NCBI GenBank assembly: GCA_016214905.1 | Contig: JACRMQ010000006.1 | Coordinates: 186,001 to 250,000 of the forward strand | Length of the DNA stretch: 64,000 nt | Direction of reading: 5' to 3' | Origin: Ignavibacteriales bacterium | Lineage (GTDB): Bacteria > Bacteroidota > Ignavibacteria > UBA10030 > SZUA-254 | Shown here: positions 1-64,000 of the stretch, piece after piece | How the letters are laid out: every line of letters begins with the position of its first letter | How positions within the stretch are numbered: the first letter of the stretch is position 1 | Position numbers and translations under genes: made by a program | Notes under the pieces: model-generated | The model's database searches: none | Told to the model about the DNA's origin: nothing | What the model saw: the letters and a program-made list of their open reading frames with translations, nothing else

Positions 1-419
1 GTTAAACTTTCATCCAAATCATCGGCGTTGAATGCCATTACATAACGGTAGAGTGTATTTCCGCGCCATTGAATTTTTTCACCGATACCTGTTGCCGAAT
101 ATTTCAATATCCCGCGTTGTTTCAGGTACCAATCTTGCTCGCTTCCTAAAACTGTTCGAAGTTTCGGTAATTCGAGGAAGATAGGATACTCTTTCAGTTT
201 AATCCTATATCGTTCTTTTATCAGCTCAATATCGCCTTCCTGATAGAATAATTCATAGCTCGCGCTTTTGGCGTCAAACTTCCAGATGCGTCCGCCTTTT
301 AAATTTATTTCTTCGTTCTGAACGATTTCATGGATTACATGTTGAAGCAATTCTTCCTCGGTGGTGAATGGGCGGGAAGCGATTTTTTCAATTGTTCTGT
401 ATAATTTTCTCAGTTGCAT
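1..419 (-). CDS. N-terminal part of a possible signalling/phosphatase protein (truncated by window edge)
   Basis: Reading leftward from the ATG at 417-419 gives an open frame of about 139 residues that runs off the window, beginning MQLRKLYRTIEKIASR. It has no signal peptide or membrane segment and looks like a soluble alpha/beta domain with a run of Glu/Leu-rich helix at the start and a KYSATGIGEK stretch near residue 105. It resembles, from memory only, the N-terminal sensor part of SpoIIE-type phosphatases in this lineage. The catalytic part is outside the window, so that assignment is a guess. No strong Shine-Dalgarno sequence precedes the start. Confidence 0.5.
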   Translation of the reverse strand, partial: MQLRKLYRTIEKIASRPFTTEEELLQHVIHEIVQNEEINLKGGRIWKFDAKSASYELFYQEGDIELIKERYRIKLKEYPIFLELPKLRTVLGSEQDWYLKQRGILKYSATGIGEKIQWRGNTLYRYVMAFNADDLDESL

Positions 420-483
420 CGATTCATATTCTTATTTAAAAACAAATCAAATTTACCTTGAAAATAGGAGAAAAGCAACAAAG

Positions 484-1140
484 TCATTCGTGATATTTCA
501 TCTCACCCGCATAAACTTTGAAAGGAAGATGATCTTCTTTCCGCGGAATGGCGCAAGAGTAACGCGCGCTGTAAGCGCAGTATGGATTATATGCGCTGTT
601 GAAGTCTAAAGTGTAAAGATGATTGGGGTCGGTTTTTTCTTCTCCAACATCAATATACCTGCCAACCTGATATGTTTCTTTTCCGGTTGTTTCATCTGTA
701 AACCAAACCGAGAGGTAGTTTTTATATATCTTATATCTTGCTGTGTCTTTGGAAGTGAATTTATAAACGTTAATTCGATACTCTTTACCTGAATATAAAA
801 ACTTGAAGTAGCCGTATTTAGCATACTCACGCTCATCTCCTTTTGTTCCTAGAACGGTTACAACCTCGGTTAACGGATATCGGTTTAACTTAGAGGAAAA
901 GTAGCACTTCAGATTTGGTGGAAACCATTTGATTCCGGTAAAATGGATTGAAGAATCCTGGTTGAAAGGGGATGATGGTTCGCTTCTGAATGCGGAATCG
1001 ACTTCGGCTCTGTGATGAATAATCTCCTGAACAATTCGCGAACTGTCTTCGGTGCTAAAATTATGACTTGAATTTGAATTTTTGCCGCATCCCGACAATA
1101 TTCCCCAAACAACTATGAGAATAAAAAAAATATTTTTCAT
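484..1140 (-). CDS. DUF1684 family lipoprotein
   Basis: A 218-residue predicted lipoprotein. It starts with a hydrophobic signal and a lipobox (LSGC, Cys18), so the mature protein should be anchored to a membrane by its N-terminal Cys. The C-terminal half carries the DUF1684 signature: VGRYIDVGE, then LDFNSAYNPYCAYS and a Cys-Pro-like stretch SCAIP, ending KVYAGEMKY. The family has no established biochemical activity. Its start codon overlaps the stop of the upstream BNR-repeat gene by four bases (positions 1137-1140), so the two are probably translated together. Confidence 0.8.
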   Translation of the reverse strand: MKNIFFILIVVWGILSGCGKNSNSSHNFSTEDSSRIVQEIIHHRAEVDSAFRSEPSSPFNQDSSIHFTGIKWFPPNLKCYFSSKLNRYPLTEVVTVLGTKGDEREYAKYGYFKFLYSGKEYRINVYKFTSKDTARYKIYKNYLSVWFTDETTGKETYQVGRYIDVGEEKTDPNHLYTLDFNSAYNPYCAYSARYSCAIPRKEDHLPFKVYAGEMKYHE

Positions 1141-2096
1141 TTGTTCTTTCTCCCCTTGATCATAACTTGATTCCAGGTTTTACCTTCATCTATAGTCGAT
1201 AATAATGTGCCGTGATATCCAATTGCGAACGCGTTATTGGTTTTTGTCAGAACAATGTCGGTCAACGGGATTTCTGTTGTGCTATTTTGCTTTTCCCATA
1301 TCTTGCCGCCATTGGTGGTGTGAAGTACCAGACCATCTGATCCAACAATCCAACCGATATGGTTATTCGCAAATCGAACCTTATAGTTGAACTTATCTGT
1401 TTTAAAAACCAGCATTTTTTCCTCTTCATTTTGCTTGGACCAAGTTGCACCGCCATCAGTTGTATTTAAAATCGCGCCGTATCCACCACAAATCCACGCA
1501 TTCAAGGAATCCGTCATATATACAGATTTGAAAAAATTATTTAATTTATTCTGAGCGTTTTTCCATGTAATGCCGCCATCGGTAGTGTAAATAATTGTCC
1601 CCTTCGCTCCAACAGCGATGCCATCGGAACTGTTTGTGAACCAAATTGAAGTTAGTTCATTCAAAGTATTGCTGTATTGTTTATTCCATGTGGTACCGCC
1701 ATCGGTCGTGTGCAGTACATACCCTCTGGAGCCGGTTATCCATCCGAGCATCGGATTGATGAAATGAATTGAATTCAGGTCGCGTGTGAATTTACCACTT
1801 GTCTTATTCCATGTTGCACCGGAATTTGTACTCTTTAATATTGTTCCTTCTTTACCCACCACCCATCCGGTTTTTGAATCGCTGAAAGCGATACCGGAAA
1901 ATGGTTCTTTTATCTTACATACATTCCGTTCGATTTTCCATGTATCTCCCGCATCAATTGTTTTGGCAATGGTACCGTTATCACCGATCGCGATAAGAGT
2001 TTTATCGTCGAGCGCCACTAAACCGTAATAAGATATTTGATCAGGGGTCGATTGTTGGAATAGCAGCGGAATTAATATTAAAATCAGGTTAAACAT
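1137..2096 (-). CDS. YCF48/BNR-repeat exported protein
   Basis: A 319-residue protein with a short N-terminal hydrophobic signal (MFNLILILIPLLFQQS). The rest is a series of repeats of about 45 residues, each ending in a T-D-G-G-x-T-W type Asp-box (for example TDGGTTW, TDGGITW, TDGGATW). This is the pattern of YCF48-like/photosystem II stability factor beta-propellers, which in non-photosynthetic bacteria are exported proteins of mostly unknown role. It is upstream of, and overlaps by four bases, the DUF1684 lipoprotein gene. Function beyond a propeller scaffold cannot be read from sequence. Confidence 0.8.
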   Translation of the reverse strand: MFNLILILIPLLFQQSTPDQISYYGLVALDDKTLIAIGDNGTIAKTIDAGDTWKIERNVCKIKEPFSGIAFSDSKTGWVVGKEGTILKSTNSGATWNKTSGKFTRDLNSIHFINPMLGWITGSRGYVLHTTDGGTTWNKQYSNTLNELTSIWFTNSSDGIAVGAKGTIIYTTDGGITWKNAQNKLNNFFKSVYMTDSLNAWICGGYGAILNTTDGGATWSKQNEEEKMLVFKTDKFNYKVRFANNHIGWIVGSDGLVLHTTNGGKIWEKQNSTTEIPLTDIVLTKTNNAFAIGYHGTLLSTIDEGKTWNQVMIKGRKNK

Positions 2097-2181
2097 GAAT
2101 GTTATCCTTCAATTTAAAAAAATAATATTGAGTGAGAGTTTTCTTCGGAGTTGAGTTAGGTACTGTATCTCCATTTTGAAT

Positions 2182-4368
2182 TTATTTCACACCCATCTCT
2201 TTCAGCAGATGCTCAGCACCGGCGAATTTATCCGTTATCCAGAGAACATATCTGATGTCGACCGCAATCGATCGACTGTAGTCTTCACTCCAGGCATAAT
2301 CGTTGATTGTTGCTTCAAATGCACGGTCGAAATTCACGCCGACTATTTCACCTTTGGCATTCAACAGCGGACTTCCCGAGTTTCCGCCGGTTGTGTCAAG
2401 GTTGTATAGCAATGCAACAGGCACATCTTTCTTTTTCTTGTGTATATAGCGACCGAAATTTTTTGCTTTGTACATTTCAATCAATTTATCAGGAGTGTTG
2501 TATGGATCTGCACCGGTTGTTTTTTCGATTATACCTTTCACGGTTGTGATTGGAGATGAATAAAGCGCATCTGCCGGCGAATATCCCTCAATTTTTCCGA
2601 ATGTCAAACGCAAAGTGCTATTGGCATCAGGGATAAAGTTTTTCTTTTGGAATATTTCTTTTACTTCAACAAACAGAGCGGAATATTTTGAAAGTGCGCC
2701 TTCACGTCGTTGCCTGATTTCGCGTAATTGCTTTACCGCGGGATATAAAGATTTTGCCAGTTCAAGAAAAGGATCACGGAGTTGTTCTACTTCTTCAGGC
2801 GTATTCGTAAACGCATTAAGAATGAAATTCTCATTTTTTAATTTTGTTGAAGTATAAATATCGCTGATATATTTATCTATTGCAGTTTCCATGTCGGTTG
2901 AATCGATCAAACTATCAATTGCCGGTATCCTTATATTATTCGGTAATCGTGCTGCCCGCATGAGCATTTCTTTGAAAAATATTTTATCCACCGGCTCATG
3001 ATAATTCTTCAAAGATGAAATAATCGATTCTTTAGTTCGGGCAAAATTTCTATCCATGTATGCAGATTCTCTTTCGAGGTCCGGTTTCTTTAATTCCCTA
3101 ACAGCTTCATAAATTGAAAATGCGGAAGAAAGCAACGAAGAGCTTTGCCTCAGATAATCAAAAGTCATTTCATACTTTGATTGCTCACGCATCTCATTAT
3201 AAAGCAAAGCAATTTCCTGAAGCACGTTACCATATTGCTTCTTCAGTTTTGGATCTGAATCGATAAATTGTTGAAGGGCTCTTTCCTCATTTGCTTTATT
3301 CGCAACAATCGAAAGCCGTTTCATTCCCTGAAGCTTGCCGCGGTAGTTTTTCATCGTGTTCGCTAAGCTTTTAATCCTTGAATCGAGTTTAAGCGAAACT
3401 GTGCGATCATTTTTGCCGGCATTTTCAAGAGTTTCTATTTGCCATTCATAAAGATCGGCAACGTACGGCATCCGAATATCTTCCTCATATCCTAAATAAT
3501 AAGATGTCCGATGTCGGAAAGTTCTTCCCGGATATCCGAGAATGAAAACGGGATCGTTCTCATCAACTCCGTTCGGATTGATTTTTAGAAATTTTTTCGG
3601 TTTATATGGAATGTTATCCGAAGAATAACCGGAGGGAGAACCATCAGGCGCAACGTAAGCACGGATAAATGAAAAATCTCCGGTATGACGGGGCCAAACC
3701 CAGTTATCGTTCTCGCCGCCGAATTCACCGATTGAACGTGGAGGAACATATACTAATCTGACATCTTTTAAAAAAGTGTAAATAAAAAGTATGTATGATT
3801 TACCGGTAAACATTTCTGAAACTTCGGCCCGTTTGCCCGGATTTTGTTTTTCTATTTCAGTAACGATTTCTTTAATTTTCTTGTCGATTGTTTTAGTACG
3901 CGCAGTCAAATCCATCGTATCTGTTAATGTACTTAGAATTTCTTTTGAAACATCTTTATAAGAATCGACTATCCGTACTGTTAAACCTTTAGCCGATATT
4001 TCTTCGGTCCGGGTTTGTGCCAGAAAACCGTTTGTAACATAATCGTTCTCTGTTGTGCTGGCAGCCTGGACGGCGCCGAATGCGCAATGGTGATTCGTTA
4101 GTATCAATCCATCGTTCGATATGAACGAACCTGTGCAACCTCCGATATTGACTATCGCATCTATCAATCCTATTCCCCCCGGATTGTAAATATCTTTTGG
4201 TGAAACTTTTAATCCTTTCGATTTGAGATTCAATCTGTGAATCTCGCTTAGAGGATACATTCCCTCGTCGGCTATTAAGAGGTTAAATGTGGATGAGAGG
4301 ATGAAAAGTAATCCAATGTAGAGTATGGAATATGGGAGTAGTGGGATGATGGATCGATGAATTTTCAT
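2182..4368 (-). CDS. S46 family dipeptidyl-peptidase, probably DPP11-type (acidic P1)
   Basis: A 728-residue exported serine exopeptidase of family S46 (DPP7/DPP11/DAP BII). An N-terminal hydrophobic segment (about residues 8-33) precedes the chymotrypsin-like double-beta-barrel halves. His94 lies in LTNHHC, Asp221 in ENDNWVWPRHTGDF and Ser664 in GGNSGSP; these are the expected catalytic triad. The helical insert between them is present. Eighteen residues after the catalytic Ser is Arg682 (NFDRAFE). In this family that position is Arg in Asp/Glu-specific DPP11 and Gly in DPP7, so an acidic P1 preference is inferred. It would release dipeptides from peptides in the periplasm or at the surface. 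Confidence 0.92.
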   Translation of the reverse strand: MKIHRSIIPLLPYSILYIGLLFILSSTFNLLIADEGMYPLSEIHRLNLKSKGLKVSPKDIYNPGGIGLIDAIVNIGGCTGSFISNDGLILTNHHCAFGAVQAASTTENDYVTNGFLAQTRTEEISAKGLTVRIVDSYKDVSKEILSTLTDTMDLTARTKTIDKKIKEIVTEIEKQNPGKRAEVSEMFTGKSYILFIYTFLKDVRLVYVPPRSIGEFGGENDNWVWPRHTGDFSFIRAYVAPDGSPSGYSSDNIPYKPKKFLKINPNGVDENDPVFILGYPGRTFRHRTSYYLGYEEDIRMPYVADLYEWQIETLENAGKNDRTVSLKLDSRIKSLANTMKNYRGKLQGMKRLSIVANKANEERALQQFIDSDPKLKKQYGNVLQEIALLYNEMREQSKYEMTFDYLRQSSSLLSSAFSIYEAVRELKKPDLERESAYMDRNFARTKESIISSLKNYHEPVDKIFFKEMLMRAARLPNNIRIPAIDSLIDSTDMETAIDKYISDIYTSTKLKNENFILNAFTNTPEEVEQLRDPFLELAKSLYPAVKQLREIRQRREGALSKYSALFVEVKEIFQKKNFIPDANSTLRLTFGKIEGYSPADALYSSPITTVKGIIEKTTGADPYNTPDKLIEMYKAKNFGRYIHKKKKDVPVALLYNLDTTGGNSGSPLLNAKGEIVGVNFDRAFEATINDYAWSEDYSRSIAVDIRYVLWITDKFAGAEHLLKEMGVK

Positions 4369-4634
4369 AGCAATTCCGACTAATTGAAAATGATGGTTAA
4401 AATTGTTCTAATCTTCTTACCTTTAAAGGTTTTCCAAATCTATTCTATTAATATAATAAATTATTTTCGCATCTTCATTGATAATAATGGATTCAACGCT
4501 GAATAATGGAGGATGATTTTAAATATCAACTTGGATAAGATGAAATATGAATGAATTGTAATTTAGATAAAAGATTGTTAATTTGTGACACGATAGTAAT
4601 CAAATTTTAGTTCGTAACTGTTGACGGGGAAACT

Positions 4635-5630
4635 ATGATCAACATATTCCATTACTTAAACAACACGATAAAAAAAATATCGATTAAAGAATTCAACCAG
4701 TATCTTCAACAACCGGAGGGATCTGTTTGGGTTGATATGGAAGATCCGCAGGAAGCTGAAGAGGAAACGCTGTTAATATCGCTTCTCGATTATCATCCGC
4801 TTGCCATTGAAGATTGTCAGAATGGGAAGGAAGATGAGGGACATCTTCCGAAAGTTGAAGATTTCGATGATTATCTTTTTATTATTTTCAATCCTGTCGA
4901 GTCTGTGCTGGTTGAAGATGATGGCAGAAAGCGTATGGAAATCAAAACCTCTCAGGTCAGCGCATTTCTCTCCAAGAAATTATTGGTAACGCATCATTAT
5001 AAACCTCAACGTTCCATAAATTATGCAATGCAAATGGTATCGAAGAATCCCATGACTTTGGGGAAAGGTCCTGATTTTCTTTTCCATTTAATAATAGATG
5101 AGATCGTGGATAGTTATACGCCGATTCTTGATACACTTGATACAACAATCGATACAATGGAAGACGAGGTGTTTCATGCACCAACGCAACAATCGATGGT
5201 TGAAATTCTCAACATGAAAAAAAATATAATGACCGTACGGCGGGTTGCGGTTTATCAGCGTGAAATGTTGAATCGATTATCGCGCGGCGAATTTTCATTG
5301 ATAACTGAGGAGGAAACAATTTATTATCGTAACGTCTACGATCATTTGGTTCGCATGAGCGATCTCGCAGATTCGTACCGGGATATGGTAGCGGGATTAC
5401 TCGATGCTTATCTTTCTGTAACTTCCAATCGACTAAATCAAGTGATGAAGGTTTTAACCATCATCTCTACAATATTTCTACCGTTAAGTTTTATTACCGG
5501 TTTTTTCGGAATGAATTTCCGCGTCATCCCTTTAGCTGAAATGGAATGGGGGATAGGGATTGCCACATTGTTTATGGCTGCTGTGGCCGGATTTATGCTG
5601 TGGGTGTTTAAGAAGAATAAGTGGCTGTAA
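4635..5630 (+). CDS. corA: CorA family magnesium/divalent cation transporter
   Basis: A 331-residue CorA-type channel. The N-terminal cytoplasmic domain is rich in acidic residues, a long helix follows (about residues 170-265), and two C-terminal membrane helices are seen at about 270-290 and 302-325. The family's Gly-Met-Asn selectivity motif is present at residues 292-294 (FFGMNF) at the end of the first membrane helix. A GGGGA stretch lies just upstream of the ATG. It is divergent from the S46 peptidase gene and convergent with the Smr-like gene. Mg2+ or Co2+ uptake is the family role. Confidence 0.93.
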   Translation: MINIFHYLNNTIKKISIKEFNQYLQQPEGSVWVDMEDPQEAEEETLLISLLDYHPLAIEDCQNGKEDEGHLPKVEDFDDYLFIIFNPVESVLVEDDGRKRMEIKTSQVSAFLSKKLLVTHHYKPQRSINYAMQMVSKNPMTLGKGPDFLFHLIIDEIVDSYTPILDTLDTTIDTMEDEVFHAPTQQSMVEILNMKKNIMTVRRVAVYQREMLNRLSRGEFSLITEEETIYYRNVYDHLVRMSDLADSYRDMVAGLLDAYLSVTSNRLNQVMKVLTIISTIFLPLSFITGFFGMNFRVIPLAEMEWGIGIATLFMAAVAGFMLWVFKKNKWL

Positions 5631-5689
5631 AAATGAGTTGTGAATTGTGAGTTGTGAGTTCAGAGATAATTAATCATTTGATGTAAAAC

Positions 5690-6016
5690 TTATTTTACCC
5701 AGAGAATTGTAATTCCTTCATTGGAAGATTCTAAATCTATATCTGAAAATTGACCAACCTCTTTACGCAGTTCTTGAGTTTGCTCATCAAAAACTGAATA
5801 ATCCTCCCCATAAATAATTCCTCGTAATCGCCGACGATTGCTGTAAGCCCAATTGCGAACAGTCTGTTTGGTCTTTCCGTTTTGTCCATGGATAATCTTA
5901 ATAACATGAAGAGTAGAAGATTTGCGGACTTGCGATAGCGTTTCTTCAAGTTGGTGCTCAACCTGTTCAGGTTTTCGTGAAGGATGAGCGACATCGATTG
6001 TTAAAATCACGTTCAT
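5690..6016 (-). CDS. Smr-domain-like small protein
   Basis: A 108-residue protein. The central part (LHVIKIIHGQNGKTKQ followed by a basic VRNWAYSNRRRLRG) follows the core of the MutS2 C-terminal Smr domain: a leading helix with acidic residues (VEHQLEETLSQV), a strand ending in an IxHGxG-type loop, then a short helix with Trp. Smr domains are nicking endonucleases or nucleic-acid-binding modules. The loop here reads HGQNGK rather than HGKGTG, so activity is uncertain. It is a stand-alone gene, convergent with corA. Confidence 0.55.
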   Translation of the reverse strand: MNVILTIDVAHPSRKPEQVEHQLEETLSQVRKSSTLHVIKIIHGQNGKTKQTVRNWAYSNRRRLRGIIYGEDYSVFDEQTQELRKEVGQFSDIDLESSNEGITILWVK

Positions 6017-6323
6017 TTGCCGTGTGATATCATTATTAATCTAATAAGGTATTTTGCTGAAAACGGATTAATTTGGATGAAATATACTCCATTAGTCATG
6101 ATAAATCAAATGTTCCGATTATCGAATATTTTTAATAAGCGACTAAATTTCATAATTATGGAAAATAACTTTAATTTTCTTCCAACTTTTGTTTGTTTAA
6201 TCAGTCTTATATTAAATGAGTCTTAGATTAAGTGACGATATTCGTTTCACACAAATGAATGTTTAATTAAAGCGGCAAAATCGGTATTTTGTATATTATT
6301 AAAATTACCATGGACCTAAATAG
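6017..6323. other. Intergenic region between Smr-like gene and sigma-factor gene
   Basis: About 307 bases of AT-rich DNA that should hold the divergent promoters of the Smr-like gene (leftward) and the sigma-factor operon (rightward). I see no convincing inverted repeat, no RNA gene and no coding signal. A small open frame here has poor composition and no ribosome binding site, so I do not call it. Confidence 0.5.
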
Positions 6324-6869
6324 ATGATGATTTCGGATGCCATACTTGTGAAATCATTCTGCGATGGGAATGATCTTGCATTCGTGAATTTGTATAACCG
6401 CTACAAACATCCCATTTATGTTTTTTGTTTTAAAATGTTGGACGACGGCAATGCCGCTGAAGATTTAGTCCAAAATATCTTTTTTAAGCTTTATGCGAGA
6501 AAGAATCAGATCAACCAGCCGGAGAGGTTGAAACAGTGGTTGTATGCTGTCGCACGCAATGAATGTCTGTCTTACATTGAAAAATTTAAAAGAACATCCC
6601 CGTTTGATCCTGAGAACGAAATTGATTCCGGCATATCCTTGCATGGTCAGTACGATAGTGAGGAAGAAGTAGGTCTACTTTCAAAAGCTATTGAGCAACT
6701 CACGCAGGAATATAAAGAGGTACTTCTGTTAAGATTGTATAATGATTTATCATATAAAGAGATTGCGGAGATACTCGATTTAAAGGAAACCGTTGTGAAG
6801 TCACGTTTGTTCGAAGCGAGGAAAAAGTTGTATAAAATATTGAAACCGATTTTTGAAGAAAGAGTATAA
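6324..6869 (+). CDS. ECF-type RNA polymerase sigma factor
   Basis: A 181-residue sigma-70 family factor of the extracytoplasmic function type. Region 2 spans about residues 12-80 (DLAFVNLYNRYKHPIYVF, then AEDLVQNIFFKLY). Region 4 spans about 115-175 with the helix-turn-helix core YKEVLLLRLYNDLSYKEIAE followed by LKETVVKSRLFEARKKL. Regions 1 and 3 are absent, as usual for ECF factors. The next gene, an anti-sigma factor, starts two bases after its stop, so the pair is an operon. The signal sensed cannot be read from sequence. Confidence 0.93.
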   Translation: MMISDAILVKSFCDGNDLAFVNLYNRYKHPIYVFCFKMLDDGNAAEDLVQNIFFKLYARKNQINQPERLKQWLYAVARNECLSYIEKFKRTSPFDPENEIDSGISLHGQYDSEEEVGLLSKAIEQLTQEYKEVLLLRLYNDLSYKEIAEILDLKETVVKSRLFEARKKLYKILKPIFEERV

Positions 6870-6871
6870 AA

Positions 6872-7384
6872 ATGGAATGTGATCGTTATCGAGAACTAGC
6901 AAATTTATTTTTAGACGGCTCACTTGATACCCATATACAGATAGAATTGTTCAAGCACATTACCGGTTGCAGTGAATGCCAGTCATACATAGATATAATG
7001 ACAAAAATGAATACAATCAAGGAACGCGAGGAAATAAAGTATCCTTCGGCTATCGATGATAAATTATTTCAGAGATTAGCGGAACATCGAGTACAGTCAT
7101 CGAAAAGAAAATTATCAGAGTCAGGCTTGTTCAATTTCTTTAAAAAGAAAGTTGTACTCTCGTTGCCACTTGCTGCGGCAATAATTATTATTGCAATTTT
7201 GGGTGGAATATATTTCGGTACTTCACTTAATAAATCCACAAATGAAAATATGGTTCTCACTCTTCAGCAACGGCAAGCAGTTCAACCATCAACGGTTATC
7301 TTTTTTTATGAATTACCCCCGGTTGAAGTTATCGGGAAACCTGTTTTAAAGAATGCAAGATACAATCCAAATTATCAACAATAA
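6872..7384 (+). CDS. Zinc-finger anti-sigma factor, single-pass membrane protein
   Basis: A 170-residue protein with an N-terminal zf-HC2-type anti-sigma zinc-binding motif, His29-x3-Cys33-x2-Cys36 (HITGCSEC), with Cys3 as a possible fourth ligand. One membrane helix follows at about 92-114 (LPLAAAIIIIAILGGIY), then a periplasmic tail of about 55 residues with a Pro-rich end. It should hold the sigma factor encoded just upstream at the inner membrane. Gene order and two-base spacing support this. Confidence 0.88.
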   Translation: MECDRYRELANLFLDGSLDTHIQIELFKHITGCSECQSYIDIMTKMNTIKEREEIKYPSAIDDKLFQRLAEHRVQSSKRKLSESGLFNFFKKKVVLSLPLAAAIIIIAILGGIYFGTSLNKSTNENMVLTLQQRQAVQPSTVIFFYELPPVEVIGKPVLKNARYNPNYQQ

Positions 7385-7408
7385 TCAGATGAAAGGAATA
7401 GGTTAATC

Positions 7409-7798
7409 ATGTTTAGAATAGCTTTTTTATTAATTTTGTTCGCATCAATAGCGAATGCGGATATATTAAATAGTTTGCAGAAAGCAGACGATAAAATGCA
7501 AGGAACTGAACCGGCACCGGTTGTAATTAAACGCGTCAATCCTGATTATCCGGACAGTGCCAGAATATCCGGAATAGAGGGTATGGTTTATCTTCAGGTC
7601 TTTATAGGTGAAAAAGGATTCGTGAAAGAGGTTAAAGTTCAGAAGAATGATAGCGGTTCAGAATTGCTTGAAATTGCCGCGATGAAAGCTGCGCTAGACT
7701 GGCAATTCGAGCCGGTTATTAAGGATGGCAAAGCTGTTGGGGTTTATGTAACTCTCCCATTCAATTTTAAACTCTCTAAGGAAGGGAAGAAAAAATAG
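7409..7798 (+). CDS. TonB C-terminal domain protein (energy transducer-like)
   Basis: A 129-residue protein with an N-terminal signal or anchor (MFRIAFLLILFASIANA) and a TonB C-terminal domain from about residue 35 to 125: the P-x-YPdSAR core (NPDYPDSARISGIEG), a V-x-L-x-V-F strand, the Ala-rich helix (LLEIAAMKAALDWQFEP) and the closing VTLPFNFKL. It lacks the long Pro-rich spacer of classical TonB, so it may act in the periplasm without spanning it or serve another envelope role. It is 24 bases after the anti-sigma gene and probably in the same operon; a clear terminator follows. Confidence 0.82.
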   Translation: MFRIAFLLILFASIANADILNSLQKADDKMQGTEPAPVVIKRVNPDYPDSARISGIEGMVYLQVFIGEKGFVKEVKVQKNDSGSELLEIAAMKAALDWQFEPVIKDGKAVGVYVTLPFNFKLSKEGKKK

Positions 7799-7831
7799 CA
7801 GGTTAGCTTAAATAGGGAACTATCGAAAAAT

Positions 7832-7880
7832 GGGGTAGGCATCTGCTAAGAAATTATCAGGTGCTTACCCCTTTTTATTT
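7832..7880 (+). terminator. Rho-independent terminator of the sigma/anti-sigma/TonB operon
   Basis: A 14-base arm (7832-7845, GGGGTAGGCATCTG) pairs with 7858-7871 allowing two G-U pairs, and is followed by five T. It lies 33 bases after the TonB-like stop and between convergent genes, so it may serve both sides. Confidence 0.75.
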
Positions 7881-7933
7881 CGTAATGGAGAAACTGCAAT
7901 TGAAAATAATTATCTGATTGGATGAGAGTAAGA

Positions 7934-8692
7934 TTAAAAATAATTTTGATATAATAACTTGAGTGTAGTCAGAATAACAATTGTAATGAATACCGGCCGG
8001 ATTAATTTTGCACCTTTCCTGATTACTAAATGTGCACCGATGATAGATCCAATAATTTGTCCCGCGCCCATAACAAATGATATTAGGAACCAGACATTAC
8101 CACCTATGAGGAACATAATGACCGATACGATATTGCTCGTAAAATTCATCAGCTTCGTGAAACCGGTTGCTTTCCTCAAATTAAATCCGAGCAGAATGAC
8201 AAAAGCAAAAGCCCAGAACGATCCCACTCCCGGGCCAAAGAATCCGTCATAAAATCCGAAAATCAATCCGAAGAAAAAGAAGAAACTATTCTTGGGAAGT
8301 TTTGCCTCACCATCTTTATCGCTGAACTTCGGCGTTACAAAAGTATATATTGCAATCACCAGCAACAACCATGGAATGAGATGTCCGAGGATATCTGATG
8401 CGATTTGCTGCACGAGCCACGCACCCAGAACCGTTCCGATTGCAGTAAAAATAACTCCAATCAATCCATCGCGGATGCTGACGATATTATGTTTCCGATA
8501 ATACATCGTTGAAGTGAAACTGCCGAAACTCGATTGGAATTTATTCGTTCCAAGCGCGGCATGGGGTGGAAGTCCGATACCCAGCAAGACGGGAAGTGTC
8601 AGTAAGCCACCACCGCCTGCGATGGAGTCAACTAATCCGGCGGTGAGACCGGTAGCAAATAAAAGTGGTAAAAACCAAATAGATTCAAGCAT
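7934..8692 (-). CDS. TauE/SafE (TSUP) family membrane permease
   Basis: A 252-residue integral membrane protein with about eight hydrophobic helices. The N-terminal signature TAGLVDSIAGGGGLLTLP and the repeat-related FGFYDGFFGPGVGSFWAF in the second half are hallmarks of the sulfite exporter TauE/SafE family. Members export or import sulfur oxyanions or small organic anions; the substrate here is unknown. It appears to be a single gene, 53 bases from the M49-like gene read in the same direction. Confidence 0.9.
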   Translation of the reverse strand: MLESIWFLPLLFATGLTAGLVDSIAGGGGLLTLPVLLGIGLPPHAALGTNKFQSSFGSFTSTMYYRKHNIVSIRDGLIGVIFTAIGTVLGAWLVQQIASDILGHLIPWLLLVIAIYTFVTPKFSDKDGEAKLPKNSFFFFFGLIFGFYDGFFGPGVGSFWAFAFVILLGFNLRKATGFTKLMNFTSNIVSVIMFLIGGNVWFLISFVMGAGQIIGSIIGAHLVIRKGAKLIRPVFITIVILTTLKLLYQNYF

Positions 8693-8745
8693 TAGAGTTT
8701 ATGATAAAAATTGCCACGACAATTCATGTCGGCGTTTTAACCCAT

Positions 8746-10404
8746 TCATTTCTCAGCCAAAGGGTAATGTGGCGCTATGTCGACGGGAACATCGGTTAAT
8801 TTATCTAAAATCTTTTGCATCGATGGATTCATGACTGCGTACTTATCCAGCATTGCTTTAGCTTTGTCGTAACTACCCTCAGCTTGAATTGTCATAATCT
8901 CACCGGTCAATTTCTTCATCCCATCCTTTATCTTTTCGAAGTTAACACTAAACTTGTTCGTCTTTTCATCGAACTTGAAAGCTCCTTCATCAAGAAGATA
9001 ATTGAACTGCAATGCCATTCCTTTGCCGTGCGCTTCTTTGATCCCGAATCGAATTGAACGGAATGCACCTGCGAGATATGTCGCATACATCTTTTTCTCA
9101 AATGATTTTTCTATCTCGCCTTTTTCGATAAGATATTGTAACATGAATAATCCCGAAATGTCGGCCTTGGCTTCTTCAAATGCGGAATTTAGTTCTTTCA
9201 ACATTTGTCGTACTGTGGTTTGTTTGCCATCGACAGTAATATTCTGTGGACCGAGTCCGTGCATCAACTCATGCGCAAGTATGTGTGTGAAGAACTGCTC
9301 GAATGAAATAAGCTTTTGCTGTTCTTTATCCATTGCGACTTTAGAAATGGGTATCAATGCTTTTTTGAATTTTGCCTCCTGGACATTTTTCAACATCACC
9401 CGCTTGCTGCCTTTTTCTGCCGTAACTTTTTCATCGTTTGGAAGATTAAATGCTGCTGTCTGCACACCGGCTCTGCACTCACCGCCTGTTACAACCAAAT
9501 CCACTACACGGATAGGAGAAGACTCGCCCAATTTCGGATTGCGATACTTTGGATCGATTGGAAGATTGTTCTCGATTTCCTGAAGGTATGAAGAAAATTT
9601 CGCAAGCTTCTTTGTCTCAACATCGTTGCGTAAAGTGATGAAAGCTTCGAATGCCGCTTTGTAGTTGAACATTTCATCCATATAAACTTCGTAAGGTCCA
9701 ATTGTCGGTTCGATAGGACTATCCAATTCCATCCACGCTACATCACTGTCATAATAATCATTGCTCAGGAATGCATCGGCACGTTTGGTGAGGAAATTTT
9801 TCAATGTTGCGTTATCAGTTAGCTCAGCCGCTTCACGTAAAAGTTTTGCAGCAGGTGCGAGTAAATCTTTATACTCTTCGTTATATGGAACGGTTTTGAA
9901 TTTACCATCCTCTTCGTTGTGGATAGTGTAGAAGAAGCCGGTTGCTTTGCTTTTCTCAGATTCGGGTAAAGTAGCAAGCCATTTCTCGAATTCATCTTTC
10001 TTCATACTCTCAGGGTAATAATTCGCTCCGGGTGGTCGTGGATTCGGTACTCCTTCTATGAATGGTTCCTGATGATCGATGCCTGACCACGGACTCATGT
10101 TGATGAGAAAGTAGCGTAAGCGTTCAGCCCTTCCGGAAGATTTATCTGCGCGCAATTTATGGAGCAGATCTGTATTTCCGCTCCATACTTGTCGAAGATA
10201 AAGTGAATCCATAATCTTGGCGGCTGAAATTAATTTTGCCAGCGCCTTTCGATCACCCTTTGATAGTTTTGATATATCTCCTTTGATTTCCGTAGGAGCG
10301 AAACGTTTGATTTTTTCTTTGAGTGTCATAGATTTTTGTTGTGCTATTGATTGAATCGATAAAATGAAGAAGCACATAAGTATATATTTGATTAATGTTT
10401 TCAT
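8746..10404 (-). CDS. M49/DPP III-like zinc metallopeptidase, exported
   Basis: A 552-residue protein with a signal peptide (ILMCFFILSIQSIAQQ). It carries the zinc motif His378-Glu379-x2-His382 (AHELMHGLGP) and, about 30 residues on, a Glu-rich helix (AFEEAKADISG) that should supply the third ligand. This matches bacterial M49/dipeptidyl-peptidase III-like Zn-dependent hydrolases, though the motif here is plain HExxH rather than the HExxGH of classical DPP III. A GAGG ribosome binding site sits five bases before the ATG. It probably trims peptides in the periplasm. Confidence 0.82.
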   Translation of the reverse strand: MKTLIKYILMCFFILSIQSIAQQKSMTLKEKIKRFAPTEIKGDISKLSKGDRKALAKLISAAKIMDSLYLRQVWSGNTDLLHKLRADKSSGRAERLRYFLINMSPWSGIDHQEPFIEGVPNPRPPGANYYPESMKKDEFEKWLATLPESEKSKATGFFYTIHNEEDGKFKTVPYNEEYKDLLAPAAKLLREAAELTDNATLKNFLTKRADAFLSNDYYDSDVAWMELDSPIEPTIGPYEVYMDEMFNYKAAFEAFITLRNDVETKKLAKFSSYLQEIENNLPIDPKYRNPKLGESSPIRVVDLVVTGGECRAGVQTAAFNLPNDEKVTAEKGSKRVMLKNVQEAKFKKALIPISKVAMDKEQQKLISFEQFFTHILAHELMHGLGPQNITVDGKQTTVRQMLKELNSAFEEAKADISGLFMLQYLIEKGEIEKSFEKKMYATYLAGAFRSIRFGIKEAHGKGMALQFNYLLDEGAFKFDEKTNKFSVNFEKIKDGMKKLTGEIMTIQAEGSYDKAKAMLDKYAVMNPSMQKILDKLTDVPVDIAPHYPLAEK

Positions 10405-10440
10405 AGTTACCTCATAAAATGATTTTGTATCTACTAAGAA

Positions 10441-10896
10441 TTATAAACGACCCCCTCTTGCAGGAGGCAGTGATTGGAATTCAGGACTCAATACGGCAAT
10501 TTCTACTATTAATCTTCCCAATTCATCTAATTTTGTTTGATATTCATTATTCGAATCAAAGCCACCCCAAGATGCAAACTTTTCGATACCATTATATTCA
10601 ACTCTGATTGATTGTAAATTTCCAATGCTGATTTTATCAGGTTGGTCAAAAAATCCTATCGTCTTTAATTTTTCTAAGACAGCTTCTTTTGATGAAGCTG
10701 ACATTGAATACAACGTTTTAATATTACCATCCTTCACTAAATCTTTAACGAGATAACCATTAAATGTATTGACTTGAATACTTCCGGATACATAATGAAA
10801 ATCGAACGAAGTATAGTAATTGGTTCGACTTGATGAACAACCGCAGAGAACAACAAGTTGGAAAATAAGAAAAAACTGTAAGCTAATAGTTTTCAT
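10441..10896 (-). CDS. Small hypothetical lipoprotein
   Basis: I place the start at the ATG at 10894-10896, preceded by an AAGG element. The 151-residue product then begins with a signal and lipobox (VVLCGCSSS). An open frame continues 150 bases upstream but that part is composed of repeat-like intergenic DNA and would bury the signal peptide. The mature part contains an extracytoplasmic alpha/beta domain with LEKLKTIGFFDQPDKI, resembling small lipoproteins that measure substituent responses by a 'percent' style fold, but I do not recognise a named family. No operon partner is evident; its stop is 36 bases from the M49-like start. Confidence 0.7.
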   Translation of the reverse strand: MKTISLQFFLIFQLVVLCGCSSSRTNYYTSFDFHYVSGSIQVNTFNGYLVKDLVKDGNIKTLYSMSASSKEAVLEKLKTIGFFDQPDKISIGNLQSIRVEYNGIEKFASWGGFDSNNEYQTKLDELGRLIVEIAVLSPEFQSLPPARGGRL

Positions 10897-10952
10897 TTTT
10901 CTTACCTTATTTTTTGATAACATTTCAAGTATATTATAAAGAAGTGTGATAA

Positions 10953-11020
10953 CCTGCTCTCCCTGTCTCGGCAGTGAATTTTCCATCGCTGAGGAACAGA
11001 GAGCGCGGAGTTTCTTTAAA
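10953..11020. repeat. Degenerate CTCTG-rich intergenic repeat
   Basis: On the minus strand this stretch reads as a run of CTCTGT/CTCAGCG-type words (for example CTCCGCGCTCTCTGTTCC). Such low-complexity intergenic sequence occurs in scattered copies in many environmental bacterial genomes. It lies upstream of the true start of the small lipoprotein gene. Only one copy is in the window, so repeat status is inferred from composition. Confidence 0.35.
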
Positions 11021-11095
11021 ATAGGGGATAGGAGGGGAAAAAGCAAACGAGCATAAGATGTGATTTTTCAAGTAGGTACTCAACTCCCGCCCAAA

Positions 11096-11131
11096 CCCTC
11101 CCCCTTCTCTAATTTTAGAGAAGGGGGAGGG
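11096..11131. repeat. Perfect 16-bp palindromic hairpin (REP/MITE-like)
   Basis: CCCTCCCCCTTCTCTA at 11096-11111 is exactly complementary to 11116-11131 with a four-base loop. No T-run follows on either strand, so it is not a typical terminator. Flanking C/G-rich runs (CCCGCCC before, CAGGGAGAGGG after) make it look like an intergenic palindromic repeat element. It lies between the small lipoprotein and beta-barrel genes. Confidence 0.7.
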
Positions 11132-11202
11132 CAGGGAGAGGGATGAGTTTGATATTTGATTGTGTTACTATAGACTGGATCGATATAGCGATGTTTTACT
11201 AA

Positions 11203-11727
11203 CTAACGATCATAACCTAGATATAATCCGACACCCACGAAACCATGAAATAATACAATCTTATTCCATTTAACGAGCATCCCAAAGACACTCGGTGCAA
11301 TTTTCCACCTTAACTCTAAACCAATTTTAAATCCTGATTGATGTGATATCTCTTGCCGGGTTTGATAGGCATAACCGCCGATTGCATCGAATCTGAATTG
11401 ACTTCCCGAAACAGTATGTCGAACTAATAAATTATAATCAAGATAACTTTTCCTGCCACCACCGAAATCACCCGAAGACAAATATTCAATTCCTAATCGT
11501 GTCCCAAGCGATGAATTGTTTTTTCCGGTAAACTTTAAAAAATCAATATCAACGGATCCTCCATAATCATAGGCAAGGAGAATAATCGAACCGTCGACTT
11601 GAATGCTCTTAAGTGATGGAGCAAACTCGAAATGTGCTTTTTCTCTACTGCTGTCGGGTTGTTGTGCAATACTGAGAGCAGTAAAGTAAAGTAAGATGAT
11701 ACTTAGTGAGATAAATTTATGTTTCAT
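11203..11727 (-). CDS. Small outer-membrane beta-barrel-like protein
   Basis: A 174-residue exported protein: signal peptide cleaved after about residue 21 (TALSIAQQ), then alternating hydrophobic/polar strands (SYLDYNLLVRH, FRFDAIGGYAYQ, GFKIGLELRW, GFVGVGLYLGYD) as in eight-stranded outer-membrane barrels. An AGGAG element sits nine bases upstream of the ATG. No family name is assigned. The gene is flanked by the palindromic repeat region and a divergent efflux pump gene. Confidence 0.6.
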   Translation of the reverse strand: MKHKFISLSIILLYFTALSIAQQPDSSREKAHFEFAPSLKSIQVDGSIILLAYDYGGSVDIDFLKFTGKNNSSLGTRLGIEYLSSGDFGGGRKSYLDYNLLVRHTVSGSQFRFDAIGGYAYQTRQEISHQSGFKIGLELRWKIAPSVFGMLVKWNKIVLFHGFVGVGLYLGYDR

Positions 11728-11829
11728 TCTCTATTACTCCTGATTGCATAATTTAGAGAAAAAATTAAGTATTCCTAATTAATTAAATTATTTTTGGCAC
11801 ATATCAACATTTTTCATATTTTAGATCTT

Positions 11830-13200
11830 ATGCACGAATCAAGCAATAAAAAAATCGCGTTGATCATTTCAACTCTTTCTTCCTTCCTGACGCCGTTTAT
11901 GCTGTCTGCTTTGAATATAGCGCTTCCGTCGATTGGGAAGGAATTTGGATTAAATACTATTGAGCTTGGATGGATTGCAACTTCGTATATTTTGTCTGCC
12001 TCAATATTCCTGATCCCTTTTGGCAAATTAGCCGACATGATTGGAAGGAAAAAAATCTTCCTCTACGGAATGTTGATATATGGATTGATTTCACTCCTCA
12101 TAGTTTTTTCTTTCAGCGGTACAATGCTGATAATCTTTCGCGCCATACAGGGTGTTGGCGCGGCAATGATTTTTGGAACCGGCATGGCGATTTTAATTTC
12201 TGTAACACCACCGACGGAGAGAGGGAAAGTTTTAGGAATAAACGTTGCCTCGGTTTATCTCGGTCTATCACTTGGTCCGTTTGTCGGGGGATTTCTTACT
12301 CAACATATCGGCTGGCAAAGCATTTTTTATTTAAATTTTATAACGAGCATCATTGTCGTTATTCTTGGAGCCACTAAACTTCACGGCGAATGGGCAGAAG
12401 AAGCAAAAGGAAAATTTGATTTGTGGGGAGGTGTTTTCTTCAGCGTGACAATGTTCCTGCTGATGTTCGGTTTTTCCAGAATTCCACAATCAGTTGGAGT
12501 GATATCTGTTTGTGCCGGAGTTATTTCTCTCACAGTTTTTATCTTTTGGGAAATGCAAGCTGATAATCCAATTTTACCGATCAGATTGTTCACACAGAAT
12601 ACCGTTTTTGCTTATTCCAATCTTGCCGCTCTAATCAACTACAGCGCTACATCCGCTATTACATTTCTTTTGAGTCTGTATCTTCAATCTGTAAAAGGTC
12701 TGTCTCCGCAGATGGCAGGTCTGGTACTTGTTGCTCAACCGATTTTGATGGCTGTTCTATCACCTGTGGCGGGAAGGATGTCTGATAGATACGAACCACG
12801 TATCATGGCTTCACTCGGGATGGGATTAACAGTTATTGGACTTCTTATTTTCAGTCTGCTGGAGGCAGATTCATCGATATTGTTCATAATCATGAATTTA
12901 TCTCTCCTCGGGGTCGGGTTCGGATTATTTTCGTCACCGAACCAAAATGCAGCCATGACATCTGTGTCGAAAGAAGTTTACGGCATCGCCTCTGCAACGC
13001 TTGGAACAATGCGACTCACCGGACAGATGTTAAGTATGGGAATTGTGATGCTTATAATTTCTGTCGGTGTCGGCAGAGTTCAAATCACACCTGAGTATTA
13101 TCCTCAGTTCACATCAAGTTTAAAAATTATATTTGCAGTCTTTGCCGCGATCTGTGTGGGCGGAATTTTTGCCTCGCTGGCAAGAGGGAAGGTGAGATAA
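11830..13200 (+). CDS. MFS drug/proton antiporter, DHA2 (EmrB/QacA) type
   Basis: From the ATG at 11830 the product has 456 residues and about 14 membrane helices. It shows MFS motif A between helices 2 and 3 (GKLADMIGRKK) and the antiporter motif C (GLSLGPFVGGFL), as in the DHA2/QacA-EmrB group. A TTG 36 bases upstream is in frame but the ATG gives the normal N-terminus just before helix 1. Likely role: proton-driven efflux of hydrophobic compounds. No adjacent EmrA-like adaptor or regulator is present. Confidence 0.88.
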   Translation: MHESSNKKIALIISTLSSFLTPFMLSALNIALPSIGKEFGLNTIELGWIATSYILSASIFLIPFGKLADMIGRKKIFLYGMLIYGLISLLIVFSFSGTMLIIFRAIQGVGAAMIFGTGMAILISVTPPTERGKVLGINVASVYLGLSLGPFVGGFLTQHIGWQSIFYLNFITSIIVVILGATKLHGEWAEEAKGKFDLWGGVFFSVTMFLLMFGFSRIPQSVGVISVCAGVISLTVFIFWEMQADNPILPIRLFTQNTVFAYSNLAALINYSATSAITFLLSLYLQSVKGLSPQMAGLVLVAQPILMAVLSPVAGRMSDRYEPRIMASLGMGLTVIGLLIFSLLEADSSILFIIMNLSLLGVGFGLFSSPNQNAAMTSVSKEVYGIASATLGTMRLTGQMLSMGIVMLIISVGVGRVQITPEYYPQFTSSLKIIFAVFAAICVGGIFASLARGKVR

Positions 13201-13236
13201 AAGTTCTTTTTATTCAATAATTTTTAAGAAAAAGTA

Positions 13237-13265
13237 TTGACATCGATTGTTAAAATCTTTATATT
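13237..13265 (+). promoter_or_regulatory. Sigma-70-type promoter of the secreted MBL-fold gene
   Basis: A perfect -35 TTGACA (13237-13242), a 17-base spacer and TATATT (13260-13265). The predicted transcript start near 13272 leaves a leader of about 155 bases before the ATG at 13429. Confidence 0.65.
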
Positions 13266-13428
13266 CTAACTGTTTAAAAAATCATTCTACCTATTGAACG
13301 AAGTTCGACTTAAACTTCGGAGGCATTATTCATACCGCGCTGATTTCGGTGTGATTAAATCTTATTCTCTTGTCCGCATGAATATCCAACCTAAATCACC
13401 ACATCAAAAATCATTACATGAGGTTCTC

Positions 13429-15702
13429 ATGAAATATTTTTTATTTGTTGTACTATTCATTTTCCTGTTCACATTTTCTTTATTGGCGCAGGAATTAACA
13501 ATCTACCATCTAAATGTCGGTCAGGCAGATGCAACATTGATTAAATCTCCCACCGGCGTTACGATGCTAATAGACGGAGGTAATACAGGTAACGGTACAG
13601 GAATTATTTTACCATACCTCTCATCGCTCGGTATCACCTCTCTGAACTATGTGGTTTGCTCACATTATCACGCCGATCATCTTGGCGGGCTTGATGAAGT
13701 TATAAACGGCTTGGGCGCCGCTAATATTGGAACTGTTTATGATAGGGGAAGTGATGCACCATTGCCAACAACGGTTGCTTTTACCGATTATGTTACTGCG
13801 GCTACGGCAGCAGGAAGAGTTAAAGTCACACTTGGTCAAACGGTTGACCTCGGCGGTGGAGTTACAATGCAGTGCCTAGCTACCGACGGCGAGGTTTATA
13901 ATTACGGAGTTGTACCTAATTCAACCGGAAGTGAGAACGATTTAAGTGTCGGATGGAAATTGAATTATGGTTCATTCCAGTATTTCACAGGCGGCGATTT
14001 AGGTGGAGAAGTATCCACATATGCCGATAACGAAACCCCTCTTGCTCCACAGGTAGGGAATGTCGATGCTTTTAAAATCAACCATCATGGAAGTCAGTAT
14101 AGCACAAATCAGGTTTTCGTTAATACATTACAAGCGGAGGTTGGAATTATTTCGGTGGGAACAAACACATATGGCCATCCAACGCAGGAGGTTATTAATC
14201 GTCTTGATGTTGCAAATTGCTACATCTATCAAACTGCAACCGGTTCAGGTGGAACAATACCGGCTGGCGCAGGAGTTGTGGCAAACAATCATGTCATATT
14301 GAGAACTTCCGGGACAAGTTATACTGTATCTTATGGAACAACTACTCACAACTATACCGGTGATGGTGGTGCACCTGATGTAACACCTCCAGTGATCTCT
14401 GCCGTAACAGCGTCTTCAATTACATCATCAAGTGCGGTTATCACATGGACGACTGACGAAGCCTCAAACTCAGTGGTAGAATATGGTCTCACGACTTCTT
14501 ATGGTTCTACAGTTACAAATGCAACAATGGTTACAAGTCATAGCGTATCACTCAGTGGATTAACTGCAAGCACGTTATACCACTATCGAGTGAAGTCAAC
14601 GGATGCGGCAAACAATACAGCAACATCAACCGACTATACATTTACAACCTCAGCACCAGTTCCAGTCTCTACACTTATTGAATCATTTTCAGACGGTAAC
14701 TTCACCACAAATCCGACCTGGGGTGGAAACACAACTGCGTTTCAAGTTGTCACAAGTAGTGATGTGGGAGCCGGAGCAACAAATTCATACACACTGCGAT
14801 TGAATTATACAACCGCATCAGCCGGCACCAGATATCTCAGGACTCAACGAACAGCTTCATGGGGTACTTCGCAATCTTGGTCATTCTGGATTGGTCGAAG
14901 AGCGCAAGCAGCTACAACTGCAAACCAAAGCATAGTATGGCTGTGGGCTAACGGTACAAATTTAACGGCATCCACTATTGACGGTTACAGAATTAAATTT
15001 GGAGATGACACAGGAGACGATAACATTGTACTCCAGAGTGTAACTAATAATGTTGCAACCGATATTATCACTTCGTCTGGAACTGTTCTCAATGGCTTAA
15101 CAGATATAGGATTTATGGTGCGTGTTACGCGTACTAGCGGTTCGGTGTGGACGTTATATACTTCAACATTGCCGACTACAATCGGAAGTGGAGCAATTGC
15201 GACAGACGTGCCGACTGCTGCCAATACATCAATCAACCAAGGCAGTGTGACAAACTCGACTTATACGAACTTTGCTAATGGATACTTCGGTTTCGTGGCG
15301 GTACATTCATCCGGCGCTAGTGCTCGAATCGCAGCTGAATTCGATCAGCTATATTTCGATACAACCAGCACATCGCCTCTCGGCAAATCGGCATTTAGTC
15401 CAGAGTTTGCTTACGCTCCATCAACATTCAGATTAAATCAAAATTATCCGAATCCTTTTAATCCGTCTACAACACTCAGTTTCGATTTAGCTGAGGATGC
15501 AGTAGTAACATTAAAAGTATATGATGTTATCGGACGTGAAGTTGGGGTTATTGTGAATAACGAAGACCGTTCTGCCGGAACACATCAAATGCGTTTTGAT
15601 GGTTCAACGCTCGCAAGCGGTGTTTATTATTGCAAACTGAATGCTTCAACCATAACAGGGAAATCGTTCGCGGATACAAAGCGATTGGTGCTTCTGAAGT
15701 AA
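13429..15702 (+). CDS. Secreted metallo-beta-lactamase-fold protein with Fn3, LamG-like and T9SS sorting domains
   Basis: I take the ATG at 13429: it has GAGG six bases upstream and starts the signal peptide MKYFLFVVLFIFLFTF; in-frame codons from 13294 would precede it with non-signal sequence. The 757-residue product has a ComEC/Rec2-like metallo-beta-lactamase domain (about residues 22-290) with metal motif His79-x-His81-x-Asp83-His84 (SHYHADHLGG). Then comes a fibronectin type III domain (about 320-410), a jelly-roll-like domain with a WSFWIGRRAQ core (about 420-640), and a C-terminal T9SS type A sorting domain (QNYPNPFNPSTTLSFDL to the last residue). Secretion to the cell surface by T9SS is inferred. 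The substrate is unknown; free-standing ComEC-like hydrolases may cut phosphoester bonds. Confidence 0.87.
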   Translation: MKYFLFVVLFIFLFTFSLLAQELTIYHLNVGQADATLIKSPTGVTMLIDGGNTGNGTGIILPYLSSLGITSLNYVVCSHYHADHLGGLDEVINGLGAANIGTVYDRGSDAPLPTTVAFTDYVTAATAAGRVKVTLGQTVDLGGGVTMQCLATDGEVYNYGVVPNSTGSENDLSVGWKLNYGSFQYFTGGDLGGEVSTYADNETPLAPQVGNVDAFKINHHGSQYSTNQVFVNTLQAEVGIISVGTNTYGHPTQEVINRLDVANCYIYQTATGSGGTIPAGAGVVANNHVILRTSGTSYTVSYGTTTHNYTGDGGAPDVTPPVISAVTASSITSSSAVITWTTDEASNSVVEYGLTTSYGSTVTNATMVTSHSVSLSGLTASTLYHYRVKSTDAANNTATSTDYTFTTSAPVPVSTLIESFSDGNFTTNPTWGGNTTAFQVVTSSDVGAGATNSYTLRLNYTTASAGTRYLRTQRTASWGTSQSWSFWIGRRAQAATTANQSIVWLWANGTNLTASTIDGYRIKFGDDTGDDNIVLQSVTNNVATDIITSSGTVLNGLTDIGFMVRVTRTSGSVWTLYTSTLPTTIGSGAIATDVPTAANTSINQGSVTNSTYTNFANGYFGFVAVHSSGASARIAAEFDQLYFDTTSTSPLGKSAFSPEFAYAPSTFRLNQNYPNPFNPSTTLSFDLAEDAVVTLKVYDVIGREVGVIVNNEDRSAGTHQMRFDGSTLASGVYYCKLNASTITGKSFADTKRLVLLK

Positions 15703-15722
15703 AAATCATCTGGATTATATCT

Positions 15723-15760
15723 GAAGGGTAAGCAATCCTGCTTGCCCTTCTCTGATTTTT
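15723..15760 (+). terminator. Rho-independent terminator
   Basis: Arms GAAGGGTAAGCA (15723-15734) and 15739-15750 pair with one G-U, loop ATCC, followed by TCTGATTTTT. It ends the MBL-fold gene transcript. Confidence 0.75.
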
Positions 15761-15834
15761 GAAAATGATTTTAACATAGATTTGTGATAGACAAGACATT
15801 TTTTCTTCTTTTGAAAAAATTCTCTTGACAAGTC

Positions 15835-15863
15835 CGATTTATTTGTATATCATAAATATATTT
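15835..15863 (+). promoter_or_regulatory. Probable promoter of the subtilisin gene
   Basis: TTGACA at 15835-15840 with a TATCAT hexamer 17 bases downstream (15858-15863). Both T9SS cargo genes therefore carry their own perfect -35 element and their own terminator. Confidence 0.5.
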
Positions 15864-15909
15864 CTTAATCCACAATCATCATTCATTTAACTTATAGGAG
15901 TATGTCCGC

Positions 15910-18900
15910 ATGTACAAATCGTTGATCACTATATTCGTTCTACTGGGTATGATCAGCTTCGCCATATCTGGTAATATTCGTCCGGGGACGGACCAGACAT
16001 CAAAGAAAGGTTATCGACCGGGTGTTCTGGTAGTGAAGTATAAGAGCTCCACGCCGATCAATAACATAAAGTCCCAGAAAAATTCTAAGACGGTTTCTGC
16101 GACAGGCATCAGTTCGCTTGATCTTATCCATAAACAAGCGAATGTTATTTCAATCAGCAAGGATGAATTATACCAACCGAAAGATAAAAACCTTGCTAAA
16201 AATCTCGGTATTGATCGTACTTATATTCTCAAGGTACCGGAAACCACCGACATTGAAGCTCTGGCGCGAACGTATGCAGCCGATGCGAACGTTGAATCTG
16301 CAAATCCGGATTGGGAAGTATATCCACAAGTAATTCCAAACGATCCGAACTATTCAAAACAATGGGGACATAACAACACCGCTCAAATGCCCAGCTACAA
16401 TTGGAGCACAAATCTGCACAACGGACCATTAGTTGGTACGGTTGGCTTTGATGCAAACGCAGAAGCCGCATGGGATAACTCTCAGGGATATGGCAGTTCA
16501 TCAGTCGTTATTGCCATTATCGACGGTGGTGTGGAATGGGCACATCCTGACCTCGCAGCAAACATTTGGACAAACCCTGGTGAAAGCGGAGGCGGCAAGG
16601 AAACAAATGGAATAGACGACGACGGTAACGGTAAGATTGACGATTACCACGGTTGGGATTTCGGAGTTGGTGATAATAATCCTAACGATGATGCTTCAGG
16701 TGCAGGTCACGGCACATGCTGTGCGGGTGTTGCGGCTGCCGTTGTAAATAACAGTGTTGGAGTAGCCGGTATAGCAGGAGGAAGTAAAATATTACCTTGT
16801 AAAGTTGCAAACGCAGCTGGTACAATGTATTTCTCTGCAATCAGTAGCGCAATTACCTACGCCGCTGATATAGGCGCAGACGTGATAAGTATGAGTTTAG
16901 GTGGTACATCATCTGACGCGGCAACACAAACAGCTTGTACCTATGCATGGAATAAAGGTACAGTTGTTCTTGCTGCAACAGGAAATGAAAATAAATCAAC
17001 AATCAGCTATCCGGCAGCAATGACAAACGTAATCGGTGTGGGTGCTGCCTCAAATTGCGGTGACAGAAAACGCAGCAGCAACCTCTCCACTGAAGTTAAT
17101 TTGGGTGTATCAACCGATCCAAACGGTTACACCTGCGACGGTGAAAGATGGTGGGGATCAAACTACGGCGTAACAACCAAAGATGCCGCCACAGCAGTTG
17201 ACGTTATCGCTCCGACAATTCTACCGACAACAGATCGCGTTGGTGCGAATGGTTATGATGCAACTGATTATGATTTATATTTTAACGGGACATCATGCTC
17301 AACACCATATGCAGCAGGTGTTTGTGCGTTGATAATTTCAAAGAATCCAACTTGGACAGCAACACAAGTACGCGATCAACTCTGCAGCACCGCAATTGAT
17401 ATCTCTAACGTTGAATCGGGTGCAGGTTGGGATAGATATACAGGTTATGGTGAAGTTGATGCAGCAGCAGCAACCGCAGGTGCAGCAGGACCATCTGTCA
17501 CAGTCACATCGCCGAACGGTGCCGAAAATTGGATTACAAATTCTGTCCACAACATTACATGGACATTCACAGGCACAATCGCTAATGTAATGATCGAGTA
17601 TACAACAGATGGTACAACTTACTCCACCGTTGTTGCAACTACTCCTAACACAGGAACATATTCATGGACAGTGCCGAACACACCATCCACCACTTCCAAA
17701 GTCCGTGTCTCTGATGTTACAAATTCTGCAACGAACGATGTCAGCAACGCTAACTTTACCATCAGCGTTCCCGATGTCATTCCACCCTTAATCTCGAATG
17801 TTCAAGCAATCAACATCTCATCTAACAGCGCGACAATAACCTGGACGACAGACGAATCATCCAATTCAGTGGTGAATTACGGATTGACAACAGGATACGG
17901 CAGTTCTGCATCAAATGCTACAATGGTAACAGCGCACAGTGTTACATTGACAGCACTCAGCATGAACACAACGTATCACTATGCCGTTAGTTCTACCGAT
18001 GCATCAAACAACACAGCAACTTCGGTTGATTACACATTCACCACAACGAACTCGATGGCGCCGATTGAAACATTTGCCGATGGCAACTTCACAGCAAATC
18101 CGGTATGGGCAGGTTCAACAACGTCATTCCAGGTTGTTGCGAACAGCGATGCCGGTGCAGGTGCTACAGGTTCAAATACACTACGGTTGAGTGCTGCCGC
18201 GGCAGGCACATTCTATCTCAGAACTCAACGAACCGCGTCATGGGGAACAGAACAATCGTGGTCGTTCTGGATGGGCAGACGTGCTCAAGCTGCTACTTCC
18301 ACAAACTATAGCGTCGTTTGGTTGTGGGCTAATGAAGCAACTTTAACATCGACAACGGTTGATGGATATAGAATTTTATTCGGCGATAATAGCGGCGGTG
18401 ATAACCTGTTTCTGCAAAGGGTAACGAACGGAGTTGCAACAACAATCTTAACATCAACAGGAACTGTGACAAATGGAATCACTGATTACGGTTTCCTGGT
18501 GAGAGTTACTCGCACAACCGGTTCTGTTTGGAATATCTATACTTCCATTTTACCAACTGCTAGTGGTACTGGTGTGGTTGCTTCTACTCAACCTACAGCG
18601 GCAAACACAACGGTTAATCAGGGAAGCGTGACAAATTCAACTTATACCGTATTTACGAACGGATACTTTGGATTTGGCGCCACTGCTTCTTCAGGTTCCA
18701 GCGCGCGGCAAGCGGCTGAATTCGATCAGCTTTACTTCGATGTCAGTGCCACCTCGCCACTGAGCAAAGCGGCTGTAAGTGCGCCTGTTGTTACTGAATC
18801 GAATGTTAATCCAACGGAATTCAAGTTGAATCAAAATTACCCGAATCCTTTTAATCCGTCTACAACACTCAGTTTCGATTTAGCTGAGGATGCAGTTGTA

Positions 18901-19095
18901 ACGTTAAAAGTATATGATGTTATCGGGCAGGAGATTGCGGTTCTCATGAATAACGAAGACCGTTCTGCCGGTACACATCAAATCAGGTTTGATGCATCGT
19001 CACTTTCAAGTGGTGTTTACTATTGTAAGTTGAATGCCTCAACCGTGACAGGTAAATCGTTTGCCGATACGAAACGACTGATGCTTGTGAAGTAA
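15910..19095 (+). CDS. Secreted subtilisin-family (S8) serine protease with T9SS sorting domain
   Basis: A 1061-residue protein with signal peptide, a propeptide (about 25-135) and an S8 catalytic domain: Asp205 (IIDGGVEW), His267 (GAGHGTCC) and Ser462 (GTSCSTPYAAG) form the triad. C-terminal to it are a Ser/Thr-rich beta domain starting VTVTSPNGAENW (about 535-620), a fibronectin type III domain (about 625-715), a LamG-like jelly-roll (about 718-950) and a T9SS sorting domain (QNYPNPFNPSTTLSFDL). The last 1.3 kb is closely related to the end of the preceding MBL-fold gene. AGGAG lies nine bases before the ATG. Function: extracellular or surface protein degradation. Confidence 0.93.
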   Translation: MYKSLITIFVLLGMISFAISGNIRPGTDQTSKKGYRPGVLVVKYKSSTPINNIKSQKNSKTVSATGISSLDLIHKQANVISISKDELYQPKDKNLAKNLGIDRTYILKVPETTDIEALARTYAADANVESANPDWEVYPQVIPNDPNYSKQWGHNNTAQMPSYNWSTNLHNGPLVGTVGFDANAEAAWDNSQGYGSSSVVIAIIDGGVEWAHPDLAANIWTNPGESGGGKETNGIDDDGNGKIDDYHGWDFGVGDNNPNDDASGAGHGTCCAGVAAAVVNNSVGVAGIAGGSKILPCKVANAAGTMYFSAISSAITYAADIGADVISMSLGGTSSDAATQTACTYAWNKGTVVLAATGNENKSTISYPAAMTNVIGVGAASNCGDRKRSSNLSTEVNLGVSTDPNGYTCDGERWWGSNYGVTTKDAATAVDVIAPTILPTTDRVGANGYDATDYDLYFNGTSCSTPYAAGVCALIISKNPTWTATQVRDQLCSTAIDISNVESGAGWDRYTGYGEVDAAAATAGAAGPSVTVTSPNGAENWITNSVHNITWTFTGTIANVMIEYTTDGTTYSTVVATTPNTGTYSWTVPNTPSTTSKVRVSDVTNSATNDVSNANFTISVPDVIPPLISNVQAINISSNSATITWTTDESSNSVVNYGLTTGYGSSASNATMVTAHSVTLTALSMNTTYHYAVSSTDASNNTATSVDYTFTTTNSMAPIETFADGNFTANPVWAGSTTSFQVVANSDAGAGATGSNTLRLSAAAAGTFYLRTQRTASWGTEQSWSFWMGRRAQAATSTNYSVVWLWANEATLTSTTVDGYRILFGDNSGGDNLFLQRVTNGVATTILTSTGTVTNGITDYGFLVRVTRTTGSVWNIYTSILPTASGTGVVASTQPTAANTTVNQGSVTNSTYTVFTNGYFGFGATASSGSSARQAAEFDQLYFDVSATSPLSKAAVSAPVVTESNVNPTEFKLNQNYPNPFNPSTTLSFDLAEDAVVTLKVYDVIGQEIAVLMNNEDRSAGTHQIRFDASSLSSGVYYCKLNASTVTGKSFADTKRLMLVK

Positions 19096-19118
19096 GAAAT
19101 ATTTCTTAATTAAACTTG

Positions 19119-19150
19119 AAGGGCGAACAGTAATGTTCGCCCTTTTTTAT
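19119..19150 (+). terminator. Rho-independent terminator after the subtilisin gene
   Basis: Perfect 11-base arms AAGGGCGAACA (19119-19129) and 19134-19144 with loop GTAA, then a run of T. Confidence 0.85.
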
Positions 19151-19233
19151 TTTATATAAAAACCCACGCGGCACTTTCCTCCAAATATTTCTGTTTATCA
19201 TAAAAACAAATCATTATTTTTATAAGGAAAAAT

Positions 19234-19938
19234 ATGAAGTTCTATGGGTACCTGTTTATATTAAGTTTAATAATTGCATACAATGCCGCCGCGGATAATC
19301 GGAGGTATGTTTGGACTTATGAATACCAAACTCTCTCTGCGGGAAGGGGTGAATTCGAGCAATATACAACCCTATCTTCTCTCGATATGAATCATTCAAA
19401 AGGGAATACGATAGCTGAACATCAGCTTGAATTGGAAGTTGGTATGACCGACAGATTTGATTTCGGGATTTATCAAATATTCAAACAAAATCCCGGTGAA
19501 GCATTAAGCTACGACGGATATAAGTTGCGCGGACGGTATCGCCTTGGCGAGCGGGGTGAATATATCTTCGATCCGCTTCTTTATCTTGAATATAAAGGGA
19601 ATACTGATTTCTCGGAACATGAGATTGAAGGGAAAATTATTCTCGCTAAAGATTTCGGGAAGTTGAATATAGCTATGAACCCGATTTTTGTTTATGAGTA
19701 CGAGGATAAATGGGAGTACCAAACAGAATACGCGCTGGGTACAAGTTATGAAGTTAGCGAGATGTTCAAGTTTGGAATGGAAGCAAAGGGAGGGAAGAAC
19801 GGAAATTACATAGGACCTGTTATCGCGCATGGAACCGAAAAATTTTGGATGACCATCGGTTCGGCATTTAAAGTCGGGACTGTAAAAGAAGGGAAACCGG
19901 AGTTCCAAATCCGACTGTTATTGGGTGTGGGGCTTTAA
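19234..19938 (+). CDS. Outer-membrane beta-barrel-like exported protein
   Basis: A 234-residue protein with a signal peptide (cleavage near YNAAADN, about residue 20) and a long series of amphipathic strands: FEQYTTLSSLD, HQLELEVGMTDRFDFGIY, YKLRGRYRLG, FDPLLYLEYKG, AMNPIFVYEYEDK, FWMTIGSAFKVG. It ends with FQIRLLLGVGL. This fits a 10-12-stranded outer-membrane barrel. The opening RRYVWTYEYQTL is conserved-looking, but I assign no family name. It has its own terminator and is probably monocistronic. Confidence 0.6.
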   Translation: MKFYGYLFILSLIIAYNAAADNRRYVWTYEYQTLSAGRGEFEQYTTLSSLDMNHSKGNTIAEHQLELEVGMTDRFDFGIYQIFKQNPGEALSYDGYKLRGRYRLGERGEYIFDPLLYLEYKGNTDFSEHEIEGKIILAKDFGKLNIAMNPIFVYEYEDKWEYQTEYALGTSYEVSEMFKFGMEAKGGKNGNYIGPVIAHGTEKFWMTIGSAFKVGTVKEGKPEFQIRLLLGVGL

Positions 19939-19969
19939 CGATTTTATTTGTAAGAAGAATTATTATGAA

Positions 19970-19998
19970 AGGGCAAACTTAAAGGTTTGCCTTTTTTT
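19970..19998 (+). terminator. Rho-independent terminator
   Basis: Arms GGCAAAC (19972-19978) and GTTTGCC (19985-19991), loop TTAAAG, followed by seven T. Confidence 0.75.
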
Positions 19999-20108
19999 AT
20001 TATAGCTGAGATCTATTCAAGCTTAGCTCATAACCTGTTAGTGAATAACCACCACCAGTTGTAAACAGATTTGAATATTTTCCAAAATCTTGTTAATTTC
20101 CTTCACTT

Positions 20109-20642
20109 ATGAACCTCCAATCCGAAATTCTCAAAGAACATTCTAAACGGCAGGTTGTAAAAATTGCCAGATGGATCGGCAGTAACCCGAACCGTTTTAA
20201 ACTATTGATGGACCTGTTCCTCAACGGTGAACCGATTGTTACTCAACGTTCTGCATGGATAGTCGGGATTTTAGGCGAGAAGTATCCTGAATTAATTCCA
20301 CCATGGCTTCCTGCAATGCTGAAGAAAATGCAAGAGCCGGCTGTTCATTGTGCTGTTAAAAGAAATGTAACACGCACACTTCGGTATATTGAAATTCCCC
20401 GCAAACATCTCGGCAAAGTAGTTACCATTTGTTTTGACGAGATTGCGAATCCAAGTAGCCCTGTAGCTATCAGAGCATTTTCAATGTACGTGCTGGCGAG
20501 AATTGCCAAGCAAGAACCGGCAATTATCAATGAATTGCGTGTAACAATTGAACAGTTACTGCCGTATGCCGGTGGAGGACTTCTTGCCTGCAGCAGGAAG
20601 GTTTTGAAGCAAATAGATAAAATGAAAAAAGTAGCTGTTTGA
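20109..20642 (+). CDS. HEAT-like helical repeat protein
   Basis: A 177-residue soluble protein built from paired helices, for example ITQRSAW-like AWIVGILGEKYPEL, then VHCAVKRNVTRTLRYIEIP and AIRAFSMYVLARIAKQEP. The spacing of about 35 residues and the hydrophobic pattern match HEAT/PBS-type repeats, which act as binding scaffolds. No catalytic motif or signal peptide is seen. The partner is unknown. The M3 peptidase gene begins 90 bases downstream. Confidence 0.6.
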   Translation: MNLQSEILKEHSKRQVVKIARWIGSNPNRFKLLMDLFLNGEPIVTQRSAWIVGILGEKYPELIPPWLPAMLKKMQEPAVHCAVKRNVTRTLRYIEIPRKHLGKVVTICFDEIANPSSPVAIRAFSMYVLARIAKQEPAIINELRVTIEQLLPYAGGGLLACSRKVLKQIDKMKKVAV

Positions 20643-20732
20643 CTTTTAGAAATAATTGCCGTATCATCAATTCGTTATAATCTCATTAATCATCAAATCC
20701 AACATAATAAATCGTCTTTTCAAGGAGAACAA

Positions 20733-22835
20733 ATGAAAATAGTATGGTATACCTTTGCCTCCATATTGTTGCTTAGTGCACTCACTTTTGCACAGGATAA
20801 AAAAAATATGGATAACCCTTTCTTTAAAACATGGACAACACCGTTTGAAACACCTCCCTTTAACGATATAAAGGTAGAGCATTTCATGCCTGCCTACGAA
20901 GAAGGAATGAAACAGCACGATGCAGAAATCGGTGCAATCACACAGAATTCCGAGAATCCGACATTCAAAAATACAATTGAAGCATTGGAAAAAAGCGGTA
21001 AGCTGTTGACAAAAGTCGATTATATGTTTGCCAGCTTGAACGATGCGAACACCAACGAGGAGATGCAGAAAATCGCGAAGACAATAGCCCCGATCCTATC
21101 GAAACACAACGATGATATATCTCTCAATCCTAAACTTTTTGAAAGAGTGAAACGAATTTATGATGACAGAGATAAACTTACGCTTACAACTGAACAAAAG
21201 ACTGTGCTCGATAATTACTATCAAGGTTTTGTTAGAGGTGGTGCGAATTTAACAGATGAGGCGAAAGAAAAATTCAGAAAAATTAATGAAGAACTAAGTG
21301 TACTCGCCGTTAAGTTTTCGGAAAATCTATTGAAGGAAACCATAGCAATCGGATTGGTTATAGATACCAAAGCTGATTTAGCAGGGCTTCCGGATGATGT
21401 AATCCAGGCGGCGGCAGAAATGGCAAAGTCAAAAGGTCATGAAGGGAAGTGGGTGTTCACGCTTCAGAAACCGAGTTTCATTCCTTTCCTCCAATATTCA
21501 AATAAACGAGAACTGAGAGAGAAATTATTCAAAGCTTATATCAATCGCGGTAATAATAACAACGAAAATGATACAAAAAAAATTTTGTCTAGAATCGCAG
21601 CTTTGCGGGTTGACAGGGCAAACTTGTTAGGATTCAAGACCCATGCAGATTTTGTACTCGACAGGTATATGGCTAAGAAACCCGAGAATGTTTATAAGTT
21701 TTTGAATGATCTCTGGAAGCCGGCTTTAAAACGTGCGGGGACAGAGATTCAGGATTTGCAGACATTAATTGATAAAGAAGGAAACGGATTCAAACTTGAA
21801 GCGTGGGATTGGTGGTATTATGCCGAAAAGGTAAAGAAAGAAAAATATGCCCTTGACGAAGAAATGCTGCGACCTTATTTCAAAATGGAAAATGTCCGCC
21901 AAGGTGCTTTTGATGTAGCTGAAAAATTATATGGAATAAAATTTATTGAGAGAAACGATATTCAGGTCTATCATCCGGACGTAAAAGTGTATGAAGTTAA
22001 AGAGGCAGATGGAAAACATATCGGTATTTTCTATTCCGATTATTTCCCACGCGATAGTAAAAGAAGCGGCGCCTGGTCAGGTAATTTTAGGAACCAATCG
22101 AACATGGATGGCAACTATATCACTCCGGTTATCTTTAATGTTGGCAATTTCGCGAAACCGACTGCGGATAAACCATCATTGATGAGTGTAGATGATGTTG
22201 CAACATTATTCCATGAATTAGGTCATGGTCTTCACAGCTTACTATCGAACACTGTTTATCCAAATGCTCAATCTGTTCCTCAAGATTTTGTTGAACTCCC
22301 TTCGCAGATAATGGAAAACTGGGCAATGGAACCTGAAGTTTTAAATATGTATGCGAAACATTACAAAACAGGTGAGCCGATGCCGAAAGAATTGATAGAT
22401 AAAATTCGAAACTCCCAGCTCTTCAATCAAGGTTTTGAAACTGTTGAATATCTTGCCGCATCCTTTCTCGATATGGATTGGCATACTCTCACGAACAATA
22501 GTGAAAAGGATGTACCGACATTCGAGAAAGAATCGCTTTCAAAAATCGGTTTGATTCCGCAGATTGAGTCGCGGTATAAAAGCACCAATTTTGCCCATAT
22601 CTTTTCTGGTGGCTATTCTTCCGGCTATTACAGTTACATCTGGGCGGCTGTGCTCGATGCGGATGCGTTTGAAGCGTTTAAAGAAACGAGTTTGTTCGAT
22701 AAGGCAACTGCAACCTCATTCAGAAAAAATATTCTTGAAAAAGGTGGCAGCGAAGATGTAATGGTTGAATATAAGAGATTTAGAGGTGCTGAACCGAAAG
22801 TTGATGCTCTGTTGAAACGAAGAGGTTTAAATTAA
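20733..22835 (+). CDS. M3 family metallopeptidase (Dcp-like peptidyl-dipeptidase), exported
   Basis: A 700-residue zinc peptidase with a signal peptide (ASILLLSALTFAQD). The M3 zinc motif His494-Glu495-x2-His498 lies in LFHELGHGLHSL, and the C-terminal FAHIFSGGYSSGYYSYIWA is the typical substrate-binding stretch of Dcp/oligopeptidase A. The N-terminal helical domain (NPFFKTWTTPFETPPFNDI onward) is also standard. AGGAG precedes the ATG. Likely role: release of dipeptides from peptide C-termini in the periplasm. Confidence 0.93.
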   Translation: MKIVWYTFASILLLSALTFAQDKKNMDNPFFKTWTTPFETPPFNDIKVEHFMPAYEEGMKQHDAEIGAITQNSENPTFKNTIEALEKSGKLLTKVDYMFASLNDANTNEEMQKIAKTIAPILSKHNDDISLNPKLFERVKRIYDDRDKLTLTTEQKTVLDNYYQGFVRGGANLTDEAKEKFRKINEELSVLAVKFSENLLKETIAIGLVIDTKADLAGLPDDVIQAAAEMAKSKGHEGKWVFTLQKPSFIPFLQYSNKRELREKLFKAYINRGNNNNENDTKKILSRIAALRVDRANLLGFKTHADFVLDRYMAKKPENVYKFLNDLWKPALKRAGTEIQDLQTLIDKEGNGFKLEAWDWWYYAEKVKKEKYALDEEMLRPYFKMENVRQGAFDVAEKLYGIKFIERNDIQVYHPDVKVYEVKEADGKHIGIFYSDYFPRDSKRSGAWSGNFRNQSNMDGNYITPVIFNVGNFAKPTADKPSLMSVDDVATLFHELGHGLHSLLSNTVYPNAQSVPQDFVELPSQIMENWAMEPEVLNMYAKHYKTGEPMPKELIDKIRNSQLFNQGFETVEYLAASFLDMDWHTLTNNSEKDVPTFEKESLSKIGLIPQIESRYKSTNFAHIFSGGYSSGYYSYIWAAVLDADAFEAFKETSLFDKATATSFRKNILEKGGSEDVMVEYKRFRGAEPKVDALLKRRGLN

Positions 22836-22865
22836 CTAAATCAATTGAATATCAGCAAAATGACG

Positions 22866-22898
22866 ACCCCTGATCAGCGACGATTGGGGGTTTGTTTT
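22866..22898 (+). terminator. Probable rho-independent terminator
   Basis: Arms ACCCCTGATC (22866-22875) and GATTGGGGGT (22882-22891) pair with two G-U, six-base loop, followed by TTGTTTT. Confidence 0.6.
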
Positions 22899-22998
22899 AA
22901 TTGATTTTCACAACATCATTGCTTATTTTGTTTGCATTGATATCTTTGAATTCTAACAAGAAACTGATGCCTACTAACAATTTGTTTATTTCTCTACT

Positions 22999-25509
22999 AT
23001 GAAGAATCCGCTTAGGAAAATGCGTCCAAATACGATCCGGATTTTGTATTCATTCATTTCCATGATCGTGCTTGCGCTGTGTGTAATGAATTTCATTTCT
23101 GTCATGGTTTACAATGTGCAGGGAAGTGATGAATGCGGATGGCGCCCGCGTGATCAAGGTAAACAAGGCCTGCTTATTTCCGATGTAATTCCTGATGGTG
23201 TTGCCGATAAGGCGGGAATTAAAAACGGTGATATCCTATTGAAAGTAAATGGACTCGATTTTCAAAATGCCAACAGGGCGCAAAGAATTATCGATTCAAT
23301 TAGAATCATTGGTAAAGTTGTTTATACGATTGAACGAGACAACAAACAATTTGAAACTGAAATAGAAATTGTGAGGAATTTTGATGTTTTTTTCCTTTCA
23401 CTATTCTCGTTGGGATTGGGTTTTCTTATCGTCGGATTTATCGTTGTAATGACTAAACCTCAGGGAGAGACTCAGCAGTTATTCGGCGGGTTCAGTCTTT
23501 GGACCATGCTATTCTTCGGTTTGTTTATCACGCGTCTCGATCCGCAGCATTTTGCTCAATGGCAAATTTTAACTGCCCGTATCGGATTGTTCGCGGCGCT
23601 AATTTTCGCCCCACCTGTTTTCATACGATTCTTTCTTTATTTTCCCGTGAGGAAAAAAGCTTTCGATAATCGCTGGATAACGGTATCACTATATTCTGTA
23701 AGCGTTATTAACATGCTTACGATCCTATTCAGACAACAACTTGTGTTGCCACCATTTGTTGGAGTCATCAATCCGTTAATTTTGATTGGGTCATTCACCA
23801 CCGGACTTGGTATTTTTATTCATGCTTACTTCAGCAGTGTAGAGCAATCGCGCAAGAAGCAATTGAAGCCAATATTAATTGGATCGGCGTTAGGATTGAT
23901 TGCTTTCTCTTATATATTTGCCATCTTGCTCATTAAGCCATTTCTTTTTTTACAACTGATTTTCTTATTACCTATAGCTCTTGTAATCGGCATGCCGCTC
24001 GCTTTTGGGTATAGCATTTTCAGGTACCGTTTGATGGATATTGATTTAATTATTAAGCGGAGTCTTATCTACGGTGTTATCACCGCGACTCTTGCTGCGA
24101 TATATTTAATGATAGTATTTGGGATAGGGAACCTGCTGTCGTATTTTCTCGGCATGGAAAATAATCAGGTGATGAATGCGGTTGCATTTATATCGATCGC
24201 CCTCGTTTTCGATCCCATAAAAAGAAAGACGCAGGATTGGATTGATAGAAGTTTTTATCAGGAACGGTATAATTATCAAAAAGCTTTACTCGAATTCAGT
24301 CAGGAACTTCCACGGTTGATGAACTTAGAACAAATTCTCGATTCAATGGCGAATCGAATTTCTGGAACAATGCACGTTGAAAAAATTGCCATTATACTCT
24401 GTGACGAAATAGAAGGTTGTTATTCATTAACAAAGAATATCCCGAAGCATTATTCGGATTTTGTTCAACAGACAAACGGATTGATAGCTTTACTTCAGAC
24501 AACCAAGAAACCTCTTTCTCTCGCGTTGTTGGATGTGGAACCTGATTCTATCCCGATAATTCAAGAAGATAGAGAAAAAATTATTAAATCCGGTATCGTA
24601 CTTTCTGTTCCTATGTTTATTCAAGATAGGATGGTGGGGACAATTAACGTCGGTCCGAAAATGTCCGGGAAAATATATTCTCAGGAAGATATAGATCTTC
24701 TCTCCACCGTTGCAAGCCAGGCAGCAATAGCTATTGAAAATGCGCGATTGCATAAAAGCGAAATTGAAAAGCAAAAAATGGAAGAACAGTTGGAAATTGC
24801 TCGCAAGATTCAACAAAGTTTATTCCCCAAAACTAGCCCACAATTGGAACACCTTGATATCGCAGGAATTTCAATCCCGGCTCTCACAGTTGGTGGCGAT
24901 TATTTTGATTATATCTTGCTTGATCCTAAGAGGCTTCTGGTCGTTGTTGCGGATGTGTCAGGGAAGGGGATGTCGGCGGCACTTTATATGTCGAAAATTC
25001 AAGGTATGATTCAATTGGCGTCGCACATGTATACAACACCACGTGAAATGCTTATCCATGTGAATCGACGTCTTTATGACGGTATCGAACGGAAATCTTT
25101 TATAACAATGGTTCTCGCGTTGTTTAATCTGGAAAACAATACGGTGCAAATTTGCCGTGCCGGACATAATAAAGCGATCATAGGTTCAAATAATAAACTC
25201 GAACACCTGAATTCAAAAGGCATCGGGTTGGGATTGGAGCGTGGTCCTATTTTCGAAGAAAACCTTGAAGAAGTTCAGCGGTCTCTAAGCTCTGATTCTA
25301 TCTTTTTCTTCTATTCAGATGGACTCTCGGAAGCGATGAATGAAACGCAGCAACAGTATGGTGAAGATGCGATCTGCGATTTCATAAAAGCCAACAAAAC
25401 CATAAATGCAAATCATTTGCAACGATCACTGGTTAGCGCGGTGAAGCATTTTCAGGGATCTGCCGAACAACACGACGATATTACTTTTGTTGTCGTGAAG
25501 TATAATTAA
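22999..25509 (+). CDS. PDZ - membrane - GAF - SpoIIE (PP2C) phosphatase
   Basis: An 836-residue multidomain signalling protein. After a membrane segment (about 12-36) comes a PDZ domain (about 45-118, GLLISDVIPDGVADKAGIKNG), then about seven membrane helices (130-390), a GAF domain (about 425-575), a short coiled coil (IEKQKMEEQLEIARKIQQSL) and a C-terminal SpoIIE-type Ser/Thr phosphatase (about 600-836). Metal-binding residues are seen in VGGDYFDYI, VADVSGKGMSAAL, YSDGLSEAMN and HDDITFVV. It would sense an envelope or cytoplasmic cue and dephosphorylate an anti-sigma-factor antagonist or similar partner. No such partner gene is adjacent. Confidence 0.88.
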   Translation: MKNPLRKMRPNTIRILYSFISMIVLALCVMNFISVMVYNVQGSDECGWRPRDQGKQGLLISDVIPDGVADKAGIKNGDILLKVNGLDFQNANRAQRIIDSIRIIGKVVYTIERDNKQFETEIEIVRNFDVFFLSLFSLGLGFLIVGFIVVMTKPQGETQQLFGGFSLWTMLFFGLFITRLDPQHFAQWQILTARIGLFAALIFAPPVFIRFFLYFPVRKKAFDNRWITVSLYSVSVINMLTILFRQQLVLPPFVGVINPLILIGSFTTGLGIFIHAYFSSVEQSRKKQLKPILIGSALGLIAFSYIFAILLIKPFLFLQLIFLLPIALVIGMPLAFGYSIFRYRLMDIDLIIKRSLIYGVITATLAAIYLMIVFGIGNLLSYFLGMENNQVMNAVAFISIALVFDPIKRKTQDWIDRSFYQERYNYQKALLEFSQELPRLMNLEQILDSMANRISGTMHVEKIAIILCDEIEGCYSLTKNIPKHYSDFVQQTNGLIALLQTTKKPLSLALLDVEPDSIPIIQEDREKIIKSGIVLSVPMFIQDRMVGTINVGPKMSGKIYSQEDIDLLSTVASQAAIAIENARLHKSEIEKQKMEEQLEIARKIQQSLFPKTSPQLEHLDIAGISIPALTVGGDYFDYILLDPKRLLVVVADVSGKGMSAALYMSKIQGMIQLASHMYTTPREMLIHVNRRLYDGIERKSFITMVLALFNLENNTVQICRAGHNKAIIGSNNKLEHLNSKGIGLGLERGPIFEENLEEVQRSLSSDSIFFFYSDGLSEAMNETQQQYGEDAICDFIKANKTINANHLQRSLVSAVKHFQGSAEQHDDITFVVVKYN

Positions 25510-25557
25510 GTTCTCGATTTCATTTGAGTAAATCATATTAGAGGACTGAAAATCAAT

Positions 25558-25773
25558 ATGACTGTAAAAAGTTTGAAGAGAATATTCATTGCCATCGTCG
25601 GTTCAACCGTTTTGTTGATCGGTATTGTAATGATATTTCTTCCGGGACCTTCAATCCTGGTTATTCCTGCGGGATTGGGAATTTTGGCAACCGAGTTTGT
25701 TTGGGCAAAGGTGTTGTTGAATAAGATGAAAGAAAAGATTTTTAAAAAGAAGAAACCCCCACAAAACGAATAA
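25558..25773 (+). CDS. PGPGW-family small membrane protein
   Basis: A 71-residue protein with a central pair of hydrophobic stretches and the family core LPGPSILVIPAGLGILATEF followed by WAK. This is the putative transmembrane protein PGPGW family, of unknown function. The tail is strongly basic (KKKKPP), so the C-terminus is probably cytoplasmic. An AGGA-like element lies upstream; the gene is 48 bases after the phosphatase gene and may be cotranscribed. Confidence 0.78.
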   Translation: MTVKSLKRIFIAIVGSTVLLIGIVMIFLPGPSILVIPAGLGILATEFVWAKVLLNKMKEKIFKKKKPPQNE

Positions 25774-25837
25774 TCAAGTTAAACACCAAGCTTGAGTTGT
25801 TTTTATCGAGTAAGATAATAAGTGGATAGAAATAAAA

Positions 25838-25875
25838 AACCCCGCATCGAAGTAATCGAAGCGGGGTTCTTTTTT
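25838..25875. terminator. Bidirectional terminator between convergent genes
   Basis: Arms AACCCCGCATCGA (25838-25850) and 25856-25868 with one mismatch; A-run on the left side and T-run on the right side. It can stop transcription from both the PGPGW gene and the cold-shock gene. Confidence 0.8.
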
Positions 25876-25900
25876 TAAACGTGATTGTATCTATCGCAAC

Positions 25901-26104
25901 TTACGATATAACGGATACGTTTGAAGCCTGAAGTCCTTTTGGGCCGTTTTCAACTTCAAATTTCACTTGATCACCTTCGTTAAGGTTTTTATAACCTTCT
26001 CCGACTATCGATTTGTGATGGACGAATACATCTTCGCCACCTTGACGTGAAATGAAGCCGTAACCTTTTGCTCCGTTGAACCATTTGACTGTTCCTTTTT
26101 CCAT
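25901..26104 (-). CDS. Cold-shock domain protein
   Basis: A 67-residue CspA-type OB-fold protein. RNP1 (KGYGFISR) and RNP2 ([10 protein letters not shown]) motifs are present, along with the starting GTVKWFN signature and the [10 protein letters not shown] end. It binds single-stranded RNA/DNA and acts as an RNA chaperone. AAGGA sits eight bases before the ATG, and a short hairpin lies just above this ribosome binding site. Confidence 0.96.
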
Positions 26105-26503
26105 GGAACTATCCTTTCTATAATATTCCGCTTTTGGCGGAATTGTTTTGTAATGACCCTTTTTATGGGATCGGTAAAGTGTACGCCGGAAACCGTGGCT
26201 TTTATGTAAAATACCGCATTCTCGAATTTTACTCGATTCTGCGTGTTTCGATTGCTGGCGACTCTGACCTTGAAAGGAGACAACGGGTACATCAGCTGGT
26301 GTTAAAAGCGTGCGAATACTGCAGAAAAACGTGTTCAGTAAACAACCCTGTGGGGTTGTGCTAACGGTGTACTGTTATTTGACTATCTATAATACATTAA
26401 ATTCTTATCAATAGCAATTAATACTCTTGTATATGTGATCTTAGACAGATTGACAATCTCGACTAAAATAATTGAAAGTTTGGCCTAACGGTTGGATAAA
26501 ATC
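26105..26503 (-). promoter_or_regulatory. Long leader/upstream region of the cold-shock gene
   Basis: About 400 bases without a gene. The part next to the start holds a 7-bp hairpin (26125-26143, arms ATTCCGC/GCGGAAT, loop of five) directly above the AAGGA site, as expected for a structured csp mRNA leader. A weak TTGTCA-N17-TATACA pair reads leftward at about 26426-26454. Open frames across this stretch on either strand have no ribosome binding site and are not called. Confidence 0.4.
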
Positions 26504-27991
26504 TCACAGATTATTCACTTCACTAGCAACACGGTTTCCTGAATGTAGAGCTCCTTGCATCCAGGATGACCAAGGTGAAGTATGATCTCCGGCAAAGTGG
26601 ATTCGTCCTTCTGGACTGGAGATATACGGTAGTATTGTTTCAGTTTGTTCCGGCTTCAGCCATGCCCAAGCTCCACGCGACCATTCTTCTTCATCCCAAC
26701 AAACGCTCGCACCGACTTCAAACTGTTCCTTGATTTGTGGAAACATCTTTTCCATTTGTTCAAGAGTAAAAGTGATGCGTTCGTGTTCTTTCATATTCAT
26801 AATTTGGCGTGCCGGTTCACCTGATGAATATGCAGCCAACATACCATGTATACCCGGCATATTATAACTGAGGTTCCACGCTTCCATGATAGGTAAATCA
26901 GTATGTGCAAATCCCGAAAGTTTTTCATCCTGCCAGAACCTGGTTTTTGTTTGAATGTTGATACGCGCAATTGAAGTATACCACAGCTGCTCTATTGCAT
27001 TCTGCTTTGTAGATGAAAACATAGGAGTTACTTCTATATTTTTCAATATAGAATATGGTATCGTGCATACAATGTAATCTCCGGTAATCACTTGCTGCTC
27101 ACCTGAATCCAAAATAATTGCTCGAACACCCTGTCCATCTTGTTCAATTTTAATCACAGGTGAATTGTATCGTATCTTCTCTTTCAATTTATCAGCGAAA
27201 GCTTGCGGTAAAAGATCATTTCCCCCTCTGATTTTATACATCTGTCGTCTCTTTCGACCTTCTGCCGATACATGCAGCATTTGTAGAGCAGAAATATCCT
27301 TGTACAACCCTGCACTATGTCCCATCGTGAGTAATTGAATCGCCCCTGCAGATGCACCTTGCTTGTGAAGAAATTCTATCCATGTCAACTTATCGTATTT
27401 TTTCATCGTATCAGACGGAATCCAATCAGAAGAAGAAACATCGCCCATTTCTTTTACAACCGGTGTGATATATTTTTTCCGCATGCCGGTTAATCCCATT
27501 TCCCTTTCTTCGACAGTTAAATCCACGGGCCAATCTATATTATCTCCATGTCCGGCTACAATGCGCTTGCTGCGTACGTAATGTACATCGCGCAGATCGA
27601 TGGGTCTGAATTCATCAAGCGGTAGATCGAAATGTTTGATATATTTCATTGTCAATTCATGATTTTCAGGAATACGTGTAGCTCCACTTTCTGCATACAA
27701 ACCATCGGTAAATGGTTTGCGTAAAGTATAAACCCGACCACCTGGACGCGACCGTGCTTCGAGAATTGTAACATCGTGACCTGCTTGTGTTAATTCATAA
27801 CCGGCAGAGAGTCCCGCTAAACCTGCTCCAAGTACAATTATTTTTTTTGAAATGACTCGCTTGAGTATCGGAGTTTCATCGGAAATGATATTTGGCAGTG
27901 GAGTAACTGCCCATATAGCGCCGGTGGTGACAAATTGTTTTAAGAATTTTCTGCGATTAATCATGATTGTCATTGGGGATTCCGGATACAT
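26504..27991 (-). CDS. Tat-exported FAD-dependent amine oxidase
   Basis: A 495-residue flavin amine oxidase. Near the N-terminus is a twin-arginine signal (NRRKFLKQFVTTGAIW), with three possible ATG starts just before it (27991, 27973, 27964); I keep the longest. The Rossmann FAD motif follows (KIIVLGAGLAGLSAGYEL, then EARSRPGGRVYTLR). The C-terminal FAD-binding stretch is IHFAGDHTSPWSSWMQGAL. The fold is that of monoamine/L-amino-acid oxidases. It would oxidise an amine or amino acid outside the cytoplasm. It starts 14 bases after the creatininase-family gene, so the two form an operon. Confidence 0.9.
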   Translation of the reverse strand: MYPESPMTIMINRRKFLKQFVTTGAIWAVTPLPNIISDETPILKRVISKKIIVLGAGLAGLSAGYELTQAGHDVTILEARSRPGGRVYTLRKPFTDGLYAESGATRIPENHELTMKYIKHFDLPLDEFRPIDLRDVHYVRSKRIVAGHGDNIDWPVDLTVEEREMGLTGMRKKYITPVVKEMGDVSSSDWIPSDTMKKYDKLTWIEFLHKQGASAGAIQLLTMGHSAGLYKDISALQMLHVSAEGRKRRQMYKIRGGNDLLPQAFADKLKEKIRYNSPVIKIEQDGQGVRAIILDSGEQQVITGDYIVCTIPYSILKNIEVTPMFSSTKQNAIEQLWYTSIARINIQTKTRFWQDEKLSGFAHTDLPIMEAWNLSYNMPGIHGMLAAYSSGEPARQIMNMKEHERITFTLEQMEKMFPQIKEQFEVGASVCWDEEEWSRGAWAWLKPEQTETILPYISSPEGRIHFAGDHTSPWSSWMQGALHSGNRVASEVNNL

Positions 27992-28005
27992 GTTTCAATA
28001 TTATT

Positions 28006-28806
28006 TCACTTCTTAGATAGAAGTGAACGAATTTGGTCGACTGCATTCTTGATCTTATAACCAACAAAAATTTCTCCTAGTTCCCGAGATGCTTTGCTGA
28101 TACCCTTTTCACGTTTCACTTCTTCATTTGTCGATTTCAGATTTGATACTCGTACCAGAGTATTCTCTTTATCGATGAATAATAATTCAGATGTATCGTC
28201 AATTCCGGCATGAGTATCGGCGGGTAGATTATTTTTCGTCAGATATTCCCTCATATTTTCTTTTGATTTGAAATAAAGATCTGGGATATAATATATATGA
28301 ACTTCTTGTTGCGTCCATTCGGAATCAAGGGAAGCAGCGACACTTTCAAGAGCTTTCTGACCTCCTCCATGATCACCCATTAATATAATATTTTTAAATC
28401 CTGATGATATCGCGCTGCTGGCAACATCGTGTGCTACTAACGCAAATACACCCTCCGAAACATTTATACTCCCTGGATAACGCATATGTTTTGTTTTTAA
28501 TAATGGATCACCTGTCGGAGCGAACGGCATGATAGGATAAACAAGCGCATTGCCGAGCTCAATCGCAACTCTCTCGGCAATATAGCGAGAGATAAAATTA
28601 TGTTTCCCCAAGATTAGATGCGATCCGTTCTGCTCCGTGCTGCCTGCACAATATATTGCTGTGGTTTTCCCCTCAATAATTTTATCCTGAACCTCCTTTG
28701 AAGTGAGTTCTTCAATAAATACAGATGACGATTGAGATAATCCATCAAATATGAAGAATATACAGGCAAAACCAAGAAACAGAACTCTAATAATTTGTGT
28801 ATTCAC
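28006..28806 (-). CDS. Exported creatininase-family protein with altered metal ligands
   Basis: A 266-residue protein with a signal peptide (VLFLGFACIFFIFDGLSQ). The creatininase fold is recognisable from AGSTEQNGSHLILGKHN, the mid-protein MGDHGGGQKA and the later HAGIDDTSELLF. In classical creatininase the first motif is EQHGPHLPLGTD, with Glu, His and Asp as metal ligands; here Glu58 stays, His becomes Asn60 and Asp becomes His69. The late Glu is Asp. It may use a shifted metal site or act on another amide. Start is GTG at 28804-28806 with AAGGA nine bases upstream. Confidence 0.82.
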   Translation of the reverse strand: MNTQIIRVLFLGFACIFFIFDGLSQSSSVFIEELTSKEVQDKIIEGKTTAIYCAGSTEQNGSHLILGKHNFISRYIAERVAIELGNALVYPIMPFAPTGDPLLKTKHMRYPGSINVSEGVFALVAHDVASSAISSGFKNIILMGDHGGGQKALESVAASLDSEWTQQEVHIYYIPDLYFKSKENMREYLTKNNLPADTHAGIDDTSELLFIDKENTLVRVSNLKSTNEEVKREKGISKASRELGEIFVGYKIKNAVDQIRSLLSKK

Positions 28807-28905
28807 CTATCACTATCCTTTATGCTTTCGTGCGGAACAAAAATAAATAATTCATTTCATTTAAGTTACAAAATATCTTCAATTAATAGAAATAAAATTA
28901 TGAGT

Positions 28906-28934
28906 TTGTATTGTCTTGAAAAAAGTATTATAAT
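28906..28934 (+). promoter_or_regulatory. Sigma-70-type promoter of ilvE
   Basis: TTGTAT (28906-28911), 17-base spacer, perfect TATAAT (28929-28934). The leader to the ATG at 29007 would be about 65 bases. Confidence 0.6.
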
Positions 28935-29006
28935 TAGAACATCCATGCAATCAAGTGCCATCTGTTCTTCATTTTATTCCATAATAACAAACGATTTTAA
29001 AAAATT

Positions 29007-30068
29007 ATGCAAATTAAAATTGAAACCACGAAGAACTCAAAGCCGAAACCGGATCAATCAAATCTTGGTTTCGGTAAATATTTTACGGATCATATGTTTA
29101 TCGCCGATTATTCTGAGGAGAAGGGATGGCACGACGCACGCATCATTCCGTACCAACCACTCTCTCTCGATCCTGCAACTTCGGTATTTCATTATGGTCA
29201 GGCGATATTCGAAGGTATGAAAGCGTATCTTACAGCTGAAGGCAGAATACTTCTATTCCGTCCGCGTAAAAATATGGAACGCATCAACAACAGCGATGAT
29301 CGCATGTGCATGCCGCTTATCGATGTGGATTTCGGTGTAGAGGCGATAAAAACTTTGGTAAGAGTAGACCGGGATTGGATTCCAACAGCCGATGGAACTT
29401 CACTTTACATCCGCCCATTCATTATTTCAACTGATCCGTTTCTCGGAGTGAAAGCATCGGGCAGTTACAAGTTCATAATCATTCTTTCACCTGTGGGTGC
29501 ATATTATCCTCAAGGTATAGCACCAGTAAAGATTTACGTTGAACCGGAATACGTTCGCGCGGTTCGGGGAGGTACAGGATACGCGAAAGCCGCAGGCAAC
29601 TACGCCGGCAGTATGAAGGCACAATCTATTGCCGCGAAAAAGGGATATGTGCAAGTGCTGTGGCTTGATGGTGTTGAGAAAAAATATATCGAAGAAGTCG
29701 GCGCCATGAATGTTTTCTTCAAACTCAAAGGTGAAATTGTTACTCCTGCACTAGAGGGAAGTATTCTTCCGGGGGTGACACGTGAATCCGTTATATTTTT
29801 ACTGAAACATTGGGGAATGAGAGTGAGCGAGCGCAGGATTTCCATCCATGAACTCAATGAAGCCTTCACGAAAGGAGAATTGGAAGAGGCATTCGGAACC
29901 GGGACAGCCGCTGTTATTTCTCCGATAGGTGAATTGAATTGGAATGGGAGCAAAATGATATTAAATAACGGGATGACCGGCGAGATAGCTCACAAACTTT
30001 ATGAAACACTCACAGGGATCCAATTCGGCAGGGTGAAAGATGAGTTTGGTTGGACTGTGGAAGTATGA
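29007..30068 (+). CDS. ilvE: Branched-chain amino acid aminotransferase
   Basis: A 353-residue fold-type IV PLP aminotransferase, of the longer bacterial/eukaryotic BCAT (type II) form. Key stretches: SVFHYGQAIFEGMKAY for the substrate pocket, the PLP lysine Lys194 in GYAKAAGNYAGS, and the Glu-containing YIEEVGAMNVFF and LEEAFGTGTAAVISP. It transfers amino groups between Val/Leu/Ile and 2-oxoglutarate. It stands alone with its own promoter and terminator. Confidence 0.94.
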   Translation: MQIKIETTKNSKPKPDQSNLGFGKYFTDHMFIADYSEEKGWHDARIIPYQPLSLDPATSVFHYGQAIFEGMKAYLTAEGRILLFRPRKNMERINNSDDRMCMPLIDVDFGVEAIKTLVRVDRDWIPTADGTSLYIRPFIISTDPFLGVKASGSYKFIIILSPVGAYYPQGIAPVKIYVEPEYVRAVRGGTGYAKAAGNYAGSMKAQSIAAKKGYVQVLWLDGVEKKYIEEVGAMNVFFKLKGEIVTPALEGSILPGVTRESVIFLLKHWGMRVSERRISIHELNEAFTKGELEEAFGTGTAAVISPIGELNWNGSKMILNNGMTGEIAHKLYETLTGIQFGRVKDEFGWTVEV

Positions 30069-30099
30069 TGAGAGTGGGTTTGCATCTTTAATTTACTTT

Positions 30100-30130
30100 A
30101 TGGCAAGCGATTCCGCTTGCCATTTCTATT
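30100..30130 (+). terminator. Terminator after ilvE
   Basis: Perfect arms ATGGCAAGCG (30100-30109) and CGCTTGCCAT (30114-30123), loop ATTC, followed by a T-rich but not pure tail. Confidence 0.65.
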
Positions 30131-30244
30131 TAATGAACATGAAAACCGGTCTGATTTGTTTTATACATTAGATGTAATGTCAACGGAACTATTTATATCC
30201 TGTCTAATTAGAATAACAACATGTTTATCAGGTAAGGAAACTAT

Positions 30245-31660
30245 ATGAAATACAAATTCATCAGTAGCTTGCTGATTTTTACTCTACTCTTTTTCTCGGT
30301 GAAATCTAATTGTTTTGCTCAGATGAAGCAAGATATAAACTCTTCAAAGATTGTTGAAAAGTATGTTGAAGCGTTTAATAGCGGTGAAGAAAGTATGAAG
30401 AAATATTTTTTAGAAAATATTTCGAGTAAGAGTTTGAAGGCGAGACCCATAGAAACCCGGCTTGCTGTTTACAAGCAGTTGAAGAGTGATATGGGAAGCA
30501 TCGAACTAAAGAAAATTGAAATTGTTTCTGAATCGATGGTATCGGCAGTTGTTTATACTCAAAAAAAAGAGTGGTTTCAATTTTTATTCGAACTTGATAC
30601 CGAGATGTCGAATAAGATCTTAAGTATCCGCATCGAGGATACGGATGAACCGCAATCTTCAAGCTCTGCAAAATTGTCGGAAACAGAAGCTTTGCAATCA
30701 ATCATAAAATATCTCGATGAAGAAACATCGAAAGATCAATTCTCGGGTGTAGCTTTGATTGCTAAAAACGGCAAACCGATTTTTAAACGTGCTTACGGAG
30801 AGGCGAATAAAGAATTCAACGTACGTAATCGACCAGATACAAAATTCAATCTCGGATCTATAAATAAAATATTCACTCAGATTGCGGTTGGTCAGTTATA
30901 TGAGCACGGCAGATTGTCATTTAACGATCCTATCGTAAAATATATTCCCGAATATCCGAACAAAACTGCGGCAGAGAAAGTAACTATCCGTCATCTGCTC
31001 GATATGTCGTCGGGGATTGGTGATTTCTTTGGTGAGAAATTTGATAGCACACCGAAAGATCGTTTTCGTACTCTCGGTGATTTCCTGTCGATGTTTGCCA
31101 ATGACTCGTTAACCTTTGAACCCGGAACTCAACGGCAATACTCGAATGGTGGATATATCGTTTTAGGTCTGATCATCGAAAAGGTCTCCGGACAAAGTTA
31201 CTACGATTATGTTAAAGAGCATATTTTTAAAATTGCCGGTATGCCAAATACAGATTCGTACGAAACGGATATCCCCATCCCGAATCTTGCTGAGGGATAT
31301 ACACGAGACAGTTTGAATCGGCTGTGGCGAAAAAATATATATACCAGACCTGCCCTGGGGAGCTCTGCAGGCGGAGGTTATTCAACGGTCGAAGACTTAC
31401 TTTCGTTTGTCTCAGCGCTTGAAAAAGGGATTCTCTTTAAGGAAAAAGACACATGGAATATTCTGAAGGGTGAACCTGTGAACAAGGATGATAAAAAACA
31501 GGGAGGTATGGGAATTTTTGGCGGAGCTCCTGGTATAAATTCAGGTATCGAAACTGATATTGGAAAAGGGTACAGTGCTATCGTGATGTCGAATTACGAT
31601 CCACCCACGGCGATGAAGGCAATGAAAAAGATTCGATCATTCCTCAGCGCTGTCCATTGA
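30245..31660 (+). CDS. Class C beta-lactamase-like serine hydrolase, exported
   Basis: A 471-residue exported protein. The signal peptide ends near CFAQMKQ. An N-terminal domain (about 30-135) with YVEAFNSGEESM looks like a small alpha+beta sensor/NTF2-like module. The hydrolase domain (about 155-465) has the Ser205-x2-Lys208 motif (LGSINKIFT) and Tyr299-Ser-Asn301 (QYSNGGY). This places it in the beta-lactamase/D-Ala-D-Ala carboxypeptidase-like family; most such proteins are esterases or peptidases rather than resistance enzymes. A KTG-type third motif is not clear. Confidence 0.86.
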   Translation: MKYKFISSLLIFTLLFFSVKSNCFAQMKQDINSSKIVEKYVEAFNSGEESMKKYFLENISSKSLKARPIETRLAVYKQLKSDMGSIELKKIEIVSESMVSAVVYTQKKEWFQFLFELDTEMSNKILSIRIEDTDEPQSSSSAKLSETEALQSIIKYLDEETSKDQFSGVALIAKNGKPIFKRAYGEANKEFNVRNRPDTKFNLGSINKIFTQIAVGQLYEHGRLSFNDPIVKYIPEYPNKTAAEKVTIRHLLDMSSGIGDFFGEKFDSTPKDRFRTLGDFLSMFANDSLTFEPGTQRQYSNGGYIVLGLIIEKVSGQSYYDYVKEHIFKIAGMPNTDSYETDIPIPNLAEGYTRDSLNRLWRKNIYTRPALGSSAGGGYSTVEDLLSFVSALEKGILFKEKDTWNILKGEPVNKDDKKQGGMGIFGGAPGINSGIETDIGKGYSAIVMSNYDPPTAMKAMKKIRSFLSAVH

Positions 31661-31737
31661 ACATTATAAGATGAACAATTAAGATTATTCCATACCGCTT
31701 GATTACGCTTTTTATAAAGGTACGATATTAGAATAAC

Positions 31738-31772
31738 AATGCGACTCGCATTTTGTGTGAGTCGCATTTTAT
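31738..31772. terminator. Bidirectional terminator between convergent genes
   Basis: Arms AATGCGACTC (31738-31747) and GAGTCGCATT (31759-31768) with an 11-base loop, followed by TTATAT; lies between the hydrolase gene and the RRM gene. Confidence 0.6.
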
Positions 31773-31793
31773 ATATTTGGAATTTTCACGATG

Positions 31794-32144
31794 TTAGAAA
31801 CGTCGACCGCCGCCGCCACCGCCGCGTCGACCACCACCGCCACCGAATCCACCTCTTCCGCCACCGCCTCTGCGACCACCGCCGCCACCACGTTCTTCTC
31901 GTGGACGAGCTTCGTTCACAACAATTGCCTTGCCATCTAATGGCTTGCTGTTGAGAGCTTTCATTGCCGCTTCTGCTTCTTCCTTCTTAGGCATTTCAAC
32001 GAAACCAAAACCTTTGGATTCTCCGCTAAACTTGTCTTTGATGATTTGGATACTTTTTATTTCACCAAATGCCTGGAATTCTGCGCGCAAGTCGTCTTCA
32101 CTTACTCCGTGCGACAAATTGCCTACAAATAAATTCATATACAA
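31794..32144 (-). CDS. RRM RNA-binding protein with Gly/Arg-rich tail
   Basis: A 116-residue protein. One RRM domain (residues 3-80) has RNP2 LFVGNL and RNP1 KGFGFVEM. The tail (about 85-116) is RGG-type, almost only Gly and Arg. Such small glycine-rich RRM proteins are RNA chaperones, often cold- or stress-linked. An AGGAG element fits either of two ATGs: 32144 (spacing four) or 32138 (spacing ten); homologues usually start at MNLFVGN, i.e. 32138. Confidence 0.93.
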   Translation of the reverse strand: MYMNLFVGNLSHGVSEDDLRAEFQAFGEIKSIQIIKDKFSGESKGFGFVEMPKKEEAEAAMKALNSKPLDGKAIVVNEARPREERGGGGGRRGGGGRGGFGGGGGRRGGGGGGRRF

Positions 32145-32313
32145 CTCCTATAGTTAGTTTTAATTAAGCAATACCCTGGTGCAGAACTCAGGTTTACCTC
32201 CACCGGATAATGCACTTGTTAATATATGAAAAGATTCTGAGAAACCAATAACAAATCTTTCAATTTTTAGTATAATTCCAAAAATAACCAAAATTAATCG
32301 AAAATAGCCATAT

Positions 32314-33558
32314 TCATCTGTGATTTTTGACCGATTCCGGATTAAGACGCAATTGTTGGATCTTTCCATAGTTTAACGATCGCCAAATCCATTCAACAGG
32401 GCCAAATCGGTATTTGCTAAGCCACCAGTTGCTAAATCCTATTTGGAAAATGAACATACCGGTCGAAAGTAAAATTCCGGACGCAGGTTCTATTTGACCA
32501 TACAATCCGAAACCGTAACCGTAAAAAATTGTCGTGAAGAAAATTGAATGAAACAAATAATTAGTGATAGCCATTCTGCCAACATATCCTATTGGTCTAA
32601 ATATTTTATTCCACCTGGTGTGTTGAATGAGAATAATTATCACTATTGCATACCCGAAAGTTAGCAACGGCACACTGAATACATTTAAACAAAGGGTCGC
32701 GAGTTTTATTAGCGGATGAGTATTGTCGTGAGGGAAAGACAATTCATCAGCGGTTACGCGTAAAAATTGTCCAGCAAATCCAATCGCTAAAAACCACCAC
32801 ATAAATTTTTTCAATTGAGGAATATATTGTTTTATGTTTTGAATGATTTTATTTTTCCACAGGAATAAACCAAACACCATCATCGAAAAAGCACGGGTCG
32901 TGAACGAGTCAAGTCCGCTTACATAAAAATGCACAACTTCTGTTGCCCTGTAGCCGGTGATTTGTGAAAATGATCCTTTACCGTAAATGAATAATTGATG
33001 CATTGCCAGCGAATGATAATTCGTTGACCCCTCGTCAGTGTAGTTGTTTGATGCTATCATCTCGATTATCTTTTTTATCACTGGGATGATTATCGGAATT
33101 GAGATAGATACTATTGAATAAATAAGTAACCGATTCGGGGGATGATTTCGGATTATCAGGAGGATGAATCCAAGCACTGAATAAATGACCAAAACGTCGC
33201 CTGACCAAATTAGAAATCCGTGGATTAGCCCAATGAAGAAAAGTGCCACCAACCGTCTTGAATATAACGATAAAAAATCGGTATTGCGTGATTTAGATCG
33301 CTCCATCATAATCGAAAAACTAATCCCGAAAAGCAGAGCGAATAAATGGTAGAATTTGTCTTTCACGAAAAAAACAGTGAACCAATTGGCTAATACATCC
33401 ATTGTACCGGGCCATGGATGAGTTGAGACATCGAACATTTTGGTTGGCAAACTGAAGATTACAATATTCATCAGGAGGATTCCGATTATTGAAATTCCTC
33501 TGAGTATATCAATATAATCGAGACGTTCTGTTGTTGCGGTGGGTGTTATCGTTTCCAA
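32314..33558 (-). CDS. DUF418 family membrane protein (YeiB-like)
   Basis: A 414-residue integral membrane protein with about ten hydrophobic helices. The N-terminal LDYIDILRGISIIGILLMN is the DUF418/heparan-alpha-glucosaminide acyltransferase-like start, and the C-terminal FGPVEWIWRSLNYGK is the DUF418 signature. Function is unknown, probably membrane acyl transfer. The start is TTG at 33556-33558: no in-frame ATG exists before the first membrane helix. It begins 32 bases after the S9 peptidase stop, so the two may be cotranscribed. Confidence 0.88.
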   Translation of the reverse strand: METITPTATTERLDYIDILRGISIIGILLMNIVIFSLPTKMFDVSTHPWPGTMDVLANWFTVFFVKDKFYHLFALLFGISFSIMMERSKSRNTDFLSLYSRRLVALFFIGLIHGFLIWSGDVLVIYSVLGFILLIIRNHPPNRLLIYSIVSISIPIIIPVIKKIIEMIASNNYTDEGSTNYHSLAMHQLFIYGKGSFSQITGYRATEVVHFYVSGLDSFTTRAFSMMVFGLFLWKNKIIQNIKQYIPQLKKFMWWFLAIGFAGQFLRVTADELSFPHDNTHPLIKLATLCLNVFSVPLLTFGYAIVIIILIQHTRWNKIFRPIGYVGRMAITNYLFHSIFFTTIFYGYGFGLYGQIEPASGILLSTGMFIFQIGFSNWWLSKYRFGPVEWIWRSLNYGKIQQLRLNPESVKNHR

Positions 33559-33590
33559 ATAGTGAATATCTTTATTAGTGAATGGATGAG

Positions 33591-35660
33591 CTATTTAGTG
33601 AATGCCTGGTTGCGTATCATTTTTGTCATGTCGTACGGTGCCGGTTCACCACCTAAATATCTATGGAACCAATCCAGGTGAGCATTATAGTACAATGGCA
33701 TCGACTTCACACTTGAGGGCCAATGTCCGTCGTTTGGGAATACTATGAGACGTGAATCAACATTCATTTTTTGCAGATGTGTAAAAAATTCCAAACTTTG
33801 GGTATATGGAACTCTATAGTCACGTTCGCCGGTTATAACTAAGCATGGTGTTTTAAAATTTTTCACAAAATTATTCGGAGATAATTTCTGATATAAATCT
33901 GATTCCCATGGCGATCCACCCAAATCCCATTCAGGGAACCACAATTCTTCAGTGGCGCCGTGCATTGCTGTTAAATTGTAAACTCCCATCATAGAAACGA
34001 TTGCTTTGAACCGGTCTGTATGTCCCTCAAGCCACATCATCATGTAACCACCATACGACCAACCCATTGCACCCATTCGGTCTTTATCAACCCATGGAAT
34101 ATTCTCTAACGAATCTGCAACTGCCATAATATCCTGATAGACTGTTCCACTCCAATCTTTTGAAATTGCAGCGGTGAATTCTTGTCCGTAACCTGTAGAA
34201 CCGTGCGGATTTGGAAACGCAACAATATATCCTGAGCCCGGATATACTTGCCAGTCTCCGCGGAATGCATCAGCCCATTGCGATTGAGGACCACCATGAA
34301 CATTCAAAATCAACGGATATTTTTTTGAAGGATTAAAGTTATGAGGTTTGACCACGAAAGTGTGTATCTTTTTTCCGGTCGGTGACTCTATCCACATTTC
34401 TTCCGCCGGGCGAATATCTACCTGATCAGCGACTTCTTTGTTCAGGAATGTTAGCCTTTTTATATCTTTTCCATCTGTTGAACAACTCCAAATCTCCACT
34501 GGTTCGCCAACAGCACGTCTTGCTACTATGAACTTTTTACCATTCGATGATAAAGAGAATGCATCGATTGTTTTCATATCCACCACTTTGGATATTGGTT
34601 TTGATTTTATTTCAACTTTGAAAATAGGGACATGTCCTTCTACCTGTGCGGTAAAATAAATATTTTTCGAATCAGGTGACCAGACGAAATCATTTACCCA
34701 ATTATCGAATTTATCGGACAACCTTGTTAGTTCGCCAGTTTTCCGATTACAGAGACCGATACTGAATCTGTCTGCTTCGTATCCCGGAATGGTCTGATAT
34801 TTATAGGCAATATATTTGCCATCGGGCGAATATTGCGGATTACCGTCGTATGCTTTATTCTCCAGGGTCAGGTTTTTTAATTCATTGTTCTCAAGTGATA
34901 GAATAAATAAATCTTTGTTCGTTGATTCGGCCTGATCAACATCATGGTTAGAAACGAAGCAGATTTCTTTTCCGTCAGGGGAAAAAGTGAAACCAATACC
35001 GCCTTGTTCCCATGCGGGGGAATCGAAATTACCGGGGGTGAGATCGGAATACAATTTTGTATCGAAATCATATTTTATGATATGTGTTTTTTTACCGTCT
35101 TTCCAATCTGTCCAGTGGCGATACAATAACTCATCAGCCATGTGTGCTTGAATAGGACCGTTATGCATTGTGCTATCTGTATATTTATTGCAATCTCCTG
35201 AGATCGGACAATCAGGGAATACATCGCTTGCGAACAGGAGCGTGTTGTTGAGAGGAGATATTTCCGCGTCTGAAATTCCCATCGGAAAATCAGTAATCTG
35301 GTTCGGTTCTCCGCCTGTGGTTGAAATTTCCCAGAGTTGCGGACCGTTTTTCCGTGTTGAAACAAAATAAATATTTTTTGAATCGGCAGACCAACGCGGG
35401 TGATTATCAGCAGCTGAATGATCAGTGAGTTTTGTTGGGTTGGTTCCATCGACAGACATTATCCAAATATCTTGGTTGGATTTTCCCTTCTCCAGAAAAT
35501 TTTCTGTTACAACATACGCGATCATATTCCCGTCGGGAGAGATTTGAGGATCGCTGACACCTTTCAATTTATAAAGATCTCCAATCGTGAAAGCGCCCTT
35601 TTGTCCCATCGCTATAATTGAATAAGAAATTAAAACAAGCAGTACGAAAATCTTTTTCAT
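33591..35660 (-). CDS. S9 family prolyl oligopeptidase-type peptidase, exported
   Basis: A 689-residue protein: signal peptide (LLVLISYSIIAMGQK), an N-terminal seven-bladed propeller of TolB/WD-like repeats (for example ISPDGNMIAYV, WSADSKNIYFVS), and a C-terminal alpha/beta-hydrolase. The triad is Ser535 (GWSYGGYM), Asp614 (GERDYRVPY) and His646 (NDGHW). This fits the acylaminoacyl-/dipeptidyl-peptidase-like S9 enzymes common in Bacteroidota. It would remove N-terminal dipeptides or blocked residues from peptides in the periplasm. Confidence 0.93.
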   Translation of the reverse strand: MKKIFVLLVLISYSIIAMGQKGAFTIGDLYKLKGVSDPQISPDGNMIAYVVTENFLEKGKSNQDIWIMSVDGTNPTKLTDHSAADNHPRWSADSKNIYFVSTRKNGPQLWEISTTGGEPNQITDFPMGISDAEISPLNNTLLFASDVFPDCPISGDCNKYTDSTMHNGPIQAHMADELLYRHWTDWKDGKKTHIIKYDFDTKLYSDLTPGNFDSPAWEQGGIGFTFSPDGKEICFVSNHDVDQAESTNKDLFILSLENNELKNLTLENKAYDGNPQYSPDGKYIAYKYQTIPGYEADRFSIGLCNRKTGELTRLSDKFDNWVNDFVWSPDSKNIYFTAQVEGHVPIFKVEIKSKPISKVVDMKTIDAFSLSSNGKKFIVARRAVGEPVEIWSCSTDGKDIKRLTFLNKEVADQVDIRPAEEMWIESPTGKKIHTFVVKPHNFNPSKKYPLILNVHGGPQSQWADAFRGDWQVYPGSGYIVAFPNPHGSTGYGQEFTAAISKDWSGTVYQDIMAVADSLENIPWVDKDRMGAMGWSYGGYMMMWLEGHTDRFKAIVSMMGVYNLTAMHGATEELWFPEWDLGGSPWESDLYQKLSPNNFVKNFKTPCLVITGERDYRVPYTQSLEFFTHLQKMNVDSRLIVFPNDGHWPSSVKSMPLYYNAHLDWFHRYLGGEPAPYDMTKMIRNQAFTK

Positions 35661-35715
35661 AAAAACTCCATTAAGCTAATATAAAAAGGTAATGAAAATC
35701 AGAGAGAATATACGG

Positions 35716-35756
35716 ATTTCTGAGGATGGATTCAATTCCGATCCACCCTCAGAAAT
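35716..35756. terminator. Large hairpin downstream of the DUF4402-like gene
   Basis: Sixteen-base arms (35716-35731 and 35741-35756) with one mismatch and a nine-base loop. No clean T-run follows on the minus strand, so it may be a transcript-stabilising or attenuating hairpin rather than a standard terminator. Confidence 0.5.
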
Positions 35757-35802
35757 TGGGGAGATATTCTAGGGGGATAGAAACAAATCTATTACAATCT
35801 TA

Positions 35803-36351
35803 TCAAGAATATTCAACTGTAACGATCCCTATTCCAAAAAATTCATCGACAGGAGCAAAAGGAGAAATGGTTGGATTTCCACCGATATATATTATCGCAC
35901 GCTCGCCGTTGTTCGGAAAATTGAACCTAAAGCCATTCTCAGGATTAAAAAAATGATAATTTCCATTAACCGGATTAAATAAGCTTCCGGAGAGATGATC
36001 ATAAGTCATGTTGACAACGCCACTTCCTTCATTTTTTGGAAATAATTTTCGCGGAAGCGAGAAGGTGACGAATATTTGAGCGTTCGGTATTCCATCAATT
36101 TCAATCAGTGCGGGTGAGAACGATTCCTCTCCATTGAATCTATTAATGTTTTCTGCCACTCCGTTTTCAATTGCGATTGCTTCATATGAAATTCCCGGGA
36201 TCAGATTTTCGTAAGTTGCCCCGTTGACAACTCCAACTACCAGCGGTGCTTGAACTATTGTGACCGAAAAATCAACAACACCTAATTCCTGAGCAAAGCT
36301 CAGATCGACTACTATAAAAAGGAACAGCAAAGCTAATATTTTTCTCGTCAT
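35803..36351 (-). CDS. DUF4402-like exported protein
   Basis: A 182-residue protein from the ATG at 36349-36351 (GAGG ten bases upstream; a GTG at 36360 is in frame but only one base from the GAGG). The signal peptide is LALLFLFIVVDLSFAQ. The rest is beta-rich and ends with IIYIGGNPTISPFAP and GIGIVTVEYS, recalling the GGTLTI...GTYTGTFTVTVNY end of DUF4402 proteins, which are secreted and probably fimbria- or surface-related. The match is by eye and partial. Confidence 0.55.
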   Translation of the reverse strand: MTRKILALLFLFIVVDLSFAQELGVVDFSVTIVQAPLVVGVVNGATYENLIPGISYEAIAIENGVAENINRFNGEESFSPALIEIDGIPNAQIFVTFSLPRKLFPKNEGSGVVNMTYDHLSGSLFNPVNGNYHFFNPENGFRFNFPNNGERAIIYIGGNPTISPFAPVDEFFGIGIVTVEYS

Positions 36352-36379
36352 TATTTTCACACCTCATTAAACTGTCGAA

Positions 36380-36396
36380 ATATTTTGACAAAATAT
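36380..36396. promoter_or_regulatory. Palindrome upstream of the DUF4402-like gene
   Basis: ATATTTTGACAAAATAT: seven-base arms around GAC, 28 bases upstream of the ATG. The position suits an operator, but no matching regulator is identified. Confidence 0.3.
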
Positions 36397-36512
36397 GTGG
36401 AGAAAAATAAAGACCGGATGTTAATCTAATCACCCTTGGTGTGGTGGATCACGCGATTTTGTATGCCCGCTGATCGGATGATAAATGGAAGGATAGTACT
36501 TTGATTAGTCTT

Positions 36513-36620
36513 TCATTTTTGAAAAATGTTAAGCTTTTCCTGAAGTGTGCCCGGTGTCAATCCTATGAAAGCTCTACTTTCTTTGAGAAATGGAGGAATA
36601 TAATCAAAATAATTATATAA
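36513..36620 (-). pseudogene. Remnant of an AraC-family regulator C-terminus
   Basis: Translation on the minus strand gives NYFDYIPPFLKES then RAFIGLTPGTLQEKLNIFQK and a stop. This follows the second helix-turn-helix of AraC regulators (YFDQSHFIKEFRxFIGLTP), but the QSH part is changed to YIPP and no start or N-terminal portion is found upstream before the end of valS. It looks like a decaying fragment of a lost gene. The rest of 36361-36658 shows nothing else I can support. Confidence 0.5.
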
Positions 36621-36658
36621 GGATCATCTGGTAGTATATTAATATCCTGAAAAGATAG

Positions 36659-39418
36659 CTATAATTGATCTAAATTATTTTTCAATTTTGTATAAGACTC
36701 TTTGAAATTGGTCAACTTATTTCGTTCTTTTTCCACAACATCCTTCGGAGCCCTGCTTACGAATTGATCGTTCGATAATTTATTCTCAATTCCCTGAATC
36801 ATATTTTCGATATGCTTTAATTCTTTTTCAATCCGTTCTTTCTCCGCAGCAGTGTCTATGATGCCTTCCAGGGGAATAAATATTTCACCTCCTGCAACAA
36901 CGGCGCTTGCTGCTTGATTGGGTTTTGTTCCATCGGTAGAAGAGGTAATATTATTGACACGTGCCAAGCGTTGAAAATATTTCTGATATCGTTTGATTAT
37001 ATCTTCTTTGGTCTTATCGGTGAATTTAAGTATCAGCGATATTTCTTTTGAGGGTGGAACAGTCAATTCACCGCGAACATTTCGTATGCTGTTGATCGCG
37101 TTTTGCACATATTGCATTTCTTCTTCTGTATTTTTATCGATCCATCTTTTATCAAATTTTGGAAATGGAGAAATCATTATGGAAGAACCAGCCGGACGTT
37201 CAGAAAGATGCTGCCATAATTCTTCGGTTACAAATGGCATAAAAGGGTGCAACAATCGTAATGCCTCATCAAAAATTAAAATCGCACGGTCGAGAGTGAT
37301 TGATTTTATCTCATCCGACTCTGTTCCATACAACCTTCCTTTGATCATTTCAACATACCAATCGCAGAAGTCATGCCACAAAAAATCATATAACATTTTT
37401 GTAGCAATGTTTATATCGAACGAATTAAGCGCAGATGTTAATTCTGAAATTGTTGAATTTAGACGTGACAGAATCCAGCGATCGGCGAGATCAAGATGGA
37501 GGTCGGAAATTTTTGCAACCGAATCGGTGGTTGATGAAATATTTTCTGCTAATTGAGATTTGTTCATGAGGAGAAATCTGCCCGCGTTCCAAATCTTATT
37601 TGCAAAATTTCTTCCTAGTTCACACTTTTCATTTGAATACAGCACATCTTGTCCGAGGGGGGCAAGGTAAAGTACGGTGAATCGCAATGCATCGGCTCCG
37701 AATTCCGAAATCACATCTAATGGATCGGGCGAATTGCCGAGAGACTTGCTCATCTTTCTTCCCTGCATGTCACGTATCAAGCTGGTGAAATACACGTCCT
37801 TGAATGGAATTTTTTGTTCTATGGATAACCGTGGGGAACCATCAACGTGCGGGATTTCACCCATCACTTCTATACCTGCCATCACCATTCTCGCAACCCA
37901 AAAGAAAATTATGTCGGGTGCGGTAACGAGTGTGTCTGTCGGATAGAAGTATCGAAGGTCTTTATTGTCGTGAGGCCAACCCAGAGTTGAAAAGGGCCAG
38001 AGCCATGATGAAAACCATGTATCGAGAACGTCATCATCCTGTCGAAGGTTCGTTGAACCGCAATGTGGACATTTTCCCGGAGCGGTTTTTGAGACGATCG
38101 GTTCTTTGCATTCGATTTTACATTCTGTATCACCGACACAATACCAAACCGGGATTCGATGACCCCACCAAAGTTGCCGGGAGATGCACCAATCACGAAT
38201 ATTATTCATCCAATGTTCGTACGTTTTTGTCCAACGGTCGGGATGAAAATGAATATATCCTTCTGTTACAGCTTGCAGTGCCGGTTGGGCGAGCGGTTTC
38301 ATTTTTACAAACCATTGGTCAGATAAATATGGTTCGATTACTGTATCGCATCTGTAACAACGGCCGATGTTATTAGTGTACGGATCGATCTTAACCAGCA
38401 ATCCGGATGATTCAAGATCTTTAACAACCGCCTTCCGAGCTTCAAACCTGTCCATTCCTATGAATTTTTGAGGCACATTATCGTTCAACCGGGCTGAGAT
38501 ATCAAAAATATTTATGAACGGCATCTGATTTGAAGCATCGGTGTGTTCATTAAATCTCTGGGCAATCCAATAATCGTTCGGGTCGTGAGCGGGAGTTACT
38601 TTTACCATCCCTGTACCGAATTCGGGATCTACAATTTCATCGGCGATTATAGGAATTTCTCTGTCAGAAATTGGCAGTAGAACTTTCTTGCCAATCAAAT
38701 GTTGAAATCGCTTATCCTTTGGATTTACAGCAACCGCTGTATCGCCTAGCATTGTTTCAGGACGCGTTGTGGCGACTGTTGCATAATCGTTCGATCCGAT
38801 AATGGGATATTTGATATACCACAAGCTGCCGCTTTGCTCTGTGAAATTCACTTCATCGTCACTTATAGCCGTGTGATCCTTCGGGCACCAGTTAATTATA
38901 TATTTTCCTCGATATATCAATCCATTATTGTATAGACGAACGAAAATTTCCTGGACGGCTTCTGACAATCCCTCGTCCATCGTGAAACGTTCACGATCCC
39001 AATCGCATGAGGTTCCTAATTTTTTCAATTGTTTAATAATTGTATGCCCGTACTGTTCGCGCCATTGCCATACTTTATCAACAAAATTATCTCTCCCTAA
39101 ATCGTGACGGGTTTTACCTTCCTTCGCCAATGATTTTTCAACTACATTTTGAGTCGCTATACCTGCATGATCTGTCCCGGGCATCCAAAGAGTTTCATAA
39201 CCTTCCATCCGTTTCCAGCGGATGAAAACATCCTGAAGAGTATTGTTCAGAACATGTCCCATCGTTAATATACCGGTGATATTTGGCGGGGGTATCACGA
39301 TTGTATAATGTTTTTTTTCGGCCTTCGCTGTAGCACGGAAGAAACCATTATCTTCCCAGTAAGAATACCATTTCGCTTCAGCTTCGTTGGGGTTAAATGC
39401 TTTTGGAATTTCGGGCAT
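36659..39418 (-). CDS. valS: Valine--tRNA ligase
   Basis: A 919-residue class I aminoacyl-tRNA synthetase that charges tRNA-Val. The HIGH-type motif appears as ITGILTMGHVLN near residue 50 and KMSKS as GRKMSKSLGNSPDP. The editing domain (TTRPETMLGDTAVAV) and the C-terminal coiled coil (ending LKNNLDQL) are both present. Two Cys pairs of a zinc-ribbon-like insert (CPHCGSTNL) sit in the middle. Length is normal for ValS. It is read alone, upstream of the AraC remnant. Confidence 0.97.
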   Translation of the reverse strand: MPEIPKAFNPNEAEAKWYSYWEDNGFFRATAKAEKKHYTIVIPPPNITGILTMGHVLNNTLQDVFIRWKRMEGYETLWMPGTDHAGIATQNVVEKSLAKEGKTRHDLGRDNFVDKVWQWREQYGHTIIKQLKKLGTSCDWDRERFTMDEGLSEAVQEIFVRLYNNGLIYRGKYIINWCPKDHTAISDDEVNFTEQSGSLWYIKYPIIGSNDYATVATTRPETMLGDTAVAVNPKDKRFQHLIGKKVLLPISDREIPIIADEIVDPEFGTGMVKVTPAHDPNDYWIAQRFNEHTDASNQMPFINIFDISARLNDNVPQKFIGMDRFEARKAVVKDLESSGLLVKIDPYTNNIGRCYRCDTVIEPYLSDQWFVKMKPLAQPALQAVTEGYIHFHPDRWTKTYEHWMNNIRDWCISRQLWWGHRIPVWYCVGDTECKIECKEPIVSKTAPGKCPHCGSTNLRQDDDVLDTWFSSWLWPFSTLGWPHDNKDLRYFYPTDTLVTAPDIIFFWVARMVMAGIEVMGEIPHVDGSPRLSIEQKIPFKDVYFTSLIRDMQGRKMSKSLGNSPDPLDVISEFGADALRFTVLYLAPLGQDVLYSNEKCELGRNFANKIWNAGRFLLMNKSQLAENISSTTDSVAKISDLHLDLADRWILSRLNSTISELTSALNSFDINIATKMLYDFLWHDFCDWYVEMIKGRLYGTESDEIKSITLDRAILIFDEALRLLHPFMPFVTEELWQHLSERPAGSSIMISPFPKFDKRWIDKNTEEEMQYVQNAINSIRNVRGELTVPPSKEISLILKFTDKTKEDIIKRYQKYFQRLARVNNITSSTDGTKPNQAASAVVAGGEIFIPLEGIIDTAAEKERIEKELKHIENMIQGIENKLSNDQFVSRAPKDVVEKERNKLTNFKESYTKLKNNLDQL

Positions 39419-39471
39419 AATAGAGATAGTTATTAAATAAATTGATGAAAAATAATAAATGTATTATGAAA

Positions 39472-41766
39472 TTATTTGACGACAAATGATCGGGTATACT
39501 CGCTGGAATTATTAACCTTGTCTTTTATCGATAGGTGTAATTGATGTCTTCCGATGGTTAACTGTGTGTCTCCATAGTAGAATGCGCGATGATGCTCACC
39601 ATCGATTTCAGGAATAATAGGCACATCATCAATGTACATTTTTATTTCGTCGGTATCAACGCCCGATAAATTATCGTAGTAACGAAATGATATGTTTAAG
39701 AACCTCTTAGGCGCCGAAACTTTTACCCGGCCCAATGAAGGTGGATTTTCGTCTTTCAGAATTGTTATATCTCCAAGTGTCCTGGTGAGCATCGCGCTAA
39801 GCGTATTATCAGTCGAATCGATCGTCGAACTGTGGAAAACCCAGCCGCCATTTAATCGGTAAAAAATCCCTATTTTCTGATCTTCTTTGATTAGTGGTAG
39901 TGATACTTTAATACCTCTATGAAGTAATATATCTGTAGGTGTAAGTGAATATATTACCGAGCGAGCATTTTTTTGTTGATCTATGTTAAATATTAATGGA
40001 GTATAAACAGAACCGGAATCAAACTTGATTTTAATTTCGCCATTCAATGCAGAAAACTCACCGGAGGTTTTTGGTGAGATAACAAAAAACGACATCTCTG
40101 AAGCTGCTTCGGATGATTTCCCATTCACTTCTCCATTCACTTTTAAACTGCGAATTCCTTGATATGATGTTGAAGGGGTAAATGTTCCTTCGTACTTGGA
40201 TAGGTCGATAGGATTTACAGGCACTATTTGATTCGTTGCTCCTTCGGTAACTAATACTTCCGGTGGTTCAGTGAAAACGCCCGGAGTGGTAATAGTGATA
40301 ACAATTTTGGTCGAGATAATTTTCCAATCAACAAAGATAGTTCTGGGTGGTCCGAACGGTTTTTTGACGAAATGATAGAGCGGATTGGAGCGAGATCCAT
40401 TTTTAGTTTCTGCTACAACACGAACCACATCATACGGTTTTAAATTAATCGGGAGCTCGATGATTGAATCGCGACTGGAAAATCTGGTCTTGTCCAAAGT
40501 ATGTATTGTCCAATTAGTTTGATATGTTCGTTTACCGGAAACGACAAACTGGTTGATTGAGCCCGATTGTGATGATGATATGGAAATTTGGTTGAGATCG
40601 AAATCGGAAAATTCGATTTTTGGACTGTGGTTAGCGAAAATTTTTCCATGCAGTTCGCTTTCGTTTCCTTGTATATCTGCGACAGTTATTTTGTAGTCGT
40701 GCTCACCCTCTGTGAGTCGATCTGTGTGGATGATTCCCGTACCGTTCGGTTGGTGATTGAAAAACGGTAACGAATTTCCATCGGAGATATATAATTTTTG
40801 AAAACGCCCAAGCCCTCCAAGCAGAAGAGGGAGGTCGTAATGTAAATCGATTTGTTTAGTTTCAAGTTGAGGTACGCGATTCAACTCCATGAAATAATAA
40901 AGTGAATCATCGATATAAAACTTCATTCGATAAATACCGGTTTCCCTCCAATTTCCATTGGAACGATCCTCAGCATCGATGCCGAATCCGATATCGCCAT
41001 GAATTCTTATTGTTTGTGGTATGATGTATGAACCATGCCGCTTCGGTATCCGGCTGAAAAATTTTGGCTCAGCGTTGTTATTGACAATGGAATTATGTGA
41101 AAGCGGCGAAACAACCACTCGTCTAATGAATGGGGGAAGGTTATCAGGGATATTGTATCTGCTGATCAACAAAGGATTTACCGGATTTAAATTTTCGTCT
41201 CTTATTTCAAAGTGAAGATGAGGAGGACCAAATCCCGTATCTCCGGTATAAGCAATCACTTCACCCTTGTCAACTTGCAAAGAGTTCGGTTCAAGTTTCA
41301 GGTCGATTGAATATGTTCCTTTACGATATTGTTCCTTTGAAGAAACCTCGGTAATTTTTTTACTGAAAGATTTCAAATGAGCATAGGTACTGACATAACC
41401 GTCTGGATGTTTAATGAACAACATTTTTCCGTATCCATTCGGCATAATCCAAATTCTTTCAACATATCCTTCACGAACGGAAAAAACATTGTATCCGGTT
41501 TGTCCGTTCGTGCTAATATCGATTCCCCCATGGAAGTGTTTCGTTCGGTATTCGGCGAACGAGGAAGTTATCCGGTCGCTTGCATCCGTGGGCCAGAGAT
41601 ACTGAGATAAATCGGTTTTCACACTATCAAAGTCACAGCACTTGAGGATAGTCTTGGGCGTTACCGGAATATTTTCGGTCTCTCTATTCGATGAAGGATG
41701 TACAGAAATATTCAATAATCCGATCAAACAAGTCAAAGCTCTTATTGCCAAATGTTTAACGAGCAA
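39472..41766 (-). CDS. M23 family peptidoglycan metallopeptidase
   Basis: A 764-residue exported protein. The N-terminal third holds the M23/LytM domain: zinc ligands in KHFHGGIDIS and HLHFEIRD, with YAHLKSF between. The remaining 500 residues are beta-rich, probably Ig-like modules. It likely cuts peptidoglycan cross-links at division or during wall remodelling. The start is TTG at 41764-41766: AGGAG lies ten bases upstream, inside the end of the FAH gene, and there is no ATG before the signal segment. It is translationally close-coupled to the FAH gene (five-base gap). Confidence 0.9.
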   Translation of the reverse strand: MLVKHLAIRALTCLIGLLNISVHPSSNRETENIPVTPKTILKCCDFDSVKTDLSQYLWPTDASDRITSSFAEYRTKHFHGGIDISTNGQTGYNVFSVREGYVERIWIMPNGYGKMLFIKHPDGYVSTYAHLKSFSKKITEVSSKEQYRKGTYSIDLKLEPNSLQVDKGEVIAYTGDTGFGPPHLHFEIRDENLNPVNPLLISRYNIPDNLPPFIRRVVVSPLSHNSIVNNNAEPKFFSRIPKRHGSYIIPQTIRIHGDIGFGIDAEDRSNGNWRETGIYRMKFYIDDSLYYFMELNRVPQLETKQIDLHYDLPLLLGGLGRFQKLYISDGNSLPFFNHQPNGTGIIHTDRLTEGEHDYKITVADIQGNESELHGKIFANHSPKIEFSDFDLNQISISSSQSGSINQFVVSGKRTYQTNWTIHTLDKTRFSSRDSIIELPINLKPYDVVRVVAETKNGSRSNPLYHFVKKPFGPPRTIFVDWKIISTKIVITITTPGVFTEPPEVLVTEGATNQIVPVNPIDLSKYEGTFTPSTSYQGIRSLKVNGEVNGKSSEAASEMSFFVISPKTSGEFSALNGEIKIKFDSGSVYTPLIFNIDQQKNARSVIYSLTPTDILLHRGIKVSLPLIKEDQKIGIFYRLNGGWVFHSSTIDSTDNTLSAMLTRTLGDITILKDENPPSLGRVKVSAPKRFLNISFRYYDNLSGVDTDEIKMYIDDVPIIPEIDGEHHRAFYYGDTQLTIGRHQLHLSIKDKVNNSSEYTRSFVVK

Positions 41767-41771
41767 AATTA

Positions 41772-42434
41772 TTATTCTCCTGTAACTTCATGTACAATTT
41801 TTCCGATTCCTTCTATCTCAGCTTCGATGATGTCTCCGGGTTTCGCTTCGGATACCCCTTCCGGTGTACCTGTAAATATGAGATCTCCTTTTTCGAGTGA
41901 TATATATTTTGAAATATATTCAATTATCTGCGGGATCGAGAAAATCATATTCCCGGTATAGCCATTTTGCCGAACTTCTCCGTTTACCCGACAAATCATA
42001 CGTAAATTGTGCGGATCGGGAATATTAGAAATAGGAGCTATATCGGATAACGGCGCCGATGTATCGAATCCTTTCGCCAATGTCCATGGTAATCCTTGCT
42101 TTTTCGCTTCAGACTGCAAGTCTCGCAAAGTCATATCAAGTCCAACAGCATATCCGACCACATGGTCGTAAGCATTTTTTTTAGAAATGTTTTTCCCATT
42201 TTCACCAATCGCGACAACAAGTTCGATTTCGTGATGCATTTCTTTTGAAATCGATGGCCGAATGATTTTTTCGTCACCAATTATAACTGCTGTCGCAGGT
42301 TTCATGAATATCACCGGTTGTTTTGGTGCCGTGGCGTTCATTTCCTTCGCATGTTCGAGATAGTTTCTGCCCAGGCAAAGAATTTTTTTCACTTCGACAG
42401 ATTCAGTTGACCCTATTATTTTGATTTTTTTCAT
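41772..42434 (-). CDS. Fumarylacetoacetate hydrolase family protein
   Basis: A 220-residue FAH-fold enzyme of the short type. Metal ligands fall in the HHEIELVVAIG motif and GYAVGLDMTLRDLQ; FTGTPEGV near the C-terminus is the family signature. Members hydrolyse acylpyruvates or decarboxylate oxaloacetate-like acids, or act as 2-hydroxyhepta-2,4-diene-1,7-dioate isomerases. The exact substrate cannot be told. It is first in an operon with the M23 peptidase and is divergent from purM. Confidence 0.9.
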   Translation of the reverse strand: MKKIKIIGSTESVEVKKILCLGRNYLEHAKEMNATAPKQPVIFMKPATAVIIGDEKIIRPSISKEMHHEIELVVAIGENGKNISKKNAYDHVVGYAVGLDMTLRDLQSEAKKQGLPWTLAKGFDTSAPLSDIAPISNIPDPHNLRMICRVNGEVRQNGYTGNMIFSIPQIIEYISKYISLEKGDLIFTGTPEGVSEAKPGDIIEAEIEGIGKIVHEVTGE

Positions 42435-42513
42435 ATAGTAATTTTAAAATATCTAAAATTTAGTTAAAAATGATGATTGTTGCAAGGAATTGTGACGAAA
42501 TATCACTTAAATC

Positions 42514-42543
42514 TTGCTTTATTTAAAATAAAATGATTATATT
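42514..42543 (+). promoter_or_regulatory. Probable promoter of purM
   Basis: TTGCTT (42514-42519), 18-base spacer, TATATT (42538-42543), leaving about 28 bases to the TTG start codon. Confidence 0.45.
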
Positions 42544-42577
42544 AATCGAAATTAATTCATAAAAAGATAGGATTCGC

Positions 42578-43612
42578 TTGGTAAAACGTTATGAACAAGC
42601 GGGAGTTAACATAGATGCCGGTGATGATTTCGTCAAACGCATCAAAGATAATGTTGCAACAACCTTCTCAGATGCTGTATTATCGGGTATAGGAGCATTC
42701 GGCGGATTCTATGACGCGAAATTCGGAAAAATTCAAGAACCTGTTCTTGTCTCGAGCGTTGATGGCGTTGGGACAAAATTAAAAGTCGCATTCCTTCTCG
42801 ATAAGCATGATACAATCGGTCAAGACCTTGTTAATCATTGTGTCAACGATATTGCCGTTTGCGGCGCCCAACCATTATTTTTCTTAGATTATTTTGCAAC
42901 AGGCAAACTGAAACCTGCAGTTGCCGAAAGCGTAGTTGCCGGTATGGTGAAAGCATGTCGTGAAAACGGTTGTGCTTTGATAGGTGGAGAAACAGCTGAA
43001 ATGCCTGGATTTTATCGTGATGATGAATATGATATAGCAGGTACAATTGTTGGAGTTGCTGACAGAAAAAAAATATTCGATGCTAAAAAAGTAAAAGCTG
43101 GCGACGTGCTGATAGGTTTACCTTCCAACGGACTTCACACGAACGGATATTCGTTAGCACGCGAAGTATTATTTGAACGGTATGAAGTCGACGACTATAT
43201 CGATGAACTTGGATCAACAATTGGCGAAGCATTGTTGAAGGTACATCGTTCCTATCTGAAAGCGATTGGCCTAATATCTCCCTTAGCCGAAGTTCACTCG
43301 TTTGCTCATATAACAGGCGGAGGGATTGTTGGAAATACCAAACGAGTAATCCCTAATGGCTGTTCTCTCAAAATCGATTGGAATCGTTGGGAGCGGCCAG
43401 CAATCTTCCGGGTGATTCAAAAAACCGGAAATGTACCGGAAGATGAAATGCGGAAAGTTTTTAATTTGGGGGTTGGAATTGTTATAATTACTTCGAAGCG
43501 CGGCGTGGATAAAATCATGGAAACTTTACATGAGGCAGGTGAGGTGCCTTTTATTCTTGGTGAAGTAGTTCAGGATCAAGAAAAAATCAATCACCTGAAG
43601 AGGACACGTTGA
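42578..43612 (+). CDS. purM: Phosphoribosylformylglycinamidine cyclo-ligase
   Basis: A 344-residue AIR synthetase (purine biosynthesis, step five). Family landmarks: YEQAGVNIDAGDDFVKRI at the N-terminus, SSVDGVGTKLKVAF, the DxxNDIAVCGAQPLFFLDY stretch and GGETAEMPGFY. The start is TTG at 42578: an upstream in-frame stop at 42560 excludes earlier starts and no ATG follows before conserved sequence. It is followed, with a four-base overlap, by a histidine kinase gene. Confidence 0.96.
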   Translation: MVKRYEQAGVNIDAGDDFVKRIKDNVATTFSDAVLSGIGAFGGFYDAKFGKIQEPVLVSSVDGVGTKLKVAFLLDKHDTIGQDLVNHCVNDIAVCGAQPLFFLDYFATGKLKPAVAESVVAGMVKACRENGCALIGGETAEMPGFYRDDEYDIAGTIVGVADRKKIFDAKKVKAGDVLIGLPSNGLHTNGYSLAREVLFERYEVDDYIDELGSTIGEALLKVHRSYLKAIGLISPLAEVHSFAHITGGGIVGNTKRVIPNGCSLKIDWNRWERPAIFRVIQKTGNVPEDEMRKVFNLGVGIVIITSKRGVDKIMETLHEAGEVPFILGEVVQDQEKINHLKRTR

Positions 43613-45402
43613 AAGAACCGAAAAACACTGAGAACGTCAAAGAAAAAGTTCAAGGGGTTGTACATGGTACAGGTTTACTGCAAAAATTAAATACCATACA
43701 TGACGTAGCTTCGAAATTTGATAATACAAAATCGCGTGAAGAAATTCTGAATATCTTACGCTCTGAAGCAAAATGGCTGCTCACTTATGATGTTTGTTTT
43801 GTATCTTTGTTGAATCAGACTCGAACACATTACGCGATATATTCCATTTCACAGATCGCCGATGCGAGCGAACTCGATCATAAACATTTTCTTATTGATG
43901 AAGGAATTCCGGGTTGGGTGGTGAAAAATCAAGCATCGTTTATCGGAGAAATAGAATCGGCACTTAAATTTAGCCATGCCATTGAAGGACGATTGCAGGA
44001 TCTCGGCATTCGGTCGATACTTGTTGTTCCGATGAAAACCGGTAATGAAGTGATCGGATCATTGACGTTCGGTTCACTGAAACCACATCTGTACACCGAA
44101 GCGGACGCCGCAATCGCTCAGTTGATGGGATTGTATGTCGCGACATCCTTAAAAGATGCTTCCATATTTGAAGACACGAGGAAACGTATCAATCAAATTG
44201 AATTGATCAATAACATATCGCGGCAAATGAGTTCGACTCTTCAACTGGATGAATTGTTAAAAACCGCTGCATCGATGGTTCAAAAGACATTCAATTATTT
44301 TGACGTTACTGTTTTTCTTCGTACCGATGACAGTTCGTTCGTTGAGCTGGCAGCGCATTCGGGAAGTTTCATAGATTTTCTACCGCATGGTTATAAGCAA
44401 AGCATCGATAGCGGCTTAATCGGTTGGGTTTTTAAAAATGGTGAGAAGATTTTATGCAACGATGTTCTTCAAGATGAACGGTATATTGCATACGAATATC
44501 ACAACACACGATCCGAACTGACTGTTCCGATTATGATTGATAAAGATGTTGTTGGCGTTTTGAATATTGAAGATACAAAACTCCACGCGTTCGATGAAAC
44601 TGATGTTGTTGTTTTAGAAACACTCTCGGATCAGCTCGGGAGTGCAATGAAGAATGCCAAGCTGTATGACGAGATACGCAAAGCGAATATCAAGTTGACT
44701 GAGCTCGACAAGATGAAATCTGAATTTCTCGGAATTGTTTCGCACGATTTTCGTTCACCTCTCTCCAGTATCATACTTGCCGGACGTGCATTGTTGAAAA
44801 ATGAAGCCGTTGAACAAGCCCCACGCATCAAAGAATATTTGCAGATTATAGTCGATCAGGCGAATCGCTTGAACCAATTAGCCGAAGATACTTTATCAAT
44901 TACGAAAATCGAATCCGGGCAATTAAATTATTTTTTCAAAATTGTCAATATAGAACGGTTAGTTCAGGATGCTATTTCCATGGTTCGCTATACAGCGAGG
45001 CACAAGGTTGAATACAAAATTGATCCAAATGTCGCATTCATTAAAGGTGATCAGACGAAACTTCGGCAAGTCATTCAAAATTTAGTCAGTAACGCGGTTA
45101 AATATTCACCCCGCGGTGGGTTGGTTAAAATAACTATCGATGATTTATCACCGGAGCAATTATTGGTATCTGTATCCGATCAGGGAATTGGGATTCCACG
45201 CGATCAGATTGGAAAATTATTCCAAAAATTTTCAAGGGTAGAAACAGGACAGTCGCGGGAGATTAAAGGAGCCGGTTTAGGGCTTTGGATATGCAAAGAG
45301 ATTGTCGAAGCCCACGGCGGAAAAATTTGGGTCGAGAGTGATGAAGGAAACGGTTCTGTGATGAAATTTACTTTAAATAAAGCTCAAGACGGAATAAGTT
45401 GA
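43609..45402 (+). CDS. Soluble GAF-GAF sensor histidine kinase
   Basis: A 597-residue kinase with no membrane helix or signal peptide. Two GAF domains lie at about 35-185 and 205-350. The HisKA domain has the phospho-acceptor His in IVSHDFRSPLSSII (about residue 383), and the ATPase has N box (VIQNLVSNAVKYSP), G1 (SDQGIGIP) and G2 (GLGLWICKEIVEAHGG). It starts at TTG 43609, overlapping the purM stop as TTGA, with AGAGG upstream. It presumably reads a cytoplasmic small molecule or redox cue. No response regulator is near. Confidence 0.93.
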   Translation: MKEPKNTENVKEKVQGVVHGTGLLQKLNTIHDVASKFDNTKSREEILNILRSEAKWLLTYDVCFVSLLNQTRTHYAIYSISQIADASELDHKHFLIDEGIPGWVVKNQASFIGEIESALKFSHAIEGRLQDLGIRSILVVPMKTGNEVIGSLTFGSLKPHLYTEADAAIAQLMGLYVATSLKDASIFEDTRKRINQIELINNISRQMSSTLQLDELLKTAASMVQKTFNYFDVTVFLRTDDSSFVELAAHSGSFIDFLPHGYKQSIDSGLIGWVFKNGEKILCNDVLQDERYIAYEYHNTRSELTVPIMIDKDVVGVLNIEDTKLHAFDETDVVVLETLSDQLGSAMKNAKLYDEIRKANIKLTELDKMKSEFLGIVSHDFRSPLSSIILAGRALLKNEAVEQAPRIKEYLQIIVDQANRLNQLAEDTLSITKIESGQLNYFFKIVNIERLVQDAISMVRYTARHKVEYKIDPNVAFIKGDQTKLRQVIQNLVSNAVKYSPRGGLVKITIDDLSPEQLLVSVSDQGIGIPRDQIGKLFQKFSRVETGQSREIKGAGLGLWICKEIVEAHGGKIWVESDEGNGSVMKFTLNKAQDGIS

Positions 45403-45440
45403 TTTTGTAGAAAGAATCTCTCTACGATTGAATGTATCAG

Positions 45441-45473
45441 AGGCAGTGGGCAGTTAATGTCCACTGCCTTTTA
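45441..45473 (+). terminator. Terminator of the histidine kinase gene, overlapping the end of the convergent MFS gene
   Basis: Arms AGGCAGTGG (45441-45449) and CCACTGCCT (45461-45469), then TTTT. The right arm encodes the last codons of the opposite MFS gene, whose stop is at 45454-45456. Confidence 0.65.
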
Positions 45474-46776
45474 ATTTAGATTTAGGTACAACATTCCATA
45501 ATTTCAACATCAACATGGCACCCACAACGGCAAATCCTATCATGCTTGGACCCCAAACTCCCCAGCCGTATGAATCAAGGAGATATCCCATCCCGTAACC
45601 CATAATCGAACCACCCACATATTGCATTCCATCAAACAAACCCGCAGCGGTGGCTCCGGCACGCTTACCACCGAAGTCCATGGACGCCGTTCCGGATAAC
45701 ATTGAATGTACCATAGATATCGCGAACGAATTTAAGATGAACGCGGCAATTACAAGATCTAAACTTGGTGCAATCCACACAATTGTTAAGCTGATAATTT
45801 GACATGCATATCCAATAAATGCAACAGGTGGTCTGCGTGCTTTAAATAATTTATCGGACATCATTCCCGCTGCGAATGCTCCACCAACTCCGGCAAGCAC
45901 GATGGCTAACGCGTTTCTTTGAAATATTGGATTATCGAGCCGAAGGTTCTGAACTTCCTGCATATATCTGGGGAACCATTCTTCGAAACCTTTTCTTACG
46001 AGGCCTGTGCAAAATTCGGCGATGGCAATTGTTATCGTTATCGGATTTGTAAAAACTTTTTTTGCCACGTAACTAAAAGTTACTTTTTCGGTATCACCGC
46101 TTGTTGCATCTTGCGGATCAAAATCGGGTAGACCTGAATCTTTAGGTGTATCTTTAACGAATAAGAAAGTCATGAAGGCGAAGAAAGCGGCAAAAATCGC
46201 CGGTAAGAAAAATTTCCACTGCCATGGTAAAAGAACCACGAACGGTATTGTCATGAGTGCGTACACTCCGAATCGTCCCATCTGTATCATCGATCCGAAG
46301 ATGGCTGAAAATACACCACGCTCGCTAACGTGGAACCATGCCGAATTGACTTTGATTATCGCCAATGCGCTGTACGATTGAAAGTACATGTTAAGCGTCC
46401 AGACTGTTGCGAAATATCCGAGTAATAATGTTCCTGTTCCAAGAAATCCGAGATAAGCGCCAACACCGAACGCAATATTGAAACCAAAGGCACCTATCGT
46501 TCCTATTAACATAGCTTTTCTTCCACCTATCCGATCGGCGAGGGGACCGTTGAACATCGCGGAGAGTCCATAAAAAAGAGTGGCGAATGTGATGATTGAA
46601 CCGATCTCGGTTTTAGAAAATCCGTAGGTGTCTGATAAATCTTTGTTCGCGAATGCAAAATTATACCGCGCCATGTACATTGAAGCATAGGTTAAACCAA
46701 GCGTAGCCCAGTTCAATGCCCGACGCTGTTTGAATTCAGCAGTATGGTTTAGTTCATGTTTTTTAAGTATCGACAT
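45454..46776 (-). CDS. MFS transporter of the organophosphate antiporter (OPA) type
   Basis: A 440-residue membrane protein with 12 helices. The start TYASMYMARYNFAFANKDL and the helix 2-3 loop GPLADRIGGRKAMLIG are those of GlpT/UhpT-type OPA members. These exchange sugar phosphates or glycerol-3-phosphate for phosphate. The substrate is not determined; the nearby phosphate genes are divergent from it and could be functionally related. It is convergent with the histidine kinase gene. Confidence 0.85.
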   Translation of the reverse strand: MSILKKHELNHTAEFKQRRALNWATLGLTYASMYMARYNFAFANKDLSDTYGFSKTEIGSIITFATLFYGLSAMFNGPLADRIGGRKAMLIGTIGAFGFNIAFGVGAYLGFLGTGTLLLGYFATVWTLNMYFQSYSALAIIKVNSAWFHVSERGVFSAIFGSMIQMGRFGVYALMTIPFVVLLPWQWKFFLPAIFAAFFAFMTFLFVKDTPKDSGLPDFDPQDATSGDTEKVTFSYVAKKVFTNPITITIAIAEFCTGLVRKGFEEWFPRYMQEVQNLRLDNPIFQRNALAIVLAGVGGAFAAGMMSDKLFKARRPPVAFIGYACQIISLTIVWIAPSLDLVIAAFILNSFAISMVHSMLSGTASMDFGGKRAGATAAGLFDGMQYVGGSIMGYGMGYLLDSYGWGVWGPSMIGFAVVGAMLMLKLWNVVPKSKLKGSGH

Positions 46777-46950
46777 AAATTATCCTTTTGTTAATACTTG
46801 TGGAGATAAATTTTCGGATAAATAGAGCAGTGTAAAGATATGCTCCGATAGAAGAGTCACTCTTAATATTGCCACAATATATGAATTCTTTTTTAAAATA
46901 GCGAGTTCAATTATAGAAATTATTGGCACCAAAATTATTTCTAAAAAGTC

Positions 46951-46979
46951 TTGAATTTCATTGTAAGAATGAGTACATT
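46951..46979 (+). promoter_or_regulatory. Probable promoter of the DUF47-PiT operon
   Basis: TTGAAT (46951-46956), 17-base spacer, TACATT (46974-46979), about 37 bases from the predicted transcript start to the ATG at 47023. Confidence 0.5.
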
Positions 46980-47022
46980 TTAACGCTATTAATACTGCAT
47001 TTATTATCGCGCGAGGATATCA

Positions 47023-47667
47023 ATGAGATTAGATCGTTTAATACAAGTTTTGCTTCCACATGATGAAAAGTTCTATGCTTTTTTTGAAGAATCTGCCCAA
47101 AACTTGGTGGATGCCTCAAAAAAATTACATGAACTGCAAACCTGTTCTCCGTCGGAACATCAGAGAATTATGGATGAGATACACGATTTTGAACATCGTG
47201 GTGATGCCGTAACACATAAAATTTATGCAGAACTGAATGCCACTTTTGTGACTCCGTTTGACCGTGAGGATATCCACTTGCTTGCTTCTGCCCTTGATGA
47301 TGTAATGGATTTAATAGACGGTACTGCATCGCGATTTGTTTTGTATAAAGTATCCAAATGCACTTCTGCTATGAAAAACCTGATGGAAATTTTATATAAT
47401 TCGATTCTTGAATTACAAAAAGGTATATCGTTGCTTCGGGATTTCCGGAAAGCCGATGAGCTTCAGAAAATTCTTAGGAAGGTAAATGAATTCGAGAACC
47501 AGGCCGATTCTGTTTTCGATAGAGCGATAGCCGATCTGTTTGAAAATGAAAAAGATCCCGTACAGATAATCAAACTAAAAGAAATATATGTCGTTTTAGA
47601 AACTGCTACGGATGCATGCGAAGACGCGGCAAATGTTATGGAGGGTTTACTTATCAAACATGGATAA
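47023..47667 (+). CDS. DUF47/PhoU-like protein
   Basis: A 214-residue all-helical protein of the DUF47 (UPF0111) family, related to PhoU. The pattern IHDFEHRGDAVTHKIY near residue 70 and VNEFENQADSVFDRA near residue 150 gives the two PhoU-like metal-binding repeats (E-x3-D). It lies 15 bases upstream of the PiT transporter gene, the usual arrangement, and probably controls or assists that transporter. GAGG sits six bases before the ATG. Confidence 0.93.
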   Translation: MRLDRLIQVLLPHDEKFYAFFEESAQNLVDASKKLHELQTCSPSEHQRIMDEIHDFEHRGDAVTHKIYAELNATFVTPFDREDIHLLASALDDVMDLIDGTASRFVLYKVSKCTSAMKNLMEILYNSILELQKGISLLRDFRKADELQKILRKVNEFENQADSVFDRAIADLFENEKDPVQIIKLKEIYVVLETATDACEDAANVMEGLLIKHG

Positions 47668-47682
47668 ATATTCTAGAATAAT

Positions 47683-48669
47683 ATGCTGACACTTGTTGTC
47701 ATAATTGTTTTCATTGCGCTTGTCTTCGATTTCCTGAATGGATTTCATGATTCTGCAAATTCAATCGCAACTATCGTATCCACGCGAGTATTGACTCCGC
47801 GTAAAGCGGTGATGTGGGCGGCATTTTTCAACCTCGTTGCCGCTTTCATGTTCGATGTTCATGTAGCAAAAACACTCGGCAAAGGTTTGATTGAACTTAA
47901 CGTCGTTTCAGAATATGTAATTATGAGCGGTTTGATCGGCGCTATTGTCTGGAATATTATCACCTGGTATTTCGGGTTGCCAACCAGTTCCTCTCATGCT
48001 TTAATGGGCGGGTATGCAGGAGCTGCTGTAGCGAAAGCCGGATTAGGCGCTATATTATTCGGAGGATGGACGAAAACTTTGATCTTTATTATCCTTGCAC
48101 CGATGATGGGTATGATAATGGGATTTCTACTGATGCTCGCTTTAACGTGGATATATCATGATAGACCATCAGTAAAGATAAATCAGCGGTTCCGGAAATT
48201 ACAATTGATGTCTGCGGCTCTGTATAGTTTGGGACACGGAACCAACGATGCTCAGAAAACTATGGGCATTATTACCGGATTACTGGTAACAGCCGGATTT
48301 TTACAAACTTTTGAGGTGCCATTCTGGGTCATTCTGTTATCTCACTTCGCCATCGCACTCGGGACTTTGTTCGGTGGTTGGAGAATAGTAAAAACTATGG
48401 GACAAAAAATAACAAAACTAAAACCATCGGGTGGTTTCTGCGCCGAAACCGCCGGCGGCATCACACTCTTGATAACTGCCTGGGGTGGCATCCCCGTTAG
48501 CACAACTCATACGATCACCGGTGCTATCATGGGTGTTGGGGCTACAAAACGTTTATCGGGTGTTAGGTGGGGACTTGCAGGCAACATCATCATTGCTTGG
48601 ATTCTCACAATCCCCGCATCTGCCATGGTGGGCGCTATAGCTTATGAAATCACTCTCCTGTTTATCTGA
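47683..48669 (+). CDS. pit: PiT family inorganic phosphate transporter
   Basis: A 328-residue membrane protein with about ten helices. The duplicated PiT signatures are clear: DFLNGFHDSANSIATIVSTR at the N-terminus and GHGTNDAQKTMGIITG in the second half, plus the GIPVSTTHTITGAIMGVG end. It moves metal-phosphate with H+ or Na+. It is the second gene of a pair with DUF47. Confidence 0.95.
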   Translation: MLTLVVIIVFIALVFDFLNGFHDSANSIATIVSTRVLTPRKAVMWAAFFNLVAAFMFDVHVAKTLGKGLIELNVVSEYVIMSGLIGAIVWNIITWYFGLPTSSSHALMGGYAGAAVAKAGLGAILFGGWTKTLIFIILAPMMGMIMGFLLMLALTWIYHDRPSVKINQRFRKLQLMSAALYSLGHGTNDAQKTMGIITGLLVTAGFLQTFEVPFWVILLSHFAIALGTLFGGWRIVKTMGQKITKLKPSGGFCAETAGGITLLITAWGGIPVSTTHTITGAIMGVGATKRLSGVRWGLAGNIIIAWILTIPASAMVGAIAYEITLLFI

Positions 48670-48689
48670 TATTTTTACCTCAGACTGAA

Positions 48690-49049
48690 CTATTCTTTTT
48701 TATTGATATTTTGATTTTTTTGAAGTTCTTTTTGTTGGTGTAATTCCAATCTACAGTTAACCATGGTAAATAAAGAATCCCAAAGCGTAAGATTTTTCCG
48801 ATAATGTTGATGGGTTGCTTCAAGCAACTCGATTTTACATTGATAATGCTCTCGAAGCGAGTCTATCTTATGTTTCCACTCAGTAGAATCAAAACCAGAA
48901 ATTTTTTGATATTCTCCTAATACCAATGAATCTGCAAAATAAGCAACGAAAGTTGATTCCGGCAGAATTCCGGTTGATGGATTCGAATTCTTTGAACATC
49001 CATAAACAATGATTAGGAAGCAAAAAACGATATATTTAGAATATTTCAT
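48690..49049 (-). CDS. Small lipoprotein, possibly DUF4296-like
   Basis: I take the ATG at 49047-49049, giving 119 residues with a signal and lipobox (LIIVYGCSKN). The following ILPESTFVAYFADSLVLGEYQ resembles the conserved start of DUF4296 lipoproteins (a P-x-D/E-x-F-x2-x-x-D-x-x-LaE pattern). The rest is helical with KHKIDSLREHY. Function unknown. It is convergent with pit and divergent from efp. Confidence 0.6.
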   Translation of the reverse strand: MKYSKYIVFCFLIIVYGCSKNSNPSTGILPESTFVAYFADSLVLGEYQKISGFDSTEWKHKIDSLREHYQCKIELLEATHQHYRKNLTLWDSLFTMVNCRLELHQQKELQKNQNINKKE

Positions 49050-49104
49050 ATTATAAAATTGGAATAATAGTATGAATCTTTTGGGATAAAAGCAATTCAA
49101 ATCC

Positions 49105-49133
49105 TTGACTTTCAACCCCATTCTTTGTATTTT
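49105..49133 (+). promoter_or_regulatory. Sigma-70-type promoter of the efp-acc-gcv block
   Basis: TTGACT (49105-49110), 17-base spacer, TATTTT (49128-49133). About 45 bases of leader to the efp ATG. No internal terminator is seen until after the GNAT gene. Confidence 0.6.
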
Positions 49134-49185
49134 AAAACTCCAACAAATACAAAATCTGCAATATTTCTAAATCCATTGGAGTTTT

Positions 49186-49749
49186 ATGGCATCAACATCC
49201 GATTTTCGAACCGGTTTAACAATACGCATGGATAATGACTTATGGACGATCGTTGAATTTCAACACGTAAATCCGGGTAATTGGCGCGCGTTCGTTCGAG
49301 CAAAATTGAAAAGTCTAAAATCTGGCAAAGTAATCGAAACCCGCTTCAGAGCGGGTGAATCAATCGAAGTTGTTCGTATTGAATCAAAAGAATTTCAATA
49401 TTTATATCACGATGGCACAAGTTACGTTTTCATGGACAAAGAAACGTACGACCAAATTAATGTTGATGAAAAATTAATAGGCGACGGAGCAAAGTTCTTA
49501 AAAGAAACCGAGAATATTATTATCAATTTTAACGGAACTGATATAATCTCTACAGAGATACCTTTGAACGTAACATTAAAAATTGTTGAAACGGTTCTAG
49601 GGGTTAAAGGTGATACAGCCACCGGTGCCCAAAAGCCCGCTAAAGTTGAAACCGGAGCGGTGATCAATGTTCCTCTCTTCATAAACGAAGGCGACACCAT
49701 TAAAGTCGATACGAGGACCGGTAGTTATTTAGAACGGGTAAAAATCTAA
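49186..49749 (+). CDS. efp: Elongation factor P
   Basis: A 187-residue EF-P with its three OB/KOW domains. It relieves ribosome stalling at polyproline. The tip loop of domain I reads HVNPGNWRAFVRAKL: the position of the modified Lys34 of E. coli is Asn32 here, with Arg34 two residues later. So neither EpmA-type lysylation nor the standard R32 rhamnosylation at that spot would apply. The C-terminal KVDTRTGSYLERVK is typical. It heads the acc/gcv block. Confidence 0.96.
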   Translation: MASTSDFRTGLTIRMDNDLWTIVEFQHVNPGNWRAFVRAKLKSLKSGKVIETRFRAGESIEVVRIESKEFQYLYHDGTSYVFMDKETYDQINVDEKLIGDGAKFLKETENIIINFNGTDIISTEIPLNVTLKIVETVLGVKGDTATGAQKPAKVETGAVINVPLFINEGDTIKVDTRTGSYLERVKI

Positions 49750-49784
49750 CCAAATCTCTTTATTCACTATATTCAGGAGATCGT

Positions 49785-50264
49785 ATGGATATTACGTATC
49801 TGAAAAAATTAGTAAAGATTGTTGAGCAAAGTACGGTTGATGAAATCGAGATCGAAGAGGAGGGTTTAAAAATCCGTGTTGCAAAAAATCCGCATCAAAA
49901 TTCATCACCCATTCAAATGGTGCACCAACCTCATTTGATCTCTGCTCCGGCACATCAACCTGCGAAAACTGATGTGCAAACCGTAACACCTAACCAGGAG
50001 ACTGCACCCAAGGTTGAATCAAAACTGATTGAGGTTAAATCTCCGATCGTCGGTACGTTTTATCGCGCACCCGCGCCGGACGCTGATTCTTATGTCGAGG
50101 TAGGAACTGTGGTTCAGCCCAAACAGGTTCTTTGCATTATCGAAGCTATGAAATTGATGAACGAAATAGAGTCGGATGTATCGGGTCGGATTGTAAAGAT
50201 ATTAGTTGAAAACGCCAAGCCGGTTGAATATAATCAAACACTATTTTTAATCGAACCGGTTTAA
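49785..50264 (+). CDS. accB: Biotin carboxyl carrier protein of acetyl-CoA carboxylase
   Basis: A 159-residue AccB. N-terminal helix (LKKLVKIVEQSTVDEIEIEE), an Ala/Pro/Gln-rich linker (about 40-80), then the biotinyl domain (about 83-159) with biotin lysine Lys123 in IIEAMKLMNEIE. It carries carboxybiotin between AccC and the carboxyltransferase in fatty acid synthesis. It lies 35 bases after efp and 41 bases before accC. Confidence 0.96.
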   Translation: MDITYLKKLVKIVEQSTVDEIEIEEEGLKIRVAKNPHQNSSPIQMVHQPHLISAPAHQPAKTDVQTVTPNQETAPKVESKLIEVKSPIVGTFYRAPAPDADSYVEVGTVVQPKQVLCIIEAMKLMNEIESDVSGRIVKILVENAKPVEYNQTLFLIEPV

Positions 50265-50305
50265 TATAATTTTCCAACTATTTCGATTATCAATGAAAGA
50301 ATATC

Positions 50306-51646
50306 GTGTTTAAAAAAGTTCTCATAGCGAACCGTGGAGAAATTGCGCTTCGTGTTATTCGCGTTTGTCGTGAACTTGGATTAAAAACTGTTGCGGTTTA
50401 TTCCGAGGGTGATCGTGAATCGCTACACGTGAAGTTCGCGGATGAAGCTGTGTGCATCGGTCCGCCGCCAAGCAGAGAGAGTTATTTACATATTCCTAGA
50501 ATAATTTCTGCCGCAGAAATTACAAATGCGGATGCCATTCATCCGGGTTATGGTTTCCTCGCAGAGAATGCTCAATTTTCTGAAATCTGTCAATCACAAG
50601 AAATAAAATTTATCGGTCCATCTCCCGAGGCAATAGTTTCGATGGGTGATAAAGCTTTAGCCAAAGATACGATGCGAAAAGCCGGAGTGCCCGTTGTACC
50701 CGGCAGCGATGGAGTTATAAGGGATGTGAAAGAAGCTTTCGAAATCGCGAAATCAATCGGTTTTCCTGTCATGGTAAAAGCGACTGCCGGTGGGGGTGGT
50801 AAAGGAATGAGAATAGTCGTCGAAGAAAGTGAATTCGAAAAATTATTTCAGATGGCAAGCAATGAAGCCGGTGCAGCTTTTAACAATCCCGATTTGTATA
50901 TCGAAAAATTTGTGGAGCAACCGAGGCATATAGAAATACAGGTGTTTGGTGATCAATACGGTAATGCCATCCATCTGAATGAACGTGATTGTACCATACA
51001 AAGACGTCATCAAAAACTTGTAGAAGAATCTCCATCACCCATAGTCGATCCCAAAATGCGGCTCGCCATGGGAACCGCTGCCATCAAAGGTGCCAAAGGA
51101 GTGAGGTACGAAGGTGCCGGAACAATAGAATTTATTGTCGATAAGAATAAAAATTTTTACTTCATGGAGATGAATACCCGTATTCAGGTTGAACATCCGG
51201 TTACCGAACAAGTCACAGGTATGGACTTAATTAAACTGCAAATCGAAATTGCCATGGGTGAGAAGTTGCGCAAGAAAGAATTTAAACCGCGCGGTCACGC
51301 GATTGAATGCCGTATAAACGCGGAAGATCCGGATCATGATTTCAGACCGTCTCCAGGGCAGATCACAGGATTCCATCTTCCAGGCGGCTATGGTGTTCGT
51401 GTCGATACTCATTGCTATGCAGGTTATAAAATTCCTCCATTCTACGATTCATTGATCGCAAAGTTGGTTGTTTTTGCGCCGACTCGGGATGAAGCTATAG
51501 ATAAAATGGCCGGTGCGCTCGAAGAGTTCACCATCGAAGGAGTGCACACTACAATACCGTTCCATCGTAAGGTTATGCAGAATAAAGTTTTTCGCAGCGG
51601 TATTTATGATACAAGTTTTATCGAAAAACATTACAACAAAGACTAA
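50306..51646 (+). CDS. accC: Biotin carboxylase subunit of acetyl-CoA carboxylase
   Basis: A 446-residue ATP-grasp enzyme, normal length for AccC. It starts at GTG (50306) with [18 protein letters not shown]. The Gly-rich lid loop [15 protein letters not shown] and the [15 protein letters not shown] active-site stretch are present. It carboxylates biotin on AccB using bicarbonate and ATP. The neighbouring carbonic anhydrase may help supply bicarbonate (inference). Confidence 0.97.
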
Positions 51647-51669
51647 CTAAATTTTCAGAGGTATTTCTT

Positions 51670-52050
51670 ATGACGTTTCCAGAAAATCTTAAATACACCA
51701 AAGACCACGAATGGATTCGTGTTGAAGGCAATACGGGTGTTGTGGGTATAACAGAATATGCCCAAGGTGAACTTGGCGATGTAGTTTTCGTTGAGCTTCC
51801 TCAAATTGGGAAACAAGTGAAACAGGGCGACAGCTTTGGGACGATTGAAGCGGTCAAAGCGGTTTCAGATCTTTTTGCACCTATATCCGGTGAGGTAATC
51901 GAAATTAACTCGGAACTTGAGAAAGCTCCCGAACTTGTCAACAAAGATCCATATGGTAAAGGTTGGATGTTGAAATTAAAGATTACCGAAATATCTGAAA
52001 TTGCTGAGTTACTCGACGCAAAATCATATCGGGAATTAATCGGCAAATAA
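51670..52050 (+). CDS. gcvH: Glycine cleavage system H protein
   Basis: A 126-residue lipoyl carrier. The lipoylated lysine is Lys63 in GTIEAVKAVSDLF, followed by NKDPYGKGWMLKLKI, both H-protein signatures. It carries the aminomethyl group from GcvP to GcvT. It starts 23 bases after accC and is separated from gcvP by the carbonic anhydrase gene. No gcvT or lpd is in the window. Confidence 0.97.
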   Translation: MTFPENLKYTKDHEWIRVEGNTGVVGITEYAQGELGDVVFVELPQIGKQVKQGDSFGTIEAVKAVSDLFAPISGEVIEINSELEKAPELVNKDPYGKGWMLKLKITEISEIAELLDAKSYRELIGK

Positions 52051-52066
52051 TATCAATCTTCATCTT

Positions 52067-52618
52067 GTGAATCGGCTGGTAAAAATAATTTCAAGAGAAG
52101 ATATATTCTCTGAATATCGAAATAGCCCCATTGATCTTCTTTTACAGTATCATAATCTTGGACTGCCGTTCGAGAATGTAACTAGCGCGCAAATGTTAAT
52201 CGGCATGTGCATGGATAACCGTAAGTATCTTCATATCCCTGACAATTTTGCTTTCATCATGCGAACCGGAGGCGCTAATTTACGTTACAGCGAATTCAAA
52301 ATATCCTATGCCATATCGGTAGGTGAAGTTTCTTCTTTAGCACTCATCGCGCACAATCATTGCGGTATGGTAAACATAATGGCACGAAAAAAGCAATTTG
52401 TGCAAGGATTGATTGACAGAGCCGGATGGGATCGCGTTTCTGCCGAAGAACATTTTTATCAGTACGCGCCGATGTTTGAGATAGGGAATGAAATCGATTT
52501 CTTGTTGAGCGAGGTAAATCGGCTTCGGCTTCGCTATCCTAAAATTCTTGTTGCACCCCTTTATTACAAAGTTGAAGATAACCTCCTCTATTTGGTTAAG
52601 GAGGGCAGAAACACTTGA
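52067..52618 (+). CDS. Beta-class carbonic anhydrase-like protein
   Basis: A 183-residue protein with the beta-carbonic anhydrase pattern: Cys48-x-Asp50-x-Arg52 in GMCMDNRKYL, FIMRTGGANLRYSE for the substrate pocket, and His96-x2-Cys99 in AHNHCGM. The three zinc ligands and the Asp-Arg dyad are all present. It would interconvert CO2 and bicarbonate. The start is GTG at 52067, 16 bases after gcvH; no in-frame ATG comes before the zinc motif. Its place between accC/gcvH and gcvP suggests a CO2/bicarbonate supply role. Confidence 0.8.
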   Translation: MNRLVKIISREDIFSEYRNSPIDLLLQYHNLGLPFENVTSAQMLIGMCMDNRKYLHIPDNFAFIMRTGGANLRYSEFKISYAISVGEVSSLALIAHNHCGMVNIMARKKQFVQGLIDRAGWDRVSAEEHFYQYAPMFEIGNEIDFLLSEVNRLRLRYPKILVAPLYYKVEDNLLYLVKEGRNT

Positions 52619-52741
52619 TGTTCGCATCGGGTTATCGTTTTCTTCTCTCTTCCTTCAGTTCGTCCTTCTTTAATGTTTTATTCTATTTTCCGATCCAATT
52701 ATCTAAAATTTATCATTAACAACTTAAGTCATTGAATTTTT

Positions 52742-55615
52742 ATGTCAAATCATATAGATGCACCCGAACAATTCTCAAACCGTCATAACGGTCCCAATCA
52801 AAATGAAATTGAAATGATGTTGAAAGAGGTCGGTGCACACTCGCTCGATGAATTCATCGATAGTGTTGTGCCGAAACAAATCCGATCTGAGAGTCCTCTC
52901 AGATTAGATTCACCACTGAACGAGTTTGAAACTCTGAGTGAGATAAAAGAGATCGCTTCAAAAAACCACATATTCCGATCTCTGATAGGTATGGGATTTA
53001 ATGAATCAATAACTCCGACCATAATTAAGCGTAATATATTAGAGAATCCCGGATGGTATACGCAGTACACTCCGTATCAGGCAGAGATTGCCCAGGGAAG
53101 AATGGAAACTCTTCTTAATTTTCAAACGATGGTTATCGATTTAACATCGATGGAAATAGCCAACGCATCGCTTCTGGATGAAGCGACAGCCGCTGCCGAA
53201 GCGATGACGATGTTTTACCTTGTAAAGGGCCGTCCCCAGGGTGGGATCTTTTTTGTATCGGATGAATGTCATCCCCAAAATATTGAAGTTGTGCGAACCC
53301 GGGCGAAGCCATTCGGCATCGATATTGTAGTTGGTGATTGGAAAAAATTTGAATTCAGCTCGAAAGTATTCGGTGCGTTTCTACAATATCCGGCTTCGGA
53401 TGGAGCAATCTATAACTATAAATCATTCTGCGATAAAGCGCATGCTGCAGGTGCATTCGTAGTTGTCGCAGCCGATATACTTAGCTTGACACTTTTGATA
53501 CCGCCCGGAGAATTTGGTGCAGATTGTACGGTCGGTTCTACTCAACGTTTCGGTGTCCCGCTGATGTATGGTGGACCTCATGCAGCCTTTTTCGCGACGA
53601 AGGAAGAATTCAAGCGATTTATTCCGGGACGAATAATTGGCGTCTCCGTTGATACACGCGGAAAGCGGGCTTTGCGAATGGCGCTTCAAACACGAGAACA
53701 ACACATTCGTCGCGAAAAAGCATCATCTAATATCTGCACATCGCAAGTGCTTCTTGCAATTATGGCAAGTATGTATGCGGTGTATCATGGACCCAATAGA
53801 ATAAAGGGTATCGCAGATCGAATTCACAATCTTACTAAAGTGTTGGCGAACGGTTTAAAGCAATTGGGTTATAATATTATTCATGACGATTATTTCGATA
53901 CGATTCATGTCGGATGCGATCGGGAAATGAGATTGTACCTTGAACCGGCTATGCATTCTCAAAAATTCAATACGCGCTGGTTTGATGATTGTTCTGTAGG
54001 GATATCATTGGATGAAATTTCCACCATCGACGAAGTCAACTCGTTGCTTAAAATATTTGCTCATAAGAAATCGATCGATTTAGATGCACGCAACCCCAGC
54101 ACAAAAGAAATATCCGGATACAACGGTAAGATGAAACGGAGTTCCGGATTCCTTACACATAAGGTTTTCAACTCGCATCATTCTGAAACGGAGATGCTGA
54201 GATATATTCGCTCTCTTGAATCGAAAGATTTATCACTTACTTTCAGTATGATACCTCTTGGTTCTTGCACAATGAAATTAAATGCCACAACAGAACTGCT
54301 TCCGGTTAGCTGGGGAGAGTTCAGCAGAATACATCCGTTTGCACCAGTTGAACAGGCGAATGGATATCATCAATTATTCAATAAGCTGGAAGCGATGCTG
54401 AAAGAAATTACAGGTTTCGATGCGATTTCGTTTCAACCGAATTCCGGTGCGCAGGGTGAATATACCGGCCTGCTCGTGATCAAAGCATATCATGAAAATA
54501 GAGGAGAAGGTCACAGAAATGTTTGCTTGATACCGTCTTCGGCTCATGGAACAAATCCCGCCAGTGCGGTTATGGCAGGCATGGATGTAGTTGTTGTGAA
54601 AGCGATGAATGATGGTTCCATCGATATAAATAATTTAAAAGAGAAAGCTAAACTGCACAAGGAAAACTTATCCGCACTGATGGTGACTTATCCTTCCACT
54701 CACGGTGTATTTGAAGAAGGGATTAAAGATATTTGCAAAATCGTTCATGAGAACGGCGGACAGGTATACATGGATGGCGCAAATATGAACGCGCAAGTTG
54801 GTTTCTGTCGACCGCAAGAATTGGGGGCGGATGTTTGTCATTTGAATTTGCATAAAACTTTCGCTATTCCACACGGCGGTGGAGGGCCCGGAGTAGGTCC
54901 GATCGGAGTTGCTAAACATTTGATATCATATTTACCAACTCACCCTGTTATTTCAATAAACGGCGGAAAAGGAATTGGTCCGGTTGCAGCGGCGCCGTGG
55001 GGCAGTGCCGGAGTTCTTGCAATCTCATGGGCGTATATTAGGATGATGGGAGCCGCAGGAATAAAAAGAGCAACAGAACTTGCTATCCTGAATGCGAACT
55101 ACATGGCATCGAGATTGAAAAAATATTATCCAATTGTTTACACCGGTAAAAATGAGCGGGTCGCGCATGAATTTATAATTGATCTTCGTCCGATAAAAGC
55201 CAGCGCAGATATAGAAGTTGAAGATGTTGCAAAACGATTAATGGATTACGGATTTCATGCACCGACTACATCGTTCCCCGTTGCAGGCACACTGATGATC
55301 GAGCCGACTGAGAGTGAATCGAAGGAAGAGCTCGACAGGTATTGCGACGCGCTGATTGCAATTCGGAAAGAAGTTGAAGAAATCGAAACAGGTAAAGCCG
55401 ATAAAGCAAACAATGTTTTGAAGAACGCGCCCCACACTGCCGATATGGTAGTTGCGAATGATTGGAAGTTACCTTATTCCCGTGAAAAAGCCGCTTACCC
55501 CACTCAATGGACGCGGGAAAGAAAATTCTGGGTATCGGTTGGGCGCGTGAATAATGTTCAAGGTGACAGAGATTTGATTTGCGCCTGTCCGCCGGTGGAA
55601 GATTATATGAAGTAA
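52742..55615 (+). CDS. gcvP: Glycine dehydrogenase (decarboxylating), P protein
   Basis: A 957-residue fused P protein (both halves, as in E. coli and eukaryotes). It begins [17 protein letters not shown] and includes [20 protein letters not shown] and [16 protein letters not shown] in the N-half. The PLP lysine is Lys705 in [17 protein letters not shown]. It decarboxylates glycine and passes the aminomethyl group to GcvH. It has no obvious promoter in the 123-base gap, so it may be read from the efp promoter. Confidence 0.97.
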
Positions 55616-55659
55616 AAATATTCAGAAAGATCCGATCCATAACGGAGTTCTGATTAACT

Positions 55660-56139
55660 ATGCCCAAAGATAATTTTAAAAGGATGCAAGAGTTAGCGAA
55701 AGAATTTTTCGCAATGGATAATGATCCTTCTCAGATATCTGTTAATGAAGAAACGATCGATCTGCTTCGAAAAATTCATCCTAATACATTATCGGAAGAG
55801 CGGAATGAAGATGGACCGATCGCATGGTTGTTGATTATTCCAACGACAGAACAAATCATGCAAAATTTTATTTCCGGCGAGCTTAGCGAACGCGGCATTC
55901 TTTCGGAAACTCCCCAAAACGAAAAATACGATGCGATTTATCTTTGCTCTATCCTGATTCTGCCTGAATTCAGGGGAAAGGGGATAGCTAAAGAGTTGAT
56001 AATCAAAGCTATTAATTCAATACGAAAAAATCATCCGATTCAATCACTATTTTATTGGGCATTCAGTGTGGAAGGGGAAGCTTTAGCATATAAAATCGCA
56101 AGTAAACTTGGTCTACCTATCTTCAAAAGAAAAATTTAA
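55660..56139 (+). CDS. GNAT family N-acetyltransferase
   Basis: A 159-residue protein. The acetyl-CoA binding motif A is clear: ILILPEFRGKGIAKELI (about 108-124), with the R/Q-x2-G-x-G/A turn as RGKGIA. The N-terminal half is helical and acidic. The substrate is unknown. It follows gcvP by 44 bases and may be the last gene of the block. Confidence 0.75.
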   Translation: MPKDNFKRMQELAKEFFAMDNDPSQISVNEETIDLLRKIHPNTLSEERNEDGPIAWLLIIPTTEQIMQNFISGELSERGILSETPQNEKYDAIYLCSILILPEFRGKGIAKELIIKAINSIRKNHPIQSLFYWAFSVEGEALAYKIASKLGLPIFKRKI

Positions 56140-56171
56140 GTTTGTTTCATTTTGGTTTCCTTCTCAGATAT

Positions 56172-56202
56172 TATTATCTTTTTAAGGAAATAAAAGATAA
56201 TA
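56172..56202. promoter_or_regulatory. Inverted repeat immediately upstream of the FNR-like gene
   Basis: Perfect 11-base arms TATTATCTTTT (56172-56182) and AAAAGATAATA (56192-56202) around a nine-base centre, ending five bases before the ATG at 56208. It could be an operator or a leader hairpin. It does not look like an FNR/CRP box. Confidence 0.5.
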
Positions 56203-56207
56203 TTTGA

Positions 56208-56921
56208 ATGAAAGAAAAACCTTCTATATGCACTTCATGCAGTCACCGCAAAGGTAGCATCTTTTGCGCGCTGCCTCAGTCGCTCCTCGAACGAATGGAG
56301 AGGGAGAAGATTACGTATCATTATCAACCCGGACAACTTATTTTCTCAGAAGGAAATCCGGCATTTATGATATATCATGTTTTTTCAGGATATGTGAAGT
56401 TATCTAAAACCGGGTGGAAGGGAGAGAAATTAGTGATACGCCTTCGTGGACCGGGAGATATTTTCGGCCACCGCGCAGTTTTATCGGGTGAACCGTACAC
56501 GGCAGATGCTATGGCGCTGGAAGAAACAACCCTGTGTGCAATTCAAAAAGAAATATTTCTTCAGGCGATTAAAGAATCTCCGGAATTCGCGCTTCGTGTT
56601 ATGGCAAAACTGAGTAGCGACCTGCGTGCGTCCGAGGAGCAAACAATGTCAATCACTCATGAAAATGTTCGCCAAAGAGTTGCACGACTGTTGTTATTTC
56701 TTATCGAGGATAATGAGGAAAGCCGCCGGAATCGATTGATTATACCAAATTCATTGTCCAGAGAAGAGATGGCTCAGATGATAGGAACAACACCTGAGTC
56801 GTTATCAAGAACACTTCACTTATTTACAGACAAGAAATTAATTGTAAGAACACGGTCTGAAATTAGAATTATTGATCTCGAAGCTTTAAGGTCCCTTCTC
56901 CCGAAGATGGATAGTGATTGA
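56208..56921 (+). CDS. FNR-like Crp/Fnr family transcription regulator
   Basis: A 237-residue regulator: an N-terminal Cys cluster (Cys8, Cys11, Cys20 in ICTSCSHRKGSIFC), a cyclic-nucleotide-binding-type beta-roll (about 32-135), a long dimer helix and a C-terminal winged helix (about 155-225). Cys110 in EETTLCAIQ aligns by context with Cys122 of E. coli FNR, so four ligands for an oxygen-sensitive Fe-S cluster are possible. The recognition helix PESLSRTL has the Glu-x2-Ser-Arg order of FNR, which reads TTGAT. A perfect such site lies 115 bases after its stop. Confidence 0.9.
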   Translation: MKEKPSICTSCSHRKGSIFCALPQSLLERMEREKITYHYQPGQLIFSEGNPAFMIYHVFSGYVKLSKTGWKGEKLVIRLRGPGDIFGHRAVLSGEPYTADAMALEETTLCAIQKEIFLQAIKESPEFALRVMAKLSSDLRASEEQTMSITHENVRQRVARLLLFLIEDNEESRRNRLIIPNSLSREEMAQMIGTTPESLSRTLHLFTDKKLIVRTRSEIRIIDLEALRSLLPKMDSD

Positions 56922-56922
56922 T

Positions 56923-56953
56923 TGTGGTTTGGATATCCACATTCATTTTTTTT
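56923..56953 (+). terminator. Weak terminator after the FNR-like gene
   Basis: Arms TGTGG (56923-56927) and CCACA (56937-56941), nine-base loop, followed four bases later by eight T. Confidence 0.45.
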
Positions 56954-57035
56954 ACCTGTTTTTATAATCCCTCGATACAAAGCATCATACTGAATCTTAT
57001 AGCTATCTAACCGATTTTAGCTGTATTATTACTTC

Positions 57036-57049
57036 TTGATTTAAATCAA
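57036..57049. promoter_or_regulatory. Perfect FNR box with overlapping third half-site
   Basis: TTGAT-TTAA-ATCAA matches the FNR consensus TTGAT-N4-ATCAA exactly. The right half-site also forms an 18-base palindrome (57045-57062, arms ATCAATTT/AAATTGAT), giving a third TTGAT at 57058-57062. It lies about 260 bases before the giant gene and after the FNR-like gene. Control of the giant gene by that regulator is inferred. Confidence 0.6.
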
Positions 57050-57310
57050 TTTCAAAATTGATACCTATCATTGGAACTCCTTCTCAATAGAGGGAAATTA
57101 TACGAAATATTTATCTAATAATAATAGTGATGAAATAATTAATTGAAAAATGGATACAATTTTTCTCGTTTCAAATATTCAAAAGATGTTTTGCTTTATG
57201 GGAGAATACTAAATTGATCTACATACGCCAAAGAATTTTCACTTCAAAAATATATCTTTCACACCCTCACATTTATCTAACACAGCAAACAATTCACTAA
57301 AGGATTAATT

Positions 57311-60300
57311 ATGAAATACTTTAATTTTTCGATTATGAGTGTTATAGTTTTGTTAATGCTCATAAACTTCAACCAAGCAGGAGCGCAGGGAGCTTCCTAC
57401 TCAAACGATAATTTGCCGAGTTATGGTCAGTTAATCGGTTTCAGCGAAATTACCTATCCGCCAACATCAGCGCGGATGAGGATACATGCAATTCACAATG
57501 GTCGGACGCAAGCCCAGCCACCGGAACCCGGAATGTCGGCTACATATTCTACTGAGGTAATTTATACTTTATGTTACTCGGTAGATGGAACTACGTGGAC
57601 AACGCATGATGTGCCCGGTACTCTATCATTCAGCGCTCAATATTCATCTGCCACAACTGATGAGCGAACATTCAGCACGGAGATGCTTTCAATGGAAGTC
57701 AGTGGCTCATTGCCGGGTGGCGTAATGCTTAGAGAAAGTCCGACGCTTCAATCAACAGGCACTACAAAAATAAAAAAAGTAACCGATGCTTCTTTTAGAA
57801 TCGGCAGTTTCTTTGATATTTTTACAGAAATTAGTTTGGATGGAGGAGCAACATGGATACAATCCGCAGCTTCATCACGTGTAAAATTGCACAACGAGGC
57901 ACCTGTACATTTATTCTCGTCTGATAGTTATCCTCCGGAAGGACAATTTTCGTCAGCTGCTGGTAGTCCGCCGGTTTCTTTCTCTCAGACAATTCAATTA
58001 GGAAATTTACTTATTGCAACTAACCAATCATCTTCACCGTTACCGCCGCTTGGATCTTCCTCCACTCAAACCCTTAGCTTGAATTTTACAAAGATAAGTT
58101 TTTCGTTTGATGGCGGAAGCACGACAAATGATTATTCAGCAACCTGCGATATGCAAGTTCATCTTTTCCATGTTGCTGATGTTGGTGATACGCGCGTCTT
58201 CGATACTGAAATGCTCGCTATGAGTCTGTCCGGTGGAACATTGCCCGGAGGGGTCATGGTTCGTGAAAGTCCTTCAAAAGCTTCAACCGGCCGCTTAAGA
58301 ATAAAGCCAGGACCAAATGCCGCGGCAGGATTCATGATAAGTAGTTTCTTCGATGTATTTACTGAAGTTAGTCTTGATGGCGGAGCAACATGGACACCGG
58401 CAAGTGAAGCGATATCATTAGATTTCAGCAGTTCACCATCAAGTGTTTCAGTTACATCGAATACTTTTCCACCCGAGGGAATGGATTTTACTCCGTCAAG
58501 TTACGGAGTAACGACATTCGAAAACGGCGTGCAGATCAGAAATGTGGCTTTAAGAAGAATTCCAGCCACCACCACGATACCTGTACCGCCTTTTGGCGCC
58601 CGGGCAACTGTAAGTTCATTTTTTGACATTTTTACTGAAGTTTCCCTGGATGGATTAATTTGGAGCCCAAAAAGCAATGTCTCATCTGTCTCTTTGGCTT
58701 GCACGAATCAGCATGACGATGGAGGTGTCACCTATTTTGACACGGAAATGTTGGTATGTGATTTTGAAGCTGTAGGAGGCGGATCTGCGATAAGGCTTCG
58801 TGAGAGCCCCACGCGCGCATCATTGGGAAGAACTAGTCTGAGGTCGATGCCTGACGGAACATATCAGGTTAGCAGTTTCTTTGATATCTTCACTGAAATA
58901 AGCCTGGATGGAGGTTCATCATGGTCTCCGGCCACAGAGCCGATGCACCTCGAGCTAACAAATGCAACCCCTAATCCGCGTCCGGTTATAACTTCGATAT
59001 CGCCAACTTCAGGACCGGTAGGTACGATAATCACAATTTCAGGTAGCGGATTTTCTGAGGTTCCCTCAGAGAACTTAGTATCTCTCGGCGATAATACTCC
59101 GATAATAAAGGGATCAGCTCTTGGTGAGTTGCGAGTTGTTTTAACTCAGCCGATTAGTCCATTAACGGGCGGTGTTTTCCCGGTGAGTGTTATCGTCGGT
59201 GGCTTGTCTAATTTACCTCCAGGACCGGAGTTTAAAATACTATCCAACACTGTTTCATATCTGCCGAATATCAGTGATTTATCGATTAGGGATATTAGAT
59301 CAGGTGATGTGGACGGAGATGGAAAGGATGATATCATCATGCTCGGCGCCAAGGGAAATTGCTGCCGGGGCCACGTTATCATAATGAAAGCATATGAGGA
59401 TGGAAGCTTTGAGAATGCCAGACCGTTCATTGCGACGGTCACATATGGTGAAGATGAGGACTGCGACGATTTGGCGACGGCTGATTCCGACGGTGATGGC
59501 GTCATCGATCAAATAGGAGTGGTAACTCACAAATCCACCGGTGAACGAAAAGTTTATCTCGTCGGTGGTTTGGAACGTCCCGCGGGGGCGTCATTAAGAA
59601 TAATGAATGGTACATTTGCAGGGGGACCCGGATTGGTTGCATTGCAGAAGCTCTCCAATGATGACTCGTTAGATATTGTGTATGGCACACCGGCAGGTGG
59701 TGGTCAACCGGCGATGTTGCATGTGGTGAAAAATTTTGATAAACCCGGTGAGTCGGTTTCCAGAGGGTTGATCGTCGGAGGCGAAGAATGCGATGACGCT
59801 AATTTTAATGATCTGGATAGCGATGGAGACATGGATATCGTTGCTGCAACAGGCAGCGGGATCTATGTTTTCCAAAATAATCAGACAGATTTTGAATTTT
59901 CACGGACGCAGATTGTTGATGATGGTAAACCGTACTCCGGTGTTGCTGTCGCTGATCTTGATGGTGATGGACACGCCGATATTGTGGCGTTACGGAGTGA
60001 TTCCGGTATTGTGAATGTCTTCTTCGGTGATCCACTTAACAGTGGCAGAGTTATTCCAACTGCCAGGGAAGCTGGATCAGGGATGGCAACCGGAAGGCGG
60101 CAACATAAACCAGTTAGTATGGCTGATGTAGATGGTGATGGCAGATTGGATATTGTTTGTGCCGGAGATCTTGTCTCAAGAACGACAGTATGTTTATTGA
60201 ATGGATTACCTCCGGGAGAACCAATTATCAGGTTTAGTGCGATAAGTTTGGATGATTGTGATGACGATGGAAGAGATAAATTATTCGCAGTCGGTAAATT

Positions 60301-63292
60301 CGATATGGATAATGATTGTGATTTCGCTTTTGTAAGTTGCCGCTCCACTACAATTAGTCCGCCATTCGTTTCAAGTTTGTCGCCGGATATATGTCCGGTG
60401 GGATCAGTAATCACGATTGAAGGAGATAATTTACAAGATGTGTCTTCGGTTCAGATCGGAGATTTCGACGCAATTTTCATTCGTGAAAGTCCGACATTAT
60501 TGCATGTTACGGTTCCGGTCGCCGCACGAACATTTGCAGCGCCCCACATTCTTGAAAGAATGACAATCACTTGTCCATCAGGTGTTTGCGCTGTGCTCAA
60601 ACCGATCACGGTATCACCGGTACTCGTTTACGCACCACCGCAACTTGATCAGTTAGAAAGTCAATTTGTACGCGGCGGCGATATGGATGGAGACGGCAAG
60701 GGAGATATAGTTGCCTTGAGTAAACATACAAAAAGCGGACACGTTACACTTTTAAAAAGATCTGATAACGGTAGTTCTTCAAGAGCTATGGTTACCTCTT
60801 TCTTTGATGGAATAGATGATGATTGCGATGGCTTTGCTGTTGGTGACCTTGATGGAGATGGGCTTTCGGATGTTTGTGCTGCCCTAACTTCCAGAAGTAC
60901 AGGCTTCACGAATTTTGCACTTTTACTTGGTGATCTAACACGACCAGGGATGTTCCGGGAGAGTCCTACAAAAGTCCAGAAAAAATGGATGCCGGCTAAC
61001 TTCCGTCTTCGTACCATGGCATCTGAGATGAAAGATATTGATGGCGACGGTAAGCCTGACATCGTGTTTGCGATACAGGGTACAACAGAGGACACTCTTG
61101 TGGTAATAACGAATCCGTTATCTGAAACAGGTTTCTCGAGTTTGAAAATAAGACATAAAGGATGGGATGGTACTGTAAAAGGAACGGCAATGGTTCTTGT
61201 TCCTAGATCTTCATTCTTCGATATTTTCTCTCTATCTCATAATAGTTTAGATGTTTATCGTTATGGAAGCGGCGGCGGCGGTGCCGGTGGTTCACTATCT
61301 TTAGTCAGCAGTGCAGTCCTGCGTGAATCACCAACACGGCGATCACTTGCATGCCGCGATATGAATGGTGACGGATTAACAGATGCAGTTATTTTGGATG
61401 ATGATTCCAGTCTTGTAACAGTTTGTTTAGATAATGGCGATGGAACTTTTAGATTCTATCACCCTGTTGATCCTGCAACTGGTGTGGCATCATCTCCAAA
61501 GCGATTGAGTCTTATAGTCACCGACTTAGACGGAGATGGCAGAAGTGATATCGCTATTGATGAGCCGGGTGTTCACTTTGCACCAGCTAAATCAGCAAAA
61601 ACTATATCAGATTTTACTTACCAAAAAATTGAATGGACTGTTTTTTATAACAGAACAAATCCACCTGATACAACAGTAAGTTTTGAAAGAAAAAAGCTGA
61701 TGCTGATTGATATCAATGTAGGCGACTTCAACCAAGTTGCAGTTTGTGATCTCGATGGTGATGGTTTCCAAGATCTCGTAGTTACAGGAGCCTCATCGTC
61801 CGTTGTGAGACCTCCATTTATTGAACGTTTATCAACGAAGCGTCCGATTCGGGGTGGACCATTCTCCCTAATGGGAAAAATGTTAAGCACGACGACCTCA
61901 GTTGATGTTTGCAATCCATGTACTTCAGTATCAAGTTTTGCAGCCCAGTCTGATAGTGAGTTAACTGTAGTTCTCACACCGGATATTTCCGGAGATAGAT
62001 ATTTAACTGTAACAAATCCTGATGGGTCTGTAAGTTTAGCAAGTCCCTTAACGATAATAACAGCACCGGATATGTTCGTTTCTCTCCCTCCAGATTCACT
62101 TACAATCCCCGACTCAAAAGGTGGTTTTGTAAAACCTGTTAAACGAGGTAAAGGATTATATCCGAACTGGACAAATCTGTTAGAAGAAGTTGTGGTTCAG
62201 GGTGGATTCCAACCTGGTGCAACTGAAAGTGATGAAGGTGGTGGATTAAGGGTTGGTATCTCGCATATTTATGAAGCATCACCGGGGAAATGGAAACCAA
62301 TAAAAGATTCCGCCAAAGTTAGGGCCTGGGTTGTAGTACGCGGATGGGATCCGAAGAAGAACGCAGGAAAAAACTGGGGTACAATTCAAAAAACATTACG
62401 CAATAAAACTTACTTGCACACTGGTTTGGCAAGGGGATTTGATTCCACGGGTACACCCGGAAGTCTAAAGCGTAAATTCATGAAAGGTGAATTGAAAGGT
62501 TTAGATCCGAAGAAAACACCTAACAGTTTATTTGCCGAACTTGTTGCTTTAAAGTTTAACATTGCTGCCAGTCAATTAGGTAAAACACCTCTAGGATTCG
62601 GTGAATTGGAATATAGAGACGATACAAGCATCTTCGATGGTAAATCGATTCTCGATATCTCCGAGGTTGCCGATAGCGCAATGACATATTATTCGCAGGA
62701 GAACCCGCTGTATAATGACGGCAGTCATCAAGGTGTGAATCCATTCTATGAAGATCTGTATCAAACTGTTCATAACATTAACCATGCTTTCATTGGTCCG
62801 TTGGACACAGCATCTTTTGAAACTGGTGCAACTCTGACAGTCAACGGAGTGGTTGATCTTGCTACAGTCCCATTCTTAAAATTCCCGGATGGTGCTGTGG
62901 CATTAACACAGCTAAGACCAACCACGACAGAAACATCTTCTGATTATGAATCTGCTTCAGATGAGCTTGATCAGGTTGATGTAGCAGACATGCCTGTTGC
63001 GGCAAAAATATTCCAGAACTATCCGAATCCGTTCAATCCGACGACAACAATTTCGTTTGTTATTCGAAACAACTCGTTGGTAACATTGAAAGTATTCAAC
63101 ATGCTCGGTCAGGAAGTTGCTTCATTCTTCAATAACGAAGAACTGAATGCCGGTTCATATGATAATGAATTCAATGCTGATAAGCTGGCATCAGGTATTT
63201 ATTTCTATCGATTAACAGTCGAAGAGAAAAATGCTGATGGGACAAAAGCCGGTTCGTTCACGGAAATCCATAAAATGTCTTTATTAAAGTAA
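57311..63292 (+). CDS. Giant secreted repeat protein (SFFDIF/RESPT modules, TIG, FG-GAP, T9SS sorting domain)
   Basis: A 1993-residue protein. Signal peptide ends near NQAGAQG (about residue 26). Region 100-545 has three modules of about 70 residues with FDTEMLxM, LPGGVMxRESPT, SFFDIFTEISLDGGATW. Then a TIG/IPT domain (about 557-640, ITSISPTSGPVGT), about eleven FG-GAP/VCBS repeats with Ca2+-type DxDGDGxxD loops (about 655-1490), further TIG-like stretches (about 1010-1100 and 1500-1585), a unique domain (about 1610-1890) and a T9SS sorting domain (QNYPNPFNPTTTISF, about 1915 to the end). It is probably a large surface adhesin or matrix protein binding Ca2+. AAGGA precedes the ATG. Confidence 0.9.
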   Translation: MKYFNFSIMSVIVLLMLINFNQAGAQGASYSNDNLPSYGQLIGFSEITYPPTSARMRIHAIHNGRTQAQPPEPGMSATYSTEVIYTLCYSVDGTTWTTHDVPGTLSFSAQYSSATTDERTFSTEMLSMEVSGSLPGGVMLRESPTLQSTGTTKIKKVTDASFRIGSFFDIFTEISLDGGATWIQSAASSRVKLHNEAPVHLFSSDSYPPEGQFSSAAGSPPVSFSQTIQLGNLLIATNQSSSPLPPLGSSSTQTLSLNFTKISFSFDGGSTTNDYSATCDMQVHLFHVADVGDTRVFDTEMLAMSLSGGTLPGGVMVRESPSKASTGRLRIKPGPNAAAGFMISSFFDVFTEVSLDGGATWTPASEAISLDFSSSPSSVSVTSNTFPPEGMDFTPSSYGVTTFENGVQIRNVALRRIPATTTIPVPPFGARATVSSFFDIFTEVSLDGLIWSPKSNVSSVSLACTNQHDDGGVTYFDTEMLVCDFEAVGGGSAIRLRESPTRASLGRTSLRSMPDGTYQVSSFFDIFTEISLDGGSSWSPATEPMHLELTNATPNPRPVITSISPTSGPVGTIITISGSGFSEVPSENLVSLGDNTPIIKGSALGELRVVLTQPISPLTGGVFPVSVIVGGLSNLPPGPEFKILSNTVSYLPNISDLSIRDIRSGDVDGDGKDDIIMLGAKGNCCRGHVIIMKAYEDGSFENARPFIATVTYGEDEDCDDLATADSDGDGVIDQIGVVTHKSTGERKVYLVGGLERPAGASLRIMNGTFAGGPGLVALQKLSNDDSLDIVYGTPAGGGQPAMLHVVKNFDKPGESVSRGLIVGGEECDDANFNDLDSDGDMDIVAATGSGIYVFQNNQTDFEFSRTQIVDDGKPYSGVAVADLDGDGHADIVALRSDSGIVNVFFGDPLNSGRVIPTAREAGSGMATGRRQHKPVSMADVDGDGRLDIVCAGDLVSRTTVCLLNGLPPGEPIIRFSAISLDDCDDDGRDKLFAVGKFDMDNDCDFAFVSCRSTTISPPFVSSLSPDICPVGSVITIEGDNLQDVSSVQIGDFDAIFIRESPTLLHVTVPVAARTFAAPHILERMTITCPSGVCAVLKPITVSPVLVYAPPQLDQLESQFVRGGDMDGDGKGDIVALSKHTKSGHVTLLKRSDNGSSSRAMVTSFFDGIDDDCDGFAVGDLDGDGLSDVCAALTSRSTGFTNFALLLGDLTRPGMFRESPTKVQKKWMPANFRLRTMASEMKDIDGDGKPDIVFAIQGTTEDTLVVITNPLSETGFSSLKIRHKGWDGTVKGTAMVLVPRSSFFDIFSLSHNSLDVYRYGSGGGGAGGSLSLVSSAVLRESPTRRSLACRDMNGDGLTDAVILDDDSSLVTVCLDNGDGTFRFYHPVDPATGVASSPKRLSLIVTDLDGDGRSDIAIDEPGVHFAPAKSAKTISDFTYQKIEWTVFYNRTNPPDTTVSFERKKLMLIDINVGDFNQVAVCDLDGDGFQDLVVTGASSSVVRPPFIERLSTKRPIRGGPFSLMGKMLSTTTSVDVCNPCTSVSSFAAQSDSELTVVLTPDISGDRYLTVTNPDGSVSLASPLTIITAPDMFVSLPPDSLTIPDSKGGFVKPVKRGKGLYPNWTNLLEEVVVQGGFQPGATESDEGGGLRVGISHIYEASPGKWKPIKDSAKVRAWVVVRGWDPKKNAGKNWGTIQKTLRNKTYLHTGLARGFDSTGTPGSLKRKFMKGELKGLDPKKTPNSLFAELVALKFNIAASQLGKTPLGFGELEYRDDTSIFDGKSILDISEVADSAMTYYSQENPLYNDGSHQGVNPFYEDLYQTVHNINHAFIGPLDTASFETGATLTVNGVVDLATVPFLKFPDGAVALTQLRPTTTETSSDYESASDELDQVDVADMPVAAKIFQNYPNPFNPTTTISFVIRNNSLVTLKVFNMLGQEVASFFNNEELNAGSYDNEFNADKLASGIYFYRLTVEEKNADGTKAGSFTEIHKMSLLK

Positions 63293-63312
63293 GTAATAGT
63301 TCAAATATATTT

Positions 63313-63345
63313 AGCCCCAGTTTAATCAACTGGGGCTTTTTTTTA
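63313..63345 (+). terminator. Rho-independent terminator of the giant gene
   Basis: Perfect arms AGCCCCAGTT (63313-63322) and AACTGGGGCT (63328-63337), five-base loop, followed by eight T. Confidence 0.88.
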
Positions 63346-63358
63346 TAGGAAAATAAAA

Positions 63359-64000
63359 ATGAAAAAATTTGTTAATATCTTTTTGGTAATCTTAATCTTT
63401 TATAATTTGGCATCATCACAGTGGATTCAGACATCAGGTCCGGAAGGTGGTGCCGCTTTTGTAATTTATCAGGATGGAGTGAATCTATATGCAGGGATGT
63501 CGGCTGCAGGTGTTTATCGCTCCACAAATAACGGAACCACCTGGGAACAAAAAATTAACGGAATGGGTTATCAGACGGTTACAGCAATTAATAAGAGCGG
63601 CTCATGCATTCTCGCTTCAGGTACTGTCGGCGTCTACCTCTCTACTGATGATGGTGAGACATGGACAGCAGCAACCGGTTTACCCACTGCTAACGGTGTT
63701 AATAGTTTTGCTGTCATTGGATCGCATGTTTTTGCCGGTACTATGGGAAAAGGTGTCTATCACTCAACCGATAATGGAGCCACATGGATGATGGCAAGCT
63801 CAGGATTGCCGGGGGGTGGAACAAATACTTATGTTGGTAGTATCGTCGCGAATGGGACGACCATTCTCGTGAGCGCATCTGATTGGAGCAGCACAGTAAC
63901 CATGTATCGTTCGATCGATATGGGCACTTCATGGTCTGCTGCCAGCACAGGATTACCCGCCGATTATTCGATGTATTACACAATGTTTCTTGATGGATCG
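63359..64000 (+). CDS. BNR/sialidase-like repeat exported protein (truncated by window edge)
   Basis: From the ATG at 63359-63361 (AGGA about nine bases upstream) an open frame runs off the window for 214 residues. It has a signal peptide (VNIFLVILIFYNLASSQ) and then Asp-box repeats: STNNGTTW, STDDGETW, STDNGATW, SIDMGTSW, spaced about 45 residues. This is a beta-propeller of the BNR/YCF48 type, often found in T9SS cargo proteins; the C-terminus that would show a sorting domain is outside the window. Confidence 0.85.
   Translation, partial: MKKFVNIFLVILIFYNLASSQWIQTSGPEGGAAFVIYQDGVNLYAGMSAAGVYRSTNNGTTWEQKINGMGYQTVTAINKSGSCILASGTVGVYLSTDDGETWTAATGLPTANGVNSFAVIGSHVFAGTMGKGVYHSTDNGATWMMASSGLPGGGTNTYVGSIVANGTTILVSASDWSSTVTMYRSIDMGTSWSAASTGLPADYSMYYTMFLDGS

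Follow-up and report, generated by a model that had tools for sequence, protein, structure and literature searches.

Type IX cargo proteins are known mostly by their sorting tail and by the outer-membrane machine, and, to our knowledge, dedicated transcriptional switches for single cargoes of this kind have been little described; a limited search of the literature (titles and the starts of abstracts) returned no report of a type IX cargo controlled by FNR. Among described promoters, that of ompW in E. coli offers a comparison, since this gene for an outer-membrane protein is controlled by FNR from two sites, and FNR-dependent promoters have their site mostly at -41.5 or -61.5 (PMC4886647, in excerpt). 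The cluster ligands of Paracoccus FnrP are Cys14, 17, 25, and 113, with the spacing CX2CX7C (PMC4771820, in excerpt), and a meta-regulon study gave carbon or Flp-like roles to the Crp/FNR homologues of Ignavibacteria (PMC8510549, in excerpt). The locus considered here lies within the window, i.e., the whole 64-kb stretch of DNA that was analysed, and has the following features:

56208..56921, + strand: Crp/Fnr-type regulator, 237 aa, with CxxC (C8, C11), C20, H57, and C110, and the recognition helix TTPESLSR
56922..57310, + strand: putative intergenic control region, from the regulator to the giant gene
57036..57049, no strand assigned: FNR dyad 1, TTGATTTAAATCAA, exact, its half-site bases the same in the related genome G161
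57058..57071, no strand assigned: FNR dyad 2, TTGATACCTATCAT, 9 of 10 bases, 22 bp from dyad 1
57311..63292, + strand: giant protein, predicted to be secreted, 1993 aa, with RESPT/SFFDIFTE N-terminal repeat units, IPT/TIG, FG-GAP repeats, and a C-terminal type IX sorting tail

We propose that the regulator is an FNR-like, one-component protein whose main role is to be the giant cargo's private switch, through the two predicted dyad sites, a reading to which we assign a probability of about 0.62. A dimer of the regulator would bind each of the two FNR dyads (57036-57071), which would lie two helical turns apart and so on the same side of the double helix; the bound protein would set transcription of the type IX cargo at 57311. 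The regulator resembles the FNR proteins of E. coli (b1334) and A. fischeri in its fold (TM 0.85 to the FNR structure 5e44, although CRP-type structures stand higher), in three of its cysteines, in the residues of its recognition helix, and in the TTGAT-N4-ATCAA site. It differs from E. coli FNR in that its N-terminal cysteines are spaced CX2CX8C rather than CX2CX5C, which is near the spacing of Paracoccus FnrP (PMC4771820, in excerpt), and in that the third of them is not conserved in relatives. It also differs from FNR in having no second tandem site in its own genome and from alphaproteobacterial FnrL and FnrP in its target, which would be a secreted cargo and not respiratory genes. The ompW case differs as well, since its sites are 45 bp apart, the regulator is the global FNR, and the product is a porin rather than a type IX cargo (PMC4886647, in excerpt).

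Pfam and Foldseek place the regulator in the Crp/Fnr superfamily, with a cNMP-binding-like fold and a Crp-type winged helix, and its matches to cNMP_binding (75.5 bits) and HTH_Crp_2 (62.5 bits) both exceed the Pfam cut-offs. A preliminary description of this DNA had reported Cys8, Cys11, Cys20, and Cys110 together with an E-x2-S-R recognition helix (PESLSR), and both observations hold: the ORF contains exactly four cysteines, at these positions, and carries TTPESLSR. When aligned to E. coli FNR (K-12 record), C8, C11, and C110 pair with the FNR ligands C20, C23, and C122, and E197, S200, and R201 pair with E209, S212, and R213, whereas C20 falls opposite Phe32, three residues beyond FNR Cys29, and H57 opposite Ala70. 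The recognition helix of CRP is E-x2-G-R. The regulator has the E-x2-S-R of the FNR subgroup and adjoins DNA with TTGAT-N4-ATCAA, and its helix would accordingly be of the kind that reads TTGAT. Its best NCBIfam match is FnrL, yet the score of 70.6 bits misses the cut-off of 300 by far, and the Fnr and CRP equivalogs score 51.3 (cut-off 228, again far below) and 47.1 bits (cut-off 266). Because the Fnr and FnrL cut-offs are missed so widely, we regard the protein as FNR-like but not as an FNR orthologue, i.e., as a putative variant that is new to the known FNR type. The AlphaFold model (pLDDT 87), in which residues 57 and 110 fall in beta strands 54-60 and 107-113, has CRP-type structures as its best matches, with a TM of 0.84 to GlxR, and A. 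fischeri FNR structures appear from rank 11 on; the solved structures closest by sequence are P. gingivalis 2gau and then CRP types, FNR standing lower (E about 3e-13). The structures nearest by sequence and by fold are, in short, CRP-type or unassigned Crp/Fnr proteins; the predicted FNR assignment comes from the helix, the cysteines, and the box, and family placement by itself does not say FNR.

An exact TTGAT-N4-ATCAA and a third half-site, at 57058, had been described previously. The exact dyad, TTGATTTAAATCAA, is indeed at 57036-57049 and is the sole one in the 64-kb window; a TTGAT site is likewise found at 57058, but it does not stand alone, being part of a second dyad, TTGATACCTATCAT, that begins 22 bp after the start of the first. 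We rejected the exact box by itself as evidence, considering that the 3.3-Mb genome holds nine, seven of them within ORFs of at least 90 aa; one also arises in 129 of 20,000 sequences made by shuffling the dinucleotides of this intergenic DNA. These scattered single boxes are what speaks for a chance match without a role, a reading that we consider very improbable since the tandem has no second copy in the genome, is conserved base for base in G161, and is rare in shuffles: an exact dyad with another of at most one mismatch within 60 bp arose in 2 of 20,000, and at a spacing of 22 bp in none of 20,000. At up to three mismatches, the tandem occurs at the window locus only, in the whole 3.3-Mb genome, and the pattern TTGAT-N4-ATCA-N9-TTGAT-N4-ATCA has three matches in 391 genomes of the class, i.e., the window, G161, and a contig of a third genome (G153:C115; L144, 1501-1536). 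The last lies on another contig than that genome's regulator, precedes a small ORF and then a gene that by eye resembles a CoA-transferase, and was set aside. A broad FNR regulon deduced from exact boxes was also rejected, as the genome has one further intergenic exact box (L013, about 540 bp upstream of an ORF that looks TetR-like) and no second tandem at up to three mismatches. Eight other genes with the C-terminal module of the giant (L146-L153) have no dyad pair upstream; two single FNR sites of at most one mismatch were found there, both inside ORFs.

Matches to the regulator at E <= 1e-40 occur in 4 of the 98 genomes of the order, namely the window genome, G161 (66% identity over residues 1-213), G148 (46%), and G172 (44%), and the four proteins form one clade (support 99/98). 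G161 belongs to the same order and to another family (f5), and there TTGATTAAGATCAA and TTGATTTTAATCAT lie downstream of the regulator with the same 22-bp spacing, and beyond them comes a gene homologous to the giant (47% over residues 1165-1993 and 42% over 557-716), the genes upstream of the regulator being different in the two genomes. In an alignment of the two intergenic regions, which includes a few cargo codons, all 20 half-site bases are identical, compared with 2 of 8 bases in the dyad spacers and 150 of 302 columns outside the half-sites; even the terminal T of dyad 2 is the same in G161. This is the identity pattern of a protected, albeit putative, binding site. Frame changes and a stop split the end of the regulator and the cargo in G161 (L133, 7572-11600) and leave the dyads intact; these breaks could reflect either recent decay or sequencing error. 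Comparison thus shows regulator, predicted tandem dyads, and cargo recurring as one unit in another family. A degraded tandem at 22 bp is found in G172, at the very end of the regulator gene; it departs from the window/G161 pattern at 3 of 20 bases (matched by 0 of 5000 shuffles) and from an all-TTGAT pattern at four (0 of 1000). G148 has a marginal, CTGAC-type pair at 22 bp, with five mismatches (37 of 5000 shuffles; with the all-TTGAT pattern, 75 of 1000). In all four close genomes, which are not independent, two sharing the giant and two sharing a genus, the regulator's next gene encodes a type IX cargo: that of G172 is a dihaem cytochrome c peroxidase and that of G148 a cytochrome_C7/fn3 protein, each with a type IX sorting tail, and in G161 the tail is encoded in the fragment cut off by the stop. 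The window genome (G000), G161, G148, and G172 have 116, 77, 123, and 132 sorting tails, respectively, or, by a rough estimate, ~4% of genes.

Box type was also compared with helix type among 28 wider relatives of the class and phylum (L045-L069, L014, L015, and L161; 27 of the examined regulators described below, plus G681), which share 31-38% identity with the window regulator. None of the 28 has TTGAT-N4-ATCAA within 400 bp of the regulator, and 17 have ATGAY-N4-RTCAT in that distance (shuffle mean 0.23, maximum 2), as against two exact FNR boxes and no ATGAY box among the close four. Five altered-motif controls each gave 0 of 28, and one of them matched one of the four close loci. The helix is E-x2-S-R in the close four and E-x2-I-R in 27 of the 28; the exception (L050), with an S-R helix, has neither exact box and carries a one-mismatch FNR dyad, TTGATGGAGATCAT, downstream. 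The 17 loci represent fewer independent cases, as nine are near copies from one genus (families f17, f10, f31, f11, f1, and f36 are represented), and 11 of the 28 relatives lack the ATGAY box. The comparison shows, for these predicted sites, that box type and regulator helix change together. As a separate observation, ATGAY-N4-RTCAT beside Cys-rich Crp/Fnr genes is a candidate for the operator of an oxygen regulon that spans the class. An all-TTGAT tandem at 22 bp was reached at no more than 1 of 1000 shuffles in 5 of 32 loci (the window, G161, G172, G681, and L051, where it is upstream of both a FixI-type ATPase and the regulator) and was not in the other 27. With eight near copies dropped, leaving 24 loci, and with WTGAY-N4-RTCAW dyads (one perfect, the other with at most three mismatches), nine pairs were found at 22 bp, compared with at most four at any of the other spacings between 15 and 44 and a mean of 0.04 (maximum 2) at 22 bp in shuffles. 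Since 22 bp is the commonest spacing of dyad pairs across the loci, the putative tandem looks like an old habit of the subfamily.

Two relatives nearer to the window genome have no orthologue of the regulator. One, of the same genus, is G011; the other, G008, is of the same family and has a paralogue-type regulator only, together with an orthologue of the giant (63% over residues 1-1628 and 59% of aligned pairs overall). The 277-bp intergenic region upstream of this orthologue contains no box, its best tandem having 9 of 20 mismatches, which 2948 of 3000 shuffles equalled. Conservation of the box in relatives had been named earlier as a check, and in this analysis the box proved to be kept in G161, degraded in G172, and absent in the regulator-less G008, the last being one case. 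The earlier suggestion that the giant gene is controlled by its neighbour through the box is therefore well supported by comparison, as the box is kept where regulator and cargo are both present (G161) and is absent in G008. The same genome bears on whether the dyads might instead be read by the other Crp/Fnr protein of the window genome (C7:471171), a family-wide regulator, with the neighbour being incidental. That paralogue has no cysteine at the ligand positions, but its helix, GTSRETISR, is also E-x2-S-R, making a TTGAT-like site plausible, and a relative with this type of helix is present in all 15 genomes of the family. G008, however, has both the paralogue and the giant orthologue and yet no dyads, and box type follows the helix of the adjacent, Cys-clade regulator; we thus find it unlikely that the paralogue is the reader.

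The product of 57311-63292 is a predicted type IX secretion cargo, its sorting tail scoring 38.5 bits against PF18962 Por_Secre_tail (cut-off 27) and 40.3 bits against TIGR04183 (cut-off 23). A weak Pfam match of 26 residues (927-952) to TcdB_toxin_midN, in the FG-GAP part, gives no ground for a toxin label. RESP recurs at residues 141, 318, 497, 1058, 1216, and 1338 and SFFD at 166, 345, 436, 522, 1163, and 1301, in the N-terminal units and the FG-GAP region, and 11 of these 12 places are common to the giant and its G008 orthologue, the exception being RESPT at 1338; the recurrence looks like either internal copying or a conserved odd motif. Identity to the G008 orthologue (L132) is 41-80% over residues 801-1600, drops to about 30% for 1601-1900, and is 48% for the final block, and, alongside the 47% identity to the G161 homologue over residues 1165-1993, the end module may have been exchanged.

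With regard to the signal, we examined 31 regulators (30 loci from a similarity search, plus L015; matches at E <= 1e-25 occur in 137 genomes altogether). C8, C11, and C110 are present in all 31. Position 20 is Cys in 21, is Arg in the 66% orthologue of G161, and in G148 has a Cys one place on, and at position 57, 29 of the proteins have Cys and the other two, from the window and G161, the loci with the perfect tandem, have His. C8, C11, and C110 align with FNR ligands, but the specific four-cysteine argument of the preliminary description is weak, because Cys20 aligns with Phe32 and its column lacks Cys in 10 of the 31. The N-terminal domain would carry an Fe-S (or metal) site sensitive to O2 or redox state, whose ligands probably include C8, C11, and C110, with C20 or H57 as a candidate fourth. 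Relatives from Acidobacteria (L100-L131) mostly combine C8, C11, and C20 with a Cys at 59 and lack one at 110, though a Cys at 107 is frequent, which gives the impression that the other ligands have shifted.

The genes beside these regulators were also considered. A scan of ten proteins chosen by eye (including L134/L135), which gives counts and no rate, found FixI-type metal ATPases at three loci, CcoG at two, FixH with DsbD_2 at one, and Usp at one, as well as the two cytochrome cargoes; other neighbours occur at several loci, a second Crp/Fnr-like ORF being frequent among them. In G681, a downstream ORF has a metal-ATPase-like N-terminus and another resembles a cbb3 subunit, both by eye. 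Since some loci adjoin cbb3-oxidase assembly genes, part of the subfamily is linked by gene position with the respiration of oxygen, and, as C8, C11, and C110 also align with FNR ligands, oxygen or redox state is a plausible signal for the regulator. The window genome has three matches to haem-copper oxidase subunit I, and oxygen is therefore relevant to it. The neighbour might, on the other hand, act through the dyads in response to nitric oxide, peroxide, the redox state of its thiols, or a bound metal in a site that has no Fe-S cluster. Lactobacillus FLP is a thiol switch, and C8/C11 with C110 could form one of that kind; Cys20 is dispensable in the family, and in G172 the target is a dihaem cytochrome c peroxidase and a divergent ORF resembles msrA by eye. 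Against these points, the cbb3-assembly neighbours of some wide relatives point to O2, and C8, C11, and C110 match FNR ligands, so that a signal other than O2 seems to us possible but the less probable case.

The sign of control is a further question. Since a scan of 56922-57310 gave no sigma70-type promoter on the + strand and the dyad centres lie about 246-268 bp upstream of the ATG, it cannot be read from the position of the dyads. The same distance and the same missing promoter leave room for the dyads to repress the giant gene, which would then be expressed aerobically, or mainly to fine-tune the regulator or target; the -41.5/-61.5 rule for FNR-dependent promoters would, by contrast, fit a start not far downstream of the dyads (PMC4886647, in excerpt). 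We hold repression or fine-tuning to be a tentative alternative, and activation at low O2 would be the likelier sign.

The wider subfamily resembles the regulator in C8, C11, C110, and, in several members, 22-bp tandem dyads, and differs from it in having Cys57 rather than His57, E-x2-I-R in 27 of 28, and ATGAY-N4-RTCAT in 17 of 28. As a conjecture that we regard as doubtful, a cbb3-linked FNR subfamily with a site made of C8, C11, residue 57, and C110 would have been captured as a private type IX cargo switch; Cys57 would have become His, giving a three-Cys, one-His cluster, the helix would have passed from E-x2-I-R to E-x2-S-R as the operator passed from ATGAY-N4-RTCAT to TTGAT-N4-ATCAA, and the unit would have travelled between families. 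The paired differences within the subfamily, in the helix (I to S) and in the box (ATGAY to TTGAT), form a natural series that bears on how FNR specificity changes, and the putative cluster site may have exchanged a Cys for a His. If the proposed reading is true, the regulator/operator/cargo cassette would mean that surface display is chosen by oxygen or redox state in these bacteria.
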